Of a DNA stretch of 64,000 nucleotides, positions 1 through 64,000 are shown in pieces. How positions within the stretch are numbered: position 1 is the first letter of the stretch; every line of letters begins with the position of its first letter. Origin of the DNA: Ottowia flava (GTDB taxonomy: Bacteria; Pseudomonadota; Gammaproteobacteria; Burkholderiales; Burkholderiaceae_C); contig NZ_VRUA01000004.1 of assembly GCF_008017535.1 (NCBI RefSeq), forward strand, positions 186,001-250,000. Direction: 5' to 3'. Position numbers and translations under genes: made by a program. A model generated the notes under the pieces. It ran no database searches and was not told where the DNA came from. It was given only the letters and a program-made list of their open reading frames with translations.

Positions 1-618
1 GCCCAGGCCACTTTTGCCGCCACGCCCGACATGGAGGCTGGCATCGAGTTGTGCGCCGACCTGAAGCACCGCGCACGGCTGCAGGGCCGCGCGCCGGGTG
101 ACATCCGCGTGCTGCCGGGCCTGCATTTTTTTCTCGGCCGCACACGCGAGGAGGCACACGATCGGCACCGCAATGCCTTTGCCGGCATCGGCGTGGAGCA
201 ACGCCTGCAATCGCTGTACACCGCGGTGGGGCTGGACGCTCGCGCGCTGGCGCCGGATGCGCGTGTCGATGCCGCTTTGCTGCCGCCCGCCGGCACCCCG
301 GTGCGCAGCCGCACCCACGCCCAACTGCTGCGCGCATTCATTGCGCGCGAGCGCCCCACGCTGCGCGAATTGCTGGAGCGGCCCGAGTTGGTCGGCTCGG
401 CACACTGGGTGGCCGTGGGTACGGCGGAGGACGTGGCCGATGACGTTGCCGCCTGGTTCAATGCGCGGGCGATGGACGGTTTCGTCGCGCTCCCCGGCGG
501 CGGCGCGCAATCGGTCGACCTGTTCTTTGCCGAGCTTGTGCCCGAGCTGGCGCGACGCGGCCTGCTGCGCCAGCGCTACAGCGGGCGCACACTGCGCGAG
601 CACCTCATGGAGGACTGA
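1..618 (+). CDS. LLM-class flavin-dependent monooxygenase, C-terminal part (5' end outside window)
   Basis: The reading frame is open from base 1 and stops at 618, so only the C-terminal ~205 residues are seen. They resemble the end of NtaA/SnaA/DszA-type monooxygenases, which are FMNH2-dependent TIM-barrel enzymes that oxidise sulfonates, chelators or similar small molecules. Family features present are the 'ADLK..A...GR.P..I.VLPG' strand-helix unit near the start, the 'VGTAEDVADDVAAWF' helix, and the closing segment 'DGFVALPGG..' followed by 'LVPEL..RGL'. The 3' end overlaps the convergent IclR-family gene by 14 bases. The substrate cannot be told. The nearby IclR regulator and GMC oxidoreductase suggest a catabolic locus. 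Confidence 0.8.
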   Translation, partial: AQATFAATPDMEAGIELCADLKHRARLQGRAPGDIRVLPGLHFFLGRTREEAHDRHRNAFAGIGVEQRLQSLYTAVGLDARALAPDARVDAALLPPAGTPVRSRTHAQLLRAFIARERPTLRELLERPELVGSAHWVAVGTAEDVADDVAAWFNARAMDGFVALPGGGAQSVDLFFAELVPELARRGLLRQRYSGRTLREHLMED

Positions 619-1402
619 AACGCCAGCCAGTTTGCGCGCAGATCTGCGCCGCCGCCTGCCGCAGCGCGTCGGCGTGGTTCTCGGTCTGCGCGGCTTCCAC
701 GGTCGATACCGTGGTAACCACGCAAACCAGCTCGCCCTGCGCATCAAAGATGGGGGCAGCCTTGCCGATCAGCGAGGTGAACAAGTGCTCCACACGCTCG
801 GCAAAGCATGTGCTGCGCACCTGCTCCAGCGATTGTCCATCGCCGCGTGGGCGGCGAAAGGCTTCGGGCTGGCGCTGCCGAGCAGCTTCCACACGCTGCG
901 CGGGCAGGAATGCCTGGAACACCTGCCCGCTGGCAGTGTTGTCGAGCGGTAGCACGTCGCCCAGCGTGACGGTGCTGATGACGAAGCGCGCACTGCGGTA
1001 CCAGCGCACGATGACCGGACCAACGTCCGTCCAGATCACCACTCCGCAGCTCGCGGCAATGCGACCAGCCAGCGCCTTCATCAGGCTGGCGGCCACTTCC
1101 ACCGGCTCGATCTGTCGCAGCGCCGACAGGCCGATGCTCAGGGCCGCGTGGCCCAGGCTATATCGGCCGCTTGCGCCGTCTTGCTGCACCAGCCCTTCCT
1201 TGTTCAGGCTTTGCAGATAGCGATGCGCCGTAGGCGCGCCGATGCGGCAGGCGCGTGCCAGCTCGGTCAGCGCCATCGGCCCGTCGGCGGCGGACAGCGC
1301 CTGCAAGACGCGCGCGGCGATTGAGACGGACTGGATCAGACCCGAGCGCTTGGGGTCGCCAGTGGCGCTGCGGGTTTTGGCGGAGGACGGAGGGAGCGCC
1401 AT
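605..1402 (-). CDS. IclR-family transcriptional regulator
   Basis: A 265-residue protein of normal IclR length. Residues ~22-85 form the winged helix ('ALTELARACRIGAPTAHRYL' recognition region followed by 'GRYSLG'). The rest is the IclR effector-binding domain ('LPLDNTASGQVFQAFLP' and the late 'GELVCVVTTVS'). These proteins usually control aromatic or small-acid catabolic genes in response to a metabolite. It lies downstream of the GMC oxidoreductase on the same strand and convergent with the flavin monooxygenase, and either could be a target. The start is ATG; no clear Shine-Dalgarno sequence precedes it. A degenerate copy of the window's dispersed repeat lies just upstream. Confidence 0.9.
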   Translation of the reverse strand: MALPPSSAKTRSATGDPKRSGLIQSVSIAARVLQALSAADGPMALTELARACRIGAPTAHRYLQSLNKEGLVQQDGASGRYSLGHAALSIGLSALRQIEPVEVAASLMKALAGRIAASCGVVIWTDVGPVIVRWYRSARFVISTVTLGDVLPLDNTASGQVFQAFLPAQRVEAARQRQPEAFRRPRGDGQSLEQVRSTCFAERVEHLFTSLIGKAAPIFDAQGELVCVVTTVSTVEAAQTENHADALRQAAAQICAQTGWRFSPP

Positions 1403-1427
1403 GCGATGGGAGGGTATTCTGCTAACG

Positions 1428-1476
1428 TTTTGATAGCTAATTACGATTTCCTGAAGCGCACCACAGGCCGATTTTC
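1428..1476 (+). repeat. Dispersed Comamonadaceae-type repeat, degenerate copy
   Basis: It keeps the outer blocks of the family (TTGATAGCT at the left, AGCGC and AGGCCGATTTT at the right) with matching spacing, but the central TGCGCA block is lost. It lies between the IclR-family gene and the GMC oxidoreductase gene. Confidence 0.5.
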
Positions 1477-1534
1477 TCTATTGCTCAGCGTTCTGGAAAG
1501 GTGCCAGCGAATGCGTCGCCAGCGCGTGCTGCAC

Positions 1535-3235
1535 TCAGCGGCCGACGATCCAGCGCGCCGCCTTCTCGGCCATCATCAGCGTCGGGCTGTTGGTGTTGCC
1601 GCTGGTGATGGTGGGCATGGCGCCAGCGTCGACGACGCGCAGCCCGGCAATGACGCCACCAGCGCCGTCGCGCGCCTGCAGGCGGGGGGTCAGCACCGCC
1701 ATCGGGTCGTCGTCCCGGCCCATTTTGGTGGTGCCGACCGGGTGGAAGATGGTGCTGGCGATGTCGCCGGCCAGGCGCGCCAGTTCTTCGTCGGTCTGGT
1801 ACTGCACGCCGGGTTTGAATTCTTCCGGCGCAAAGCGCGCCATGGCGGGCTGCGCCATGATGCGCCGCGTGACGCGCAGGCTGTCGGCGGCCACGCGTCG
1901 GTCTTCGTCCGTGGCCAGGTAGTTGGGGGCGATGGCGGGCGCGTCCTGGTAGCGCGCGCTCTTGATCTGCACGGTGCCGCGGCTGGTCGGGTTGAGGTTG
2001 CAGACGCTGGCCGTGATCGCCGGAAAGCTGTGCAGCGGCGAGCCGAAGGCGTCCAGGCTGAGCGGCTGCACGTGGTACTGGATATTGGGCCACTGCCGCT
2101 CGTCGGATGAACGCGTGAAGGCGCCGAGCTGGCTGGGCGCCATGCTCATGGGGCCGGTGCGGCGCAGCAGGTATTCCAGCCCGATGCTGGCTTTGCCCCA
2201 GGGCGTGGCGGCCAGGCGGTTGAGGGTGCGTGCGCCCTGCACCTTGTAGACGCTGCGAATCTGCAGGTGGTCCTGCAGGTTGGCGCCCACGCCGGGCACA
2301 TCGGCCAGCACCTCGATACCGTGCTGCCGCAGCAGCGCAGCCGGGCCAATGCCCGACAGTTGCAGCAATTGCGGGCTGCCGATGCTGCCGCTGCTGAGCA
2401 CGACTTCGCCGCCCGGCGCCAGGCGCGCCTGCAGGCGCTCCAGCCCGTCCCACACTTCGATGCCAGCGCAGCGCAGGGCGCCGCCATCGTGCGGATCGCG
2501 CTCGATCAGCAGGCGCGTGGCCTGGGCCATCGTCCAAAGCTCGAAGTTGGGGCGGCCGTAGCAGGTGGGGCGCAGAAAGGCCTTGGCGGTGTTCCAGCGC
2601 CAGCCGTTCTTCTGGTTGACCTCGAAATAGCCCACGCCTTCGTTGCTCCCGCGGTTGAAGTCGTCGGTGGCGGGGATGCCGGCTTCCACCGCCGCTTCAG
2701 CGAACGCGTCCAGCACTTCCCAGCGCAGACGCTGCTTGTCGACGCGCCATTCGCCGCCATGCCCGTGCAGGGCACTGAATTCAGGTGAAATCGGGCTCTG
2801 GCCCTTACCAGAACTGCGCGACGAGCTATCACCTTTGTAGTGATCTTCGTGCGCCTTGAAGTCGGGCAGGCAATTGTCCCAGCGCCAGGCGTCTTCGCCG
2901 GTGAGCGCCGCCCACTGGTCGTAGTCGCGCGACTGGCCGCGCATGTAGATCATGCCGTTGATGCTGCTGCAACCGCCCAGCGTCTTGCCACGGGGGTAGA
3001 GCAGGCTGCGCCCGTTCAGGCCGGCAGCGGGCTCGGTCTTGTAGCGCCAGTCGGCGCGTGGGTTGTCGATGCAGTAGAGGTAGCCCACCGGCACGTGGAT
3101 CCAGTGGTAGTCGTCCTTGCGGCCGGCTTCGAGCAGCAGCACGCGCTTGGCCTTGTCGCGCGACAGGCGGTTGGCCAGCAGGCAGCCGGCGGTGCCGGCG
3201 CCCACCACGATGTAGTCGAACTCTTGCTCACTCAT
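1535..3235 (-). CDS. GMC-family FAD oxidoreductase (choline/alcohol dehydrogenase-like)
   Basis: A 566-residue flavoprotein. The N-terminal Rossmann motif G12-x-G-x-x-G17 is followed by the acidic 'LLLEAG'. GMC signature 1 is at residues 81-100 (PRGKTLGGCSSINGMIYMRG), signature 2 is 'GSIGSPQLLQLSGIGP', and the C-terminal active-site region holds 'HPVGTTKMG' and 'ITSGNTNSPTLMMAEKAA'. It probably oxidises a primary alcohol to an aldehyde or acid; close relatives are annotated choline or alcohol dehydrogenase. The frame is open for 64 more codons upstream, but the ATG at 3235 is chosen because an AGGAA sequence precedes it and the FAD motif then falls at the usual distance from the N terminus. 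There is no betB or transporter beside it, so choline is not implied. Confidence 0.9.
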   Translation of the reverse strand: MSEQEFDYIVVGAGTAGCLLANRLSRDKAKRVLLLEAGRKDDYHWIHVPVGYLYCIDNPRADWRYKTEPAAGLNGRSLLYPRGKTLGGCSSINGMIYMRGQSRDYDQWAALTGEDAWRWDNCLPDFKAHEDHYKGDSSSRSSGKGQSPISPEFSALHGHGGEWRVDKQRLRWEVLDAFAEAAVEAGIPATDDFNRGSNEGVGYFEVNQKNGWRWNTAKAFLRPTCYGRPNFELWTMAQATRLLIERDPHDGGALRCAGIEVWDGLERLQARLAPGGEVVLSSGSIGSPQLLQLSGIGPAALLRQHGIEVLADVPGVGANLQDHLQIRSVYKVQGARTLNRLAATPWGKASIGLEYLLRRTGPMSMAPSQLGAFTRSSDERQWPNIQYHVQPLSLDAFGSPLHSFPAITASVCNLNPTSRGTVQIKSARYQDAPAIAPNYLATDEDRRVAADSLRVTRRIMAQPAMARFAPEEFKPGVQYQTDEELARLAGDIASTIFHPVGTTKMGRDDDPMAVLTPRLQARDGAGGVIAGLRVVDAGAMPTITSGNTNSPTLMMAEKAARWIVGR

Positions 3236-3458
3236 GAACGTTCCTGCGTTGGCGCGGCGGAGGGGCGGGAATGCGCCGCGCTGCGCCGTGTGTGCCTGGC
3301 CGCTGCCGCGGTAGCGACGGATTCCTGTTGCCATTGTGTCAGTTGCGCGGTCGGGGCTGCCGCGCCACGCGCCAACCCACGCCATGCAACGGGGTGCCTC
3401 AACGCGCGGCGCGGAGGCACACCTCATAATGATTTGGTTTTAACTTCAACACGCCACC

Positions 3459-4118
3459 ATGTCACTTCGGACCTTTTCTCTGCTCGCTTTGTCGGCCGCT
3501 GCCGTGTGGACGACCGCTCAGGCGGCGCAACCCGCGCCCGCCTCGGCGGTGTTCCTGGATGAAGCGCAAGCCGTTCCGCTGCGCAACGGCACCGCGGCCA
3601 TCTACCAGGACGAGCAGGGCCGAGCCCGCGCCGCCGACGCCGTCTGTGTGCAGGCGCGCAGCGGCCGCGCAGTGGCCGGATCGCCCAAGGCCTGCCCGCG
3701 CGGCGCGGCGCTGGGCTATGTGGACCGGGCCACGGGCCGCGTGGCTTCGCGCGACCATGGCCTGAGCGAGTTCATGACCTACCGCCTGGCCGGCTCGGTG
3801 CCCGCGCCATCGCTCGAGTTCCGGGGCGCGGACGGGCAAGCCCGCACGGCCGTGATCGTGGTGCAGGACGGCGCGGGCAGCGGCACGTTCTACGCGCTCG
3901 GCGTCGTGTCGGGGGCGGATGGCGGCACGCAGGGGTCGCAGTTGGTGCCGCTGGGCGACCGCGTCATTCCGTACTGGATGGAGTTCGATCAGCGGCACGG
4001 GGTGCTGAGCGTGTCTTACCTGGACCGCGCCGACAACACCCCCATGACGGCCGAGCCGACAGTGCGCAAGCACCGGCGTTTCCGCGTGGAAGGGCGCCGA
4101 CTGGTTGAAGTGCGCTGA
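3459..4118 (+). CDS. Secreted protein of unknown function
   Basis: A 219-residue protein with a clear signal peptide (hydrophobic stretch ~5-18, likely cleavage after 'AQA' at ~23). The mature part is rich in short beta-like segments and has two cysteines (63 and 79) that could form a disulfide in the periplasm. I recognise no domain. It stands alone between a divergent GMC oxidoreductase and argG, with a 222-base AT-richer upstream region that probably contains its promoter. The call as a real gene rests on the signal peptide, codon usage and length. Confidence 0.7.
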   Translation: MSLRTFSLLALSAAAVWTTAQAAQPAPASAVFLDEAQAVPLRNGTAAIYQDEQGRARAADAVCVQARSGRAVAGSPKACPRGAALGYVDRATGRVASRDHGLSEFMTYRLAGSVPAPSLEFRGADGQARTAVIVVQDGAGSGTFYALGVVSGADGGTQGSQLVPLGDRVIPYWMEFDQRHGVLSVSYLDRADNTPMTAEPTVRKHRRFRVEGRRLVEVR

Positions 4119-5660
<1,542 letters not shown>

Positions 5661-5940
5661 AACCTCTTGGCGCTTGGTCGCGCGCCACAGGGAGTGTCGC
5701 GCAGCGATCTGACTGAGTTCTGAGCACTGCAACGACCCACGCGGCCGTTGTTCGCACCAATCCAGTGCATTCCTAGGGAACAACCCCAATTTTCGCCGCC
5801 CGGCTTCGGTGCTACATTGAAACAACTTGGGCGGCGCAGGCAGTGGGTGCGACGACCAAGGGGCCGAGGAGACGACACAAGCGAGACCACCGCGACAGCA
5901 AGAACTCCAATCCAATCCGTCACAATTTTGGTTTTTGAAA
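5661..5940 (+). ncRNA. Possible small RNA or long argG 3' untranslated region
   Basis: This is about 280 bases without a convincing gene, ending at a strong intrinsic terminator on the plus strand. It contains a perfect 8-bp inverted repeat (5794-5801 with 5829-5836) and a 6-bp one (5668-5673 with 5682-5687). The terminator is much farther from argG than usual, so the segment may be a separate structured transcript or a long 3' region. I do not recognise 6S RNA, tmRNA, RNase P RNA or SRP RNA in it. Open frames here have poor composition and no family resemblance. Confidence 0.3.
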
Positions 5941-5970
5941 GGGCACCTCCGGCCGGTGCCCTTTTTCTTT
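5941..5970 (+). terminator. Intrinsic terminator
   Basis: A perfect 7-bp stem GGGCACC/GGTGCCC with a 7-base loop, followed by TTTTTCTTT. It ends transcription from argG or from a small RNA between 5661 and 5940. The stretch from here to 6198 holds nothing I recognise. Confidence 0.85.
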
Positions 5971-6198
5971 GGTGCGAGACGAAAACGTGCCGGCAGGCGC
6001 GGCGCCACTCCGCTCAATTTCAGCGCACTGGCCACACATCCGACATTGGCGCTCCATTCGCGCCCTGCCCTCCAGGGGACTGCGTTTCACGGCGAGTCAG
6101 GCCGATCCCCTGCAAGCCTCTGCCTCCAACTACCCGACTGTCCACCATGATTGATGCCGCTCCCAAGGGGCCGCCTGCCGTCGGCGCATAATACGAGC

Positions 6199-6246
6199 CA
6201 AACACCTCTCTGCGCCTACCAGTCCTGCGCAGGCAGCTATTGATTT
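6199..6246 (-). repeat. Dispersed repeat copy in the leader of the TSUP gene
   Basis: Read on the minus strand it begins ATAGCTGCCTGCGCAGG, with the perfect 10-bp palindrome CCTGCGCAGG, followed by a diverged right half. It is the same sub-type as the copy between rpoB and rpoC. Its left edge is only ~10 bases from the start codon at 6257. Confidence 0.75.
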
Positions 6247-6256
6247 CATAGTCACC

Positions 6257-7024
6257 ATGGAACTGCTTCTCGCGTCGCTGGCGTCGTTGCTGGCTGGCGG
6301 CATCGACTCGATCGTGGGCGGTGGCGGCCTGATCCTGGTGCCGGCACTGTTCGCCATCTACCCGTCCGCGCCCCCTGCCACGCTGCTGGGCACCAACAAG
6401 AGCGCCTCGGTGTGGGGCACGACCATCGCCACCTGGCAATACAGCCGCCGCGTGCAGATGCGCTGGGGCGTGATCCTGCCGGCGGCGCTGGCGGCGCTGG
6501 TCGGCTCGTTCATCGGCGCGTGGGTGGTGACGGTGATCAACCCCGACTTCCTGCGCCGGCTGCTGCCGTTCGTGCTGCTGGTGGTGCTGCTCTACACCCT
6601 GGCCAAGAAGGACATGGGGCGCGTTCACGCGCCGCGCCACACGCCCGGCCGCGAAACCGCGCTGGCCTGCCTGATCGGCGCCACCATTGGCTGGTACGAC
6701 GGCTTCTTCGGGCCCGGCACAGGCAGCTTCTTCATCTTCTTGCTGGTGCGCGTGCTGGGGTATGACTTCCTCAACGCCTCGGCCTCGGCCAAGCTGCTGA
6801 ACGTCGCGACCAACCTGGCGGCGATCGCGCTGTTCGCCATGAAGGGGCACGTCTGGTGGCACATCGGTTTGACCATGGCCGTGGCCAACGTGGCCGGCAG
6901 CCTCATCGGTACGCGCCTGGCGCTGAAGCACGGCGCAGGCTTTGTGCGCGGCGTGTTCATCTTCGTAGTGTCTGCGCTGATCTTGAAGACGGGCTACGAC
7001 GCGTTTGTGCGCGGCGGCGTGTAG
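6257..7024 (+). CDS. TSUP (TauE/SafE, DUF81) family membrane transporter
   Basis: A 255-residue inner-membrane protein with about eight hydrophobic segments. It has the two-fold family signature: 'GGIDSIVGGGGLILVPAL' in the first half and 'GWYDGFFGPGTGSFF' in the second. The closest well-known relative is YfcA of E. coli; members export sulfonates, sulfite or other anions. The basic loop near residues 115-130 is expected between the repeats. The ATG lacks a visible Shine-Dalgarno because a dispersed repeat copy occupies the leader. Its substrate cannot be predicted from the neighbours. Confidence 0.9.
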   Translation: MELLLASLASLLAGGIDSIVGGGGLILVPALFAIYPSAPPATLLGTNKSASVWGTTIATWQYSRRVQMRWGVILPAALAALVGSFIGAWVVTVINPDFLRRLLPFVLLVVLLYTLAKKDMGRVHAPRHTPGRETALACLIGATIGWYDGFFGPGTGSFFIFLLVRVLGYDFLNASASAKLLNVATNLAAIALFAMKGHVWWHIGLTMAVANVAGSLIGTRLALKHGAGFVRGVFIFVVSALILKTGYDAFVRGGV

Positions 7025-7177
7025 CCACGCTCGGCGACGACCCGGTGCTCGGGCCGGTCAAGCCCGTGCCCAGAGGCGATGGATATACCAACGCATCGGC
7101 AGGCGCGCGAGTGAACTATTGATTTCGCAGCAATCTCCGTAAGTGGAGCCAACCCGGAAGAAGTATTTAGCTTGAAA

Positions 7178-8272
7178 TCACTCAACCACCACTGGCACCC
7201 GGCGGGCCAGCGCTGTCATCAGCTCATAACCCACCGTGCCGGCCGAGCGCGCCACCTCGTCGATCGATAGCGAGGCGCCGTTGCTGGCCACGCCCCACAG
7301 CGTCACCTCGCTGCCCCTCTGCGCCTGGGGCACCGGGTTGAGGTCGACCGCCAGCATGTCCATGCTGACACGTCCCAGCGTGCGGGTGCGCACGCCGTCC
7401 ACCAGCACCGGCGTGCCGGTGGGCGCAACGCGCGGGTAGCCGTCGGCGTACCCGCAGGCCACGATGCCGACGCGCATGGGCCGCTCGGCAGTGAACAGGC
7501 CGCCGTAGCCGATGCGCTCGCCGGCCGCGAGGGTGTTGACCGCCAGCAGTTGCGCGCTCAGCGTCATGGTCGGCCGCAAGCCCCAGTGCGCCGCGTCGTG
7601 CGCGGGGTAGTCCGGCGAAGAGCCGTAGGTCGCGATGCCGGGGCGTACCCAATCACCGCGCAGCGCGGCGTCCTGGCCAAACCGGAGAGCGGCGGCGCTG
7701 TTGCACACGCTGCGCTCGCCCGCCAGGCCGTCGGTGGTGCGCGTGAAGACGTCCCACGCGGCGGCCACCCCGCGCTCGCCATCGGCGTCGGCAAAGTGGG
7801 TTATCAGCGAGATCTCATCCACCTGCGGCAGCGCGGCCAGCCGCGCGTAGGCAGCGCGGTAGCGCTCGGGCGCAAAGCCCAGACGGTTCATGCCGGAGTT
7901 CATCTTCAGGAAGACGCGGTGCGGCTGGTGCGTCTTGTGCGTGGCCAGCCAGTCGATCTGCGCGTCGCAGTGCACGGCATGCCAGAGGTTCAGGCGCGAA
8001 CACAGCTCCAGGTCGCGCGGCTCGAACACGCCTTCCAGCAACAGAATGGGGCCACGCCAGCCGAGTTGGCGCACCCGTTCTGCCTCTTGCAGATCCAGCA
8101 GCGCAAAGCCGTCGGCGCTGCGCAGACCGTCAAAGGCGCGCTCGATGCCATGGCCATAGGCGTCGGCCTTGACCACTGCCCACAGACGCGCACCCGGCGC
8201 CGCCTCCCGCAGGCGCGCCAAGTTGTGGCGCAGGGCGCCGGCATGAACAGTGGCTTGTATGGGGCGAGGCAT
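7178..8272 (-). CDS. alr: Alanine racemase
   Basis: A 364-residue PLP enzyme that interconverts L- and D-alanine, supplying D-alanine for peptidoglycan. The PLP lysine is K35 in 'AVVKADAYGHG'. The second-subunit catalytic tyrosine is in 'RIGYGGLFTA', and 'GIVACGYADGYPR' and 'GRVSMDMLAVDL' are typical of the C-terminal beta domain. The length is normal. It is divergent from lplT; the 184-base gap between the two starts should hold both promoters. No strong terminator follows at 7177 and below. Confidence 0.96.
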   Translation of the reverse strand: MPRPIQATVHAGALRHNLARLREAAPGARLWAVVKADAYGHGIERAFDGLRSADGFALLDLQEAERVRQLGWRGPILLLEGVFEPRDLELCSRLNLWHAVHCDAQIDWLATHKTHQPHRVFLKMNSGMNRLGFAPERYRAAYARLAALPQVDEISLITHFADADGERGVAAAWDVFTRTTDGLAGERSVCNSAAALRFGQDAALRGDWVRPGIATYGSSPDYPAHDAAHWGLRPTMTLSAQLLAVNTLAAGERIGYGGLFTAERPMRVGIVACGYADGYPRVAPTGTPVLVDGVRTRTLGRVSMDMLAVDLNPVPQAQRGSEVTLWGVASNGASLSIDEVARSAGTVGYELMTALARRVPVVVE

Positions 8273-8456
8273 GGCAGAGCGGGCGCGCGGCGGTCGGCGC
8301 GCAAGTGACGGATATCACGGATTCTGGCACCTTCGCCCCCCTGAAAAACCCGTCACCAAATGCTGGAGGGCGCATGCTATAACCCCCGGTCAGCATCGAA
8401 TTGCAACGACTTTTGTTTCTGCATCGCACCGGTCCGGCACGCCGGACCACGCACCC

Positions 8457-9740
8457 ATGAAGCGCGGCTTCTACACCATCATGGCCGCGCAGTTTTTCAG
8501 CTCGCTGGCCGATAACGCGCTTTTTGTCGCCGCGGTGGAGTTGCTGCGTGCCGATGGCGCCGCCGAATGGCAGCGCGCCGCGCTGGTGCCGATGTTTGCG
8601 CTGTTCTACGTCGTGCTCGCGCCCTGGGTCGGCGCGTTCGCCGATTCGCGGCCCAAGGGCGGCGTCATGCTGATCAGCAACGCCATCAAGATCGTGGGCT
8701 GCGCGCTGATGCTCTTTGGCGGTCACCCGCTGCTCGCCTACGCTGTGGTCGGCCTGGGCGCTGCGGCGTACTCGCCCGCCAAGTACGGCATCCTGACCGA
8801 GTTGCTGCCACCGTCGCAGTTGGTCAAGGCCAATGGCTGGATCGAGGGGTTGACCATCGCCTCGATCATCCTTGGCGTGCTGCTCGGTGGTCAGCTGGTG
8901 GGGCCTCGGCTGTCGTCCGCGCTGCTGGGCATCGATCTGCCAGGCATCGACACGCCCATCGACACGCCGCCGGAAGCCGCCATCGCCGCATTGATCGCTG
9001 TCTATGTGATCGCCGCCATCTTCAATTTCCGCATCCCGCACAGTGGCGTCGAGATGCGCGCCATGCCGTCCAACCCGATGGCGCTGCTGCCCGACTTCTG
9101 GCGCTGCAATTCGCGCCTTTGGCGCGACAAGCTTGGCCAGATCTCGCTGGCCACCACCACGCTGTTCTGGGGTGTGTCGGGCAACATGCGCTACATCGTT
9201 CTGGCGTGGGCGGCCGCCGCGCTGCACTACAGCACCACGCAGGCAGCCAGCCTGGTTGGCGTGGTGGCGCTGGGCACCGCGGTGGGGGCCATCGCGGCCT
9301 CGATGCGGGTACGGTTGGAACGTGCGACCACGGTGATGCCGCTGGGCATGATCATGGGCGCGCTGGTGATCGCCATGGTGTTCGTGCGCGACCTGTGGGT
9401 CGCCGTGCCCCTGCTGATCGTGATGGGCGGCCTGGGTGGCTACATCGTGGTGCCGATGAATGCGCTGCTGCAGCACAGGGGACACAACCTGATGGGCTCG
9501 GGCCGCTCGATCGCGGTGCAGAACTTCAACGAACAGGCCTGCATCCTGGGCCTGGGGGCGCTCTACAGCTTCTCGACCGGGGCGGGCCTCTCGGCCTTCG
9601 GCGCCATCGCGCTGTTTGGCGCCGTGGTGGTCGCCGCGATGCTGCTGATCCAGCTCTGGTACCGCTACAACCTGCGCCACCACACAGCCGAAGTCAAGCA
9701 GCTGATGCGCATCGCGCGCGGCCAGCGCCACGACGGATGA
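8457..9740 (+). CDS. lplT: Lysophospholipid transporter LplT (MFS)
   Basis: A 427-residue MFS protein with about 12 hydrophobic segments. The N terminus 'MKRGFYTIMAAQFFSSLADNALFVAAVELL' and the loop 'SPAKYGILTELLPPSQLVKANGWIEG' are characteristic of LplT, which flips lysophospholipids inward for re-acylation. In gammaproteobacteria it is paired with the acyltransferase Aas; no such gene is beside it here. The upstream frame is open to 8250, but the ATG at 8457 matches family N termini. The stop codon overlaps the next gene's start as ATGA, so the two are probably co-translated. Confidence 0.9.
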   Translation: MKRGFYTIMAAQFFSSLADNALFVAAVELLRADGAAEWQRAALVPMFALFYVVLAPWVGAFADSRPKGGVMLISNAIKIVGCALMLFGGHPLLAYAVVGLGAAAYSPAKYGILTELLPPSQLVKANGWIEGLTIASIILGVLLGGQLVGPRLSSALLGIDLPGIDTPIDTPPEAAIAALIAVYVIAAIFNFRIPHSGVEMRAMPSNPMALLPDFWRCNSRLWRDKLGQISLATTTLFWGVSGNMRYIVLAWAAAALHYSTTQAASLVGVVALGTAVGAIAASMRVRLERATTVMPLGMIMGALVIAMVFVRDLWVAVPLLIVMGGLGGYIVVPMNALLQHRGHNLMGSGRSIAVQNFNEQACILGLGALYSFSTGAGLSAFGAIALFGAVVVAAMLLIQLWYRYNLRHHTAEVKQLMRIARGQRHDG

Positions 9741-10618
9741 CACGCCCGCTCACCGCGGGCACCACGCTGCCAGCTCTGGCGCTGCTCTTCAACGCCATGG
9801 TCTGGGGCCTCACCTGGATCGCGTTCAAGGCCCTGCACGACCACGGCCTGCACCCGCTGTGGTCGACCGCGATCGTCTACGGCGGCGCGTTGACCGTGCT
9901 GTTGGTCACGAGACCCAGTGGCCTGCGCGGCGTAGGGCAACACCCGCACTTGCTGATGCTCGCGTTGGCGGCCGGGCTGACCAATGTGAGCTTCAACTGG
10001 GCAGTGACCATCGGCGATGTGGTGCGCGTGGTGCTGCTGTTCTACATGATGCCGGTGTGGTCAACCGGGCTGGCGTGGTGGCTGCTGGACGAGCGCCCAA
10101 CGGCCGCAGCCGTGGTGCGCATGGGGCTGGCGCTGATGGGCGTGGTGCTCGTGCTGTACAAGCCCGGCGCCCTAGGCGCTGCACCCACCGGCCTGGCCGA
10201 CGCGCTGGCGCTGCTGGGCGGCTTCAGCTTTGCGCTGACCAATACGCTGCTGCGCCGTTGGCGCGGCACACCCAAATCCGCCCGCGCTACCGCCATGTTC
10301 ATTGGCGGCGTCGGGCTGTCGGCCGTGCTGGCCTGGGCGCTGGCCGTTGAGCCGGTGCCCTGGGCCCACTGGACGGCCTGGCTGCCCTGGGCTGCTGCGC
10401 TGGTGGCCGCCTTCCTGTGCGTGAACCTGGCGCTGCAGTACGGTGCGGCACGCCTGCCCGCGCAAACCACGTCACTGATCATGCTGTCGGAAGTGGTGTT
10501 CGCGACCGTTTCGGCGGTGATGCTGGGCGCCACCCACCCCAGTGCGAGCACCTGGTTGGGCGGTGCACTGATCATGGCTGCGGCGCTGCTGGCTGTGGTG
10601 CGCCAGCGCGTCGGCTAA
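9737..10618 (+). CDS. EamA/DMT-family exporter
   Basis: A 293-residue protein with ten predicted transmembrane segments in two EamA repeats. The first repeat starts 'LALLFNAMVWGLTWIAFKAL' and the second 'GLADALALLGGFSFALTNTLLRR'. 'LNLALQYGAARLPAQTTSLIMLSEVVFA' is typical of the end of the family. Members export amino acids or metabolites, but the substrate is unknown. It overlaps the lplT stop codon by 4 bases and converges with the receiver-like protein gene, sharing 4 bases at the 3' ends (10615-10618). Confidence 0.88.
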   Translation: MTRPLTAGTTLPALALLFNAMVWGLTWIAFKALHDHGLHPLWSTAIVYGGALTVLLVTRPSGLRGVGQHPHLLMLALAAGLTNVSFNWAVTIGDVVRVVLLFYMMPVWSTGLAWWLLDERPTAAAVVRMGLALMGVVLVLYKPGALGAAPTGLADALALLGGFSFALTNTLLRRWRGTPKSARATAMFIGGVGLSAVLAWALAVEPVPWAHWTAWLPWAAALVAAFLCVNLALQYGAARLPAQTTSLIMLSEVVFATVSAVMLGATHPSASTWLGGALIMAAALLAVVRQRVG

Positions 10619-11790
10619 TGCATCTTGCCCCGGGCACCCGGCGAAGGGTTGTCAGTCGGCCTGGGCAGACCGCGGCGCTCCAGGTACTCGGCCAGCCGAT
10701 CCCGATTGATCGGGACTGGCATCCAGGCGCAACCCGCGAGGCGCACGCGCAGGCGGTCCAGAGGACTGCCGCGACGCGCTACGACGGCCAGGTGAGGCGG
10801 CTGGGTCGGCGCCGTGCGCAGGGCGTTGAGCGCACGCGCCAGCGGCAACAGTTGCGCACCCAGCGAAGCCTGATCAAGGAACACGAACAAGGCGGGCTGG
10901 TGTGCCATTTCCGTCAACGCCTGGTCGGGCGAATTCACTGCCTTGACCGCGTAACCCATGCGGCGCAGGCCACGCGCCAGCGAAGGGCTCTGCCCGCCCC
11001 TTCGCGCATGCACCACCAGCACGTCGGCGGGGCGCACCGGGGGCCTCGGCGGCTCCTCGGCGGGGCTCGGCCGGGCGCGCAGCGCTGGCGCAGCGTCCGG
11101 TGGCTCCAGCTCGGACATCGCCCAGGCCAGTCGGGCCGACAAGGGCTGGGTGGGTGGCGGAGCGCTTCCTGACAGCAGAGGCGCCGACGCGGTCGTCGGC
11201 GCAAAGGCCGAGGACATCGCCTCGGAAGGAAACGCCGTCGACGGCGGGCGCGTCACCGGCGCGGCGTGCACGCTGTCTTGCCCCATGTCGTCCTGGGTCG
11301 GCGCGGGCAGTGGCGCGCCGGACTCGGGTTCGGGCCAGTCCAGCGCGCTCAGCACCGCCACCGCTCCCTGCAAGTCAAGCGGGCGGCGCATCACTGGCCA
11401 GCGCACCGCCTGCGCGCCGCGCGGCTCACCGACCAGCACCAGCAGCGCGCGCGGGTAGGCCTCGCTGAGCCGCTGCGCCACCGCCAGGTCGTCGCCGTTG
11501 ACGATCAGCAGATCAGGCGCACTGGCGGCCTCGTCCAGACCCACGGGCACCAAGGCATCGCCCGGGCCTTCATCGGCATCGAGCGCAAAGATCGATGCCA
11601 GCAGCGAGCGTTCGCTGGGCGTCAGTCCGATGAAGACGTAGGTGTGGGTCACAGGCAGAAAGGGCTGGGGATCGCAGGCCGACGGGGTACTGGGGCTGGC
11701 GGTCGCGCATTCTGCTTGCGCATGGCGGCTTTGACTTTGATCCAGCGCTGCAAACGCGTTCGCCGCTGCCGTTGGCGCAGATTCGTACAC
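10615..11790 (-). CDS. Protein with two degenerate receiver-like domains
   Basis: A frame of 391 residues whose start is uncertain: it opens at GTG 11790, and an internal GTG at 11652 just before 'THTYVFIGLTPSERSLL' is equally possible. Residues ~49-150 and ~255-375 each look like a response-regulator receiver fold: alternating hydrophobic strands, 'DLLIVNGD', then 'ADVLVVHARRGG', 'LRRMGYAVKAVNSPDQAL' and 'PALFVFLDQ'. The invariant lysine of true receivers is missing (the segment reads 'MPVPINRDRL'), so it is probably not phosphorylated in the usual way. A Pro/Ala-rich linker joins the halves. No DNA-binding domain is visible. The function is unknown. Confidence 0.6.
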   Translation of the reverse strand: MYESAPTAAANAFAALDQSQSRHAQAECATASPSTPSACDPQPFLPVTHTYVFIGLTPSERSLLASIFALDADEGPGDALVPVGLDEAASAPDLLIVNGDDLAVAQRLSEAYPRALLVLVGEPRGAQAVRWPVMRRPLDLQGAVAVLSALDWPEPESGAPLPAPTQDDMGQDSVHAAPVTRPPSTAFPSEAMSSAFAPTTASAPLLSGSAPPPTQPLSARLAWAMSELEPPDAAPALRARPSPAEEPPRPPVRPADVLVVHARRGGQSPSLARGLRRMGYAVKAVNSPDQALTEMAHQPALFVFLDQASLGAQLLPLARALNALRTAPTQPPHLAVVARRGSPLDRLRVRLAGCAWMPVPINRDRLAEYLERRGLPRPTDNPSPGARGKMH

Positions 11791-11838
11791 TGGCGCGTGG
11801 CTGACTCACCGCAACCCTGTGAAGAATTCACGCTCGCC

Positions 11839-12330
11839 ATGACCCTCACCGCGCTCCCCGATTTGTCCCTCACCACCCTGAGCGGCAAGACCGTTCCCCT
11901 GCACTACTGGGCGGGGCAGGTCCTTCTGGTCGTCAACACCGCCAGCGCCTGCGGCTTCACGCCACAACTGGCCGGGCTGCAGGCGCTGCAGCAGCGCTAC
12001 GCCTCGCGCGGTTTCACGGTGATCGGCTTTCCATGCAACCAGTTCGGCCACCAGGAGCCTGGCAGCGCCGAAGACATTGGCGCCTTCTGCACGTCGCGGT
12101 TCAGCGTCGACTTTCCCCTGATGACCAAGACCGACGTCAACGGCGCAAGCGCGCACCCGCTGTACGTCTGGCTCAAGCGCGCCGCGCCCGGCGTGCTCGG
12201 CACCGAGGCCATCAAGTGGAACTTCACCAAATTCCTGGTCGGCCGCGACGGCCAGGTGCTGCGCCGCTACGCCCCGCGCGACCGGCCTGAGACGCTGGCG
12301 CCCGACATCGAGGCCGCACTGGCGGCCTGA
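11839..12330 (+). CDS. Glutathione peroxidase-family thiol peroxidase
   Basis: A 163-residue thioredoxin-fold enzyme that reduces hydroperoxides. The catalytic tetrad is visible: C38 in 'NTASACGFTPQ' (cysteine, not selenocysteine), Q68 in 'GFPCNQFG', and W127/N128 in 'KWNFTKFLV'. C66 lies near the active site. In bacteria such enzymes are usually thioredoxin-dependent despite the name. The ATG at 11839 is chosen from a longer open frame because it gives the family N terminus. It is divergent from the receiver-like gene, so the region 11791-11838 is very short for two promoters unless that gene starts at 11652. Confidence 0.93.
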   Translation: MTLTALPDLSLTTLSGKTVPLHYWAGQVLLVVNTASACGFTPQLAGLQALQQRYASRGFTVIGFPCNQFGHQEPGSAEDIGAFCTSRFSVDFPLMTKTDVNGASAHPLYVWLKRAAPGVLGTEAIKWNFTKFLVGRDGQVLRRYAPRDRPETLAPDIEAALAA

Positions 12331-12347
12331 GGGCACGGAAAATCTGA

Positions 12348-12397
12348 AGATTTCGGCCTCTAGCCCTACAACCACCTACGCAAACAGCTACTGTTTT
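12348..12397 (-). repeat. Dispersed repeat copy supplying the glcF stop codon
   Basis: On the minus strand it reads AGTAGCTGTTTGCGTAGG, then TGGTTGTAGGGC, then AGAGGCCGAAATC, a good match to the family. Its first block contains TAG at 12390-12388, which is the stop codon of glcF. It fills the space between the convergent ends of the peroxidase gene and glcF. Confidence 0.85.
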
Positions 12398-13629
12398 TGC
12401 AGCGCTTCGTCCAGCAGCTCGATCCAGTGGCGCACCGGCACGTCGGTGCCGGACTGCAGGTGGGTGATGCAGCCGATGTTGGCCGACAGCACGGCGCTGG
12501 GGCGGTCGGCCTGGCGTTCGCCCAGCAGGTGGCCGAGCTTGCGGTCGCGCAGGCGGGTCGACAGCTCGGGTTGCAGCACGGAATAGGTACCGGCCGATCC
12601 GCAGCACAGGTGCGGCTCCGTGGCCGCGGGGCGCAGGTCGAATCCGAGCGCCCGCAGCTGCTGCTCCAGTGTGGGGCCCAGGCGCTGGCCGTGCTGCAGT
12701 GTGCAGGGCGCGTGCCAGGCCAGCGCGCCGGCGGGCGCCTTCACGCGCGGGGCGAGCGTGGGGACGATGTCGGGCAGCAGCTCGCACACGTCGCGCGCCA
12801 GGGCCGACACCTGGGCCGCCTTGTCGGCGTAGCGCGCGTCGTCCTTCAGCAAATGGCCGTAGTCCTTGACCATGACCCCACAGCCCGAGGCGTTGACGAC
12901 GATGGCCTCGACGCTGCCGGCGCTGACGTGCGGCCACCAGGCGTCGATGTTGGCGCGCATCTGGGCGCGGCCGCCTTCGGCATCGGCCAGGTGGAACTTG
13001 ACCGCGCCGCAGCAGCCCTGCCCGCGCGCCAGCACGCACTGGATGCCGGCGGCGTCCAGCACGCGCGCGGTCGCGCTGTTGATGTTGGGCGCCATCGACG
13101 GCTGCACGCAGCCTTCCAGCAGCAGCACCTTGCGCGCGTGCTGGCGCTTGGGCCAGGCGCCGGGGTCGCGCCGCGGCGGCACCTTGGCCTGCAGCCTGGC
13201 CGGCAGGAAGCCGCGCACCGACTGGCCCAGGCGCATGGCCGGGCCGAACAGCGGAGAGCTCAGGCCCTGGCGCAGCCAGCGGCGCTCGCGCGCTTCGTCC
13301 GCCGGGCGCGGCACCCTGCGCTCGACCACCTCGCGGCCGATGTCGACCAGGCGGCCGTACTGCACACCGCTGGGGCAAGTGGTTTCGCAGTTGCGGCAGG
13401 TCAGGCAGCGGTCCAGGTGCAGTTGCGTGTCGCGCGTGGGCATTTCGCCTTCCAGCACCTGCTTGATCAGGTAGATGCGCCCGCGCGGGCCGTCCAGCTC
13501 GTCGCCCAGCAGCTGGTACGTCGGGCAGGTCGCAGTGCAAAAGCCGCAGTGCACACACTTGCGCAGAATAGCCTCGGCCTCGCGCCCTTCGGGCGTGCCG
13601 AAAAATTCGGGGGCCAGCTTGGTTTGCAT
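12388..13629 (-). CDS. glcF: Glycolate oxidase iron-sulfur subunit
   Basis: A 413-residue protein with two 4Fe-4S motifs near the N terminus, CVHCGFCTATCP and CLTCRNCETTCP, followed by two CCG (cysteine-rich) domains: 'LLEGCVQPSMAPN...GCCGAVKFH' and 'WHAPCTLQHGQ...HLCCGSAGTY'. It passes electrons from the flavin subunits of glycolate dehydrogenase to the respiratory chain. The start ATG overlaps the glcE stop (ATGA at 13627-13631). Its TAG stop lies inside a dispersed repeat, so the last residues 'LQKQ' may be repeat-derived. Confidence 0.95.
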   Translation of the reverse strand: MQTKLAPEFFGTPEGREAEAILRKCVHCGFCTATCPTYQLLGDELDGPRGRIYLIKQVLEGEMPTRDTQLHLDRCLTCRNCETTCPSGVQYGRLVDIGREVVERRVPRPADEARERRWLRQGLSSPLFGPAMRLGQSVRGFLPARLQAKVPPRRDPGAWPKRQHARKVLLLEGCVQPSMAPNINSATARVLDAAGIQCVLARGQGCCGAVKFHLADAEGGRAQMRANIDAWWPHVSAGSVEAIVVNASGCGVMVKDYGHLLKDDARYADKAAQVSALARDVCELLPDIVPTLAPRVKAPAGALAWHAPCTLQHGQRLGPTLEQQLRALGFDLRPAATEPHLCCGSAGTYSVLQPELSTRLRDRKLGHLLGERQADRPSAVLSANIGCITHLQSGTDVPVRHWIELLDEALQKQ

Positions 13630-14699
13630 CAGAAATCCGTGGACAGGCGGCCGGGGCTCAGCACGCCCGCCGGGTCAAACGCCGCCTTGAGCTGCGCCTG
13701 GATGCGCGCCATGGCGGGGGCCAGCGGCGTGAACACCGGCACGCGCCCGTTGCCGCCGCGCACCAGGGTGGCGTGGCCACCGGCGCGGGCGCAGGCTTCG
13801 CGCACGGCGGGCGCGGCTTCCGGCGGCAGGCGCAGCCAGCGCTGCGCGCCGTGCCATTCGACCAGCGTTGGCCCCAGGTTGAGCGGGCTGGCGGTGTCGG
13901 GCACGCTGGCGCGCCACAGCGCCTCGCCCTGCGCCAGGCGGAAGAAGGGCAGCGTCTGGTCGCGCAGCGCCTGCCATTGGCGCGTGGCGCGGTCGGCCTC
14001 CAGCTCTTGCCCGCCCATGGTCTTGCGCGCCGACGCGATGGCAGCCTGCGCACCACGCAGACGCACGGCCAGGTGGCCATCGGCCCAGCAGCTGGCGTTC
14101 AGCGGCAGCGGCTGGCCGCCCCAGCGGTTGAGCTGCTGGCGCGCGCTGGTCTCCGACAGTTCAAACAGCAGCGTGCATTCGGCCGGCGCCACCGGCAGCA
14201 CCTTCAGGCTCACTTCGGTGATCACGCCCAGCGTGCCCATGGAGCCCGCCATCAGCCGGCTGACGTCGTAGCCGGCCACGTTCTTCATGACCTGGCCGCC
14301 GAAGGTCAGCACCTCGCCCTTGCCGTTGACCAGTTGCACGCCCAACACGTAGTCGCGCAGCGCACCCACGCTGGCGCGCGCCGGGCCGGACAGGCCCGCG
14401 GCCACCGCGCCGCCGATGGTGCTCCCCGCGCCATAGCGCGGCGGCTCGAAGGCCAGGTGCTGGTTCGCCTCGGCCAGCAGCGCTTCCAGCTCGCGCAGTC
14501 GTGTGCCCGCGCGCACGGTGACGACCAGCTCGCTCGGCTCGTAACTGACCACGCCCGCCAGAGGCCGCACGTCCAGCAATTCGCCGTGCAGCGTTTGGCC
14601 GTAAAAGTCCTTGGTGCCGCCACCGCGCACGCGCAGGGGGCGCGCGCGTTCGACGGCCTTGCGCACCTTTTCGACAATGGCTTCAAGTGCCGGATCCAT
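13629..14699 (-). CDS. glcE: Glycolate oxidase FAD-binding subunit
   Basis: A 356-residue protein of the FAD-binding type 4 family. 'PLRVRGGGTKDFYG' near residues 20-35 is the FAD-binding start, and 'TIGGAVAAGLSGPARASVGALRDYVLG' is the second part of the cofactor site. GlcE works with GlcD and GlcF to oxidise glycolate to glyoxylate. A TTG codon at 14708 would add three residues; the ATG at 14699 is preferred. glcD, normally directly upstream, is absent here: the next gene on this strand is an unrelated secreted protein. Confidence 0.93.
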   Translation of the reverse strand: MDPALEAIVEKVRKAVERARPLRVRGGGTKDFYGQTLHGELLDVRPLAGVVSYEPSELVVTVRAGTRLRELEALLAEANQHLAFEPPRYGAGSTIGGAVAAGLSGPARASVGALRDYVLGVQLVNGKGEVLTFGGQVMKNVAGYDVSRLMAGSMGTLGVITEVSLKVLPVAPAECTLLFELSETSARQQLNRWGGQPLPLNASCWADGHLAVRLRGAQAAIASARKTMGGQELEADRATRQWQALRDQTLPFFRLAQGEALWRASVPDTASPLNLGPTLVEWHGAQRWLRLPPEAAPAVREACARAGGHATLVRGGNGRVPVFTPLAPAMARIQAQLKAAFDPAGVLSPGRLSTDF

Positions 14700-14770
14700 G
14701 GGGCGCAATGGTACCTGCTGGACCGCAACTGGCCGTCTCAGACAGACTTGACGCTCACCATCTGATTCAC

Positions 14771-14821
14771 TTTTTGATAGCTCGCTGCGCAGATGGTTGT
14801 AGGGCCAATGGACGAATTTTC
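14771..14821 (+). repeat. Dispersed repeat copy
   Basis: Plus-strand copy reading TTGATAGCTCGCTGCGCAG, then ATGGTTGTAGGGCC, then a diverged end near GACGAATTTT. It sits between the glcE start and the 3' end of the CTERM-like gene and occupies part of a 200-base gap with no other feature. Confidence 0.85.
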
Positions 14822-14899
14822 ATCCAACCCTGAATCGTTGGCACTGTGCGAAACGCCCACGACCGCAACGCCCGACGTCGCCGTTTTGCCAGCTGGCGT

Positions 14900-15673
14900 T
14901 CAGCCCTTGAGCGCCCGCGGCCTCCCCGCACGGCGACGCGCCAGCACCCAACCCAGGCCCACGATGCCGCCTGTTGTCATCAGCCGGCCAACCGGGCCCC
15001 ACGTTGACACTGAGACAGGTGGTGGTGCGATACAGCTGTGTGTGAGGCTGATGTCGTCCAGCGCCAGATCGTTGCCGGCACCGCCGGTGAAGGCGCGCCG
15101 CTCCAGCACCTGAAGCGCCTGCGTGGGCGCCGTGGCGGTGAAGGTCAACCTGGCTTCTTGCCAGGCCAGCGCGTCCGGCCCGGTCAGCGGCGTTGCTGTG
15201 TCCACGTCCAGGGCCTGGCCCGTGCCCGGCAGTTCGACCGTGACCTGCGGCAAGAGCCTGGGGTCCGCGCTGGCAAGCCACAGGCTGACTGTGTAGCTTT
15301 GGCCCACCTCCAAACCTGTCAAGGTATTGGTGTACACCGCATGACCCTGCCGGTTCGTTCTAATATCCATCAGCACGAAGTAACCGGTGCCCGGGTTGGT
15401 ATGGTCACCCCCGGTGTTTGTCCACCAACCCGCGCGAGCCTGCCGAGGCGACTGGGCCAGCCAACGCTCGTTCACCGCGGCGGTGACCGTGCCCATGGCA
15501 GGCGACAGCGACGTGCTTCCGGAGCCGCTGCCGAAGTCCTGCAGCGCCGTGCCGCAACGCACGGCCTGGATATCTGCCTGGGCCTGGCCTGCACCCACTG
15601 TCATAGCAAGCGCCAAGGCCGTCGCCCCCCAGAAGCGCGCTGCAGTTGTGTCCTGTTTTTCTGAAACCCTCAT
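14900..15673 (-). CDS. Secreted protein with C-terminal membrane anchor (CTERM-like)
   Basis: A 257-residue protein with a signal peptide (hydrophobic ~12-28, cleavage near 'AQA-DI'). The body resembles a carbohydrate-binding-like jelly-roll: 'AVNERWLAQSP..', 'GYFVLMDIRTN', 'GLEVGQSYTVSLWLASAD' and the closing 'NDLALDDISLTHSC' are typical of choice-of-anchor or CBM-like modules. The C terminus has a Trp-Gly pair, a hydrophobic helix and then 'ARRRAGRPR', the layout of a CTERM sorting signal, though the PTL part of IPTL-CTERM is not kept. The start at 15673 is chosen for its signal peptide and purine-rich leader; the frame stays open farther upstream. Confidence 0.7.
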   Translation of the reverse strand: MRVSEKQDTTAARFWGATALALAMTVGAGQAQADIQAVRCGTALQDFGSGSGSTSLSPAMGTVTAAVNERWLAQSPRQARAGWWTNTGGDHTNPGTGYFVLMDIRTNRQGHAVYTNTLTGLEVGQSYTVSLWLASADPRLLPQVTVELPGTGQALDVDTATPLTGPDALAWQEARLTFTATAPTQALQVLERRAFTGGAGNDLALDDISLTHSCIAPPPVSVSTWGPVGRLMTTGGIVGLGWVLARRRAGRPRALKG

Positions 15674-15878
15674 GGGCTGTTTCCCCCCTTTTTTTGCGCC
15701 CGGCACAGAGCGGCCTGGCAAGCTTGAGACGCACCGCGCGGCCGGTCGGCCATCGGCATGAAGCGATGCAGGGAGACTCTCACGGCCGGTCATCGCCCTC
15801 CCGGGACGGCCGGTGCTCTCTGCATACCCCCAGCCCCAGATCTTGCCGCCCTTTACCAACAGCGCGGCGCCACCATGG

Positions 15879-15901
15879 AAAAAGCCCGCCGCGCGGCGGG
15901 C
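15879..15901 (-). terminator. Terminator of the torF-glnK-amt operon
   Basis: On the minus strand, a perfect 7-bp stem GCCCGCC/GGCGGGC with loop GCGC, followed by five T. It lies 67 bases after the amt stop codon. No other element is seen between 15674 and 15967. Confidence 0.88.
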
Positions 15902-15967
15902 CCATGGATGCATTTCGCCCTTTTTAGATGTGCGCAAAGCGGGCCAACCACCTTGCGCACCTGCCGC

Positions 15968-17638
15968 TCACCGGTTGTACGCCGTCTCGCCGTGGCTGGA
16001 GATGTCCAGGCCCTGGCGTTCCTGCTCTTCGGTGACGCGCAGGCCGATGGCCATGTCCACCAGCTTGTAGAGCACGACCGAGACGACGCCGGACCATACG
16101 ATGGCGAACAGCACGCTCTTGGTCTGGATCCAGACCTGTGCACCCATGCTGAAGGTGTCGGGCGTCAGGCCGCCCGTGCCGCCCAGGGCGGGGGCGGCGA
16201 ACACGCCGGTGAGGATGGCGCCGATGATGCCGCCCACGCCGTGCACGCCGAACACGTCGAACGCGTCGTCGGCTTTCAGCAGGCGCTTCAGGCCGCCCAC
16301 GCCCCAGATGCACACGAAGCCCGCGATGGCGCCGATGACGATCGCGCCCATCGGCCCGACGAACCCGGCCGCTGGCGTCACCGCCACCAGACCCGCCACC
16401 GCGCCCGAGGCGCCGCCCAGCATCGAGGCCTTGCCCTTGTGCAGCGCCTCGCCCGCCGACCAGGCCAGGGTGGCCGCGGCCGTGGCCAGCACGGTGTTGA
16501 TGAAGGCCAGGCCTGCGGCGCCGTTGGCGGCCCCGGCCGAGCCGGCGTTGAAGCCGAACCAGCCCACCCACAGCAGCGACGCGCCCACCATGGTCAGCGT
16601 CAGGCTGTGCGGGGTGAAGGCCTCACGGCCCCAGCCCAGGCGCTTGCCGACCATGTAGGCGCCCACCAGCCCGGCGATGCCGGCGTTGATGTGCACCACG
16701 GTGCCGCCGGCAAAGTCCAGCGCGCCGTCCTTGGCCAAGAGGCCGCCGCCCCACACGATGTGAGCCATGGGCACGTAGCTGAAGGTGAACCACAGCGCAG
16801 CAAACGCCAGCACGGCGGCGAACTTGATGCGTTCGGCAAAGCTGCCGACGATCAGCGCCACGGTGATGGCGGCGAACGTGCCCTGGAAGGCGACGAAGAC
16901 GTATTCCGGAATGGTGGTCAGCGCGCCGAAGGTCTCGGTGTTCACGCCCTTGAGGAACAGCTTGTCGAAGCCGCCGAAGAAGTTGCCTTCGCCGCTGAAC
17001 GCCAGGCTGTAGCCGTACGCCGCCCACAGGATGCTGATCAGCGAGAACACGACGAACACCTGCATCAGCACGCTCAGCATGTTCTTGCTGCGCGCAAGCC
17101 CCCCGTAGAACAGCGCCAGACCGGGCACGATCATCAGGATGACGAGCAGGGTGGACGTCAGCATCCACGCGGTGTCGCCCGAATCGACCTTGGGTGCGGG
17201 CGCGGCGGCCGAGGCACCGGCCGCGGGGGCCGCCGCGGTGGCAGCGCTCGCCAGCGTGATGGCGACGGCGCGCGCCTCGTCCGGGTTGCCGGTCTGCGCC
17301 GACGCCTCGGGCTTGACCAGCAGCACCGCGTCCGGCGCCACACCGGCGGCGGCCAACGCGTCGCGCACGGCGAACGCGCGCTGCTTGGCCAGCTCGGCGT
17401 TGGCGGCCGCGTCGCCCGTGGTGTCGGTGAAGCCCGACAGTTGCACCGTGGCGCCGGCGTGGGCCTTCACGTAAGCGGCCACGGCCTGGATGGCGGCCTG
17501 GCCCTCGGCGCCCACCTCGGCCTTGCCGGTGTCGAACAGCACCTTGGCGGCCGGGAAGTCGGTCGCAGCGTCCGCCGCGAACGCGGGCGCAGCCAGGAAG
17601 CTCAGCGCCAGCAGAAGAAGGGTGATCAGTCGTTTCAT
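15968..17638 (-). CDS. amt: Ammonium transporter with N-terminal OmpA-like periplasmic domain
   Basis: A 556-residue protein, about 150 residues longer than a plain Amt. Residues 1-21 are a signal peptide. Residues ~28-130 are an OmpA C-terminal-like, peptidoglycan-binding domain: 'AKVLFDTGKAEV', 'VQLSGFTDTTGDAAANAEL' and 'KQRAFAVRDAL', with D72 and R87 where the diaminopimelate-contacting residues are expected. Residues ~131-150 are an Ala/Pro linker. Residues ~154-550 are a complete Amt channel with the twin histidines H316 ('GGTVVHINAG') and H466 ('DVFGVHGVGG') and D308. One uninterrupted frame covers both parts. The Amt N terminus is periplasmic, so the extra domain would face the cell wall. 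It is the last gene of the operon after torF and glnK; GlnK would gate it from the cytoplasm. Confidence 0.93.
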   Translation of the reverse strand: MKRLITLLLLALSFLAAPAFAADAATDFPAAKVLFDTGKAEVGAEGQAAIQAVAAYVKAHAGATVQLSGFTDTTGDAAANAELAKQRAFAVRDALAAAGVAPDAVLLVKPEASAQTGNPDEARAVAITLASAATAAAPAAGASAAAPAPKVDSGDTAWMLTSTLLVILMIVPGLALFYGGLARSKNMLSVLMQVFVVFSLISILWAAYGYSLAFSGEGNFFGGFDKLFLKGVNTETFGALTTIPEYVFVAFQGTFAAITVALIVGSFAERIKFAAVLAFAALWFTFSYVPMAHIVWGGGLLAKDGALDFAGGTVVHINAGIAGLVGAYMVGKRLGWGREAFTPHSLTLTMVGASLLWVGWFGFNAGSAGAANGAAGLAFINTVLATAAATLAWSAGEALHKGKASMLGGASGAVAGLVAVTPAAGFVGPMGAIVIGAIAGFVCIWGVGGLKRLLKADDAFDVFGVHGVGGIIGAILTGVFAAPALGGTGGLTPDTFSMGAQVWIQTKSVLFAIVWSGVVSVVLYKLVDMAIGLRVTEEQERQGLDISSHGETAYNR

Positions 17639-17661
17639 GGTGATGGGCTTTCTGCGAGGCT

Positions 17662-18060
<399 letters not shown>

Positions 18061-18825
18061 TTAAAAGTTGTACTTGAGCCCCACCACCAGGCCGGTGCGC
18101 CCGGTGAAGCGCCCGCTGGGCGTGGTGTAGAGCGCCTTGTCGGCGTTGGTGCCCTGCACGCCTGCGCTGGCGACCAGGCCGTTGCCGAAGTCCTTGTTCA
18201 CCGTCACGGCGTAGTCCGTGTACGACGACGCGCTGTTGTGCCGCACCCACTGGCGGCCGACGTGCGGCACCACCGACCAGCCGTCGCCCAAGTCGAACGT
18301 GGCCGACAGGTCGAGGTAGCCGCTGTGCCTGCTGTCGGCAAAGCCGAACAGGTTGGTCAGCGCGTGCGAGTACTTCAGCGTCAGCACGTTCCAGGTCAGC
18401 GCGCCGTAGACCTCGGTGGTGTTGGGGCTGACGCCCAGGCGGTGGCGCGGGTAGTTGTAGTGCAGCAGGCCCACGTCGTAGCCCAGCGGTCCGGCCGTGC
18501 CCTTGTAGCCGCCGTACAGGTCCCATTCCAGCGGCGCATCGCCGCCCGCGTCCTTGATCCAGCGGATCGAGGTCAGCCAGGTGCCGACGTAAAAGCCGCT
18601 GGCGTGACTGTAGTCGGCGCCGGCGCTGATGGCGGGCTTGAGCCGGCTTTGCGAGATGCCGCGGTAGCGGTAGTCGCTGGTCAAGGCGACGTTGAAGCTG
18701 AGCGCATGGGCGGACGCTGGCGCCGCGGCGGTATCGGGCGCGGCTTGCGCGGCTGCGCCGGTGGCCCAGGCGGTCAATGCGGCGGTCAGTGCCACGCGGC
18801 GTGCGCAGCAAGAAATGGGGTTCAT
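18061..18825 (-). CDS. TorF-family putative outer-membrane porin
   Basis: A 254-residue protein with a signal peptide (cleavage after ~'ATGAAAQA'). The body has many alternating beta segments and ends in an aromatic residue ('LVVGLKYNF'), as outer-membrane barrels do. 'LTSDYRYRGISQS' near the mature N terminus and 'GLLHYNYP' are hallmarks of the Gcw_chp/TorF family (TIGR02001), found beside ammonium transporters in proteobacteria. It is the first gene after the sigma-54 promoter. Its start at 18825 has a strong GGAGGA Shine-Dalgarno. It may admit small solutes to the periplasm under nitrogen limitation; that role is inference. Confidence 0.9.
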   Translation of the reverse strand: MNPISCCARRVALTAALTAWATGAAAQAAPDTAAAPASAHALSFNVALTSDYRYRGISQSRLKPAISAGADYSHASGFYVGTWLTSIRWIKDAGGDAPLEWDLYGGYKGTAGPLGYDVGLLHYNYPRHRLGVSPNTTEVYGALTWNVLTLKYSHALTNLFGFADSRHSGYLDLSATFDLGDGWSVVPHVGRQWVRHNSASSYTDYAVTVNKDFGNGLVASAGVQGTNADKALYTTPSGRFTGRTGLVVGLKYNF

Positions 18826-18857
18826 GGCTTCCTCCAGCAACTGTATGTGAAGGACAA

Positions 18858-18873
18858 AGCAAAGGCCGTGCCA
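18858..18873 (-). promoter_or_regulatory. Sigma-54 (RpoN) promoter of torF-glnK-amt
   Basis: On the minus strand the sequence is TGGCACGGCCTTTGCT, matching the RpoN consensus TGGCACG-N4-TTGCW exactly. Transcription would start near 18846, about 20 bases before the torF start codon, leaving room for the GGAGGA ribosome-binding site. Confidence 0.85.
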
Positions 18874-18916
18874 CCATGTCCACCGCCGCGGCCCCATCGC
18901 TCAAGCCAGGGCGGCC

Positions 18917-18967
18917 GCACCACTCGCCCGTGCACTCAGGTGCGCGCGCCGCACCGTTTTCGGTCGC
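18917..18967. promoter_or_regulatory. Possible NtrC enhancer sites
   Basis: Two imperfect dyads, GCACC-N7-CGTGC (18917-18933) and GCACC-N7-GTCGC (18951-18967), resemble the NtrC site GCACC-N5-GGTGC and lie about 70-120 bases upstream of the predicted sigma-54 start. The remainder of the 317-base torF/membrane-protein divergent region shows no other clear element. Confidence 0.4.
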
Positions 18968-19142
18968 TGCCGCCGCGGCCGCACTGTGTTGGGGCGCGCA
19001 CCACACTAGCGCCCGAAACCACCACGAAATACGCGCCGATGGCCCGGCGACGGGGCACCTGGCGCCACACGCCGGAAAACTCGCGTAACAATGTGTGGCA
19101 ATCGGACACCGGGCGCCGCGCGCCCATTCCAGTTCAAACCCC

Positions 19143-19754
19143 ATGAGCACTGCCGCCGCCATCTCGACAGTCGACACCTTCCTGCACGTCCGGGTGCTGC
19201 TGGGCATGGTCATCAGCCTGGCGCTGGCGCGCCTGTTGAACGGCATCGTGCGCATCGTCCAGCACCCGCACGACGTCAAGCTCTACCCCGTGCATCTGGC
19301 CTGGGTGCTGGTGCAACTGCTGCAGCTGCCGCTGTGGTGGTGGTGGGAAATCCGGCTGATGGACGTGCAGCAGTGGACGTTCTGGATCTTCGCCTTCGTC
19401 GTGGCCTACGCCATGACGCAGTTCCTGATTACCGCCATGCTCTTCCCCGACTCGATGCGCGGCTACGAGACCTACGCCGACTACTACTTTGACCGGCGGC
19501 GCTGGCTCCTGGGCTTCATCACCCTCAGCTTTCTGCTGGACCTGGGCGACACCTGGCTCAAACTGCCGGCCGGCGTCGGCCTGTTCACCGACCGGCAGTC
19601 GATCGGCGTGGCGCTGATCGCGCTGCTGTGCATGGTGGGCGGCATGACGCGCTCGCGCCTGTACCACGCATTGTTGGTGGCGGTGGTGCTGCTGCACCAG
19701 ATCTCGCTGTTTGCCTACTACACACGCCTGGTCGACGTACCGGGCGTGCACTGA
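19143..19754 (+). CDS. Conserved integral membrane protein of unknown function
   Basis: A 203-residue protein with about six hydrophobic segments. Notable features are 'FLHVRVLLGMVISLALARLLNGI' at the start, a Trp-rich segment 'LPLWWWWEIR', and 'YYFDRRRWLLG' in a loop. I do not recognise a named family; the general layout is like small uncharacterised proteobacterial membrane proteins. It ends 9 bases before comM, so the two may be co-transcribed, but no functional link is evident. The ATG at 19143 is chosen over upstream codons because it starts directly before the hydrophobic region. Confidence 0.75.
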   Translation: MSTAAAISTVDTFLHVRVLLGMVISLALARLLNGIVRIVQHPHDVKLYPVHLAWVLVQLLQLPLWWWWEIRLMDVQQWTFWIFAFVVAYAMTQFLITAMLFPDSMRGYETYADYYFDRRRWLLGFITLSFLLDLGDTWLKLPAGVGLFTDRQSIGVALIALLCMVGGMTRSRLYHALLVAVVLLHQISLFAYYTRLVDVPGVH

Positions 19755-19763
19755 GCCGCCACC

Positions 19764-21299
19764 ATGGGTCTCGCCCAAGTCCAAAGCCGCGCCCTGCTCG
19801 GCCTCGCCGCGCCCGCCGTCACTGTGGAGGTGCACCTGGCCAACGGTCTGCCCAGCTTCACCTTGGTGGGCCTGGCCGATGTGGAGGTGAAGGAAGCGCG
19901 CGAACGCGTGCGCTCGGCCATCGTCAACAGCGGCCTCAACTTCCCGCACAACCAGCGCATCACCGTCAACCTGGCACCGGCCGACTTGCCTAAGGACTCG
20001 GGCCGCTTCGATTTGCCGATCGCCCTGGGCATCCTGGCCGCCAGCGGGCAGATCGACGGCGCGCGGCTGGCCGGCTGGGAATTCGCCGGCGAGCTGTCGC
20101 TGTCCGGCCAGCTGCGCCCGGTGCGCGGCGCGCTGGCCATGAGCGCCGCGCTGCACCAACGCGGCGCCGACGTGCAGCTGGTGCTGCCGCCCGGCAGCGC
20201 CGAAGAAGCCGCGCTGGTGCCCGGCATGCCCGTGTACCGCGCCGCGCATTTGCTGGACGTGGTGGCGCAGTTTCTGCCGACCATCGCCGAGGACGCTGCC
20301 CCGGCGGACGGTTGGGCGCGCGTGCCGCCCACGCAGCGCCGGCCCGACCCGCCCTACGCAGATCTGGCCGACGTCAAAGGCCAGGCCGCCGCGCGGCGCG
20401 CTCTTGAAATCGCAGCGGCTGGTGCCCATTCCGCCTTGCTCATCGGCCCGCCGGGCACCGGCAAGTCGATGCTGGCCCAGCGCTTTGCCGGTCTGCTGCC
20501 GCCGATGAGCGAGGCCGAAGCCCTGGCCAGCGCCGCCATCGCCAGCCTGGAAGGCAGCTTTTCGCTCGACCACTGGGGCCAGCGCCCCACGCGCGCGCCG
20601 CACCATTCGGCCAGCGCCGTCGCGCTGGTGGGCGGCGGCTCACCGCCGCGGCCGGGCGAAATCTCGCTGGCGCACCAGGGCGTGCTGTTCCTGGACGAGT
20701 TGCCCGAGTTCCCGCGGCCCGCGCTCGAAGCCCTGCGCGAGCCGCTGGAGTCTGGCCGCATCACCATCAGCCGCGCCGCCCAGCGCGCCGACTTCCCGGC
20801 GCAGTTCCAGCTCATCGCCGCCATGAACCCCTGCCCCTGCGGCTACCTCGGCTCGCGCGTGCGCGCCTGCCGCTGCACGCCCGATCAGGTCGCGCGCTAC
20901 CAGGGCAAGTTGAGCGGCCCACTGCTCGACCGGATCGATTTGCACGTCGAAGTGGCCGCCCTGCCCGCCGACGAGCTGCTGGCCGCCCCGCCCGGCGAGC
21001 CCAGCGCCGAAGTCCGCGCCCGCTGCGCCGCGGCGCGCGCCCGCGCCGTGCAACGCCAGGGCATACCCAACAACGCCCTGCACGGCCAGGCCATCGACAC
21101 CTATGCGAACCTGGACGACGCCGCGCGCCAGTTCCTCACCACCGCCGCCACCCGCCTCGGCTGGAGCGCCCGCGCCACGCACCGCGCGCTCAAGGTCGCC
21201 CGCACCATCGCCGATCTGGCCGGCAGCGACGCTGTTGGCACCGCCCACATCGCCGAGGCGGTGCAGTACCGGCGGGGGTTGGTGGGTGGGGCTGGCTGA
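19764..21299 (+). CDS. comM: ComM/YifB-type Mg-chelatase-like AAA+ protein
   Basis: A 511-residue protein with the three-part ComM layout. The N-terminal ChlI domain starts 'SRALLGLAAPAVTVEVHLANGLPSFTLVGL'. The central AAA+ core has Walker A 'GPPGTGKSM', Walker B-like 'GVLFLDELPEF' and 'IAAMNPCPCGYLG'. The C-terminal domain ends 'AARLGWSARATHRALKVARTIADLAG'. ComM is a hexameric helicase that promotes branch migration during natural transformation. dprA, another transformation protein, is elsewhere in the window. Length and motifs are normal. Confidence 0.95.
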   Translation: MGLAQVQSRALLGLAAPAVTVEVHLANGLPSFTLVGLADVEVKEARERVRSAIVNSGLNFPHNQRITVNLAPADLPKDSGRFDLPIALGILAASGQIDGARLAGWEFAGELSLSGQLRPVRGALAMSAALHQRGADVQLVLPPGSAEEAALVPGMPVYRAAHLLDVVAQFLPTIAEDAAPADGWARVPPTQRRPDPPYADLADVKGQAAARRALEIAAAGAHSALLIGPPGTGKSMLAQRFAGLLPPMSEAEALASAAIASLEGSFSLDHWGQRPTRAPHHSASAVALVGGGSPPRPGEISLAHQGVLFLDELPEFPRPALEALREPLESGRITISRAAQRADFPAQFQLIAAMNPCPCGYLGSRVRACRCTPDQVARYQGKLSGPLLDRIDLHVEVAALPADELLAAPPGEPSAEVRARCAAARARAVQRQGIPNNALHGQAIDTYANLDDAARQFLTTAATRLGWSARATHRALKVARTIADLAGSDAVGTAHIAEAVQYRRGLVGGAG

Positions 21300-21355
21300 A
21301 GCGCCAGCTGCTGCCCTGCGACGAGGAGCGTGGCGAGGTGCATCAACCGCTACGA

Positions 21356-21405
21356 CATAGATAGCTGGCTGCGTAGGTGGTTGTACGGCTGGAGGTCGAT
21401 TTAAC
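21356..21405 (+). repeat. Dispersed repeat copy
   Basis: It reads ATAGATAGCTGGCTGCGTAG, then GTGGTTGTACGGCTGG, then AGGTCGATTTAA, one of the better matches. It lies 57 bases after comM. The rest of the gap to 21551 shows no clear terminator. Confidence 0.88.
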
Positions 21406-21551
21406 GGCTTTTTCCGTCCTAACAAATACTCCTCAAAATACCTGAACTCAGGGATAGGCATGCCTGCATTCCACGGGCAGACTCGCGCGCAACACCACAC
21501 CTGCAACAAATCGTTGCGCCGTGTACAGCTTTTTGATCAGAACCGTCCCTC

Positions 21552-22805
21552 ATGTCTATTCCCCCGCTTGCATCACTTTGGCGCCTCTCACGCGTTCCCG
21601 GCCCTGGCCTGGTCCGCCGACGCCTGCTCTTTGGGCGCGCCACGCTGGCACTCAGCTTGGCCGCGCTGGCCTGGCCCGCAGCGCAGGCTCAGATTGCGGC
21701 CAACGTGTCAGATCGCTGGGGGGCTGATTCCTTCTCCGTTTACGGCGGCAACCTTCCTCCCATTGGACAGAGCTTTACGGCCCAGCGATCCGGCAACTGG
21801 ACCGGCCTGCGCGTTGCGCCGCTTGTCAACAGCGATGCTACGGGGATAAAAGTCAGAGTCGACATCTACAGCGGGGACGGCCTTTCGTCGGGCACGCCCC
21901 TGGCGACCGTCGCCGACATCCCTGCGCACGCACTCAGCGGGCGAGGGGCCCCAGTGGGCTGGGAAACGGCCATGTTCGACAGCCCGGTCCCCGTCGTTCA
22001 AGGCAACCAGTACAACTTCAAGCTGACATTTACCGGCGACAACATCTCTGGCATAGGCCTGAGGCAACGAGACAACCCGACAGTGGGGGGCAATTTGTTG
22101 ATGGGCTTTTCTACCTCCGGCTTCCCCAATGCCACCGCCCTGTTCGTCGCCCTGGACGATCAGCCTTGGCTCACCGGTAGCCCCGGCGCGGCCACGGTCG
22201 GCACGCCGTTCAGCTTCACGCCCACCGTGACAGACAACGCCGTGCCGGCGATCAGCTTTGCGCGTGCCGCAGGCACCACATTGCCCAGCTGGCTCCAGCT
22301 GAACACCGTCACTGGTGAGCTGTCAGGCACCCCGCCCGCGCCGGGCAGCACCCTGGTCACGCTGGTCGGCACCGACGCGGTGGGCCGCCAGTCGACCTTG
22401 CCGGTCACCATCGTCGCGGCACCAGCGCCGGTGCAAGCGGTGCTCAGCGGCACGGCAGGACCGGCCACAGCCGGCGTGCTGTTCAGCTTCACCCCCACCG
22501 TGAACGCCGACGCCACGCAGCCGCTCGGCTTTGTCGAAGCGCCCGGCACGACGCTGCCCAGCTGGCTGCAGCTGAATGCGGCCACGGGCGAACTGACGGG
22601 CACGCCGCCCGCGGCGGGCACGACCACGGTGCAGATCATCGCGTCCAACGCGCTGGCAGGCGATTCGGCGCCATTGACGGTGACGATCGTGGCCAACGCC
22701 GCCGCCCCGGTCGCCGTGCCGACACTGAGCGAGTGGGGCTTCGCGCTGCTGGGCCTGCTGGCCGCGGCCTTGGGCGGGCGGCGGCTGCGCCAGCGCAGGG
22801 CATAA
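21552..22805 (+). CDS. Secreted Ig-like repeat protein with IPTL-CTERM sorting signal
   Basis: A 417-residue surface protein. It has an N-terminal signal peptide (hydrophobic ~27-45, cleavage near 'AQA-QI') and a ~150-residue beta-rich domain. Two tandem putative-Ig (He_PIG) repeats follow, each with 'FSFTPTV', 'TTLPSWLQLN..TGEL' and a GTPP turn. The C-terminal tail has PTLSEWG (390-396), a hydrophobic helix and 'RRLRQRRA', a textbook IPTL-CTERM signal. Such proteins are processed and anchored by exosortase H, which is not in this window. The N-terminal domain may bind a ligand or sugar, but I cannot name it. The gene stands alone between comM and a long intergenic region. Confidence 0.85.
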   Translation: MSIPPLASLWRLSRVPGPGLVRRRLLFGRATLALSLAALAWPAAQAQIAANVSDRWGADSFSVYGGNLPPIGQSFTAQRSGNWTGLRVAPLVNSDATGIKVRVDIYSGDGLSSGTPLATVADIPAHALSGRGAPVGWETAMFDSPVPVVQGNQYNFKLTFTGDNISGIGLRQRDNPTVGGNLLMGFSTSGFPNATALFVALDDQPWLTGSPGAATVGTPFSFTPTVTDNAVPAISFARAAGTTLPSWLQLNTVTGELSGTPPAPGSTLVTLVGTDAVGRQSTLPVTIVAAPAPVQAVLSGTAGPATAGVLFSFTPTVNADATQPLGFVEAPGTTLPSWLQLNAATGELTGTPPAAGTTTVQIIASNALAGDSAPLTVTIVANAAAPVAVPTLSEWGFALLGLLAAALGGRRLRQRRA

Positions 22806-22875
22806 GGGGCGGGTCGCGCCGGCTGGCTGCACCTGCGGCCAGCGGGCCGATGGACCGACTGCCGCGCCCGCGTTT

Positions 22876-22930
22876 TGCTACAACTTCAGAAGCTGCCTGC
22901 GCAATTGGCTGTAGGGCGGCAGCCGCTTTT
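22876..22930 (+). repeat. Dispersed repeat copy
   Basis: It includes AGAAGCTGCCTGCGCAATTGG, GCTGTAGGGCGG and AGCCGCTTTTC, with a partial inverted flank (GCTACAACTT) on its left. It is the first of two copies in the 361-base gap 22806-23166. Nothing else is recognised in that gap. Confidence 0.8.
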
Positions 22931-23102
22931 CTTCATCCATCAGCGCTTTCTTCGCACACCCGTGCGATTTGTACCCAGGGACTGTGGGCGGACCTGTGGA
23001 CAAGCACGGGGACAAGCCGCGCAGGCCGCGCCGGGCCTGGGCTGGCGGGGGGTGCTGAAAGAATGGGCAGCTTGCCGCGGGCGGTGACGGCAAAAATTAT
23101 GA

Positions 23103-23156
23103 AATTGCTAGCTGCCCGCGCAATCTGCTGTGGGGCCAGCGGGCGATTTGGCTCAA
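23103..23156 (+). repeat. Dispersed repeat copy next to the yihY-like stop codon
   Basis: It reads AATTGCTAGCTGCCCGCGCA, then CTGCTGTGGGGCCAGC, then GGGCGATTTGG. It ends about 10 bases before the stop codon of the YihY-family gene, which runs toward it on the minus strand. Confidence 0.82.
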
Positions 23157-23166
23157 AAATCGCCGA

Positions 23167-24909
23167 TCAGCGGCGGCGCCGGGCGGCGCGGCGCAGTTCG
23201 CGCAAGTCCGCATCCAGCGCGCGGCGGGCTTGCGCCAAGGCGTGGCGTTCGCGCCAGGCGTTGGCCTGGGCCAGCAGTTGCGAGGCGCCGCCGAGCGCGC
23301 CCTTGCGCCGCAGGCCCAGCCGGGCCACGGCTTCGCTGCGGGCGGTGCGCGTGCCCTGCCACAGCCAGCGCGCACCCTGGCGGGCCGCGCCGCTGCCCAG
23401 CAGCGCCAGGCCGAGGCCGCGCACGCTGCGGCCTGGGGCATCGGGCAGCGTGTCGGCAGCCTGGCGACGGGCGGTCTGCAGGTCGTCGGCCGCGCGCTGC
23501 TGGCGCTGCGTGGCCAAGCCGCGCAGGCCGGTGCGCACGTCGGCCATGGCCTCGGCCCGCGCCTCGCCGCCGCGCGGGCGCAGCACGAAGTAGCTGGCGA
23601 CGCCGACCAAGGCGGCCATGGCGAGGTCCTTGCCGCGCACGTTGAGGATGGCGTCGCCCAGCGCCTCGCCGACCAGCGCCGTGGGCCGCAGGGCGCGCGC
23701 CGCGCGGGCCGCCTGGGCAGCGCGCGCAACGGCGCCGGACGCAGCGGCGGCAGAGCCCGGCGCTGGCGGTGCGCCTGAACCGCTGGGCGCGCCGGTCATG
23801 TCCGACAGCACGGCAGCGGCTGCCGCGGTGCCGACGGTGCCCTCGTCCGCCCCGATGGCGCGCCGCACTTCGCCCTGCACCGCGGTGACGGCGGCGGCCG
23901 GGGGCGGCGTGGCGGCGGCGGCAAAGTCGCCCTGGCGTTCGGCGAGCACGCGCGCGCAGCTGGCGCCGTACAGCAGCACGGCCGAGGCAAAGTAGATCCA
24001 CATCAGCAGCACCACCAGCGAACCGGCCGCGCCGTAGGCCGAGACCACTGCGGCGGTGGACAGGTACCAGGCCAGCGCGTATTTGCCGACGCCGAACAGC
24101 AGCGCGCCGACGGCGCCGCCGGCGATGAGGTAGCGCAGGCGCGGCTGTGGCCCGGCGCTCATGCGCATCAGGGCGACGAACAGCGCGGTGGTGATGGCCA
24201 GCGACAGCAGCTGGTTGAGCACGATCAGCGCGGTCTCCATCTCGTAGCGGCTGCCGGCCCAGGTCTGCAGCAGGTTGACGGCGCTGGCGATGACCAGCGA
24301 CACCAGCATCAGAAAGCCGAAGGCCAGCACGTAGGCGATGCCGCGCAGGCGCAGCGTGGCGCTGTGCCACCAGGCGTCGACCGCGGCGGTGCCGGTGCCC
24401 TGCGTCCACAGGCGCTCCAGCGCGGATTGCAGCTCGGCAAACACGCCGGTGGCACCGACGACCAGCAGCACGAAGGCCAGCACCGAGGCGAACAGCCCCT
24501 CGCCCGGCTGCTGCGCACTGGCGATGGCGGCCTGGACCACCTCGGCGCCCTTGGCACCGACCAGGCTTTCGACCTGGTGGATCAGGCTGGTCTGCAGCAC
24601 CTCGCGGTCGACCACGTAGCCCAGCACGGCGACCAGCACCAGCAGCAGCGGGGCGATGCTGAACATGCCGTAGAAGGCCATGGCGGCGCTCATGCGCAGG
24701 CCGTCGGCGTCGGACCACAGCTCGAACGAGCGGTACAGCGGGTACAGCGGACGCAGGCGGCCCTTGAACAGCTTGGGCACCACGGTTTCGTTGACGGCGC
24801 GGTTGGCGGCCTGCTCGCCCGGCGTGGGTACGTGCTCGGCCGCATCGGCCAACGCAGCGGCCGCGGCGCGGCTGGAAGGGGAGGAATAGGCGGTGTCGGC
24901 GTCGGGCAT
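23167..24909 (-). CDS. YihY-family inner membrane protein with long C-terminal tail
   Basis: A 580-residue protein, twice the length of E. coli YihY (290). Residues ~60-345 are the YihY/virulence-factor BrkB domain with six membrane segments: 'DGLRMSAAMAFYGMFSIAPLLLVLVAVLGY', 'VVGATGVFAELQSALERLW', 'YLSTAAVVSAYGAAGSLVVLLMWIYFASAVLLYGA' (cited in part). The last ~240 residues are Ala/Arg-rich and of low complexity, with one possible hydrophobic segment 'MAALVGVASYFVLRP'. The family was once called ribonuclease BN, but that activity belongs to another protein. Its true role is unknown. The start at 24909 is preferred over a 50-codon upstream extension. Confidence 0.85.
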   Translation of the reverse strand: MPDADTAYSSPSSRAAAAALADAAEHVPTPGEQAANRAVNETVVPKLFKGRLRPLYPLYRSFELWSDADGLRMSAAMAFYGMFSIAPLLLVLVAVLGYVVDREVLQTSLIHQVESLVGAKGAEVVQAAIASAQQPGEGLFASVLAFVLLVVGATGVFAELQSALERLWTQGTGTAAVDAWWHSATLRLRGIAYVLAFGFLMLVSLVIASAVNLLQTWAGSRYEMETALIVLNQLLSLAITTALFVALMRMSAGPQPRLRYLIAGGAVGALLFGVGKYALAWYLSTAAVVSAYGAAGSLVVLLMWIYFASAVLLYGASCARVLAERQGDFAAAATPPPAAAVTAVQGEVRRAIGADEGTVGTAAAAAVLSDMTGAPSGSGAPPAPGSAAAASGAVARAAQAARAARALRPTALVGEALGDAILNVRGKDLAMAALVGVASYFVLRPRGGEARAEAMADVRTGLRGLATQRQQRAADDLQTARRQAADTLPDAPGRSVRGLGLALLGSGAARQGARWLWQGTRTARSEAVARLGLRRKGALGGASQLLAQANAWRERHALAQARRALDADLRELRRAARRRR

Positions 24910-25006
24910 TGCCCGCAGTCTAGGCGCTGGCGCCGCCAGCCCGGGACAGCGCGCGGCCCCAGCGCGTGTCAGCGCGCGCCGACGCGCGCACCCCGCTGCC
25001 TGGCGC

Positions 25007-25354
25007 CTACCAGCCCAGCCCCAGGCGCAGCGGCAAATACACCGCCATGCCCACGGCAATGGTCAGCGGCAGGGCAAAGCCCTTGTGGCGCCGCCAGAAG
25101 TAGAACGCCGCCGCGACGACCGCCGCCCACACCCGCGCGTCGCGCCAGGGCGCGGTGAAGGCGCCGCCGGTCATCACGATGTCGGGCGCGATCACGGCGG
25201 TCAGCGCGGCAATCGGCGCGTACTGCAGGCCGCGCTGGGCCCAGTCGGGCAGGTTCCACTCGCGCTCGCTGATGAAGAAGAAGCAGCGCGTGACGACGGT
25301 GATCACCGTCATGCCCACGATGACGAGCAGCGTCCAGCCGTCGGTCTCAGCCAT
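25007..25354 (-). CDS. azlD: AzlD-family branched-chain amino acid export subunit
   Basis: A 115-residue protein with four hydrophobic segments, the normal size of AzlD. 'VITVVTRCFFF' near the start and 'APIAALTAVIAPDI' are family features. It pairs with AzlC to export branched-chain or related amino acids. Its start codon lies inside the end of azlC (8-base overlap), so the two are translationally coupled. It is the last gene of the def...azlD run on this strand. Confidence 0.9.
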   Translation of the reverse strand: MAETDGWTLLVIVGMTVITVVTRCFFFISEREWNLPDWAQRGLQYAPIAALTAVIAPDIVMTGGAFTAPWRDARVWAAVVAAAFYFWRRHKGFALPLTIAVGMAVYLPLRLGLGW

Positions 25355-26168
25355 GGCCGATCTCCTTGGGCGGCGGGCGCGGCGTTACCTTGTGCTCCAG
25401 CAACAGGCACAGCGCCACCGCCACGGCGATGGCCGAGACGATGTTCAGCCGGTACGGCAGCCCAAAGGCCGCCACGGCCGCCGCCGCCGCGATGAGCGCC
25501 GACAGCGCGCGCAGCCGCGTGGTGGCCAGCGAACAGGCCACCGCCAGCAGCGCCAGCGTGCCGGCGAATTCCAGCCCCCAGCTGGCCGGCAGCGCGTTGC
25601 CCAAAAAGATGCCCAGCATGCTCAGCGTCTGCCAGAACAGCCAGTTGCAGACGTTGCCGCCCCACAGGTAGGCCATCTGCGCGCGGCGCTGGGTCTCGGT
25701 CTCGGCGGGCTTGGGAAAGCGCCGCGTGTAGAGCACGTAGGTCACGTCGCCGGTGAAGTAGCCGAGGTACAGCCGCTTGAGGCGCGGCAGGAACATGAAG
25801 TAGTCGCGCAGGTGCAGGCTGAACACGACAAAGCGCAGGTTCACGCAGAACGCCGTGGCCAGGATGACCCACAGTGGCGCGCCCGCGGCGATCAGCGGAA
25901 TGGCGGCCAGCTGCGCGCTGCCAGCGAACACCAGCAGCGACATCAACACCGCCTCGGTGATGCTCATGCCGCTCTTGATCATGGCCACGCCGGTCATGAA
26001 CGACCAGGCCGTGAGGCCGACCGAAATGCCCGCCATCTCGCGCGCGCCGACCCAGAACATCGGGTGGCGTGCCGTGCGCGCATAGCTGTCCACGCGGTGC
26101 GCCAGCCAGGCGCCGATGCGTCCGCGCGGCGACAGATCGCGCGGCGGATCGGGCAAAGGCATGTTCAT
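25347..26168 (-). CDS. azlC: AzlC-family branched-chain amino acid exporter
   Basis: A 273-residue membrane protein with an N-terminal cytoplasmic stretch, then the AzlC domain: '[23 protein letters not shown]' and '[24 protein letters not shown]' (each cited in short), and '[12 protein letters not shown]'. It is the large subunit of the AzlCD exporter. It starts within the fmt stop codon (ATGA, 26165-26168) and overlaps azlD. The placement directly after fmt and def is operon-like but not an obvious functional link. Confidence 0.92.
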
Positions 26169-27166
26169 GGCTGGGCGCCTTGTGCGGTGGCAGGCGCCGC
26201 GTCGTCCGCGCCGAAGCGCTGGCCCGGCGCCAGCGGAAAACCGCGCAGGAAGTCGCGCGCCGGCAAGCGCTTGCCGCCGGGGCGCTGCAGCTCGGTCAGC
26301 CGCAGGCAGCCTTCGCCGCAGGCGACGCCGATGCCATCGTCGTTGATGAACACAATCTGCCCGTCGCGCACGTCGGGCTTGCGCGGGCAGCTATCGATTT
26401 CAGAGCGCCACACCTTCACCGTGTCGCCGCCCAGCGTGGTGCTGGCGCCGGGAAAGGGGTCGAAGGCGCGCACCCGGCGCTCGATCTGCGTGGCGGGCAG
26501 GTGCCAATCGATGGCGGCTTCGTGCTTTTCGATCTTGTGCGCGTAGGTGACGCCCTCGCCCGGCTGCGGCTCGGGGCGCAGACCGCCACAGGCAGCCAGT
26601 TCCAGCGCTTCGACGATCATGCGGCCGCCCAGCGCGGCCAGCGCGTCGTGCAGGCTGGCGGTGGTGGCGCGCGCGCCAATGGGCAGGCGCTCGGTCAGCA
26701 GCATGTCGCCCGTGTCCAGGCCGGCGTCCATCTGCATGATGGTCACGCCGGTGTCGGTGTCGCCCGCCTCGATGGCGCGGTGGATGGGGGCGGCGCCGCG
26801 CCAGCGGGGCAATAAGGAAGCATGAATGTTCAAGCACCCCAAGCGCGGCACATCCAGCACCCACTGCGGCAGGATCAACCCGTAAGCGGCGACGACCATG
26901 ACGTCGGCCTGCGCGGCCAGCAGCGCGTCGCGCGCGGCGGCGGCGTCCTCGGGGTACTTGCCGTCCAGGCGCAGGCTGCGCGGCTGGGCGACGGCGATGC
27001 CGTGGTCGAGCGCGAACTGCTTGACGGGCGAGGCCTGCAGCTTCATGCCGCGGCCTGCGGGGCGGTCGGGCTGGGTCAGGACCAGGGGCACCTCGAAACC
27101 GGCGCGGTGCAGGGCCTCGAGCGCGACACGCGCGAATTCCGGCGTGCCGGCAAAGACAACTTTCAT
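26165..27166 (-). CDS. fmt: Methionyl-tRNA formyltransferase
   Basis: A 333-residue enzyme that formylates Met-tRNAfMet using 10-formyl-tetrahydrofolate. The N-terminal catalytic domain begins '[19 protein letters not shown]'; the signature is '[20 protein letters not shown]' with '[17 protein letters not shown]'. The C-terminal OB-fold contains '[13 protein letters not shown]'. Inside the C-terminal domain, the codons for 'SEIDSCPRK' (26378-26404) resemble the left half of the dispersed repeat. It lies downstream of def and a lipoprotein gene; def and fmt are classic partners acting on the same formyl group. Confidence 0.97.
26378..26404 (-). repeat. Possible half copy of the dispersed repeat inside fmt
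   Basis: The minus strand reads GAAATCGATAGCTGCCCGC followed by GCAAG, matching the left block of the family. It encodes IDSCPRK in a variable stretch of the Fmt C-terminal domain. The match is short and may be chance. Confidence 0.35.
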
Positions 27167-27172
27167 GCTACT

Positions 27173-27222
27173 TATTGCATAGCTGCCTGCGCTGATGGTT
27201 GTAGCGCTGGCGGCCTTTTTCT
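27173..27222 (+). repeat. Dispersed repeat copy upstream of fmt
   Basis: It reads TTGCATAGCTGCCTGCGCTG, then ATGGTTGTAGCGCTGG, then CGGCCTTTTTC, almost the full family consensus. It fills the 78-base gap between the fmt start and the lipoprotein stop codon. Confidence 0.9.
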
Positions 27223-27244
27223 TATCAATTTCTGGACGATCCGC

Positions 27245-27757
27245 TCAGCGCGGATCGGGTGGGTCGGGCAGGGATTCGTCGCCCACGGAATAGTGCCGCA
27301 CCACGCCACCCGGGTCGATGTCGATGTACAGCAGGCGCCACACCGGGCCGTCGGCGTAGCGCCAGACCCAGATCACGCCCTTGAAGTTGTGCACGCCCAT
27401 GGTTTGCGCGGGCGGGCCGTATTCGCGCAGCACGTCTTCGCGCGACCAGCGGTCGGGCTGGATGCGCTGGGCGAACAGGCCCTCGTTCAGCGCCTGCTCA
27501 ACCCGCGCGACGCGGCCCTGGGCGTCGAGATCGACGTTGAACACCTGCTGACCGGCGGGCTGACGCGAATACTGCAAGCGTTCCCCGCCGCCGGGCAGCG
27601 GGTAGCGACCGGTGGGCGCGCCAAGCGTGTGCACCACGTCGGCCATGGGCGTGCCAGGGGTAATCTGGTCGGGATTGGCACAGCCGGTCAGCAGCGCCAC
27701 GCCCGCCGCGAGCGAGGCGCGCAGCAGCCAGCCAGCGACGGCGCCGCGCGCGGCCAT
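27245..27757 (-). CDS. Outer-membrane lipoprotein, SmpA/OmlA-like
   Basis: A 170-residue lipoprotein. The signal peptide ends in the lipobox LLTGC, so C26 would be lipidated. The mature part has two similar units, 'GTPMADVVHTLGAPTGRYPLPGG' and 'WSREDVLREYGPPAQT' (cited in short), like the SmpA/OmlA (BamE-like) fold, in which a short helix precedes a GxPt turn and a strand pair. It lies one base downstream of def and upstream of fmt on the same strand. A specific role is not known; outer-membrane assembly is only suggested by the fold. Confidence 0.82.
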   Translation of the reverse strand: MAARGAVAGWLLRASLAAGVALLTGCANPDQITPGTPMADVVHTLGAPTGRYPLPGGGERLQYSRQPAGQQVFNVDLDAQGRVARVEQALNEGLFAQRIQPDRWSREDVLREYGPPAQTMGVHNFKGVIWVWRYADGPVWRLLYIDIDPGGVVRHYSVGDESLPDPPDPR

Positions 27758-27758
27758 G

Positions 27759-28295
27759 TCAGACGCGCTCCTGCTCGCGCGCCTTGTCTTTCTGGTCCTG
27801 GCGCTCTTCCTTGAGCAGCTTGGTCTTGATGCGGTTGCGCTTGAGCGGTGACAGGTATTCGACGAACACCTTGCCCATCAGGTGGTCCATCTCGTGCTGG
27901 ATGCACACGGCCAGCAGGCCATCGGCCTCGATGTCGCGCGCCTTCCCCTCACCATCGAGGGCGCGCACCTTGACCTGCGCGGCGCGCTCGACGCCGTCGT
28001 AGATGCCGGGCACGGACAGGCAGCCTTCGTCGCCGCGGATGCGCTCGTCGCTGGCCCACAACACTTCAGGGTTGATCAGCACCATGGGGTCGTCGCGGTC
28101 TTCCGACACGTCGATGACGATCAGGCGCTCGTGCACGTCGACCTGGGTGGCGGCCAGGCCGATGCCCTTGGCGTCGTACATGGTTTCGAACATCTGGGCA
28201 ATCAGGGCTTTCAGACGGTCGTCCACCGCAGCAACGGGCTTGGCCACCTTGTGCAGGCGGGCGTCGGGATAACGAAGAATCGGGAGCAAGGCCAT
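27759..28295 (-). CDS. def: Peptide deformylase
   Basis: A 178-residue metalloenzyme that removes the formyl group from nascent proteins. All three motifs are present: GIGLAAT (44-50), EGCLS with metal ligand C92, and QHEMDHL with ligands H134 and H138 and catalytic E135. The length is normal. The ATG at 28295 fits the family start ('[11 protein letters not shown]'); a TTG five codons upstream is the only alternative. No clear Shine-Dalgarno is seen. It is divergent from the LysM gene and heads the def-lipoprotein-fmt-azlC-azlD run. Confidence 0.97.
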
Positions 28296-28438
28296 GGGAG
28301 GAAGTTCCAAGATGTGGCTATTTTCGCGACTTTTCCCGTTTCACGCTGACCGCTTGGGGCAATTTCGTTGCCGTAACAAGGGCTTGAATGCAGAATGTCC
28401 AGTGCTTTGTCAAGTCAATAGACGCGCCTCGCAAAACA

Positions 28439-29731
28439 ATGAAACACACTTTTCCTGGTGCCACGCGCGCCTTGACCGTGCCCCTCGGCCTGCTGGTGGC
28501 CGCCATGTTCGCCGCCCTGCCTGCGCAGGCGCAGCCGGCGTCGCAACGCCCTGTCAGCCCTCAGCAACGCGCCACGGCGCAGCAAGTGGCGAGCGCGGGC
28601 GTGCCGCTGTCCGCGCTGGCGCGCAACGCGCCCGAGGAATACACGGTGCGCCGCGGCGACACGCTGTGGGGCATTTCCGGCAAATTCCTCAAGTCCGCCT
28701 GGCGCTGGCCTGAGCTGTGGGGCATGAACCTGCAGGACATCCGCAACCCGCACCTGATTTACCCCGGCCAGCAGCTCTATCTGGAGCGCGTGGGCGACCG
28801 CGCCTTCCTGCGCGCGCGCCGCGGCGGCGATGGTCAGGAAGGCAACACCGTGCGCGTGTCACCGCGCAACCGCGTCGAAATGCTGGGCAACGGGCCGCTG
28901 CCCACCCTGCAGCCGCACCTGATCGAGCCGTTCCTGACCGAGCCGCTGGTGGTGGATGACGACACATTCAAACGCGCGCCACGCATTGTTGCGCTGGCCG
29001 ACCGCGACCGCGTGCTGGTCGGCAAGGGCGACCGCGCCTACGTGCGCGGCCCCGCCGACGCACCGCTGCTGATGGCGCCCGGGCTGCCCACCGACTTTCG
29101 CGTGTTCCGCACGGCCAAGCCGCTCAAGGACCCGGTCTCGGGTGAGATTTTGGGCTACGAAGGCCAGTACGTCGGGCAGGCGCAACTGGCGCGCGGCGAG
29201 AGCGAGTCCGAGGAAGTGCTGGCGCCAAGCTACGACCAGCCGCGCACACCGGCCGCTGGCGAGCGCTTCTCCGAGCCACCTACCGCCGCAGATGCCCGCC
29301 GCAACCTGCTGCCGGTGCCCGCCACCGTCGACGTGGTCAGCAGCAAGGAGGAGATGCGCGCAGGCGACCGCCTGCTGCCCGAGCCACCGCGCGAATACCG
29401 CAACTACGTGCCGCACGCGCCCGACATGCCGGTGGACGCGCGCGTCGTCGCCATCTACGGCAACTCGGTGCGCTTTGCCGGCCAGAACCAGATTGTTGTG
29501 ATCAACAAGGGCCTGCGCGACGGTGTCGAGAATGGCCACGTGCTGTCGATGCTGTCGACCGGCCCTCACCTGGCCGACAAGACCGAGCGCGGGCGCACGC
29601 TGATGAAGCTGCCGGACGAACGCAACGGCGTGGCCATGGTGTTCCGCCCGTTCGACCGCGTGTCCTACGTGCTGGTGATGGAAGCCGCTACCCCGGTGCA
29701 GGTCGGCGACAAGCTGACCAACCCGCGCTGA
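28439..29731 (+). CDS. Secreted LysM-domain protein
   Basis: A 430-residue protein with a signal peptide (cleavage after ~'LPAQAQ'). A LysM peptidoglycan-binding domain lies at ~64-115: 'EEYTVRRGDTLWGISGKFLK', then 'LWGMNLQDIRNPHLIYPGQQLYL' (cited in short). The rest is a conserved but unnamed region with several beta segments. Proteins of this kind sit next to dprA in many betaproteobacteria. It probably binds the cell wall in the periplasm. The ATG at 28439 is chosen for the signal peptide. It is followed by dprA after 70 bases on the same strand. Confidence 0.9.
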   Translation: MKHTFPGATRALTVPLGLLVAAMFAALPAQAQPASQRPVSPQQRATAQQVASAGVPLSALARNAPEEYTVRRGDTLWGISGKFLKSAWRWPELWGMNLQDIRNPHLIYPGQQLYLERVGDRAFLRARRGGDGQEGNTVRVSPRNRVEMLGNGPLPTLQPHLIEPFLTEPLVVDDDTFKRAPRIVALADRDRVLVGKGDRAYVRGPADAPLLMAPGLPTDFRVFRTAKPLKDPVSGEILGYEGQYVGQAQLARGESESEEVLAPSYDQPRTPAAGERFSEPPTAADARRNLLPVPATVDVVSSKEEMRAGDRLLPEPPREYRNYVPHAPDMPVDARVVAIYGNSVRFAGQNQIVVINKGLRDGVENGHVLSMLSTGPHLADKTERGRTLMKLPDERNGVAMVFRPFDRVSYVLVMEAATPVQVGDKLTNPR

Positions 29732-29801
29732 CGAGCCTGCGCGCGCGGGCGCGCCTGCCTACCACTTTCGCCCGCGCACCGTCCTGCGAGCCTTTGCGCG
29801 C

Positions 29802-31010
29802 ATGAGCCCTGGAGAACTGTCCGCCTGGCTGCGCCTGACGCTGACACCGGGCGTCGGCAATGACGCGGCGCGCCGGCTGCTGGCCGCGTTCGGTCTGCCC
29901 GAAGCCGTGTTCGAGCAAAGCGACGCGGCACTCCGGCAAGTCGTCACCGCCGCGCAGGCACAGGCCCTGCACACCGAGCCCGACGGACTGGATCGCCTGC
30001 ACGGCGCCACGCTGGCATGGCTGACGGGCGGCGACGGTGAGCACGGCCGCCGCCAGGTCGTGACTCTGGGCGACTGCGCCTACCCCGTGAGCCTGCTGGC
30101 GATGGAGGATCCGCCCTTGCTGCTGTATCTGCAGGGGCAGACGCAGGCATTGGCAGGCGTGGCAAACCCTGCTGCAGGGCCACACAACATCCTGGGTTGG
30201 CCGGAACGCGCACTCGCCATTGTCGGCAGCCGCAATCCCACCCCGCAGGGCGCTGAAAACGCGCGTCAGTTTGCGCGCAACTTCAGCGCGGCGGGTATGA
30301 CCGTGGTTTCCGGCCTTGCCCTGGGCGTGGATGGCGCCGCTCACGAGGGCGCCCTGTCTGCCTGGCCTGAGGAGGGTCAGCCTTCTGGCCGGATCTGCAC
30401 CGTGGCCGTGGTTGGCACCGGCATCGACCGCGTCTATCCGGCACGGCACCACGCTCTGGCCCAACGCGTTGCCCGCCAAGGCCTGATCGTCAGCGAGTAC
30501 CCGGTGGGAACGCCACCGTTGCCACCGAACTTTCCCAAGCGCAACCGGCTGATCGCCGGCCTGTCTCAAGGCACGCTGGTGGTCGAAGCGGCGCTGCAGT
30601 CCGGTTCGCTGATCACCGCTCGGCTCGCATCCGAGCAGGGCAAGGAGGTGTTTGCCATTCCCGGCTCCATCCACAACCCGCAGTCGCGCGGCTGCCACGC
30701 GTTGATACGCCAAGGCGCCAAGCTGGTCGAAAACGCTCAGGATGTGCTGGAAGAGCTGCGTTGGCCAGCGCCTGCAGTTGCTATCAATAGAGAAGCTGAT
30801 CACGCAGACTCATCGGGGGCTGCAACCTCATTGCGCGCAGAAGATGAAATCTTGCGGGCGATGGGCAGCGACCCGGTTGGCCTGGACGCGCTGCAAGCGC
30901 GCACAGGCCTGCCTACACCCCAACTGCAAGCCCGCTTGCTCGAACTGGAACTGGCTGGCCATGTCGCCCGTCTCCCGGGCGGCTTGCTGCAGCGCATGGC
31001 GCTGGGCTGA
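29802..31010 (+). CDS. dprA: DNA-processing protein DprA (Smf)
   Basis: A 402-residue protein that loads RecA onto incoming single-stranded DNA during transformation. The N-terminal SAM-like helices come first, then the Rossmann fold with 'VGSRNPTPQG', 'SGLALGVDGAAHEGAL', 'VVGTGIDRVYPARH' and 'NFPKRNRLIAGLSQGTLVVE' (partly cited). A C-terminal winged helix (~345-402, 'LQARTGLPTPQLQARLLELEL') follows. The linker between fold and winged helix (residues ~326-344) is encoded by an in-frame copy of the window's dispersed repeat. The next gene is smg, the usual order. Confidence 0.95.
   Translation: MSPGELSAWLRLTLTPGVGNDAARRLLAAFGLPEAVFEQSDAALRQVVTAAQAQALHTEPDGLDRLHGATLAWLTGGDGEHGRRQVVTLGDCAYPVSLLAMEDPPLLLYLQGQTQALAGVANPAAGPHNILGWPERALAIVGSRNPTPQGAENARQFARNFSAAGMTVVSGLALGVDGAAHEGALSAWPEEGQPSGRICTVAVVGTGIDRVYPARHHALAQRVARQGLIVSEYPVGTPPLPPNFPKRNRLIAGLSQGTLVVEAALQSGSLITARLASEQGKEVFAIPGSIHNPQSRGCHALIRQGAKLVENAQDVLEELRWPAPAVAINREADHADSSGAATSLRAEDEILRAMGSDPVGLDALQARTGLPTPQLQARLLELELAGHVARLPGGLLQRMALG
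30780..30832 (+). repeat. Dispersed repeat copy in frame inside dprA
   Basis: The segment has TCAATAGAGAAGCTGATCAC, then GCAGACTCATCGGGGGCTG, then AACCTCATTG. This matches the sub-type with CATCAAG/GGGCTG in its right half. It is translated without a frame break as the inter-domain linker of DprA. Confidence 0.7.
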
Positions 31011-31100
31011 CGTCGAGCCGTGCCTCGGCCACCCTGTGGTGGCGTGGCAACGCTTCCATTTCGCGAGCGAGCTGCCACACGCATGGGCTATATTGGGCCC

Positions 31101-31589
31101 ATGTATGAAGTCCTCGCCTACGTCTACGAAACCTTCTGGGGCGGAGAGGACTGCCCGGGACGGGAACAACTCGGACGGCGCCTGAGCAACGCTGGTTTCG
31201 AACGTGAGGAAGTCCAATCCGCACTGGCTTGGCTTGACGGGCTAAACGTGGCGGCCCAGTCGCTGGCGGAAAGCCCGATCACAGGGGCCGACCTCTCTCT
31301 CGCGGACGCACGCCCAACCGATAGCCTGCGCATCTACACACCGCGCGAGTTGGCCCACCTGGGGCCCGACGGCATCGCCTGCCTGCACTTTCTCGAACGT
31401 GCAGGCGCACTGCCGTTGGAATTGCGAGAGCTCGTGATTGACCGCGCAATGGCTGTGTCGGAGTCCCCGCTAGAGCTGGACGAGCTGAAAGTCATCATCA
31501 TGATGGTGTATTGGCGCACCGGCGTCGAGCCGGATGTGCTCATCCTAGATGAGCTGTGCGACAACCCAAACAGGCGCCTGGCCCACTGA
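31101..31589 (+). CDS. smg: Smg family protein (DUF494)
   Basis: A 162-residue protein, close to E. coli Smg (157). 'MYEVLAYVYETFW' at the start, 'LSNAGFEREEVQSALAWLDGL' and the end 'VDRAMA...LKVIIMMVYW' type segments are conserved. The molecular role is not established; the gene is nearly always next to dprA. The ATG at 31101 is preferred; an in-frame ATG six codons upstream (31083) is possible. The usual next gene topA is not here, and an unrelated gene converges from the other strand. Confidence 0.93.
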   Translation: MYEVLAYVYETFWGGEDCPGREQLGRRLSNAGFEREEVQSALAWLDGLNVAAQSLAESPITGADLSLADARPTDSLRIYTPRELAHLGPDGIACLHFLERAGALPLELRELVIDRAMAVSESPLELDELKVIIMMVYWRTGVEPDVLILDELCDNPNRRLAH

Positions 31590-31668
31590 CACTCGTGCGG
31601 GCCTGAAGACGGTCAGGTGTTTGGATGGGCTCCTGCCGCGTGGCGCACTGGGCGCCAGACAGCTTGCA

Positions 31669-34167
31669 TCAGTGCAGCAGACGTTCCGGGTCGGCGTTGA
31701 GCTTGGCCAACGCCTCACGGGTGGCACGCACCGTGAGCGCTTCGTCCTCGATCGGCACGAGCAGGCCGGCCTGCAGGTAGGCGGCCATGCGTCGCGTCTG
31801 CACCAAATAGCTCTTGCCCACACCCGCGGAAAACAGGTGCAGCTGACCGCGCGCACTGCGCCACACGTACTGCACCTGCACCACGGCACCGTTCAACTCG
31901 AGCGAGAACCAGGCGCCCAACTCGAGCGCCCGCGCCCATTCCAGCATGCCGTCGCTGGGCAGCGAACCCCCGGCTGCAATGACCTCCAGCGCCGATTCGT
32001 CGACACCGAACATCAACTCGATCATGCCGGGGTCGAGCAGCAGATCGCCCTCGGGGTCATCGGTGACAACGTCTTCGAGGCCCGCCAGCCCACGCGCCAG
32101 ATCGTCCAGCTTTTCCTGCGGCAAGCCTTCGTCGCGTGACACAAAAGCCGCCATGACGGCGTCGTTGACCAGCTTAATGTGGCCGTCCTGCTCTTCCTCT
32201 GGCATGGCCAGCATGGTCATGCCGCCTCGCAAGGCCTGCAGCAGGCTGGACAGCTGTTGGACGACGCGCCGGCGCTCTTCCCGATCGGGCTTGGGGCTGA
32301 CCGCCCACAGCAGGTCGGCTGCCGCCTGCTTCAAGCTCAAGGTCTGCGCATGCTGCGCGCCATGCCGCACGGCGGCGAGCGCCAACACCTCCGACCAGAC
32401 GCGGAACAGGAATTCGCGCACCTCGTCGGCCACAGGCACCGGGTCCAGCATGCGGCGCAATTCAATGGTGTACTGGATTGAAAGGGCCTCCTTCTGCTCG
32501 ACCTGCTGAGCCAATGTGGCCGCTTGCTGGACAGCACCCGTGTCGGACAGCGAGCGTCCCAGGAATTTCTTGAACTCATCGAGCACCAGCTGGTAAACGC
32601 GTCGACCGGTTTCAGGGTATTGCTCAATGACCTGCACCACCCGCTTGACCTCACGCTCCAGCCGATTGCCGAGCACTTGCGAGCCATCGAAGCCCAGCAC
32701 GCATGCACCCATGCGGTCGATCAGCTGACGCGCCGGGTGCTGAATGGAAGCAAAGAAATCAGGCTCGGCCAGCGCCAGGCGCAGCACCGGAATCTGCAAG
32801 CGCGCAAACCAGACCCGGATCGACGCGGGTATGCGTTCTTCCGCCAGGATCGCCTGGAACATCAGAGCGACGATTTCAATGATGGCCTTCTCGCTGGGCT
32901 TCTCGGCCTTTTCCTTGAGATCCGATGCCCGCCGACGCAGTTGCGTCGCAACGCGCTCGACCTCCATCAGCGGTTGCGTGACACTGCCGCCAGGCGCGCC
33001 AGGTCGGCTGACCCACTCCGTCGTGGCAAAAGGCGTCACCTGCTCGCCGAGGGCACGCGCTAAACGCGGGGAGGGTGCCCCAACCGCCGCAGTCTCGTCA
33101 AAATCGGCGACGCGGTCCGAAATCAGGCGGCGCAACTGACCGAGCACACCCTGGGCCCGCTGCCGGACCCGCGCCATCGGCGTGACGCCGGTCATCATGC
33201 GGGTTTCCTGCGACGCGCGCGCCAAAGCTGAAGCCTGCACGGTAGGGGTCTGAGTCGCTGGACCTGCCGCGCCGGACGACCGCGCCTGACCTGGCGAATG
33301 ATTTGCAGCGATGGGCGCGCCGTACCAACTCGCCGTCGGCACTCCAGCGCTGCGCGCCGTTGCCTGATGGCCAAAATCGGAAGGGACAGGCGCTCGGCCA
33401 GCGACCGGTCCATCACCGGCGTACCCTTGCATAGCGCCGGAATAGCCACGGCCACTCTGCGCCACTGGCGCGCCACCAGCGCCCGCTGGCCCACCCTCGC
33501 CGCCGTCATCTTCTGACCTTCGCACGCGCGACTTCATGTCGATCTCGGCCATCACGCCCTGGTCGACCAAAAATTCGTTGGCTTGTCGATAAGCCTGCGC
33601 CATGCTGGCGCAGAGCAACTCGTTGACCGGCGCCTGAATCAGGCCCCACATGGGCCGCGTCAACCCGCAGCCGGTCCAGGCCTGCACCAGAATCTGGGCC
33701 AGCGTCTCCGGCGGAAAGACTTCATGCCGACCCCACTCGCTGACGCGTTCGAGCCGTTGCACCCGTATCCGCAGGTCGTTGAGGTCACTGCCGGCAGCCT
33801 CGATGACTGCAGAAGCCAGTCGGGACGCGATGATCTTGCGCTCGACAACCTCATCGTCCACCAGGCCCAGAGCACCTACACCGCTGTGACTCCCCGCGTC
33901 CCGCACACGCCCCAGCGTGGCCTGCCATTGCTGGCGAGATTGGGCGACCCAGTGATCGTGTTCGCGGCGGAAAGCTGCAACCGTATCCAGCGCGAGCCGA
34001 GACTCAGCGACGCTGCCGAAACGCCCCGCAGTCGTCAGCGACGACAAGTGGAGTTGGACCTTGCTCCCCAAGGCCAGCAGCGCCCGATCCATGTCGAGCA
34101 CAAAACGCTCGCGCGCTTGCTGCGCAAGTCGGTGCGGCGTGGCGGAGGATTGGCGCGGTGTGACCAT
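31669..34167 (-). CDS. DUF1631-family protein
   Basis: An 832-residue protein matching the DUF1631 family of beta- and gammaproteobacteria. Recognisable segments are the helical N terminus 'ARERFVLDMDRALLALGSKV', the central 'AIIEIVALMFQAILAEERIPASIRVWFARLQIPVLRLAL' (cited in part), 'FASIQHPARQLIDRMG' and the C-terminal PilZ-like 'LELGAWFSLELNGAVVQVQYVWRSARGQLHLF'-type region. A Gly/Ser/Ala-rich linker lies at ~225-320. It is soluble and probably cytoplasmic, with no signal peptide. The C-terminal part could sense cyclic-di-GMP-like ligands, but this is speculation. It is the last gene on this strand after secF; a 67-base gap separates them. Confidence 0.85.
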   Translation of the reverse strand: MVTPRQSSATPHRLAQQARERFVLDMDRALLALGSKVQLHLSSLTTAGRFGSVAESRLALDTVAAFRREHDHWVAQSRQQWQATLGRVRDAGSHSGVGALGLVDDEVVERKIIASRLASAVIEAAGSDLNDLRIRVQRLERVSEWGRHEVFPPETLAQILVQAWTGCGLTRPMWGLIQAPVNELLCASMAQAYRQANEFLVDQGVMAEIDMKSRVRRSEDDGGEGGPAGAGGAPVAQSGRGYSGAMQGYAGDGPVAGRAPVPSDFGHQATARSAGVPTASWYGAPIAANHSPGQARSSGAAGPATQTPTVQASALARASQETRMMTGVTPMARVRQRAQGVLGQLRRLISDRVADFDETAAVGAPSPRLARALGEQVTPFATTEWVSRPGAPGGSVTQPLMEVERVATQLRRRASDLKEKAEKPSEKAIIEIVALMFQAILAEERIPASIRVWFARLQIPVLRLALAEPDFFASIQHPARQLIDRMGACVLGFDGSQVLGNRLEREVKRVVQVIEQYPETGRRVYQLVLDEFKKFLGRSLSDTGAVQQAATLAQQVEQKEALSIQYTIELRRMLDPVPVADEVREFLFRVWSEVLALAAVRHGAQHAQTLSLKQAAADLLWAVSPKPDREERRRVVQQLSSLLQALRGGMTMLAMPEEEQDGHIKLVNDAVMAAFVSRDEGLPQEKLDDLARGLAGLEDVVTDDPEGDLLLDPGMIELMFGVDESALEVIAAGGSLPSDGMLEWARALELGAWFSLELNGAVVQVQYVWRSARGQLHLFSAGVGKSYLVQTRRMAAYLQAGLLVPIEDEALTVRATREALAKLNADPERLLH

Positions 34168-34234
34168 GCACTGTCGGGGCGAATGCGGCTCAGTATCGCA
34201 TGGCCACCGCGGGTGGCCTCAGGGCGCAACGCAG

Positions 34235-35185
34235 CTATACCACAGCGCCTGCGTTCGGATCGTTGGGGTCGCCTTCCTTGCGGCCAGGCTTGATCAGGTC
34301 TTCGCGCTTGACACCCAGCCACATGGCAATGGCAGCCGCCACGAACACCGAAGAATAGATGCCGAAAAGAATGCCGATCGTCAGCGCCATCGCGAAGTAG
34401 TGCAGCGTATCGCCACCGAACCACAGCATCGACAGCACCATGGCCTGGGTAGACGCGTGCGTGATGATGGTTCGGCTGATCGTCGACGTGATGGCGTGGT
34501 CGATCACCTGCACCGGCGTCATCTTACGGTAACGCCTGAACGATTCGCGAATCCGGTCAAAGATAACCACCGACTCGTTCACCGAGTAACCGAGCACGGC
34601 CAAGACCGCCGCCAACACGGCCAGTGAGAACTCCCACTGAAAAAAGGCAAAAAAGCCCAGAATGATCACAACGTCGTGCAGGTTGGCAATGGCTCCCGCC
34701 ACGGCGTACTTCCACTCGAACCGGATCGACAAATAGATCAGGATACCCACGACCACAAAGGCGAGCGCCTTAAGTCCGTCGGCGGCCAGTTCCTGCCCCA
34801 CCTGCGGCCCCACGAACTCGGTTCGCCGCATCTGCACCGTGGGCTCGTCCGCCCGCAATGCCTTCATCACCTGCTCACTGACCTGCGCCGAAGACTCACC
34901 CTGCCGAACCGGCAGGCGAATCATGACGTCGCGCGAGGTCCCGAAGTTCTGCACCTGGACATCGGCGTAGCCCAGTCCGCCCAGCGCGTTGCGCACCTTG
35001 GTCAGGTCGGCGGTTTGCTGGTAGCTGACTTCCATCACCGTTCCACCGGTGAATTCCACCGACAGATGCAGGCCGCGCGTGACCAGAAAGAACACGGCAA
35101 GGACAAATGTGATGATCGAGATCGCGTTGAGGATCAACGCGTGCTTCATGAACGGGATGTCGCGCCGGATGCGGAAAAATTCCAT
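34235..35185 (-). CDS. secF: Protein translocase subunit SecF
   Basis: A 316-residue inner-membrane protein. Six membrane segments flank the periplasmic P1-like loop that begins 'HLSVEFTGGTVMEVSY'. 'VVIFDRIRE' and 'SINRTIITH'-type motifs ('TISRTIITHAS' here) are diagnostic. SecF and SecD use the proton gradient to pull exported proteins through SecYEG. It follows secD by 35 bases in the yajC-secD-secF operon. Confidence 0.97.
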   Translation of the reverse strand: MEFFRIRRDIPFMKHALILNAISIITFVLAVFFLVTRGLHLSVEFTGGTVMEVSYQQTADLTKVRNALGGLGYADVQVQNFGTSRDVMIRLPVRQGESSAQVSEQVMKALRADEPTVQMRRTEFVGPQVGQELAADGLKALAFVVVGILIYLSIRFEWKYAVAGAIANLHDVVIILGFFAFFQWEFSLAVLAAVLAVLGYSVNESVVIFDRIRESFRRYRKMTPVQVIDHAITSTISRTIITHASTQAMVLSMLWFGGDTLHYFAMALTIGILFGIYSSVFVAAAIAMWLGVKREDLIKPGRKEGDPNDPNAGAVV

Positions 35186-35220
35186 GGCTCAGCTTCTCCT
35201 AGGCAGTCTGGGGGCGCAGA

Positions 35221-37110
35221 TCAAAGGGCTTCGTCGGCAGGACCGCCGCGTTGGTAGCCCTCTTCAGGCCGCCACACCGTACCGACCGACAGATTCTTGA
35301 GCTTCTTCTTGCGCCCGTACCAGAAGTTGACCAAGCCACGAGAGAAGAACACGGACGAGAACATCGAGGTCAATAGTCCCAGACAGTGCACCACCGCAAA
35401 GCCGCGTACCGGGCCTGAACCAAAGGCCAGCAGTGCAATACCGACGATAAGTGAGGTAACGTTTGAGTCCAGGATCGTCGCCCATGCACGGTCGTAACCG
35501 GCATGGATCGCCGCCTGCGGCGAGGCGCCCGCGCGCAATTCTTCCCGCACACGTTCGTTGATCAGCACGTTGGCGTCGATCGCCATGCCGATGGCCAGCG
35601 CCATGGCCGCCATACCAGGCAGCGTCAGCGTCGCCTGCATCATCGACAGGATGGCAACCAGCAGCAGCAGGTTGAAGGCCAGCGCGACGCTGGAGAACAC
35701 CCCGAACAGCCCGTAGTACACGCACATGAACAGGCAGATCACGATGAAGCCGCCCACCACACTGTGAAAGCCCTTGGTGATGTTCTCGGCGCCCAGGCTG
35801 GGGCCGATGGTGCGCTCTTCAATGATCTCCATGGGGGCGGCCAGCGAACCGGCGCGCAGCAACAGTGCCAGGTCGTTCGCTTCGACCACGCTCATCGAAC
35901 CCGAAATCTGGAAGCGGTTGCCCAGTTCGGCCTGAATGACGGGTGCCGTCAGCGCCTCGCCCTTGCCCTTTTCGAACAAGATGATGGCCATGCGCTTCTT
36001 CAGGTTCTCGCGGCTGACGTCGCGCATGATGCGGCCGCCCTGCGCGTTGACCGTCAGGTCGACCTTGGGCTGCTGCGTCTGCGAATCGAAGCCGGGCTGC
36101 GCGTCCGTCAGGCTCTCGCCGGTCAGAATGACCTGGCGCTTGACGATCACAGGCTGGCCGTCGCGCAGCAGGAATTTCTCCGAGCCGAACGGCACCGTCC
36201 CGTTGCTCATCTCTGCGGCACGGCCTTCGGCGCTTTCGTCCACCAGACGCATCTCCAGCGTGGCGGTTCGGCCCAGAATGTCCTTGGCCTTGGCTGTGTC
36301 CTGAACGCCCGGCAACTGCACCACGACACGGTCGGCACCCTGCTGCTGGATGACCGGCTCGGCCACACCCAGTTCATTCACCCGGTTGTGCAGCGTGGTG
36401 ATGTTCTGCTTGACGGCGTCGCTCTGCACCTTCTGCAGCGCCTGGGGCTTGAAGCTGGCAACCAGCTTCGGCTCCGTGCCTTGCACTTCTTCGACCTGCA
36501 GGTCAGGCACCTGATCAGTGACCACCCTGCGTGCGGCTTCCAGCGTTGCCGCATCGCGCGCGCGGATCTCGATGTTGTTGCCCTCACGGCTGATGCCTCC
36601 ATGCCGCACATCCTTCTCGCGCAAAGCCAGACGAATGTCGTTCGACAAGGTGTCCAGCCGCTTGGTGATGGCCGCGCGCATGTCCACCTGCAGCATGAAG
36701 TGCACGCCACCGCGCAGGTCCAGCCCCAGGTACATCGGCTTGGCGTTGATGGCGGCCAGCCAGGCCGGCGAACGAGACACCAGGTTCAGCGCCACCACGT
36801 AGGCAGGGTCGGTCGCGTCAGGATTGACGGCATGTTCGATCGCATCCTTGGCCTTGAGCTGGTCGTCCGTCGTGTCGAATCGGGCCAGCACCGAAGTGCC
36901 TTCCAGCGCCAATTGGTTCGGCGCCAGGTTGACCGCCTTCAGCGCCTCTTCCACGCGTGCAAGCGTGCCGCTGTCCACCTTGGCCGTCACTTTGCCGGCC
37001 GACACCTGCACCGCTGGCGCCTCGCCAAAGAAGTTGGGCAAGGTGTAGAGCACCGCCACCACAAAGGTGATGGCGATGATCACGTACTTCCAGATGGGGT
37101 AGCGGTTCAT
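35221..37110 (-). CDS. secD: Protein translocase subunit SecD
   Basis: A 629-residue partner of SecF. It opens with a membrane segment ('WKYVIIAITFVVAVLYTLPNFFG', cited in short), then the long periplasmic domain with 'LGLDLRGGVHFMLQVD', and ends with five membrane segments carrying 'GMAIDANVLINERVREEL', the proton-relay aspartate region. 'TLEMRLVDE' is the P1 head signature. The length is as expected. It lies between yajC (88-base gap) and secF. Confidence 0.97.
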   Translation of the reverse strand: MNRYPIWKYVIIAITFVVAVLYTLPNFFGEAPAVQVSAGKVTAKVDSGTLARVEEALKAVNLAPNQLALEGTSVLARFDTTDDQLKAKDAIEHAVNPDATDPAYVVALNLVSRSPAWLAAINAKPMYLGLDLRGGVHFMLQVDMRAAITKRLDTLSNDIRLALREKDVRHGGISREGNNIEIRARDAATLEAARRVVTDQVPDLQVEEVQGTEPKLVASFKPQALQKVQSDAVKQNITTLHNRVNELGVAEPVIQQQGADRVVVQLPGVQDTAKAKDILGRTATLEMRLVDESAEGRAAEMSNGTVPFGSEKFLLRDGQPVIVKRQVILTGESLTDAQPGFDSQTQQPKVDLTVNAQGGRIMRDVSRENLKKRMAIILFEKGKGEALTAPVIQAELGNRFQISGSMSVVEANDLALLLRAGSLAAPMEIIEERTIGPSLGAENITKGFHSVVGGFIVICLFMCVYYGLFGVFSSVALAFNLLLLVAILSMMQATLTLPGMAAMALAIGMAIDANVLINERVREELRAGASPQAAIHAGYDRAWATILDSNVTSLIVGIALLAFGSGPVRGFAVVHCLGLLTSMFSSVFFSRGLVNFWYGRKKKLKNLSVGTVWRPEEGYQRGGPADEAL

Positions 37111-37198
37111 GGTGCAAAAAATTGGGGGATTGCGCCGACCGGCGCGACGGGCTGGGCGCGAGGCCGCTCAGGCCCTGCCCGCATTGCGATTCGTTTGC

Positions 37199-37531
37199 TT
37201 ACTTGATGGTTCCCTTGGGCAGCACCTGCACGACGGCACTGCGCTGCATCTGGATCTCGACGCCGCTGGCCACCTGCAGGCCGATGTGGCTATCGGAAAT
37301 CGATGCCACTTTCCCCAGCATGCCCCCGGCGGTGACCACCTCGTCACCCTTGGCCAGCGCGTCGATCATCGCGCGGTGTTCCTTCTGTTTCTTCATTTGC
37401 GGGCGAATCATGATGAAGTACAGCACCACGAACATCAGCACCAGCGGCGCCATGCTCATGAGCGAGGAAGTCATGTCGCCACCTGCAGCGGCTGCGGGGG
37501 CGGTCTGGGCAAAAGCGTTGGAGATGAACAT
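37199..37531 (-). CDS. yajC: Preprotein translocase accessory subunit YajC
   Basis: A 110-residue protein with an Ala-rich N terminus, one membrane segment ('MAPLVLMFVVLYFIMIRPQMK', cited up to 20 residues as MAPLVLMFVVLYFIMIRPQM) and the basic cytoplasmic part 'KKQKEHRAMIDALAKGDEVV' followed by 'GGMLGKVASI'. It belongs to the SecDF-YajC complex. tgt and queA, common upstream neighbours, are not here. Confidence 0.96.
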   Translation of the reverse strand: MFISNAFAQTAPAAAAGGDMTSSLMSMAPLVLMFVVLYFIMIRPQMKKQKEHRAMIDALAKGDEVVTAGGMLGKVASISDSHIGLQVASGVEIQMQRSAVVQVLPKGTIK

Positions 37532-37619
37532 CGGCGGACTCCTGAAGGTCGATGATGCGCAAGCGCGGCGCGAAGGCCGGATGCCGGGCGGCGCAAAGCC
37601 CAGCCCGTGCGCGAGATAA

Positions 37620-37636
37620 CCGCATATTGTATGCGG
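37620..37636. promoter_or_regulatory. Palindrome in the yajC upstream region, overlapping a possible -10
   Basis: A perfect inverted repeat CCGCATA-TTG-TATGCGG, AT-rich in GC-rich surroundings, about 90 bases before yajC. The minus strand contains TACAAT, a plausible -10 element, inside it; the -35 is weak. It could be an operator or a small hairpin. Confidence 0.4.
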
Positions 37637-37716
37637 CTGTGCAGGTGGTCCAGTGACCCGCGTGGACAGGCAGTTCGCCCATGAACGTCGACCACTGTAG
37701 CCGGCGTTTTGCTTCG

Positions 37717-37766
37717 TTATTGATAGCTGTACGCGCTCACCCCATAAGCGCCAAGGCCGGATTTCT
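37717..37766 (+). repeat. Dispersed repeat copy
   Basis: It reads TTATTGATAGCTGTACGCGC, then CCCCATAAGCGCC, then AAGGCCGGATTTC. It is the sub-type with ATAAGCGC and is fused at its right end to a long hairpin. Confidence 0.82.
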
Positions 37767-37784
37767 CTCGAAATCCGGCCTTGG
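37751..37784 (-). terminator. 14-bp hairpin after the indolepyruvate oxidoreductase gene
   Basis: Perfect arms CCAAGGCCGGATTT and AAATCCGGCCTTGG with a 6-base loop, 20 bases beyond the oxidoreductase stop codon at 37805. On the gene's strand no T-run follows; on the plus strand CCTTTT follows. It may stabilise or end the mRNA. One arm is the tail of a dispersed repeat. Confidence 0.55.
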
Positions 37785-37804
37785 CCTTTTGCAAATGCCC
37801 GCCG

Positions 37805-40800
37805 TCAGGCGACTTGCTGCGCCGATGTACTGGCCGGTTGCCGATACGCCTCCATCAGCTCGGCCCAGCGCGCGCGCGCCGCCTTCAGGTACCGTTCCTT
37901 GACGTGGCCGTAGCCCTTGATCTGCTCGGGAATCCGCGCGATCTCGACCGCCGTGGCGTGGTTGCCGGCGTTCAGCGACTTCAGCACTTCCTCGATGCTG
38001 GCGCGGTACTGCTGGATCAGCGCGCGCTCGGTCTGGCGCTCCTCGGTCTTGCCGAAAAGGTCGAATGCCGTGCCGCGCAGGCCCTTCAACTTGGCCAGCA
38101 TGCGAAAGTTGCGCAGCATGCTGGGGCCGTACTTCTTCTTGATCAGCTCGCCCTTGTCGTTGCGGTCGGCCGTCATCGGCGGCGCCAGGTGGTAGTTCAG
38201 CGTGTAGTCGCCCTCGAACATACCTTCAATGCGCTTGAGGAAAGCCGGGTCGCTGTGCAGGCGCGCGACCTCGTACTCGTCCTTGTAGGCCATCAGCTTG
38301 AACAGGTAGCGCGCCACCGCTTCGCTCAGCGTGGTCTTGCCCAGCGCGCTTTCAGCCTGCTGGACTTTCTGCACAAAGGCCTTGTAGGTATCCGCGTAGG
38401 CGGCGTTCTGGTAGCCAGTCAGGAATTCGACGCGGCGACCAATCAGGCTGTCCAGCGTCTCGCGCTTCTTGAACTCGATCACCTGCGCACCGGCAGAAGC
38501 ACCGGCCAGCAGTTTTTCAACACGCGCCCAGTCGTGCGCCGCCTGGCGGCCCCACTCGAAGGCGATCTTGTTGTTCTCGACCTGCACGTTGTTCAGCTCG
38601 ATCGCACGCATCAGCGAATCGCGCGTCAGTGGCACCCAGCCCTTTTGCCAAGCGTAGCCCAGGATCATCGGGTTGACGTAGATGGTGTCGCCCATCAGCT
38701 TGCCGGCCACACCGTCCGCGTCGAACGCCGCCAGGCCCTCGGCGCCCACGGCACGGGCGATGTCCTCGGCGCAGCGCGCTTCGGGGTTCTGCCAGGCGCT
38801 GTTCTTGACGAAGGCAGCCGTTGGCGTGGCGTGCGAGTTCAGCGCCACGTGCGTGCGCCCTTCGCGCATGCGGGTCACGGTTTCCTTGTTGGCGGCAACG
38901 ATCGGGTCGCAGCCGATGATCAGGTCGGCCGCGGCCATGCTCACGCGCGTGGTGCGAATGTCGTCCTGCGAACGCCCGATGAGCACGTGGCTCCAGGTCG
39001 CGCCGCCCTTTTGCGCCAGGCCTGCCGCGTCCTGCGTGACGATGCCCTTGCCTTCCATGTGCGCAGCCATGCCCAGCAGCTGACCGATGGTGATCACGCC
39101 GGTGCCACCGACGCCCGCGACGATGATGCCCCAGGCGCCACCCGTCTCCGGCTCGGGCAGGCGCGGTTCGGGCACAGCGCCCAGCTCGAACGGCGACACC
39201 GCCTGCTTCTTGTCCTTTTTCTTGAGCTGACCGCCTTCCACGGTGACGAAGCTCGGGCAGAAGCCCTTGAGACAGGACGTGTCCTTGTTGCAAGTGCTCT
39301 GGTTGATGGTGCGCTTGCGGCCGAATTCAGTCTCCAGCGGCTCCACGCTCAGGCAGTTGCTCTGCTCGCTGCAGTCACCGCAGCCTTCGCAGACCAGATC
39401 GTTGATGACCACGCGCAACGCCGGGTCAACCATCTTGCCGCGCTTGCGGCGGCGGCGCTTTTCGGTCGCGCAGGTCTGGTCGTAGATGATGACGGTGGTG
39501 CCCTTGATCTCTCGGAATTCACGCTGCACCGCGTCCAGCTTGTCGCGGTGGTGGATTTCGATGCCGTCCGGCAGGCCTTTGGCCTGGGCGCCGTCGTACT
39601 TCTCGGGCTCGTCGGTGACGATGGTGATCTTGGCGGCGCCTTCCGCGCGCATGTTCTGCGCGATCTGGATCACCGACAGGCCTTCGGGGCGCTCACCGAT
39701 CTGCTGACCGCCGGTCATGGCGACGGCGTCGTTATAGAGAATCTTGTAGGTGATGTTGACGCCTGCGGTGATGCTCTGGCGGACCGCCAGCGTGCCGCTG
39801 TGGTAGTAGGTGCCGTCACCCAGGTTGGCGAACATGTGCTGGTCTTTGCTGAACGGCTGCTGGCCGACCCAGGGCACGCCCTCACCACCCATCTGGGTGA
39901 AGCCGACGGTGTCGCGGTCCATCCAGATCGTCATGAAGTGGCAGCCAATGCCCGCCATGGCACGCGAACCTTCGGGCACGCGGGTCGACGTGTTGTGCGG
40001 GCAACCCGAACAGAACCAGGGCTGACGGTCGGCGCCGCTGCCGCCCAGTTCCAGCGCCTTCATGTTGCGCTCCGACGCATCCAGGATGGCCAACTGGTGG
40101 TCCAGGCGCGCCGCCATGTCGCTGTCCACACCCAGCTTCTTCAGGCGCGCGGCGATGGCACGGGCGATGAGCGCGGGCGACAGATCGGCTGTGGCGCGCA
40201 GCAGCACGTTGGACGTCGGGTTGTCCAGCGACCATTCACCGCCGGTGAAGTCGCCCTCAGCGCCTTCGTGGTACTTGCCGACCACGTTCGGGCGCACGTC
40301 GGCGCGCCAGTTGTACAACTCTTCCTTGATCTGGTATTCGATGACCTGGCGCTTTTCTTCGACGACCAGGATTTCCTTCAGGCCGGTGGCGAAGTCGCGC
40401 GTGATCTGCGCCTCCAGCGGCCACACCACATTCACCTTATGCAGGCGGATGCCCAAGTGCCGGCAGGTGATGTCGTCCAAGCCCAGGTCCAGCAGCGCCT
40501 GGCGCGTGTCGTTGTAGGCCTTGCCGCTGGCGATGATGCCGAAGCGGTCGTTGGGCCCTTCGATGACGTTGTGGTTCAAGCGGTTGGCGCGGATATAGGC
40601 CAGCGCGGCGTACCACTTGTAGTTGAACAGGCGCTCTTCCTGCGGCAGCGCGGCGTCGGGCCAGCGGATGTGCACGCCGCCCGGAGGCATTTCGAAGTCA
40701 GTGGGGATGTGAATCTGCACGCGCTCCGGATCGATCATCGCGGTGGCGCTGGATTCGACGATCTCCTGGATCGTCTTCATGCCGCTCCAGACGCCGGCGT

Positions 40801-41410
40801 AGCGGCTCATGGCGAAGGCGTGGATGCCCTGGTCGAGGATGTCCTGTACGCTGGCTGGGAAGAACACCGGCAGGCCGCAGGCCTTGAAGATGTGGTCGCT
40901 CTGGTGCGCGGCGGTGGAGCTCTTGGCCACGTGGTCGTCACCGGCCACCGCAATCACCCCGCCCCAAGGCGTCGTGCCGGCCATGTTGGCGTGCTTGAAC
41001 ACGTCGGAGCAGCGGTCCACCCCCGGGCCCTTGCCGTACCAGATGCCGAACACGCCGTCGAATTTGTTGGTGCCCGGAGGCGCAAAACCCAACTGCTGCG
41101 TGCCCCAGATCGCCGTGGCGGCCAACTCTTCGTTCACGCCGGGCTGGAAGACGATGTTCTGACCCTCCAGGAACTTGCGCGCGCCCCACAGCGCCTGGTC
41201 GTAGCCCCCCAGCGGTGAGCCGCGGTAGCCACTGACAAAGCCGGCGGTGTTCTTGCCCACCAGCGCATCGCGCTGGCGCTGCAGCATGGGCAGCTTGACC
41301 AGTGCCTGGATGCCGCTCATGAAGGCGCGACCGTAGTCCAGGGTGTATTTGTCGTCGAGCGTGACGGTTTCGAGTGCCTTGCGGATGTGCTCAGGCAAAG
41401 GGGCGTTCAT
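37805..41410 (-). CDS. Fused indolepyruvate ferredoxin oxidoreductase
   Basis: A 1201-residue enzyme that decarboxylates aryl-pyruvates (indolepyruvate, phenylpyruvate) to acyl-CoA and passes electrons to ferredoxin. The alpha-type part includes 'FCSGCPHNTSTRVPEGSRAM' and the thiamine-diphosphate motif region 'NLGDGTYYHSG'. A 4Fe-4S segment 'CEGCGDCSEQSNCLSVEP' follows, then the gamma-type domain starting 'GIIVAGVGGTGVITIGQLLG'. Archaea encode this as separate iorA and iorB; the single-chain form is usual in Burkholderiales. The leader has AGGAGAC as ribosome-binding site. A divergent Lrp/AsnC regulator gene begins 178 bases away and probably controls it. Confidence 0.94.
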   Translation of the reverse strand: MNAPLPEHIRKALETVTLDDKYTLDYGRAFMSGIQALVKLPMLQRQRDALVGKNTAGFVSGYRGSPLGGYDQALWGARKFLEGQNIVFQPGVNEELAATAIWGTQQLGFAPPGTNKFDGVFGIWYGKGPGVDRCSDVFKHANMAGTTPWGGVIAVAGDDHVAKSSTAAHQSDHIFKACGLPVFFPASVQDILDQGIHAFAMSRYAGVWSGMKTIQEIVESSATAMIDPERVQIHIPTDFEMPPGGVHIRWPDAALPQEERLFNYKWYAALAYIRANRLNHNVIEGPNDRFGIIASGKAYNDTRQALLDLGLDDITCRHLGIRLHKVNVVWPLEAQITRDFATGLKEILVVEEKRQVIEYQIKEELYNWRADVRPNVVGKYHEGAEGDFTGGEWSLDNPTSNVLLRATADLSPALIARAIAARLKKLGVDSDMAARLDHQLAILDASERNMKALELGGSGADRQPWFCSGCPHNTSTRVPEGSRAMAGIGCHFMTIWMDRDTVGFTQMGGEGVPWVGQQPFSKDQHMFANLGDGTYYHSGTLAVRQSITAGVNITYKILYNDAVAMTGGQQIGERPEGLSVIQIAQNMRAEGAAKITIVTDEPEKYDGAQAKGLPDGIEIHHRDKLDAVQREFREIKGTTVIIYDQTCATEKRRRRKRGKMVDPALRVVINDLVCEGCGDCSEQSNCLSVEPLETEFGRKRTINQSTCNKDTSCLKGFCPSFVTVEGGQLKKKDKKQAVSPFELGAVPEPRLPEPETGGAWGIIVAGVGGTGVITIGQLLGMAAHMEGKGIVTQDAAGLAQKGGATWSHVLIGRSQDDIRTTRVSMAAADLIIGCDPIVAANKETVTRMREGRTHVALNSHATPTAAFVKNSAWQNPEARCAEDIARAVGAEGLAAFDADGVAGKLMGDTIYVNPMILGYAWQKGWVPLTRDSLMRAIELNNVQVENNKIAFEWGRQAAHDWARVEKLLAGASAGAQVIEFKKRETLDSLIGRRVEFLTGYQNAAYADTYKAFVQKVQQAESALGKTTLSEAVARYLFKLMAYKDEYEVARLHSDPAFLKRIEGMFEGDYTLNYHLAPPMTADRNDKGELIKKKYGPSMLRNFRMLAKLKGLRGTAFDLFGKTEERQTERALIQQYRASIEEVLKSLNAGNHATAVEIARIPEQIKGYGHVKERYLKAARARWAELMEAYRQPASTSAQQVA

Positions 41411-41588
41411 CGTGCTTGTCTCCTGTGGGCGACCTGGTGGCCGTTCCCGATCAAAGGCACCACCTCAGTTGGCGGCGAAACTGCCGGGATTCAATAGCAA
41501 AGTGTATGCCGCATTTCGCGATAAGTGTTTTCCTTGCGTGCTCAGTCAGAGGTTAAATACGAAAGATTTTTTCTAAAATAACACCATT
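41411..41588. promoter_or_regulatory. Divergent promoter region, indolepyruvate oxidoreductase / Lrp
   Basis: A 178-base gap between two divergent start codons. The 60 bases nearest the Lrp gene are markedly AT-rich (TTAAATACGAAAG, then TTTTTTCTAAAATAAC), unlike the surroundings, fitting Lrp-type binding. Exact promoter boxes are not certain. Confidence 0.5.
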
Positions 41589-42083
41589 ATGGAAACACTT
41601 GATTCCTACGACCTGGCCATTCTGGAACATTTGCAGGCCGATGGCCGCCTGACGAACGCCGAACTTGCGCAACGCGTGGGGCTGTCGGCCGCGCCCTGCT
41701 GGCGGCGCGTGCGGGCGCTGGAGACGGCAGGCTTCATCCGCGGCTACCGCGCAGAGATCGACCGCCACAAACTCGGCCTGGGCGTGCTGGCCTTCGTCCG
41801 CCTGGACGCCGCGCAGATCAGCAGCGGTGCGGTGCGCCAACTGGAAGAGACCATTCGCACCCGGCCCGAGATCGTCAGTTGCCACTACATCAGCGGCTCG
41901 GGCACGTTCGAATTGCAGGTGGTGAGCCCCGACCTTGAGACGTTCAGCCGCTTCGCGCGCGACGTGCTAATGCACCTGCCGAATGTCAAGGACATGCACA
42001 CCAGCTTTTCGCTCGGTGAGGTCAAGGCCAGTGGTGCGCTGCCACTGGCGCACCTGAAGCCGCGCCGGCGCGAAGCCGGCTGA
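41589..42083 (+). CDS. Lrp/AsnC-family transcriptional regulator
   Basis: A 164-residue regulator. The N-terminal helix-turn-helix is 'YDLAILEHLQADGRLTNAEL' followed by 'RVGLSAAPCWRRVRALE'; the C-terminal RAM ligand-binding domain has 'IVSCHYISGSGTFELQVVSPDLE'-like sequence and ends 'VKDMHTSFSLGEVKASGALP'. These proteins respond to amino acids. The divergent neighbour degrades products of aromatic amino acids, so tryptophan, phenylalanine or tyrosine is a reasonable effector guess. Confidence 0.93.
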   Translation: METLDSYDLAILEHLQADGRLTNAELAQRVGLSAAPCWRRVRALETAGFIRGYRAEIDRHKLGLGVLAFVRLDAAQISSGAVRQLEETIRTRPEIVSCHYISGSGTFELQVVSPDLETFSRFARDVLMHLPNVKDMHTSFSLGEVKASGALPLAHLKPRRREAG

Positions 42084-42207
42084 TTCGCGCGAAGCCCGAT
42101 GCGTGCGTGCGCGCCGGCGCGTCATCACGCTGTCACGTCACTGCCACATTTGGCCGGCACGATCCGGGGGTTTCCCGTATGCCCAATCCCACGGAGTCCC
42201 ACGAGCC

Positions 42208-44349
42208 ATGAGCCATACCCCTGTATCCGAGTACGACGACAACGAGGTCGTCAACACCAGCGCCAACGCGCACATGGACAGCATTCTGGCGGCGCGCCTG
42301 TCGCGTCGCAGCACGCTCAAAGGCGGCATCGGCGCCACCACAGCAGCCCTGCTGGGCGGCGTTGGCCTGAGCGCCTGCGGTGGCGACGATGACGATGGCG
42401 GCACCCCCAATCCGGCGCCCAAGTCGCTCAACTTCAGCGCGGTCGTGAAAACCCACGCCGACAAGGTCAGCGTGCCCGCCGGCTACCAGATCAGCATCCT
42501 GCACGCCCTGGGCGACCCGATGCAGTTTGGCGACGAAAGCTGGAAGGACAATGGCTCCGAAACCGCCGAATCCTACGAGCGCCGCATCGGCGACGGCCAT
42601 GACGGCATGTACTTCTTCGGCATGAAGGGCGGTCGATTCGACGCCTCGGTGTCGGACAGCGGTCTGCTGTGCGTGAACCACGAGTACGTCGTCGCCCCCT
42701 ACGGCCTGCACGCCAATGGCCGCACTGTCACCGATGGCAAACGCCCTGCCGCCGAGGTGGACAAGGAAATCTTCGCCCACGGCGCCAGCGTGGTGGAAGT
42801 CAAGCGCAAGAGCGGCAGCACCGACATGGAAATGGTGCGTGGCTCGCGCTACAACCGCCGCGTTCACTCGGCCACGCCGATGGACATGACCGGCCCCGCC
42901 GCCGGCAACAGCCACCTGGTCACCAAGCTGTCCGCCGATGGTCGCCAGGCGTTCGGCATGAACAACAACTGCGCCTGCGGCTACACGCCCTGGGGCACGT
43001 ACCTGACCTGCGAGGAAAACTACCTCAACGTCCTGGGCCGCGCGGCCGGCGACGACGCCACGCGCAGCGCCACCGACATCGTCGCGCTCAAGCGCTACGG
43101 CCTGCCGGAAAACCGCAAGAACCCCTATGGCTGGGACACCCCCGAAGGCGAGAAGTACCGCCGCTGGAACAGCCGCGTGAGCGGCGCCTCGGCCGACCAG
43201 GACTACCGCAACGTGTTCAACAGCTTCGGCTGGGTGGTCGAGATCGACCCGTTCCGCCCCGACGCCAAGCCGGCCAAGCGCTCTGGTCTGGGCCGCTTCA
43301 ACCACGAAGGCGCCTGGCCCGCACCGGCCAAGGCCGGCGAGCCTATCGTCATCTATTCCGGTGATGACGCGCGCGGCGAGTACATCTACAAATTCGTGTC
43401 GGAAGCCAAGTGGAACCCGGCCGACATCAATGGCGGCATGACGGCTGGCGCCAAGTATCTGGACAAGGGCACGCTGTACGTGGCCAAGTTCAACGCCGAC
43501 GGCAGCGGCCAGTGGCTGGAACTGAGCTTCGGCAAGAACGGCCTGGACGCCAGCAACAAGGCCTACCCCTTCGCCAACCAGGGTGACGTGGTCATGTTCG
43601 CGCGCCTGGCCGCCGACTTCATGGGCGCCACCAAGATGGACCGCCCGGAATGGGGCGGCGTGAACCCGCTGAACAACGAGGTCTACATGACCTTGACCAA
43701 CAACAGCAACCGCAAGGCCGAAGACCTGAACGCGCCCAACCCGCGCGTCAACAACCAGAACGGTCAGATCGTGCGCTGGCGCGAGAACGGCGCTCAGTCC
43801 GCCACCACGTTCCAGTGGGACATCTACCTGTTCGGCGCGCGCGTCGACGGCAAGCAAAACGAGAACCTGTCGGGCCTGACCGACGGCAACGACTTCTCCA
43901 GCCCGGACGGCCTGTACTTCGACCAGCGCAGTGCCGGCGGCGGCCTGCTGTGGATTCAGACCGACGATGGCGCCTACACCGACGTCACCAACTGCATGAT
44001 GCTTGCCGCCATCCCCGGCAAGGTGGGCGACGGCGGCAAGGTGACTTCGAAGGACGGCCAGGCCACCTTCGTGGGCGCCAAGGCCACCGACGCGACCGTG
44101 CGCCGTTTCCTGATCGGCCCGTTCGACTGCGAGATCACAGGCGTGGTCGTCACGCCCGACGGCAAGACGCTGTTCTTCAACGTGCAGCACCCGGGCGAGG
44201 CCGATGCCGACTTCGCCACCAACAAGTTCACCAGCTACTGGCCCGGCAATCAGGCGGTCGCCAGCGACACCGCCCACGCCGGTCACAAGCGCCCGCGCTC
44301 GGCCACAGTGGTGGTGACGCGCACCGACGGCGGCACGATCGCCATCTGA
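42208..44349 (+). CDS. PhoX-family (DUF839) Tat-exported phosphatase-like protein
   Basis: A 713-residue protein of the PhoX/DUF839 family: calcium-iron alkaline phosphatases and relatives with a beta-propeller fold. The Tat signal has the twin arginines R33-R34 in 'SRRSTLKGG', and C57 in 'GLSACGG' is a lipobox, so it may be an anchored lipoprotein. 'GLLCVNHEYV', 'TWGTYLTCEENY'-like 'CGYTPWGTYLTCEENY', 'GRFNHEGAWP', 'YSGDDARGEYIYKFVS' and 'LFFNVQHPGE' are family blocks carrying metal and phosphate ligands. It stands alone and has its own terminator. The ATG at 42208 is chosen for the signal sequence. Confidence 0.9.
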   Translation: MSHTPVSEYDDNEVVNTSANAHMDSILAARLSRRSTLKGGIGATTAALLGGVGLSACGGDDDDGGTPNPAPKSLNFSAVVKTHADKVSVPAGYQISILHALGDPMQFGDESWKDNGSETAESYERRIGDGHDGMYFFGMKGGRFDASVSDSGLLCVNHEYVVAPYGLHANGRTVTDGKRPAAEVDKEIFAHGASVVEVKRKSGSTDMEMVRGSRYNRRVHSATPMDMTGPAAGNSHLVTKLSADGRQAFGMNNNCACGYTPWGTYLTCEENYLNVLGRAAGDDATRSATDIVALKRYGLPENRKNPYGWDTPEGEKYRRWNSRVSGASADQDYRNVFNSFGWVVEIDPFRPDAKPAKRSGLGRFNHEGAWPAPAKAGEPIVIYSGDDARGEYIYKFVSEAKWNPADINGGMTAGAKYLDKGTLYVAKFNADGSGQWLELSFGKNGLDASNKAYPFANQGDVVMFARLAADFMGATKMDRPEWGGVNPLNNEVYMTLTNNSNRKAEDLNAPNPRVNNQNGQIVRWRENGAQSATTFQWDIYLFGARVDGKQNENLSGLTDGNDFSSPDGLYFDQRSAGGGLLWIQTDDGAYTDVTNCMMLAAIPGKVGDGGKVTSKDGQATFVGAKATDATVRRFLIGPFDCEITGVVVTPDGKTLFFNVQHPGEADADFATNKFTSYWPGNQAVASDTAHAGHKRPRSATVVVTRTDGGTIAI

Positions 44350-44406
44350 ACGGCGGACGGGCGGACGCCGCGCCACCGCGCGGCGGGTCCGTGCGCTACC
44401 CCTCCA

Positions 44407-44430
44407 GGCCCGCTCCGTGCGGGCCTTTTT
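44407..44430 (+). terminator. Intrinsic terminator of the PhoX-like gene
   Basis: Perfect 7-bp stem GGCCCGC/GCGGGCC with a TCCGT loop, followed by five T, 58 bases after the stop codon. The rest of the gap to mltA (44431-44673) holds two dispersed repeat copies and nothing else I recognise. Confidence 0.93.
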
Positions 44431-44471
44431 CATGGCGCGGCTGCGCTGTCGCGCGGTGCAGGGGCTTCATG

Positions 44472-44520
44472 CCAAATCGGCTTCCAGCGCTTGATGGATC
44501 TGCGCTGGAAGCTATGCTTT
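44472..44520 (-). repeat. Dispersed repeat copy
   Basis: Minus strand: AGCATAGCTTCCAGCGCAG, then ATCCATCAAGCGCTGG, then AAGCCGATTTGG. It is the sub-type with CATCAAGCGC. A second copy follows 77 bases away in the same orientation. Confidence 0.85.
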
Positions 44521-44597
44521 CAGGAGTTCGGCGCCCATCAACGCGACATGGCGCAGGCCGTCACATTTGTCGTGCGCCGCTTTCATGGCGCGGCCCC

Positions 44598-44655
44598 GAT
44601 TTCAAACCTTATCGCGCGTACGCCCTACAACTGTCTGCGCAAACAGCTCTCTTTT
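44598..44655 (-). repeat. Dispersed repeat copy near the mltA stop codon
   Basis: Minus strand: AGAGAGCTGTTTGCGCAG, then ACAGTTGTAGGGC, then a diverged end reaching TTTGAAATCGG. It lies ~19 bases downstream of the mltA stop codon. Confidence 0.8.
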
Positions 44656-44673
44656 CAGGGGCAAACTGCGTCT

Positions 44674-45828
44674 TCACTGTTTCGGCCACAGCGCCCACAG
44701 CCGCAGCGGCTGCTTCATGCGGCCGGCGAATTCGCCCGCCTCGCTGCCCCAGCCGGCAAAGTAGTCGGCGCGCACCGCGCCGACGATGGCGCTGCCGGTG
44801 TCCTGCGCCATCACCAGGCGCTGCAGGTTGGCCACCGGCCCCTGCGACGACATCCACACCGGCGTGCCATACGGAATGCTTTGCGGGTCCACCGCAATCG
44901 AGCGGCCAGGCGTCAGCGGCACGCCCTGCGCGCCGCGCGGGCCAAATTGCGCGTCCAGCGCCGACAGCGGCTCTTCCTTGAAGAACACCATGCGCGGGTT
45001 GCTCCACAGGAAGTCGTTGACGCGGCCCGGGTTGGCGGCCAGCGTGTTGCGGATGCCGGGCCAGGTCACGTCGCCGCGCAGCAGGCCCTGGTCCATCAGC
45101 CACTTGCCGGGGCTGCGGTAGGGCTGGTCATTGGTGGCGGCGAAGGCCAGACGCACCAGGCGCTGGCTGCCGTCGGCCTCGGTCATGCGCACGCGCCCGG
45201 ACCCCTGTATCTGCAGGATCAGCGCGTCCACCGGATCGGCCAGGTAACCGATTTCCTGCCCGGCCAGCTGCGCGCGCGCCTCGGGCAGCACATCCATCTC
45301 CTGGCGCGTGTACCAGGGCTTGCGCTGACCCAACGAGGGCGGCGGGCGGTACAGCGGCGCACCAAAGCCGGCGCGCGGCACGCGCGAGGCTTCGTAGTAC
45401 GGCTCGAAATAACTGGTCAACAGGCCGTCGCTGGGGGCACCCAGCGGCTCCACGCGGTAGGGCTGCAGGCGTGCGCGCATCCAGTTGCGCTGCTCGACCG
45501 GTGTGGCGAGCGACAGGCGCCGCACCTCGCTGCACAGGCGGGCAAAGGTGGCGCCCGGGCGTTCGCAGTTCTTGACCCAGGCGTTCCAGGCTTCGTGCAT
45601 CTGATCCTGCTCGAAGCCCGGCAGTTCGGACCAGCGCACCGGCACCCAGCGGCTGCGCGCGCGCTGCAGTGCCGGGCCCAATGGCGCGCTGTCGGCGACG
45701 TCGCCGGTGGGCGGCGCGGGCTCGGCCGGCAACGTGGCGGGGGGCGGTGTGGCGGGCGGCTTGACGGCGCAGCTCGCCAGCATTCCTACAATGGCCGCTG
45801 CGCAAAGAACCCGGAAAACTCGTGTCAT
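44674..45828 (-). CDS. mltA: Membrane-bound lytic murein transglycosylase A
   Basis: A 384-residue outer-membrane lipoprotein that cleaves peptidoglycan glycan strands to 1,6-anhydro ends. The signal peptide ends in the lipobox GMLASC (C20). The MltA domain contains 'GLLTSYFEPYYEASR' and 'DALILQIQGSGRV'. The C-terminal 3D domain contains 'RSIAVDPQSIPYGTPVWM' and 'LVMAQDTGSAIVGAVRADYF' with the catalytic-type aspartates. The start codon shares the bases CATG with a divergent small ORF. No clear Shine-Dalgarno is visible. Confidence 0.95.
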   Translation of the reverse strand: MTRVFRVLCAAAIVGMLASCAVKPPATPPPATLPAEPAPPTGDVADSAPLGPALQRARSRWVPVRWSELPGFEQDQMHEAWNAWVKNCERPGATFARLCSEVRRLSLATPVEQRNWMRARLQPYRVEPLGAPSDGLLTSYFEPYYEASRVPRAGFGAPLYRPPPSLGQRKPWYTRQEMDVLPEARAQLAGQEIGYLADPVDALILQIQGSGRVRMTEADGSQRLVRLAFAATNDQPYRSPGKWLMDQGLLRGDVTWPGIRNTLAANPGRVNDFLWSNPRMVFFKEEPLSALDAQFGPRGAQGVPLTPGRSIAVDPQSIPYGTPVWMSSQGPVANLQRLVMAQDTGSAIVGAVRADYFAGWGSEAGEFAGRMKQPLRLWALWPKQ

Positions 45829-45997
45829 GACTGTGATTCTGCTGGAGGCGCTTGGCGCCCTGGTACTGCTGGTGCTGATCGTGTGGTGGACGATGTTCTC
45901 GGGCCGCAAGAAGGGCGAGTTGCCGGGCCAGCACGATGCCGCGCCGCCCGAAACGCCGGCGTCGCCGCACAAGGACGAACAGGGCCCGGAACGTTGA
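45827..45997 (+). CDS. Small single-pass membrane protein (hypothetical)
   Basis: A possible 56-residue protein: an N-terminal membrane segment 'ILLEALGALVLLVLIVWWTM' followed by a basic turn 'SGRKKGE' and a Pro/Glu-rich hydrophilic tail. Its ATG (45827-45829) and the mltA ATG (45828-45826) overlap on opposite strands. Its stop codon directly abuts a dispersed repeat, as seen for other real genes here. The composition looks protein-like, but there is no recognised family and the ribosome-binding site is weak. Confidence 0.4.
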   Translation: MTVILLEALGALVLLVLIVWWTMFSGRKKGELPGQHDAAPPETPASPHKDEQGPER

Positions 45998-46055
45998 TTA
46001 TCAATGAAATAGGGCTCCAGCGCTTATCCAATCTGCGCAAGCAGCTAGATTTTTT
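45998..46055 (-). repeat. Dispersed repeat copy supplying the FixJ-type regulator stop codon
   Basis: Minus strand: ATCTAGCTGCTTGCGCAG, then ATTGGATAAGCGCTGG, then AGCCCTATTTCATTG, one of the best copies. TAG at 46047-46045 in its first block is the stop codon of the response regulator gene. Confidence 0.9.
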
Positions 46056-46665
46056 GTAGCAAATTGGCCAGCTCGACGGCCGATTTCACGTCCATCTTCT
46101 CGAACACGCGGGCGCGGTGCACCTCCACCGTGCGCACGCTGATGCCCAACTCGTCGGCGATCAGCTTGTTGAGCCGACCATCGGCGACCAGCCGCATCAC
46201 ATCGCGTTCGCGCTCGGTCAGTTCGTCAACGCGCGCGCGCAGCGCCCGCTGCACCACACGCAGTGCGAGGCGTTCGCGCGACACCGCCAGCGCCTGTTCG
46301 ACCCGATCGACCAGCGCGTTGTCGGAAAACGGTTTCTCACAGAAATCGAACGCACCACGCTTGACGGCGTCGACCGCCGTGGGCACATCGGCATGCCCGG
46401 TCAAAAAGATCACCGGCCACACATGCGCAATGCCGTGCTCCGACAAGCGCTCAAACAGCGCCAGCCCGCTCTGCCCCGGCATGCGCACGTCCAGCAGGAT
46501 GCAGCCAGGTGTCTGCGGCTCCGAAGCGCCATGCGCGGCGTGGAAGGCCTCGGCGCTGTCGTAGGCCTCCGACAGCAGGCGGCGCGACCGCAGAAGCCAC
46601 GCCATCGCCTCGCGCACGCTGGCATCGTCATCGATGATGTAGACGGTGGCAGGATCGTTGGGCAT
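46045..46665 (-). CDS. FixJ/NarL-type response regulator (orphan)
   Basis: A 206-residue two-domain regulator. The receiver has the acidic 'IIDDDASVREAM', phosphoacceptor Asp in 'ILLDVRMPG', 'FLTGH' and the lysine in 'CEKPF'. The C-terminal LuxR-type helix-turn-helix is 'LTERERDVMRLVADGRLNKL' followed by 'IADELGISVRTVEVHR'. It fits the FixJ class. No histidine kinase is adjacent, so its partner is unknown. The ATG at 46665 starts the receiver correctly. Its last codons lie in a dispersed repeat. Confidence 0.93.
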   Translation of the reverse strand: MPNDPATVYIIDDDASVREAMAWLLRSRRLLSEAYDSAEAFHAAHGASEPQTPGCILLDVRMPGQSGLALFERLSEHGIAHVWPVIFLTGHADVPTAVDAVKRGAFDFCEKPFSDNALVDRVEQALAVSRERLALRVVQRALRARVDELTERERDVMRLVADGRLNKLIADELGISVRTVEVHRARVFEKMDVKSAVELANLLQKI

Positions 46666-46993
46666 GGGCGCAGGGCGGAAAGGGTAGGCGGTGCACCGGA
46701 TTCGCACAGGCGGCCAGTGTGGCGCTGCGGCGTCCGTGCGGTGGCTGGATCGAAGGCCGATTATGCGATCTGGTGTCACGCGAGCACGGCCGCGGGCGCC
46801 AGCGCCCGCGAAGCTTGGATCGGCCCCTGGTTGCGGCAGTCCGCGATCCGCGCGGCCGGCGCCCGGCACGTCGCCCTGCAGCATTCGCGTCTGTCTGACA
46901 CGCTGCGACGCCGCGCCATGCCATGCTTACCCGATGGCGGCGCCTGTGCGGCCACCGACCTTTCGTGTGTCATTGCCTTCTTTTCTATTGCCT
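46666..46993. other. Intergenic region between regulator and lipase genes
   Basis: A 328-base divergent gap that should hold both promoters. The one clear structure is a near-perfect hairpin CGCGGGCGC/GCGCCCGCG at 46791-46810. No convincing promoter boxes or gene are seen. Confidence 0.4.
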
Positions 46994-48211
46994 ATGTCTA
47001 CCTACCTGCCCTTGCCCCAACCCTCATGGAAATCGGCGCGCCACCTGTCCGTGGTGCTGGCCACCTCGTTTGCGCTGGTACTCACGGCCTGCGGCGGCGG
47101 AGACGACGATGAGGGCAGCGGCGGTGGCCAGCCGGGCAGTGGCGCACCCGGCGCACTGGTCAGCGCCGAGCGTGTGAACGAAATCCCCGCTGCCGACATC
47201 ACCGCGGCACTCAGCGACCCGGAGAGCAAGGTCCAAGGCGGGGTCACCCCGCTGTACGCCGTCACGTCGTACCGACTGACCTACCGCACCACGGACAAGG
47301 ACGGCGTGCCGACCACGGCGTCCGGCCTGGTCAGCGTGCCGGTCAAGGCGGCTGGCGCACGCAGTCCGGTTGTGAGCTACCAGCACGCCACCACCTTCCA
47401 CGAGAACCAGGCGCCCAGCAACAAGGTCGAGGCGGTTGAGCCGCCGCTGGTGCTGGCCTCCCTCGGCTACATCGTGGTCTCGCCCGACTACGTGGGCTTT
47501 GGCGCAGCAAAGGGCCAGATTCACCCTTACCTCACGTCTGCACCCACGGCCAACGCCGTGGTCGACATGCTGACCGCCAGCGACAGTTGGCGCGGCCAGG
47601 CGGGTGTGGCCGACAACGGCCAGTTGTATCTGGCCGGCTACTCCGAAGGCGGCTACGCCACCATGGCGGCGCACCGCGCGATCCACCTGGCCAACGGCGG
47701 GCTGAAACAGCGCCTGCAGTCCGCCGTGCCGGGCGCAGGACCGTACGACGTGCTTGAGACACTGGACGAACAACTGGACCGCGTCGGTGACTTGTTTCCA
47801 CCGCTCGGCGCCATTCTGGATCCCGGCAACCTGTCCAAGTTGCCCGACAGCGTGCGCAGGGAAGTGCGCGACCTGCTGCTCAAGCAAATGGTGCCGGAGG
47901 ACGGCGACGTTGCCTATGAATCGCTGTTCCTGGACCGTTACATGGCGGACGAACGAGAACTGGTAGCCCGCGACCACAGCGTTCACCTGGGCTGGGCACC
48001 CAGCGTGCCGGTCTACCTGTTCCATGGCCGACTGGACCTGACGGTGCCCTACTCGGTCTCGGAATCTGCCCAGCGTGCCCTGCGCGATGCGGGCGCCACC
48101 GACGTCAGCCTGACCGACTGCACGACACCCAAGCTGGGCCACCTGGATTGCGTGCCCGAATACTTCCGCTTTGCCGTGGAGCGCTTGGGCCGCACTGCGA
48201 AAGATCTCTGA
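46994..48211 (+). CDS. Lipoprotein alpha/beta hydrolase (secretory-lipase-like)
   Basis: A 405-residue hydrolase. The N-terminal signal ends in the lipobox VLTAC (C33), followed by a flexible Gly/Asp-rich linker. The nucleophile elbow is 'YLAGYSEGGYATMAAHRAI' (G-Y-S-E-G), the acid is in 'YLFHGRLDLTVPYS', and the histidine is in 'KLGHLDCVPEYF'. 'GYIVVSPDYVGFGAAKGQIHPY' before it is typical of the secretory lipase (LIP) group. It probably splits esters at the cell surface. The start at 46994 is preferred from a longer open frame because it gives a proper lipoprotein signal. A bidirectional terminator follows. Confidence 0.88.
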   Translation: MSTYLPLPQPSWKSARHLSVVLATSFALVLTACGGGDDDEGSGGGQPGSGAPGALVSAERVNEIPAADITAALSDPESKVQGGVTPLYAVTSYRLTYRTTDKDGVPTTASGLVSVPVKAAGARSPVVSYQHATTFHENQAPSNKVEAVEPPLVLASLGYIVVSPDYVGFGAAKGQIHPYLTSAPTANAVVDMLTASDSWRGQAGVADNGQLYLAGYSEGGYATMAAHRAIHLANGGLKQRLQSAVPGAGPYDVLETLDEQLDRVGDLFPPLGAILDPGNLSKLPDSVRREVRDLLLKQMVPEDGDVAYESLFLDRYMADERELVARDHSVHLGWAPSVPVYLFHGRLDLTVPYSVSESAQRALRDAGATDVSLTDCTTPKLGHLDCVPEYFRFAVERLGRTAKDL

Positions 48212-48229
48212 TCAGCCACGCGCAATGAA

Positions 48230-48260
48230 AAAAGCCCCTGACCAATGGTCAGGGGCTTTT
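48230..48260. terminator. Bidirectional terminator
   Basis: A perfect 14-bp stem AAAAGCCCCTGACC/GGTCAGGGGCTTTT with a 3-base loop, flanked by A-run and T-run. It serves the lipase gene on the plus strand and tRNA-Phe on the minus strand. Confidence 0.93.
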
Positions 48261-48264
48261 TATT

Positions 48265-48340
48265 TGGTGGCCTGGGGCGGAATCGAACCACCGACACGCG
48301 GATTTTCAATCCGCTGCTCTACCAACTGAGCTACCGGGCC
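48265..48340 (-). tRNA. tRNA-Phe (GAA)
   Basis: A 76-nucleotide cloverleaf with encoded CCA. The anticodon stem GCGGA/TCCGC encloses the loop TTGAAAA with anticodon GAA. The D-arm GCTCAGTTGGTAGAGC and the T-arm with TTCGATT are normal. The acceptor strands GGCCCGG and CCAGGCC leave a C5-A68 mismatch. It lies 35 bases downstream of the NtrX-like gene and upstream of a strong terminator; a TAGAAT -10-like sequence (48353-48358 on the minus strand) precedes it. Confidence 0.97.
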
Positions 48341-48375
48341 GTGAAGCTCTCTATTCTAGCACTGAATTTCAAGCA

Positions 48376-49092
48376 CTAGGCTGCTGCACTGCCGCGACGC
48401 CCCCGCGACAGATCGACGCCGAGCTGTTTCAACTTGCGATAGAGGTGGGTACGCTCCAGACCGGTCTTCTCTGCGACCCGCGTCATGGAGCCTCCCTCCT
48501 TCGCCAAATGGAACTCGAAATAGGCTTTCTCGAAGGCGTCGCGCGCGTCACGCAACGGCTTGTCCAGCTCAAACGTGCGCTGGCCCTGTGGGCCCAGATC
48601 AATCACCGCTGGAAGCGATTGGCCGCCCGTCATCGCGGCCTCGACCGTCAGTTCTCCGCCTGCGCCTTGCGCGATGCCAACTGGAGATTCAGACGGCTCG
48701 GCACTGACCGCGCTGCGCGCTGCCGCCACTTCGCGGCTGAGGGCCAGATCGACCGCCTTCAGCAGTTTCTGCAGCGTGATCGGCTTTTCCAGAAATGACA
48801 TCGCGCCAATGCGCGTGGCTTCGACAGCCGTGTCGATGGTTGCGTGACCGCTCATCATGATCACCGGCATGGACAACATGCCCGTCCCGCGCCATTCCTT
48901 GAGCAGCGTGACACCGTCGGTGTCCGGCATCCAGATATCGAGGAGCACCAGATCCGGCTGGCCGCGCTGACGAGCAGCTCGGGCCTGGGCCGCGTTCTCG
49001 GCCAACTCGACCGTGTGCCCCTCGTCGTTGAGGATGTCAGACAGCAAATCTCGGATACCGAGTTCGTCGTCAACGACGAGGATATTGGCCAT
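48376..49092 (-). CDS. NtrX-like response regulator lacking the AAA+ domain
   Basis: A 238-residue protein. The receiver (1-120) has 'ILVVDDELGIRDLL', phosphoacceptor D52 in 'LVLLDIWMPDTDG', 'MMSGHATIDTAVEA' and the lysine in 'FLEKPITLQKLL', all NtrX-like. A ~65-residue linker follows. The C terminus is a Fis-type helix-turn-helix: 'MTRVAEKTGLERTHLYRKLK'. The central sigma-54-activating ATPase of classical NtrX is absent, so it cannot drive RpoN promoters itself. It is 44 bases after the NtrY-like kinase, its likely partner. Confidence 0.93.
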   Translation of the reverse strand: MANILVVDDELGIRDLLSDILNDEGHTVELAENAAQARAARQRGQPDLVLLDIWMPDTDGVTLLKEWRGTGMLSMPVIMMSGHATIDTAVEATRIGAMSFLEKPITLQKLLKAVDLALSREVAAARSAVSAEPSESPVGIAQGAGGELTVEAAMTGGQSLPAVIDLGPQGQRTFELDKPLRDARDAFEKAYFEFHLAKEGGSMTRVAEKTGLERTHLYRKLKQLGVDLSRGRRGSAAA

Positions 49093-49136
49093 GTTGGAGA
49101 CAGCTTCCCTTCAAAGCAATACAGATTGCCCGATAT

Positions 49137-51425
49137 TCATACGGGCGCCGGCTCGAATGATAACGACACTTGCGCACCGATCACGCGACCGTCTTGGAGA
49201 CGATTTGAAACATCAATTCGGGCGCCATGCTCTTCCGCTATCTTTTTGACAACCGCCAGTCCCAAGCCTGTCCCCTTGGATTTGGTGGTGACGTAGGGCT
49301 CGAATACGCGTTTGAGAATGGCATCAGAAAATCCATGACCCGCATCAACCACGCTCATGCGAACTCTGCGTGAAGTCTCGCTCCATTGCGTGCGGATCAG
49401 AACCCCATGGTCCCTTGCTCCGTCGCGGTCTATGCCCTCAGTCGCATCGAGTGCGTTCTGCACCAGGTTGTGAATGACCTGCCGCAATTGTTGGGCATCA
49501 CCAAGAATGCGAGGGCAAGCCTCCGGTTCGAACCTCAACACGCCTGTGCTGGCCGGATTTCCATCGGCGTTGATCTCGTAGAGATGCAGCACTTCCTGAA
49601 TCAGTTCATTCAGGTCTATCGGCTTCAGATCGGCCGAGGGCAGGCGGGCGTAATCTCGGAACTCATTGACCAGGCGCTGCATGGCATCCACCTGATCGAC
49701 AATCGTCCGCACCGCCTTGGTCAACACTGCCCTGTCGGCGGCATCGTCGAGTTTGTCAGCCAAACGCCTTTCAAGGCGTTCTGCCGACAATTGGATTGGG
49801 GTCAGCGGGTTCTTGATTTCGTGCGCCAGGCGTCGCGCAACCTCTCCCCATGCTTGAGAACGCTGGGCGGAGACGATTTCGGTGATGTCGTCAAACACCA
49901 GCAGACGCAACCCATCGGGCAATCCTGCACCTCGCGCAACCAACGAGATCGCCTCGGTGGCCACACCACCACCTCCGTGCCCGTACAGCTCGAACGACTG
50001 CTGCCAATGGTCAAGACCATGCTCCTGTCGTTCGCCTTCGAATGAGGCGAACTGGGATTGGACCTCTGCGGCAAATCCCTCCAATCCGGGCAGTGCTCCC
50101 AGCTCACGCCCAGTGTATGCAGCCAGGGGCATGCGCAGCACACGGGTCGCGCCAGGGTTGGAGGATTGAATGGTGCCCGCCGCATCCAGCACGATCACAC
50201 CGGCTGTCAGGTTGTCCAGAATGGTTTGCAGATTGGATCGTGCGGCCACCGCTTCGCGCATGCTCGTGTCTGCGGTGGCGCGCGCGTCCGCCAGCTGCTG
50301 CGTCATATCGGCAAAAGACCGAGTGAGACCGACCAACTCATCTCGTCCTTTCAACACCACCTTGGGAGTCAGGTCACCAGCAGCGACCTGGCGCACGCCA
50401 TCAGCGAGCATCAGCAGCGGTGTTGCCAACTGCTTGCCCAACATCACAGCCAGCAACACTGCCCCGAATACGGCGAGAAAAAGTGTAAGTGTCAGTGTTC
50501 CGATGTACATGCGCCGCAAGCCATCTCGGCCGAGCGCTCGTTCCTGGTACTCACGGTTGGCCTCCTGTACGGCAAGCGCATCGGCAACCAATGCCGACGG
50601 CAAAGGCTGCACCGCCTGCAGCAGGCGCTGTTCGCCCACCAAGCCAACCGAACGCGAATTCACAAGCACCACGGCCCGGATCCGCGCCTGCCCTGAAGTG
50701 AGCGACTGGACGTTGCCAGCATCATCCAGGCCCTCAATCAAGGTTGAAACACCGTGTGTGCGCAAGTTGCGCAACAACTGGGCTGAGGGTCGCTCGGGCG
50801 TCAGCTCGAAGCGGGACTGGCCGGCGCTGGCGATCAGGCGGCCTGAACCACTCCAGAGATTGGCGTCTGTGGCGCCCAACTGCGTTCGTATCTGATCAAG
50901 CGGCAATGCAGCCAGCGCTTCGGGAGTGTCCACCAGCGCTGAGGACGCCGCTTTCAATTGGTTGCCAAAATCACGCGCCTGTGTATCCAGTGACGTCCTG
51001 GCCAGTGTCAGCCCGGAGTCCAACGCGCCTTCTACCTTCACGTCGAACCATGATTCGATCGAGCGTGAGACAAACTGGTACGACACCATGTAAATCAGCA
51101 AGCCGGGCAGCACGCCCACGAGCCCGAATATCGCCGCCAGCTTGATCAGCAAACGGCTACCGAACTTACCTTTGCGAAGGCGCGCGGCAAGCCGGTAGAT
51201 GCCCCAGAGAATGACCAGTGCCAAGCCCACGGCCACCACAACGTTGACGCCGAAAAGTCGCGAGTAGTACTGCTCATACAGCACCCGGTTGTTGGTCGCC
51301 TGCGCCAGGAGAAATACCAGAACCAAGCCAAGGCCAACCAGCACGGCGATCGCGACCCAGAGAGCCCAACGCGAACCCTTTTTTCTGACGGTCGCGGTAT
51401 CGTCCGACAGCACTGGCACTGTCAC
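49137..51425 (-). CDS. NtrY-like membrane sensor histidine kinase
   Basis: A 762-residue kinase. N-terminal membrane segments lie at ~20-110, then a periplasmic sensor part, another membrane segment at ~310-335, HAMP ('KQLATPLLMLADGVRQVAAG'), a PAS-like domain (~400-480), HisKA with the phosphorylated histidine in 'EVARRLAHEIKNPLTPIQLS', and an HATPase with 'QLRQVIHNLVQNALDA' and 'KGTGLGLAVVKKI'. It starts with GTG at 51425, in a GTGA overlap with the DUF4390 stop codon. NtrY/NtrX systems in proteobacteria answer nitrogen, redox or envelope signals. Confidence 0.94.
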   Translation of the reverse strand: MTVPVLSDDTATVRKKGSRWALWVAIAVLVGLGLVLVFLLAQATNNRVLYEQYYSRLFGVNVVVAVGLALVILWGIYRLAARLRKGKFGSRLLIKLAAIFGLVGVLPGLLIYMVSYQFVSRSIESWFDVKVEGALDSGLTLARTSLDTQARDFGNQLKAASSALVDTPEALAALPLDQIRTQLGATDANLWSGSGRLIASAGQSRFELTPERPSAQLLRNLRTHGVSTLIEGLDDAGNVQSLTSGQARIRAVVLVNSRSVGLVGEQRLLQAVQPLPSALVADALAVQEANREYQERALGRDGLRRMYIGTLTLTLFLAVFGAVLLAVMLGKQLATPLLMLADGVRQVAAGDLTPKVVLKGRDELVGLTRSFADMTQQLADARATADTSMREAVAARSNLQTILDNLTAGVIVLDAAGTIQSSNPGATRVLRMPLAAYTGRELGALPGLEGFAAEVQSQFASFEGERQEHGLDHWQQSFELYGHGGGGVATEAISLVARGAGLPDGLRLLVFDDITEIVSAQRSQAWGEVARRLAHEIKNPLTPIQLSAERLERRLADKLDDAADRAVLTKAVRTIVDQVDAMQRLVNEFRDYARLPSADLKPIDLNELIQEVLHLYEINADGNPASTGVLRFEPEACPRILGDAQQLRQVIHNLVQNALDATEGIDRDGARDHGVLIRTQWSETSRRVRMSVVDAGHGFSDAILKRVFEPYVTTKSKGTGLGLAVVKKIAEEHGARIDVSNRLQDGRVIGAQVSLSFEPAPV

Positions 51426-52060
51426 CTCTGGGATTCCTGTGTAAGGTCAACCTGACGTTCCACCGCGACCGTCCATGACGCGTGGTTGCCGGAACCAATC
51501 TGCAAGGCTCTGGGCAATTGGGACGCATCCAGCCGAAACTGGAATCGCAGGCTCTGTCGCCCGCCCGCGTCGACCTCTTCCGCCGAGGCGATCTTCCATC
51601 TCGAAATTCGGCCAACGGACGACATGACCTCGCTGAGCGAGTCGTAGTGCTGCGTCAGACTCACGCCCAGTCCAGCGTTGGTCAGCGGTTCGCTCGACGT
51701 ATTCAGACGCCAGCGCCGGGTCAGCGGCATATAGGCGACGCGCATGTACCGCTGCGCCTGTCCAACGCGCTGGTCCGCCCAGTACCAGCGCTCGCGCAGC
51801 ACAGTTGCGTCAGCGACAAAATGGATGGGGATACCCTTGTCCAGAGCTTCCTCAACCGCGCCAGGCAGCCTGATATTGACTTTTGCACTCAGCAGCAGGC
51901 CTTCTTCCGTACGCTCTACCCGCAGTGTCTCCAAATCGGCGTTCTGGGCGCGCAGACCTTGCGACCATAGTAGACCGGCGCAGACGAGCACCTGCGCCAG
52001 CCACTCAAGCCGCGCGCTTTTCCAGAAGTGCATAGAAAAAACCATCGTCACAGGCTGCAT
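51422..52060 (-). CDS. DUF4390 protein
   Basis: About 212 residues. A signal-anchor segment ('WLAQVLVCAGLLWSQGLRAQ') is followed by a beta-rich periplasmic domain: 'VNIRLPGAVEEALDKGIPIHF' (cited in short), 'RERWYWADQRVG', 'YMPLTRRWRLN'. It is always found between rsmB and the NtrY-like kinase in Burkholderiales, so it may modulate the kinase. The start is uncertain: ATG 52060 has the best leader (AGGCGAGA), but 52045 and 52033 are possible. All overlap the end of rsmB. Confidence 0.85.
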   Translation of the reverse strand: MQPVTMVFSMHFWKSARLEWLAQVLVCAGLLWSQGLRAQNADLETLRVERTEEGLLLSAKVNIRLPGAVEEALDKGIPIHFVADATVLRERWYWADQRVGQAQRYMRVAYMPLTRRWRLNTSSEPLTNAGLGVSLTQHYDSLSEVMSSVGRISRWKIASAEEVDAGGRQSLRFQFRLDASQLPRALQIGSGNHASWTVAVERQVDLTQESQR

Positions 52061-53357
52061 TCTCGCCTGACGAAAGTCCGGCTCCAGCACCAGACGGGAT
52101 CAAGTGTCCTGGGGAAGGCAACCAGCCCGCATCCATGTGGCGCGAGAGAAACGCTTGAATCCGGTCGATACCCTCTTCGTGAAATACCGAACACGTGGCA
52201 TAGAGCAGTCGACCGCCTACCGCCAGTACCGGCCACATCGCTGCCAGCAAGCGATCCTGCTGGTTTGCCAACTGGTGGATATCCGTGGCCCTGCGCAACC
52301 ACCGAATGTCGGGGTGACGACGGACGATCCCGGAGGCGCTGCACGGAGCATCCAGCATGATCCGGTCGAACGGAATGCCGTCCCACCAGTCGGATACCAG
52401 TCCCGCATCTGCAACCCTGATATCGGCCTGCAGGCCCAGGCGGCTCAGCGTCGACCCGATCCGTTCAGCGCGACGAGCGTCCACTTCCAGCGCGGTTACC
52501 TGTGCAGAAGGGCTCAATTCAAGGATATGGGCGGTTTTCCCGCCCGGCGCGGCACATGCGTCCAGTACGCGAGGCGAATCGACGCTGAGCCCTGACATCA
52601 GCAAGGGCGCCGCCATCTGCGCGGCCGCCGACTGTACGGACAACATGCCCTCTGCAAAACCGGGAATGGCAGCGACCGGCATCGGTCGTGCAAGCGCTAT
52701 CCCATTGCCATCGAGGCGCACTGCCTCAATGCCATGCTGGTCCAGGGTGGTCAACACTGCATCTGTCGAACTGCGCAATGTGTTCACGCGCAACACCATG
52801 GGCGCCGGCTGCTGCGCCTGTTCAAGGATGGCCTGCCAAGCAGCGGGATGGTCTGCCTGGACCCGCTCGATCCACCATTTTGGGTGGTTCCAACGCGCAC
52901 CGAGGTCGTCGCGGACCGCCAGAAAGAGCCGCTCGCGCTCACGCCCCAGGCGGCGCAGGACGGCATTAAGAAGCCCGGCTTGGTGGCGCGTCGCTTTGTC
53001 TTTCTTGGCCGCTTCCACAGCTTGATCCACAAGCGTGTGCGGAGGGTGGCGCACCCCCGGCGCCGGCAACATGAGGGCCAGCGCTGTCAGCAGAAGCGCA
53101 TCAACGGCAGCAGAAGGTCGCCGCGCCACAAGCTGATCCCGCAACGCCGCAGCCGCGCCCAGATGCCGCAGTGTGTGAAACGTCAGCGCCTGGACGCCTG
53201 AGCGCAGTTCACCCGGGACTTGGTCGATGGTGGTGGCAAGCGACCGCCCCGCCTGCACGTCCTGCACGTCCTGCACAAGCTTGGCGGTCCACTGCAGTTG
53301 ACGCCACAGCGCTGGAGAATGTGGTGAAGCTTGGGGCACGTCGGGAGTCTTTTCCAT
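52005..53357 (-). CDS. rsmB: 16S rRNA m5C967 methyltransferase
   Basis: A 450-residue SAM-dependent enzyme. An N-terminal NusB-like RNA-binding domain (~30-170) is followed by the methyltransferase fold: SAM loop 'DACAAPGGKTAHILEL', 'LDAPCSASGIVRRHPDIRW' with the motif IV cysteine and 'LLYATCSVFHEEG' with the catalytic motif VI cysteine. The end 'DGFFYALLEK' is typical. It overlaps the upstream LemA stop codon (ATGA) and runs into DUF4390, so lemA-type gene, rsmB, DUF4390, kinase and regulator appear to be one transcription unit. ATG 53357 is chosen over a 23-codon extension. Confidence 0.95.
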   Translation of the reverse strand: MEKTPDVPQASPHSPALWRQLQWTAKLVQDVQDVQAGRSLATTIDQVPGELRSGVQALTFHTLRHLGAAAALRDQLVARRPSAAVDALLLTALALMLPAPGVRHPPHTLVDQAVEAAKKDKATRHQAGLLNAVLRRLGRERERLFLAVRDDLGARWNHPKWWIERVQADHPAAWQAILEQAQQPAPMVLRVNTLRSSTDAVLTTLDQHGIEAVRLDGNGIALARPMPVAAIPGFAEGMLSVQSAAAQMAAPLLMSGLSVDSPRVLDACAAPGGKTAHILELSPSAQVTALEVDARRAERIGSTLSRLGLQADIRVADAGLVSDWWDGIPFDRIMLDAPCSASGIVRRHPDIRWLRRATDIHQLANQQDRLLAAMWPVLAVGGRLLYATCSVFHEEGIDRIQAFLSRHMDAGWLPSPGHLIPSGAGAGLSSGENAACDDGFFYALLEKRAA

Positions 53358-53941
53358 CAGCGTGCCTCGGTCAGGCGGGACACGGGCCCGGCCGGCAAAA
53401 ATCGGAATGCCTTGGCGATCAGCCAAGCGGGGAAGGTGTGGATCGCCTCGTTGTACTGGGCGACCGCGTCATTGAACGCCGCACGCAGCGGCATGGCTTG
53501 ATGCAACACGCGTAGCCAGCGTTCCTGCAGCCGTTCGGCCGACGGCACGGCCTCTGGTGGGACAGCCTCGGCCAGTGCAGCAGTCCACGCCGCCCGCAAG
53601 GCTTCATGCGCCATGACGAGACTGGCCATGCTGGCGACATCCATGTTCATGCGGCGCGCTTGGGCCAGCGCAGCACCAAACTGATCGCTTGCAGCCTGCA
53701 AGCGCGTCCAGGCAGCGGTCACGATGTCCTGGAGTTCTCCCGGCAATGTCTTTGCGCCACCGCGGAATGCTTCGGGCATGGACGCCTGGACCAGCACAAG
53801 TTGGCGCATCAGTTGCTCATCCAGCGCAGCAAAACTCGCTCGCACCGATGTACGCAGACGCACGAGGCGGTTGTATGCCCCTACAGCCCAGAAAAACACG
53901 ACCGCGACAACAACCGCTACCCATACGCTGGAACTTGACAT
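53357..53941 (-). CDS. LemA-family protein
   Basis: A 194-residue protein with an N-terminal membrane segment ('SVWVAVVVAVVFFWAVGAYN') followed by the LemA coiled-coil pattern: 'RLVRLRTSVRASFAALDEQL', and near the end 'AVAQYNEAIHTFPAWLIAKA' with 'FRFLP'. The N terminus is outside and the helical bundle cytoplasmic in studied members; the function is unclear. It lies just beyond the rpoC terminator, with no evident Shine-Dalgarno. Confidence 0.88.
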   Translation of the reverse strand: MSSSSVWVAVVVAVVFFWAVGAYNRLVRLRTSVRASFAALDEQLMRQLVLVQASMPEAFRGGAKTLPGELQDIVTAAWTRLQAASDQFGAALAQARRMNMDVASMASLVMAHEALRAAWTAALAEAVPPEAVPSAERLQERWLRVLHQAMPLRAAFNDAVAQYNEAIHTFPAWLIAKAFRFLPAGPVSRLTEAR

Positions 53942-53952
53942 GACAAATCAAT

Positions 53953-53993
53953 AAAAAAGCGCCCGTGCCGTCGAGAGTACAACGGCAGGGCGC
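53953..53993 (-). terminator. rpoC terminator
   Basis: On the minus strand the arms GCGCCCTGCCGT and CGGCACGGGCGC (one bulged base) are followed by TTTTTT, 22 bases after the rpoC stop codon. It ends the ribosomal protein-RNA polymerase operon. Confidence 0.9.
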
Positions 53994-54015
53994 TCATGAG
54001 GACGCTGAAAGGCGC

Positions 54016-58248
<4,233 letters not shown>

Positions 58249-58307
58249 ATGACTCTTTCCTTGCTTCAAAAATCATTGCTAGCCGCGCTTGATTGGCGCG
58301 GGTTTGA

Positions 58308-58360
58308 AGATGAAATAACCCTCAAACCCTTACCAGTCCTGCGCAGGCAGCTCACTTTTT
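58308..58360 (-). repeat. Dispersed repeat copy between rpoB and rpoC
   Basis: Minus strand: GTGAGCTGCCTGCGCAGG, then ACTGGTAAGGGTTTGAGG, then GTTATTTCATC, with the CCTGCGCAGG palindrome. A second, weak and shorter match in the opposite orientation is at 58274-58307 (TTGCTAGCCGCGC). Together they occupy most of the rpoB-rpoC spacer. Confidence 0.85.
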
Positions 58361-58378
58361 TGTTTGACGTGCCCCGAC

Positions 58379-62491
<4,113 letters not shown>

Positions 62492-62783
62492 GAAATCTCC
62501 GGGCGGTGAACTGGGTGTCCTGGACATCTGGCGACTAGGCATCAGGGGGCGCACGCAGGCCTGATGAATGCTTGGTGGCTGGCCACTACCAGCCGATGGC
62601 GGACGACCGCGCGTTGCACGCGGTCCGAACCAAGTGGTCCTCTGCAGTCGGGATCAGAAGACACTTGAAAACCACTGTCACACAGGGGTTTTCAGGTGCG
62701 CTCTGAAAGCGCAAAAGGCTGGTTCGTGAGAACCAGCCCGCAAACCGGGAGAGCTATGGCGGTGAAGTTGTGATTTGCGAGAG
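62492..62783 (-). promoter_or_regulatory. rpoB leader with stacked hairpins (likely processing/attenuation region)
   Basis: This is the rpoB-proximal part of the rplL-rpoB gap. It contains three clean inverted repeats: GACCGCG/CGCGGTC (62605-62625), TGAAAACC/GGTTTTCA (62665-62694) and the perfect 9-bp GGCTGGTTC/GAACCAGCC with a 4-base loop (62717-62738). In E. coli the same gap holds an attenuator and an RNase III site; a like role is inferred here. Confidence 0.55.
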
Positions 62784-62816
62784 AAAAGCGCGCCCCAGCG
62801 TAACTGAGGGCGCTTT
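62784..62816 (-). terminator. Attenuator-like hairpin after rplL
   Basis: On the minus strand AAAGCGCCC pairs with GGGCGC..GCTTT across an 11-base loop, ending in TTTTCT, 42 bases after the rplL stop codon. It is a partial terminator position that would lower rpoBC expression relative to rplJL. Confidence 0.65.
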
Positions 62817-62857
62817 GACGCAAATCAAGCCACTTTGTCCGTCCAGCCCTCGCCGAC

Positions 62858-63238
62858 TTACTTGAGCTCGACCTTGGCGCCGGCTTCTTCCAGCTTCTTC
62901 TTGGCGGCTTCGGCGTCGGCCTTGGCGATGCCTTCCTTGACGGGCTTCGGTGCGCCGTCCACCAGGTCCTTGGCTTCTTTCAGGCCCAGGCCAGTGATTT
63001 CGCGCACGGCCTTGATGACCGATACCTTGTTGGCGCCGGCTTCGGTCAGCACCACGTTGAATTCGGTCTTCTCTTCAGCAGCAGCAGCGCCGCCGCCAGC
63101 GCCACCGCCAGCAGCCGGTGCAGCCATGGCTGCAGCGCTCACGCCAAACTTCTCTTCGATGGCTTTCACCAGATCGTTGAGTTCCATGACCGTCATGCTG
63201 TCCAGCGCGGTCAAAAATGCGTCTTTATCGAATGCCAT
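62858..63238 (-). CDS. rplL: 50S ribosomal protein L7/L12
   Basis: A 126-residue stalk protein. The N-terminal dimerisation part starts '[20 protein letters not shown]'. The Ala/Gly-rich hinge is at ~40-58, and the C-terminal factor-binding domain has '[20 protein letters not shown]' and '[20 protein letters not shown]'. It recruits elongation factors to the ribosome. It follows rplJ by 45 bases. Confidence 0.98.
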
Positions 63239-63283
63239 TTTGATTTCCTAAAACAGTTTGGTAACGAACGGATGCGTGCCTTA

Positions 63284-63790
63284 TCAGGCAGCCGCCGGTT
63301 CGCCTTCGCCCTTCTTGGCCGCCAGTGCACCCAGCACCACGGCGGTGCGGGAGATCGGCGACATGAGCAAGCCACACAGTTGGGCCAGCAGCACTTCCTT
63401 GCTGGGAATGCTGGCCAGCTCTTTCACGCCGTTCGCATCCAGGGCTTTGCCACCGTAAACGCCACCGCGAATGACCAGCTTGTCGTTGGTTTTCGCGAAA
63501 TCGGCCACCACGCGAGCGGCGGCCACAGCGTCTTCGGAGAAGCCATAGATCAGCGGACCGGTCATCTGGTCGCCAGCCACTTCGAAACTGCTGCCAGCGA
63601 CAGCACGGCGGGCCAGCGTGTTTTTCAACACACTCAGCGCCACGCCATTGCTGCGCGCATCGTTGCGCAGTTTGGTCATGTCAGCGACCGTGATGCCGCG
63701 GTATTCCGCCATCACAAGCGTTTGAGCTTTAGCGGCGAGGTCGGTCACGTCTTTGATGACCGCTTCTTTCTCACTGCGATTCAGACTCAA
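63284..63790 (-). CDS. rplJ: 50S ribosomal protein L10
   Basis: A 168-residue stalk base protein: '[17 protein letters not shown]', '[13 protein letters not shown]' and '[20 protein letters not shown]' are family blocks; the C-terminal helix binds L7/L12 dimers. The family N terminus '[11 protein letters not shown]' corresponds to a TTG start codon at 63790, preceded by GAAGGAG at good spacing. No ATG is available near it. L10 normally represses its own operon by binding the leader. Confidence 0.96.
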
Positions 63791-64000
63791 GGTCTACTCC
63801 TTCAAATTGCGTTCCTGGGCCGGCTCCCGGAAATCGGGGTGGGCTGCAGAACGCGCCTACTTGCAGCGACCTACTGCTTCAGGAAAATCCTTTTGCAGCG
63901 GGCTCGCCATCTGCGCTGACAGCTCCTGAATCAGGAGCGATTAAGTGCACGAGGCACGCCAGCGGTCTTGGATGGCCCGGGGCGAAAAACTGCCTCGCCC
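63791..64000 (-). promoter_or_regulatory. rplJ leader (probable L10-binding regulatory RNA)
   Basis: 210 bases upstream of rplJ with no gene. It contains the stem GCTCCT/AGGAGC (63922-63938) and, at the window edge, GGGCGA/TCGCCC (about 63971-64000, minus strand). In bacteria this region carries the L10 leader. I cannot identify the exact kink-turn. rplA is expected beyond 64000. Confidence 0.5.

Follow-up and report, generated by a model that had tools for sequence, protein, structure and literature searches.

An OmpA-like domain at the N terminus of an Amt ammonium channel and its relatives on other inner-membrane proteins of Burkholderiales

Flagellar stators, secretion systems and proteins of the outer membrane are known cases in which an OmpA-like domain provides an anchor to the cell wall, and MotB, one of the described systems closest to the locus analyzed here, has one transmembrane helix. 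Passages in PMC3080404 present MotB as an inner-membrane proton-channel subunit that is anchored to peptidoglycan by its OmpA-like domain. In the PorE complex, diaminopimelate is held by the side chains of Asp576, Asn584 and Arg591 (a section of PMC7192894), and in Acinetobacter baumannii OmpA, calorimetry identified D271 and R286 as critical (a section of PMC6572160). Among the ammonium channels, the first predicted helix of AmtB is a signal peptide that is thought to be cleaved, and the N terminus of Amt proteins is periplasmic and their C terminus cytoplasmic (passages of PMC10433425), in agreement with the topology assumed in a previous prediction for the present locus (hereafter, the original prediction). 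We found no account of an OmpA-Amt fusion among the open-access titles and abstracts listed; such fusions may be recorded in subscription journals or architecture databases. The excerpted part of PMC3246468 has both an ammonium transporter and an OmpA-like protein, treated separately, and the main text of a 2023 review of prokaryotic Amt proteins contains none of the words ‘OmpA', ‘fused' and ‘peptidoglycan'.

Architecture of the fusion protein

The window under study, the whole stretch of 64,000 nucleotides of Ottowia flava DNA that was analyzed, contains a gene combining the two kinds of domain, for which the original prediction gave the coordinates and the uninterrupted frame correctly; the minus strand is now added. 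The gene and the parts of its product are as follows.

15968..17638, minus strand: OmpA-Amt fusion gene, stop codon included; unbroken frame of 556 codons, Pfam PF00691 and PF00909
17576..17638, minus strand: signal peptide, residues 1-21; putative cleavage after A21 (AFA/AD pattern), hydrophobic segment 4-22
17249..17560, minus strand: OmpA-like domain, residues 27-130, from Pfam (34-108), alignments, the structural model and Foldseek
17180..17248, minus strand: Ala/Pro-rich linker, residues 131-153 (23 residues), from the sequence
15971..17179, minus strand: Amt channel, residues 154-556, with an AmtB-like C-terminal tail (PF00909; AmtB alignment to 555)
16691..16693, minus strand: pore histidine H316 (GGTVVHINAG), from the sequence
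16241..16243, minus strand: pore histidine H466 (FGVHGVGG), from the sequence

The two domains that the original prediction claimed both score above the Pfam cut-offs. The search with PF00691 for which it had called yields a significant match for residues 34-108 (51.4 bits, cut-off 27.2, E 1.5e-13, 77 of the 98 profile positions), and PF00909 (Ammonium_transp) covers residues 157-554 over all of its 399 positions (399/399; 409.4 bits, cut-off 23.2), with both of the claimed pore histidines identified as H316 and H466. Among the NCBIfam models, TIGR00836 is exceeded (449.7 bits against a cut-off of 343.3) and the AmtB equivalog NF007947 is not reached (572.6 against 657 bits); by its profile scores, the protein is a channel of the Amt family that is not filed as AmtB itself. 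Solved AmtB aligns with residues 132-555 (phmmer), both pore histidines being matched. The likeness to AmtB (PDB 1xqe, 2nuu and 9cs5) extends over the whole channel and includes the pore histidines, the adjoining glnK and the C-terminal tail, but in AmtB nothing except a signal peptide precedes the channel, whereas the fusion adds a mature periplasmic domain and linker of about 130 residues. In the assembly of 4.1 Mb, no Amt match other than the fusion is present, and the fusion is presumed to transport ammonium and to be controlled by GlnK as other Amt channels are.

For residues 24-135, the AlphaFold model (49 sequences) has a mean pLDDT of 75.6 and a pTM of 0.70, with no residue at 90 or above. 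Foldseek matches this model to OmpA, Pal and OprF domains with TM scores, normalized by query length, of 0.67-0.79 (50 chains listed, mostly OmpA-like), including 3td5, which was crystallized with the stem peptide (0.78 by the same measure); the matches in the PDB also include TolB/Pal and YfiB-YfiR complexes. As modeled, residues 24-135 form an OmpA-like alpha/beta fold. A prediction for the whole chain, which had been proposed along with the original reading, was informative in part: the OmpA portion folds again (pLDDT blocks of 80-93 at residues 31-110 and 61 at 111-120), but the model is poor over the channel (mean pLDDT 52.3, with an alignment of 10 rows), and no arrangement of the domains is drawn from it.

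The domain resembles those of OmpA, Pal, PorE and YiaD in the predicted fold, the Pfam score and an Asp/Asn/Arg triad, but its host is an inner-membrane channel and not, as in those proteins, an outer-membrane barrel or a lipoprotein. MotB likewise is part of an inner-membrane ion-conducting complex with an OmpA-like domain, and by analogy anchoring may work alike in the two, although the domain is C-terminal in MotB and N-terminal in the Amt fusion. Membership in the MotB family itself can be rejected because the fusion protein scores only 16.4-29.1 bits with the MotB and MotD equivalog models, far below their cut-offs of 250-283.

The OmpA subtype and its host proteins

The O. flava assembly holds 13 OmpA domains, six of which are of the Amt-type subtype, a circumstance that the original prediction overlooked. 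The five domains nearest to that of the Amt protein are C-terminal domains of proteins other than Pal or OmpA, namely, CoxB with a cytochrome c domain, CcoP, H+-pyrophosphatase (HppA), a one-helix YidB-like protein and a small one-helix protein. A profile built from 12 such domains separates the subtype sharply, its members scoring at least 96.9 bits versus 74.8 for the next match among the matches listed (own profile, 41 relatives, E 1e-10); the lowest score of a member in the order sample is 89.1 bits (E 1e-22 or better). A KPE motif stands in the subtype in the place of the canonical OmpA loop.

Altogether, 121 copies of the subtype were examined, the first 87 coming from the family, the own genome, named genomes and relatives, and 34 from the order sample, with host classes assigned by motifs and reading by eye and ten representatives confirmed by Pfam. 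The first 87 reside in 18 YidB-like proteins, 18 one-helix proteins, 17 HppA, 15 CcoP, nine Amt, seven CoxB and one reaction-centre cytochrome, with two fragments. The order sample contributes 10 HppA, nine one-helix proteins, six CoxB, three BON-domain-like membrane proteins (the BON domain was checked for L239 alone, with 27.7 bits against the Pfam cut-off of 27), two reaction-centre cytochromes and one each of CcoP, a YidB-like protein, an RND membrane-fusion protein and an unclear host. Another 11 copies fall outside the 121; three of these are without a locus, and the host of L286 is unclassified. By its sequence, this is a distinct OmpA subtype of Burkholderiales that has become joined to a wide range of inner-membrane proteins, including several with a part in energy transduction.

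Some of the host classes deserve a separate description. HppA with a C-terminal OmpA-like domain accounts for 27 of the 121 copies (L045, L201, L212, L213, L049 and others), as do the small one-helix proteins that end in the subtype domain (27 of 121; L044, L157, L241, L246 and others), several of which have an acidic N terminus and basic residues past the helix. A YidB-like domain followed by one helix and the subtype domain was recognized by motif in 19 of the 121 (L041, L165, L180 and others; L041 was Pfam-checked). Pfam also confirmed PF02276 in L253, and identified L254 (G205) as an RND-type membrane-fusion protein (HlyD_D23) with the subtype domain at its C terminus.

In the order sample, the subtype was detected in 26 of the 200 genomes and 17 of the 109 genera, the own genome included (E 1e-22 or better); at the same threshold, these 200 genomes yielded no further Amt copies. 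Each of the nine genomes with an Amt fusion has two or more subtype copies besides that of Amt, versus any copy at all in 26 of the 200 genomes of the order, an association that partly reflects kinship because at least 21 of 25 genomes of the genus carry the subtype anyway.

All 112 non-Amt copies end within 20 residues of the C terminus of the host, and an N-terminal domain occurs only in the nine Amt copies of the 121. The C-terminal parts of CoxB, CcoP and PufC are periplasmic, and both ends of HppA face the periplasm. Since the N terminus is the periplasmic end of Amt, the domain would lie outside the inner membrane in all the hosts of known topology. Another 46 of the 121 copies belong to one-helix and YidB-like hosts, in which the charges flanking the helix, as read by eye, settle no orientation, and these hosts are not counted as support.

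Two cases outside the Amt family have precedents in the literature or in structures. In a portion of PMC2716516, a cytochrome oxidase of B. pseudomallei with an OmpA domain is listed and then set aside, so that the Burkholderia CoxB with an OmpA domain is already in print as a listing, with no role proposed in that portion and with a host other than Amt. The subtype profile also detects an OmpA-like stretch in the PsaB subunit of photosystem I (7f4v chain aB, residues 755-831 of 872, E 5.9e-8), which shares with the proteins analyzed here the membership in an energy-converting membrane complex and the location of the stretch near one end but differs in the host protein. We take 7f4v to be the Gloeobacter violaceus photosystem I linked to an eLife paper (10.7554/eLife.73990), in the main text of which neither ‘peptidoglycan' nor ‘cell wall' appears.

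Distribution, operon and history of the fusion

The OmpA-Amt fusion is rare. In the family, where a protein match was obtained in 149 of 150 genomes and the fusion was called when the listed alignment reached residue 5 or earlier, it occurs in at least four of the 150 (G000, G146, G079 and G058), a lower bound given that about 12 genomes with weak best matches are unplaced and unread loci were judged by the aligned query range. We read 32 family loci, a non-random set picked for high score, N-terminal reach or a long frame; on reading, the OmpA domain was present in the same four genomes, and the other 28 loci are without it and consist of a signal peptide, mostly a low-complexity Ala/Pro stretch, and then the channel. 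Judging from the loci read, the OmpA domain lies between the signal peptide and a linker that is common to many plain relatives. Within the genus, 19 of the 29 genomes have an Amt match (E 1e-60 or better), with five of these fused (G000, G146, G163, G153 and G160) and 14 without the domain. A scan of named genomes, in which relatives were found by two short peptide patterns and the best 80 of 195 were kept, added a Sphaerotilus MAG (L048) and the Pseudomonadota MAG KLAP50 (L047); in KLAP50, as in the window, the genes are arranged torF-glnK-amt. The total is nine genomes. Plasmid-borne fusions were sought as well and rejected: 104 of the 72,556 plasmid records matched, none with a single place covering 80% of the protein. 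The linker is 18-30 residues long in eight of the nine fusions, the eight in which it was measured.

The fusion gene is the last of three that run in the same direction, with glnK directly upstream.

18061..18825, minus strand: TorF-family putative porin, the first gene of the operon (PF09694 / TIGR02001; start chosen by eye, GGAGG-ATG)
17662..18000, minus strand: glnK, PII regulator (PF00543, E 1.8e-33; NCBIfam P-II family regulator, 185.5 bits, cut-off 181)
18859..18873, minus strand: sigma-54-type promoter site TGGCACGGCCTTTGC (TGGCAC-N5-TTGC), an exact match 33 nt before the torF start

Sigma-54-type sites of this kind are a mark of RpoN/NtrC control. The exact pattern matches once in the window, and at least once in 34 of 100 shuffled windows (mean 0.36); because shuffled sequences contain exact matches this often, the weight of the site rests on its position. 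Of 14 related loci tried, the torF start was located in 12, and nine of these 12 have a sigma-54-type site with at most two mismatches (0-2) at a distance of 27-43 nt before torF; the other three of the 12 are without a good site (best 3-4 mismatches). Given the site before torF and its similar placement in related operons, torF-glnK-amt is probably turned on by nitrogen limitation. Around the operon, no sigma-70 promoters were found (0 vs 0.2 in shuffles), and the two terminators detected there are no excess over the 2.2 in shuffles.

This neighborhood is independent of the fusion. The glnK gene adjoins amt in 47 of 49 loci, and a TorF motif is near amt in 14 of the 49 (flanks are often too short to show it); eight of these 14 have no OmpA domain. 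The suggestion in the original prediction that the fusion positions the channel beside the TorF porin is therefore unsupported, and we set it aside, since amt genes without the OmpA domain likewise have TorF and glnK ahead of them.

On the tree of the channels (L049 and L156, which are not Amt, removed, and L230-L233 missed by the motif), fused and plain proteins are interspersed, the fused state requiring five changes, at least four of which are forced by well-supported branches. With this number of changes (four to five) and with the domain absent from 14 of 19 genomes in the genus and 28 of 32 family loci, the OmpA domain is dispensable for Amt function. It is nevertheless maintained by purifying selection: comparing fused genes in six pairs gives dN/dS values of 0.08-0.37 for the OmpA part and 0.04-0.16 for the channel, the OmpA part being the faster-evolving one in all six. 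The Pfam scores, the nine genomes with the fusion and these dN/dS values rule out a chance match or a frame accident; an assembly artefact is ruled out by the same dN/dS range of the OmpA part and by recurrence in other assemblies, two of which (G146 and G079) are single-contig.

Trees of the domains, from which duplicate loci and two fragments (L203 and L209) were left out, rest on about 100 columns and are weak, but in both, the nine Amt domains form one group (support 96/84 in the first tree and 98/78 in the second). The channel and domain trees would both fit a single ancient fusion in Amt that was lost several times, or an exchange of the N-terminal part between amt genes; separate gains of a closely related domain by Amt proteins are also possible. 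The HppA domains show a different pattern. The 14 from the genus of the window nest among the CcoP domains, with some of the inner forks weak, and apparently were copied from CcoP; the HppA domains of other lineages lie elsewhere in the tree. For the 17 HppA domains that the tree includes, a single origin is rejected with p-AU 0.00087, in a test that was run after the first domain tree was seen and that involves long branches. Judging by these trees, an HppA-type host probably acquired the subtype domain more than once, and such repeated uptake by the same kind of host argues for a use of the domain.

A proposed peptidoglycan tether and its alternatives

The residues relevant for ligand binding are the following.

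17423..17425, minus strand: D72, predicted diaminopimelate-binding Asp, equivalent by spacing to PorE Asp576 (a section of PMC7192894)
17399..17401, minus strand: N80, predicted diaminopimelate-binding Asn, equivalent by spacing to PorE Asn584 (same section)
17378..17380, minus strand: R87, predicted diaminopimelate-binding Arg, equivalent by spacing to PorE Arg591 (same section)
17267-17269, minus strand: A124 of the fusion protein, in place of the second Arg of an RR motif

D72 and R87 are located where the original prediction put them. The spacing of D72, N80 and R87 (D, +8, +15) is exactly that of the PorE triad, and the triad includes the pair equivalent to the critical residues of A. baumannii OmpA as given in the cited section of PMC6572160. 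Every one of the 121 subtype domains has the triad unchanged; for comparison, the mean pairwise identity among the first 87 copies is 52%, with 11 of the 102 columns invariant. In the canonical RR motif, with which the last strand begins, the window protein keeps R123, and A124 replaces the second Arg. At that second position, 114 of the 121 domains have Arg and one has Lys; Ala occurs only in the six Amt domains on the window side, and the other three Amt domains retain the Arg. A124 is a change specific to one lineage and situated close to the binding groove. In H. pylori MotB, an Arg near this place, Arg226, is among five residues conserved throughout the family (passages of PMC3080404) and may correspond either to R123 or to the site of A124; in the latter case, binding could be weaker in just this lineage.

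We favor the interpretation of the Amt-fused domain as a peptidoglycan tether, which on the sequence and model evidence is the best reading and a fairly probable one. The mature N terminus of an AmtB-like channel would be a folded OmpA-like domain carried on a short flexible linker in the periplasm, where the domain would grip diaminopimelate in peptidoglycan. AmtB is a trimer; each channel trimer would have up to three wall anchors and would be pinned beneath the cell wall. At about 3.5 angstrom per residue, the linkers reach at most some 60-105 angstrom, so that the short linker may be just long enough to reach the wall, perhaps near full stretch. Anchoring might fix the position of the channel, bring it into the company of other anchored complexes or make it resistant to crowding. 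We infer peptidoglycan binding, restricted diffusion or positioning and a benefit to the cell. Of the original interpretation, the tether thus stands as the best-supported part (through the fold, the triad, the periplasmic N terminus and the presence of the subtype on other inner-membrane proteins), in contrast to the placement next to TorF.

The same observations can be read in other ways. The domain could be exported and folded but, in this lineage of Amt, no longer bind the wall to any useful extent, so as to be a tolerated relic of an older fusion, which would account for the Ala that is confined, among the 121, to the six Amt domains on the window side, for the interspersed fused and plain channels with their five changes and for the faster evolution of the domain compared with the channel. 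The confinement of A124 to this lineage slightly raises the standing of this explanation, which we nonetheless consider unlikely: dN/dS is well below 1 in six of six pairs, the triad is intact, and the fusion persists across several lineages. A somewhat more improbable scenario is that of a protein-protein module that clusters Amt trimers or docks to periplasmic or membrane partners, proteins with the same domain included, without significant binding to the wall. OmpA-fold domains can bind proteins too, as the TolB/Pal and YfiB-YfiR complexes among the structural matches illustrate, and six subtype copies coexist in the genome on different membrane proteins; such a module, however, leaves unexplained a diaminopimelate triad that is conserved without exception across unrelated hosts. 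Finally, the AxA-like sites in the Ala/Pro linker might suggest that periplasmic cleavage frees the domain, which then acts on its own or disappears, but a similar Ala/Pro stretch is present in most of the plain relatives read and hence is no mark of a cleavage site; we regard separation of the domain from the channel as very improbable.

In the proteins described here, the fold of the known wall anchors is joined to a nutrient channel and, across the order, to core respiratory and proton-pumping proteins, apparently having been acquired on separate occasions. A broader proposition, which we put forward tentatively and with more doubt than confidence, is that a single OmpA subtype able to grip the wall serves Burkholderiales as a general anchor for the inner-membrane machinery of energy conversion and nutrient uptake, comprising cytochrome oxidases of the CoxB and cbb3 types, H+-pyrophosphatase, the photosynthetic reaction-centre cytochrome and the sole ammonium channel. 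If the domain binds, some bacteria fix bioenergetic complexes to the wall, and the subtype would offer a natural handle on the question why inner-membrane complexes cluster; if the general anchor is real, the bioenergetic membrane of these bacteria would be wall-pinned and spatially ordered rather than a free two-dimensional fluid.
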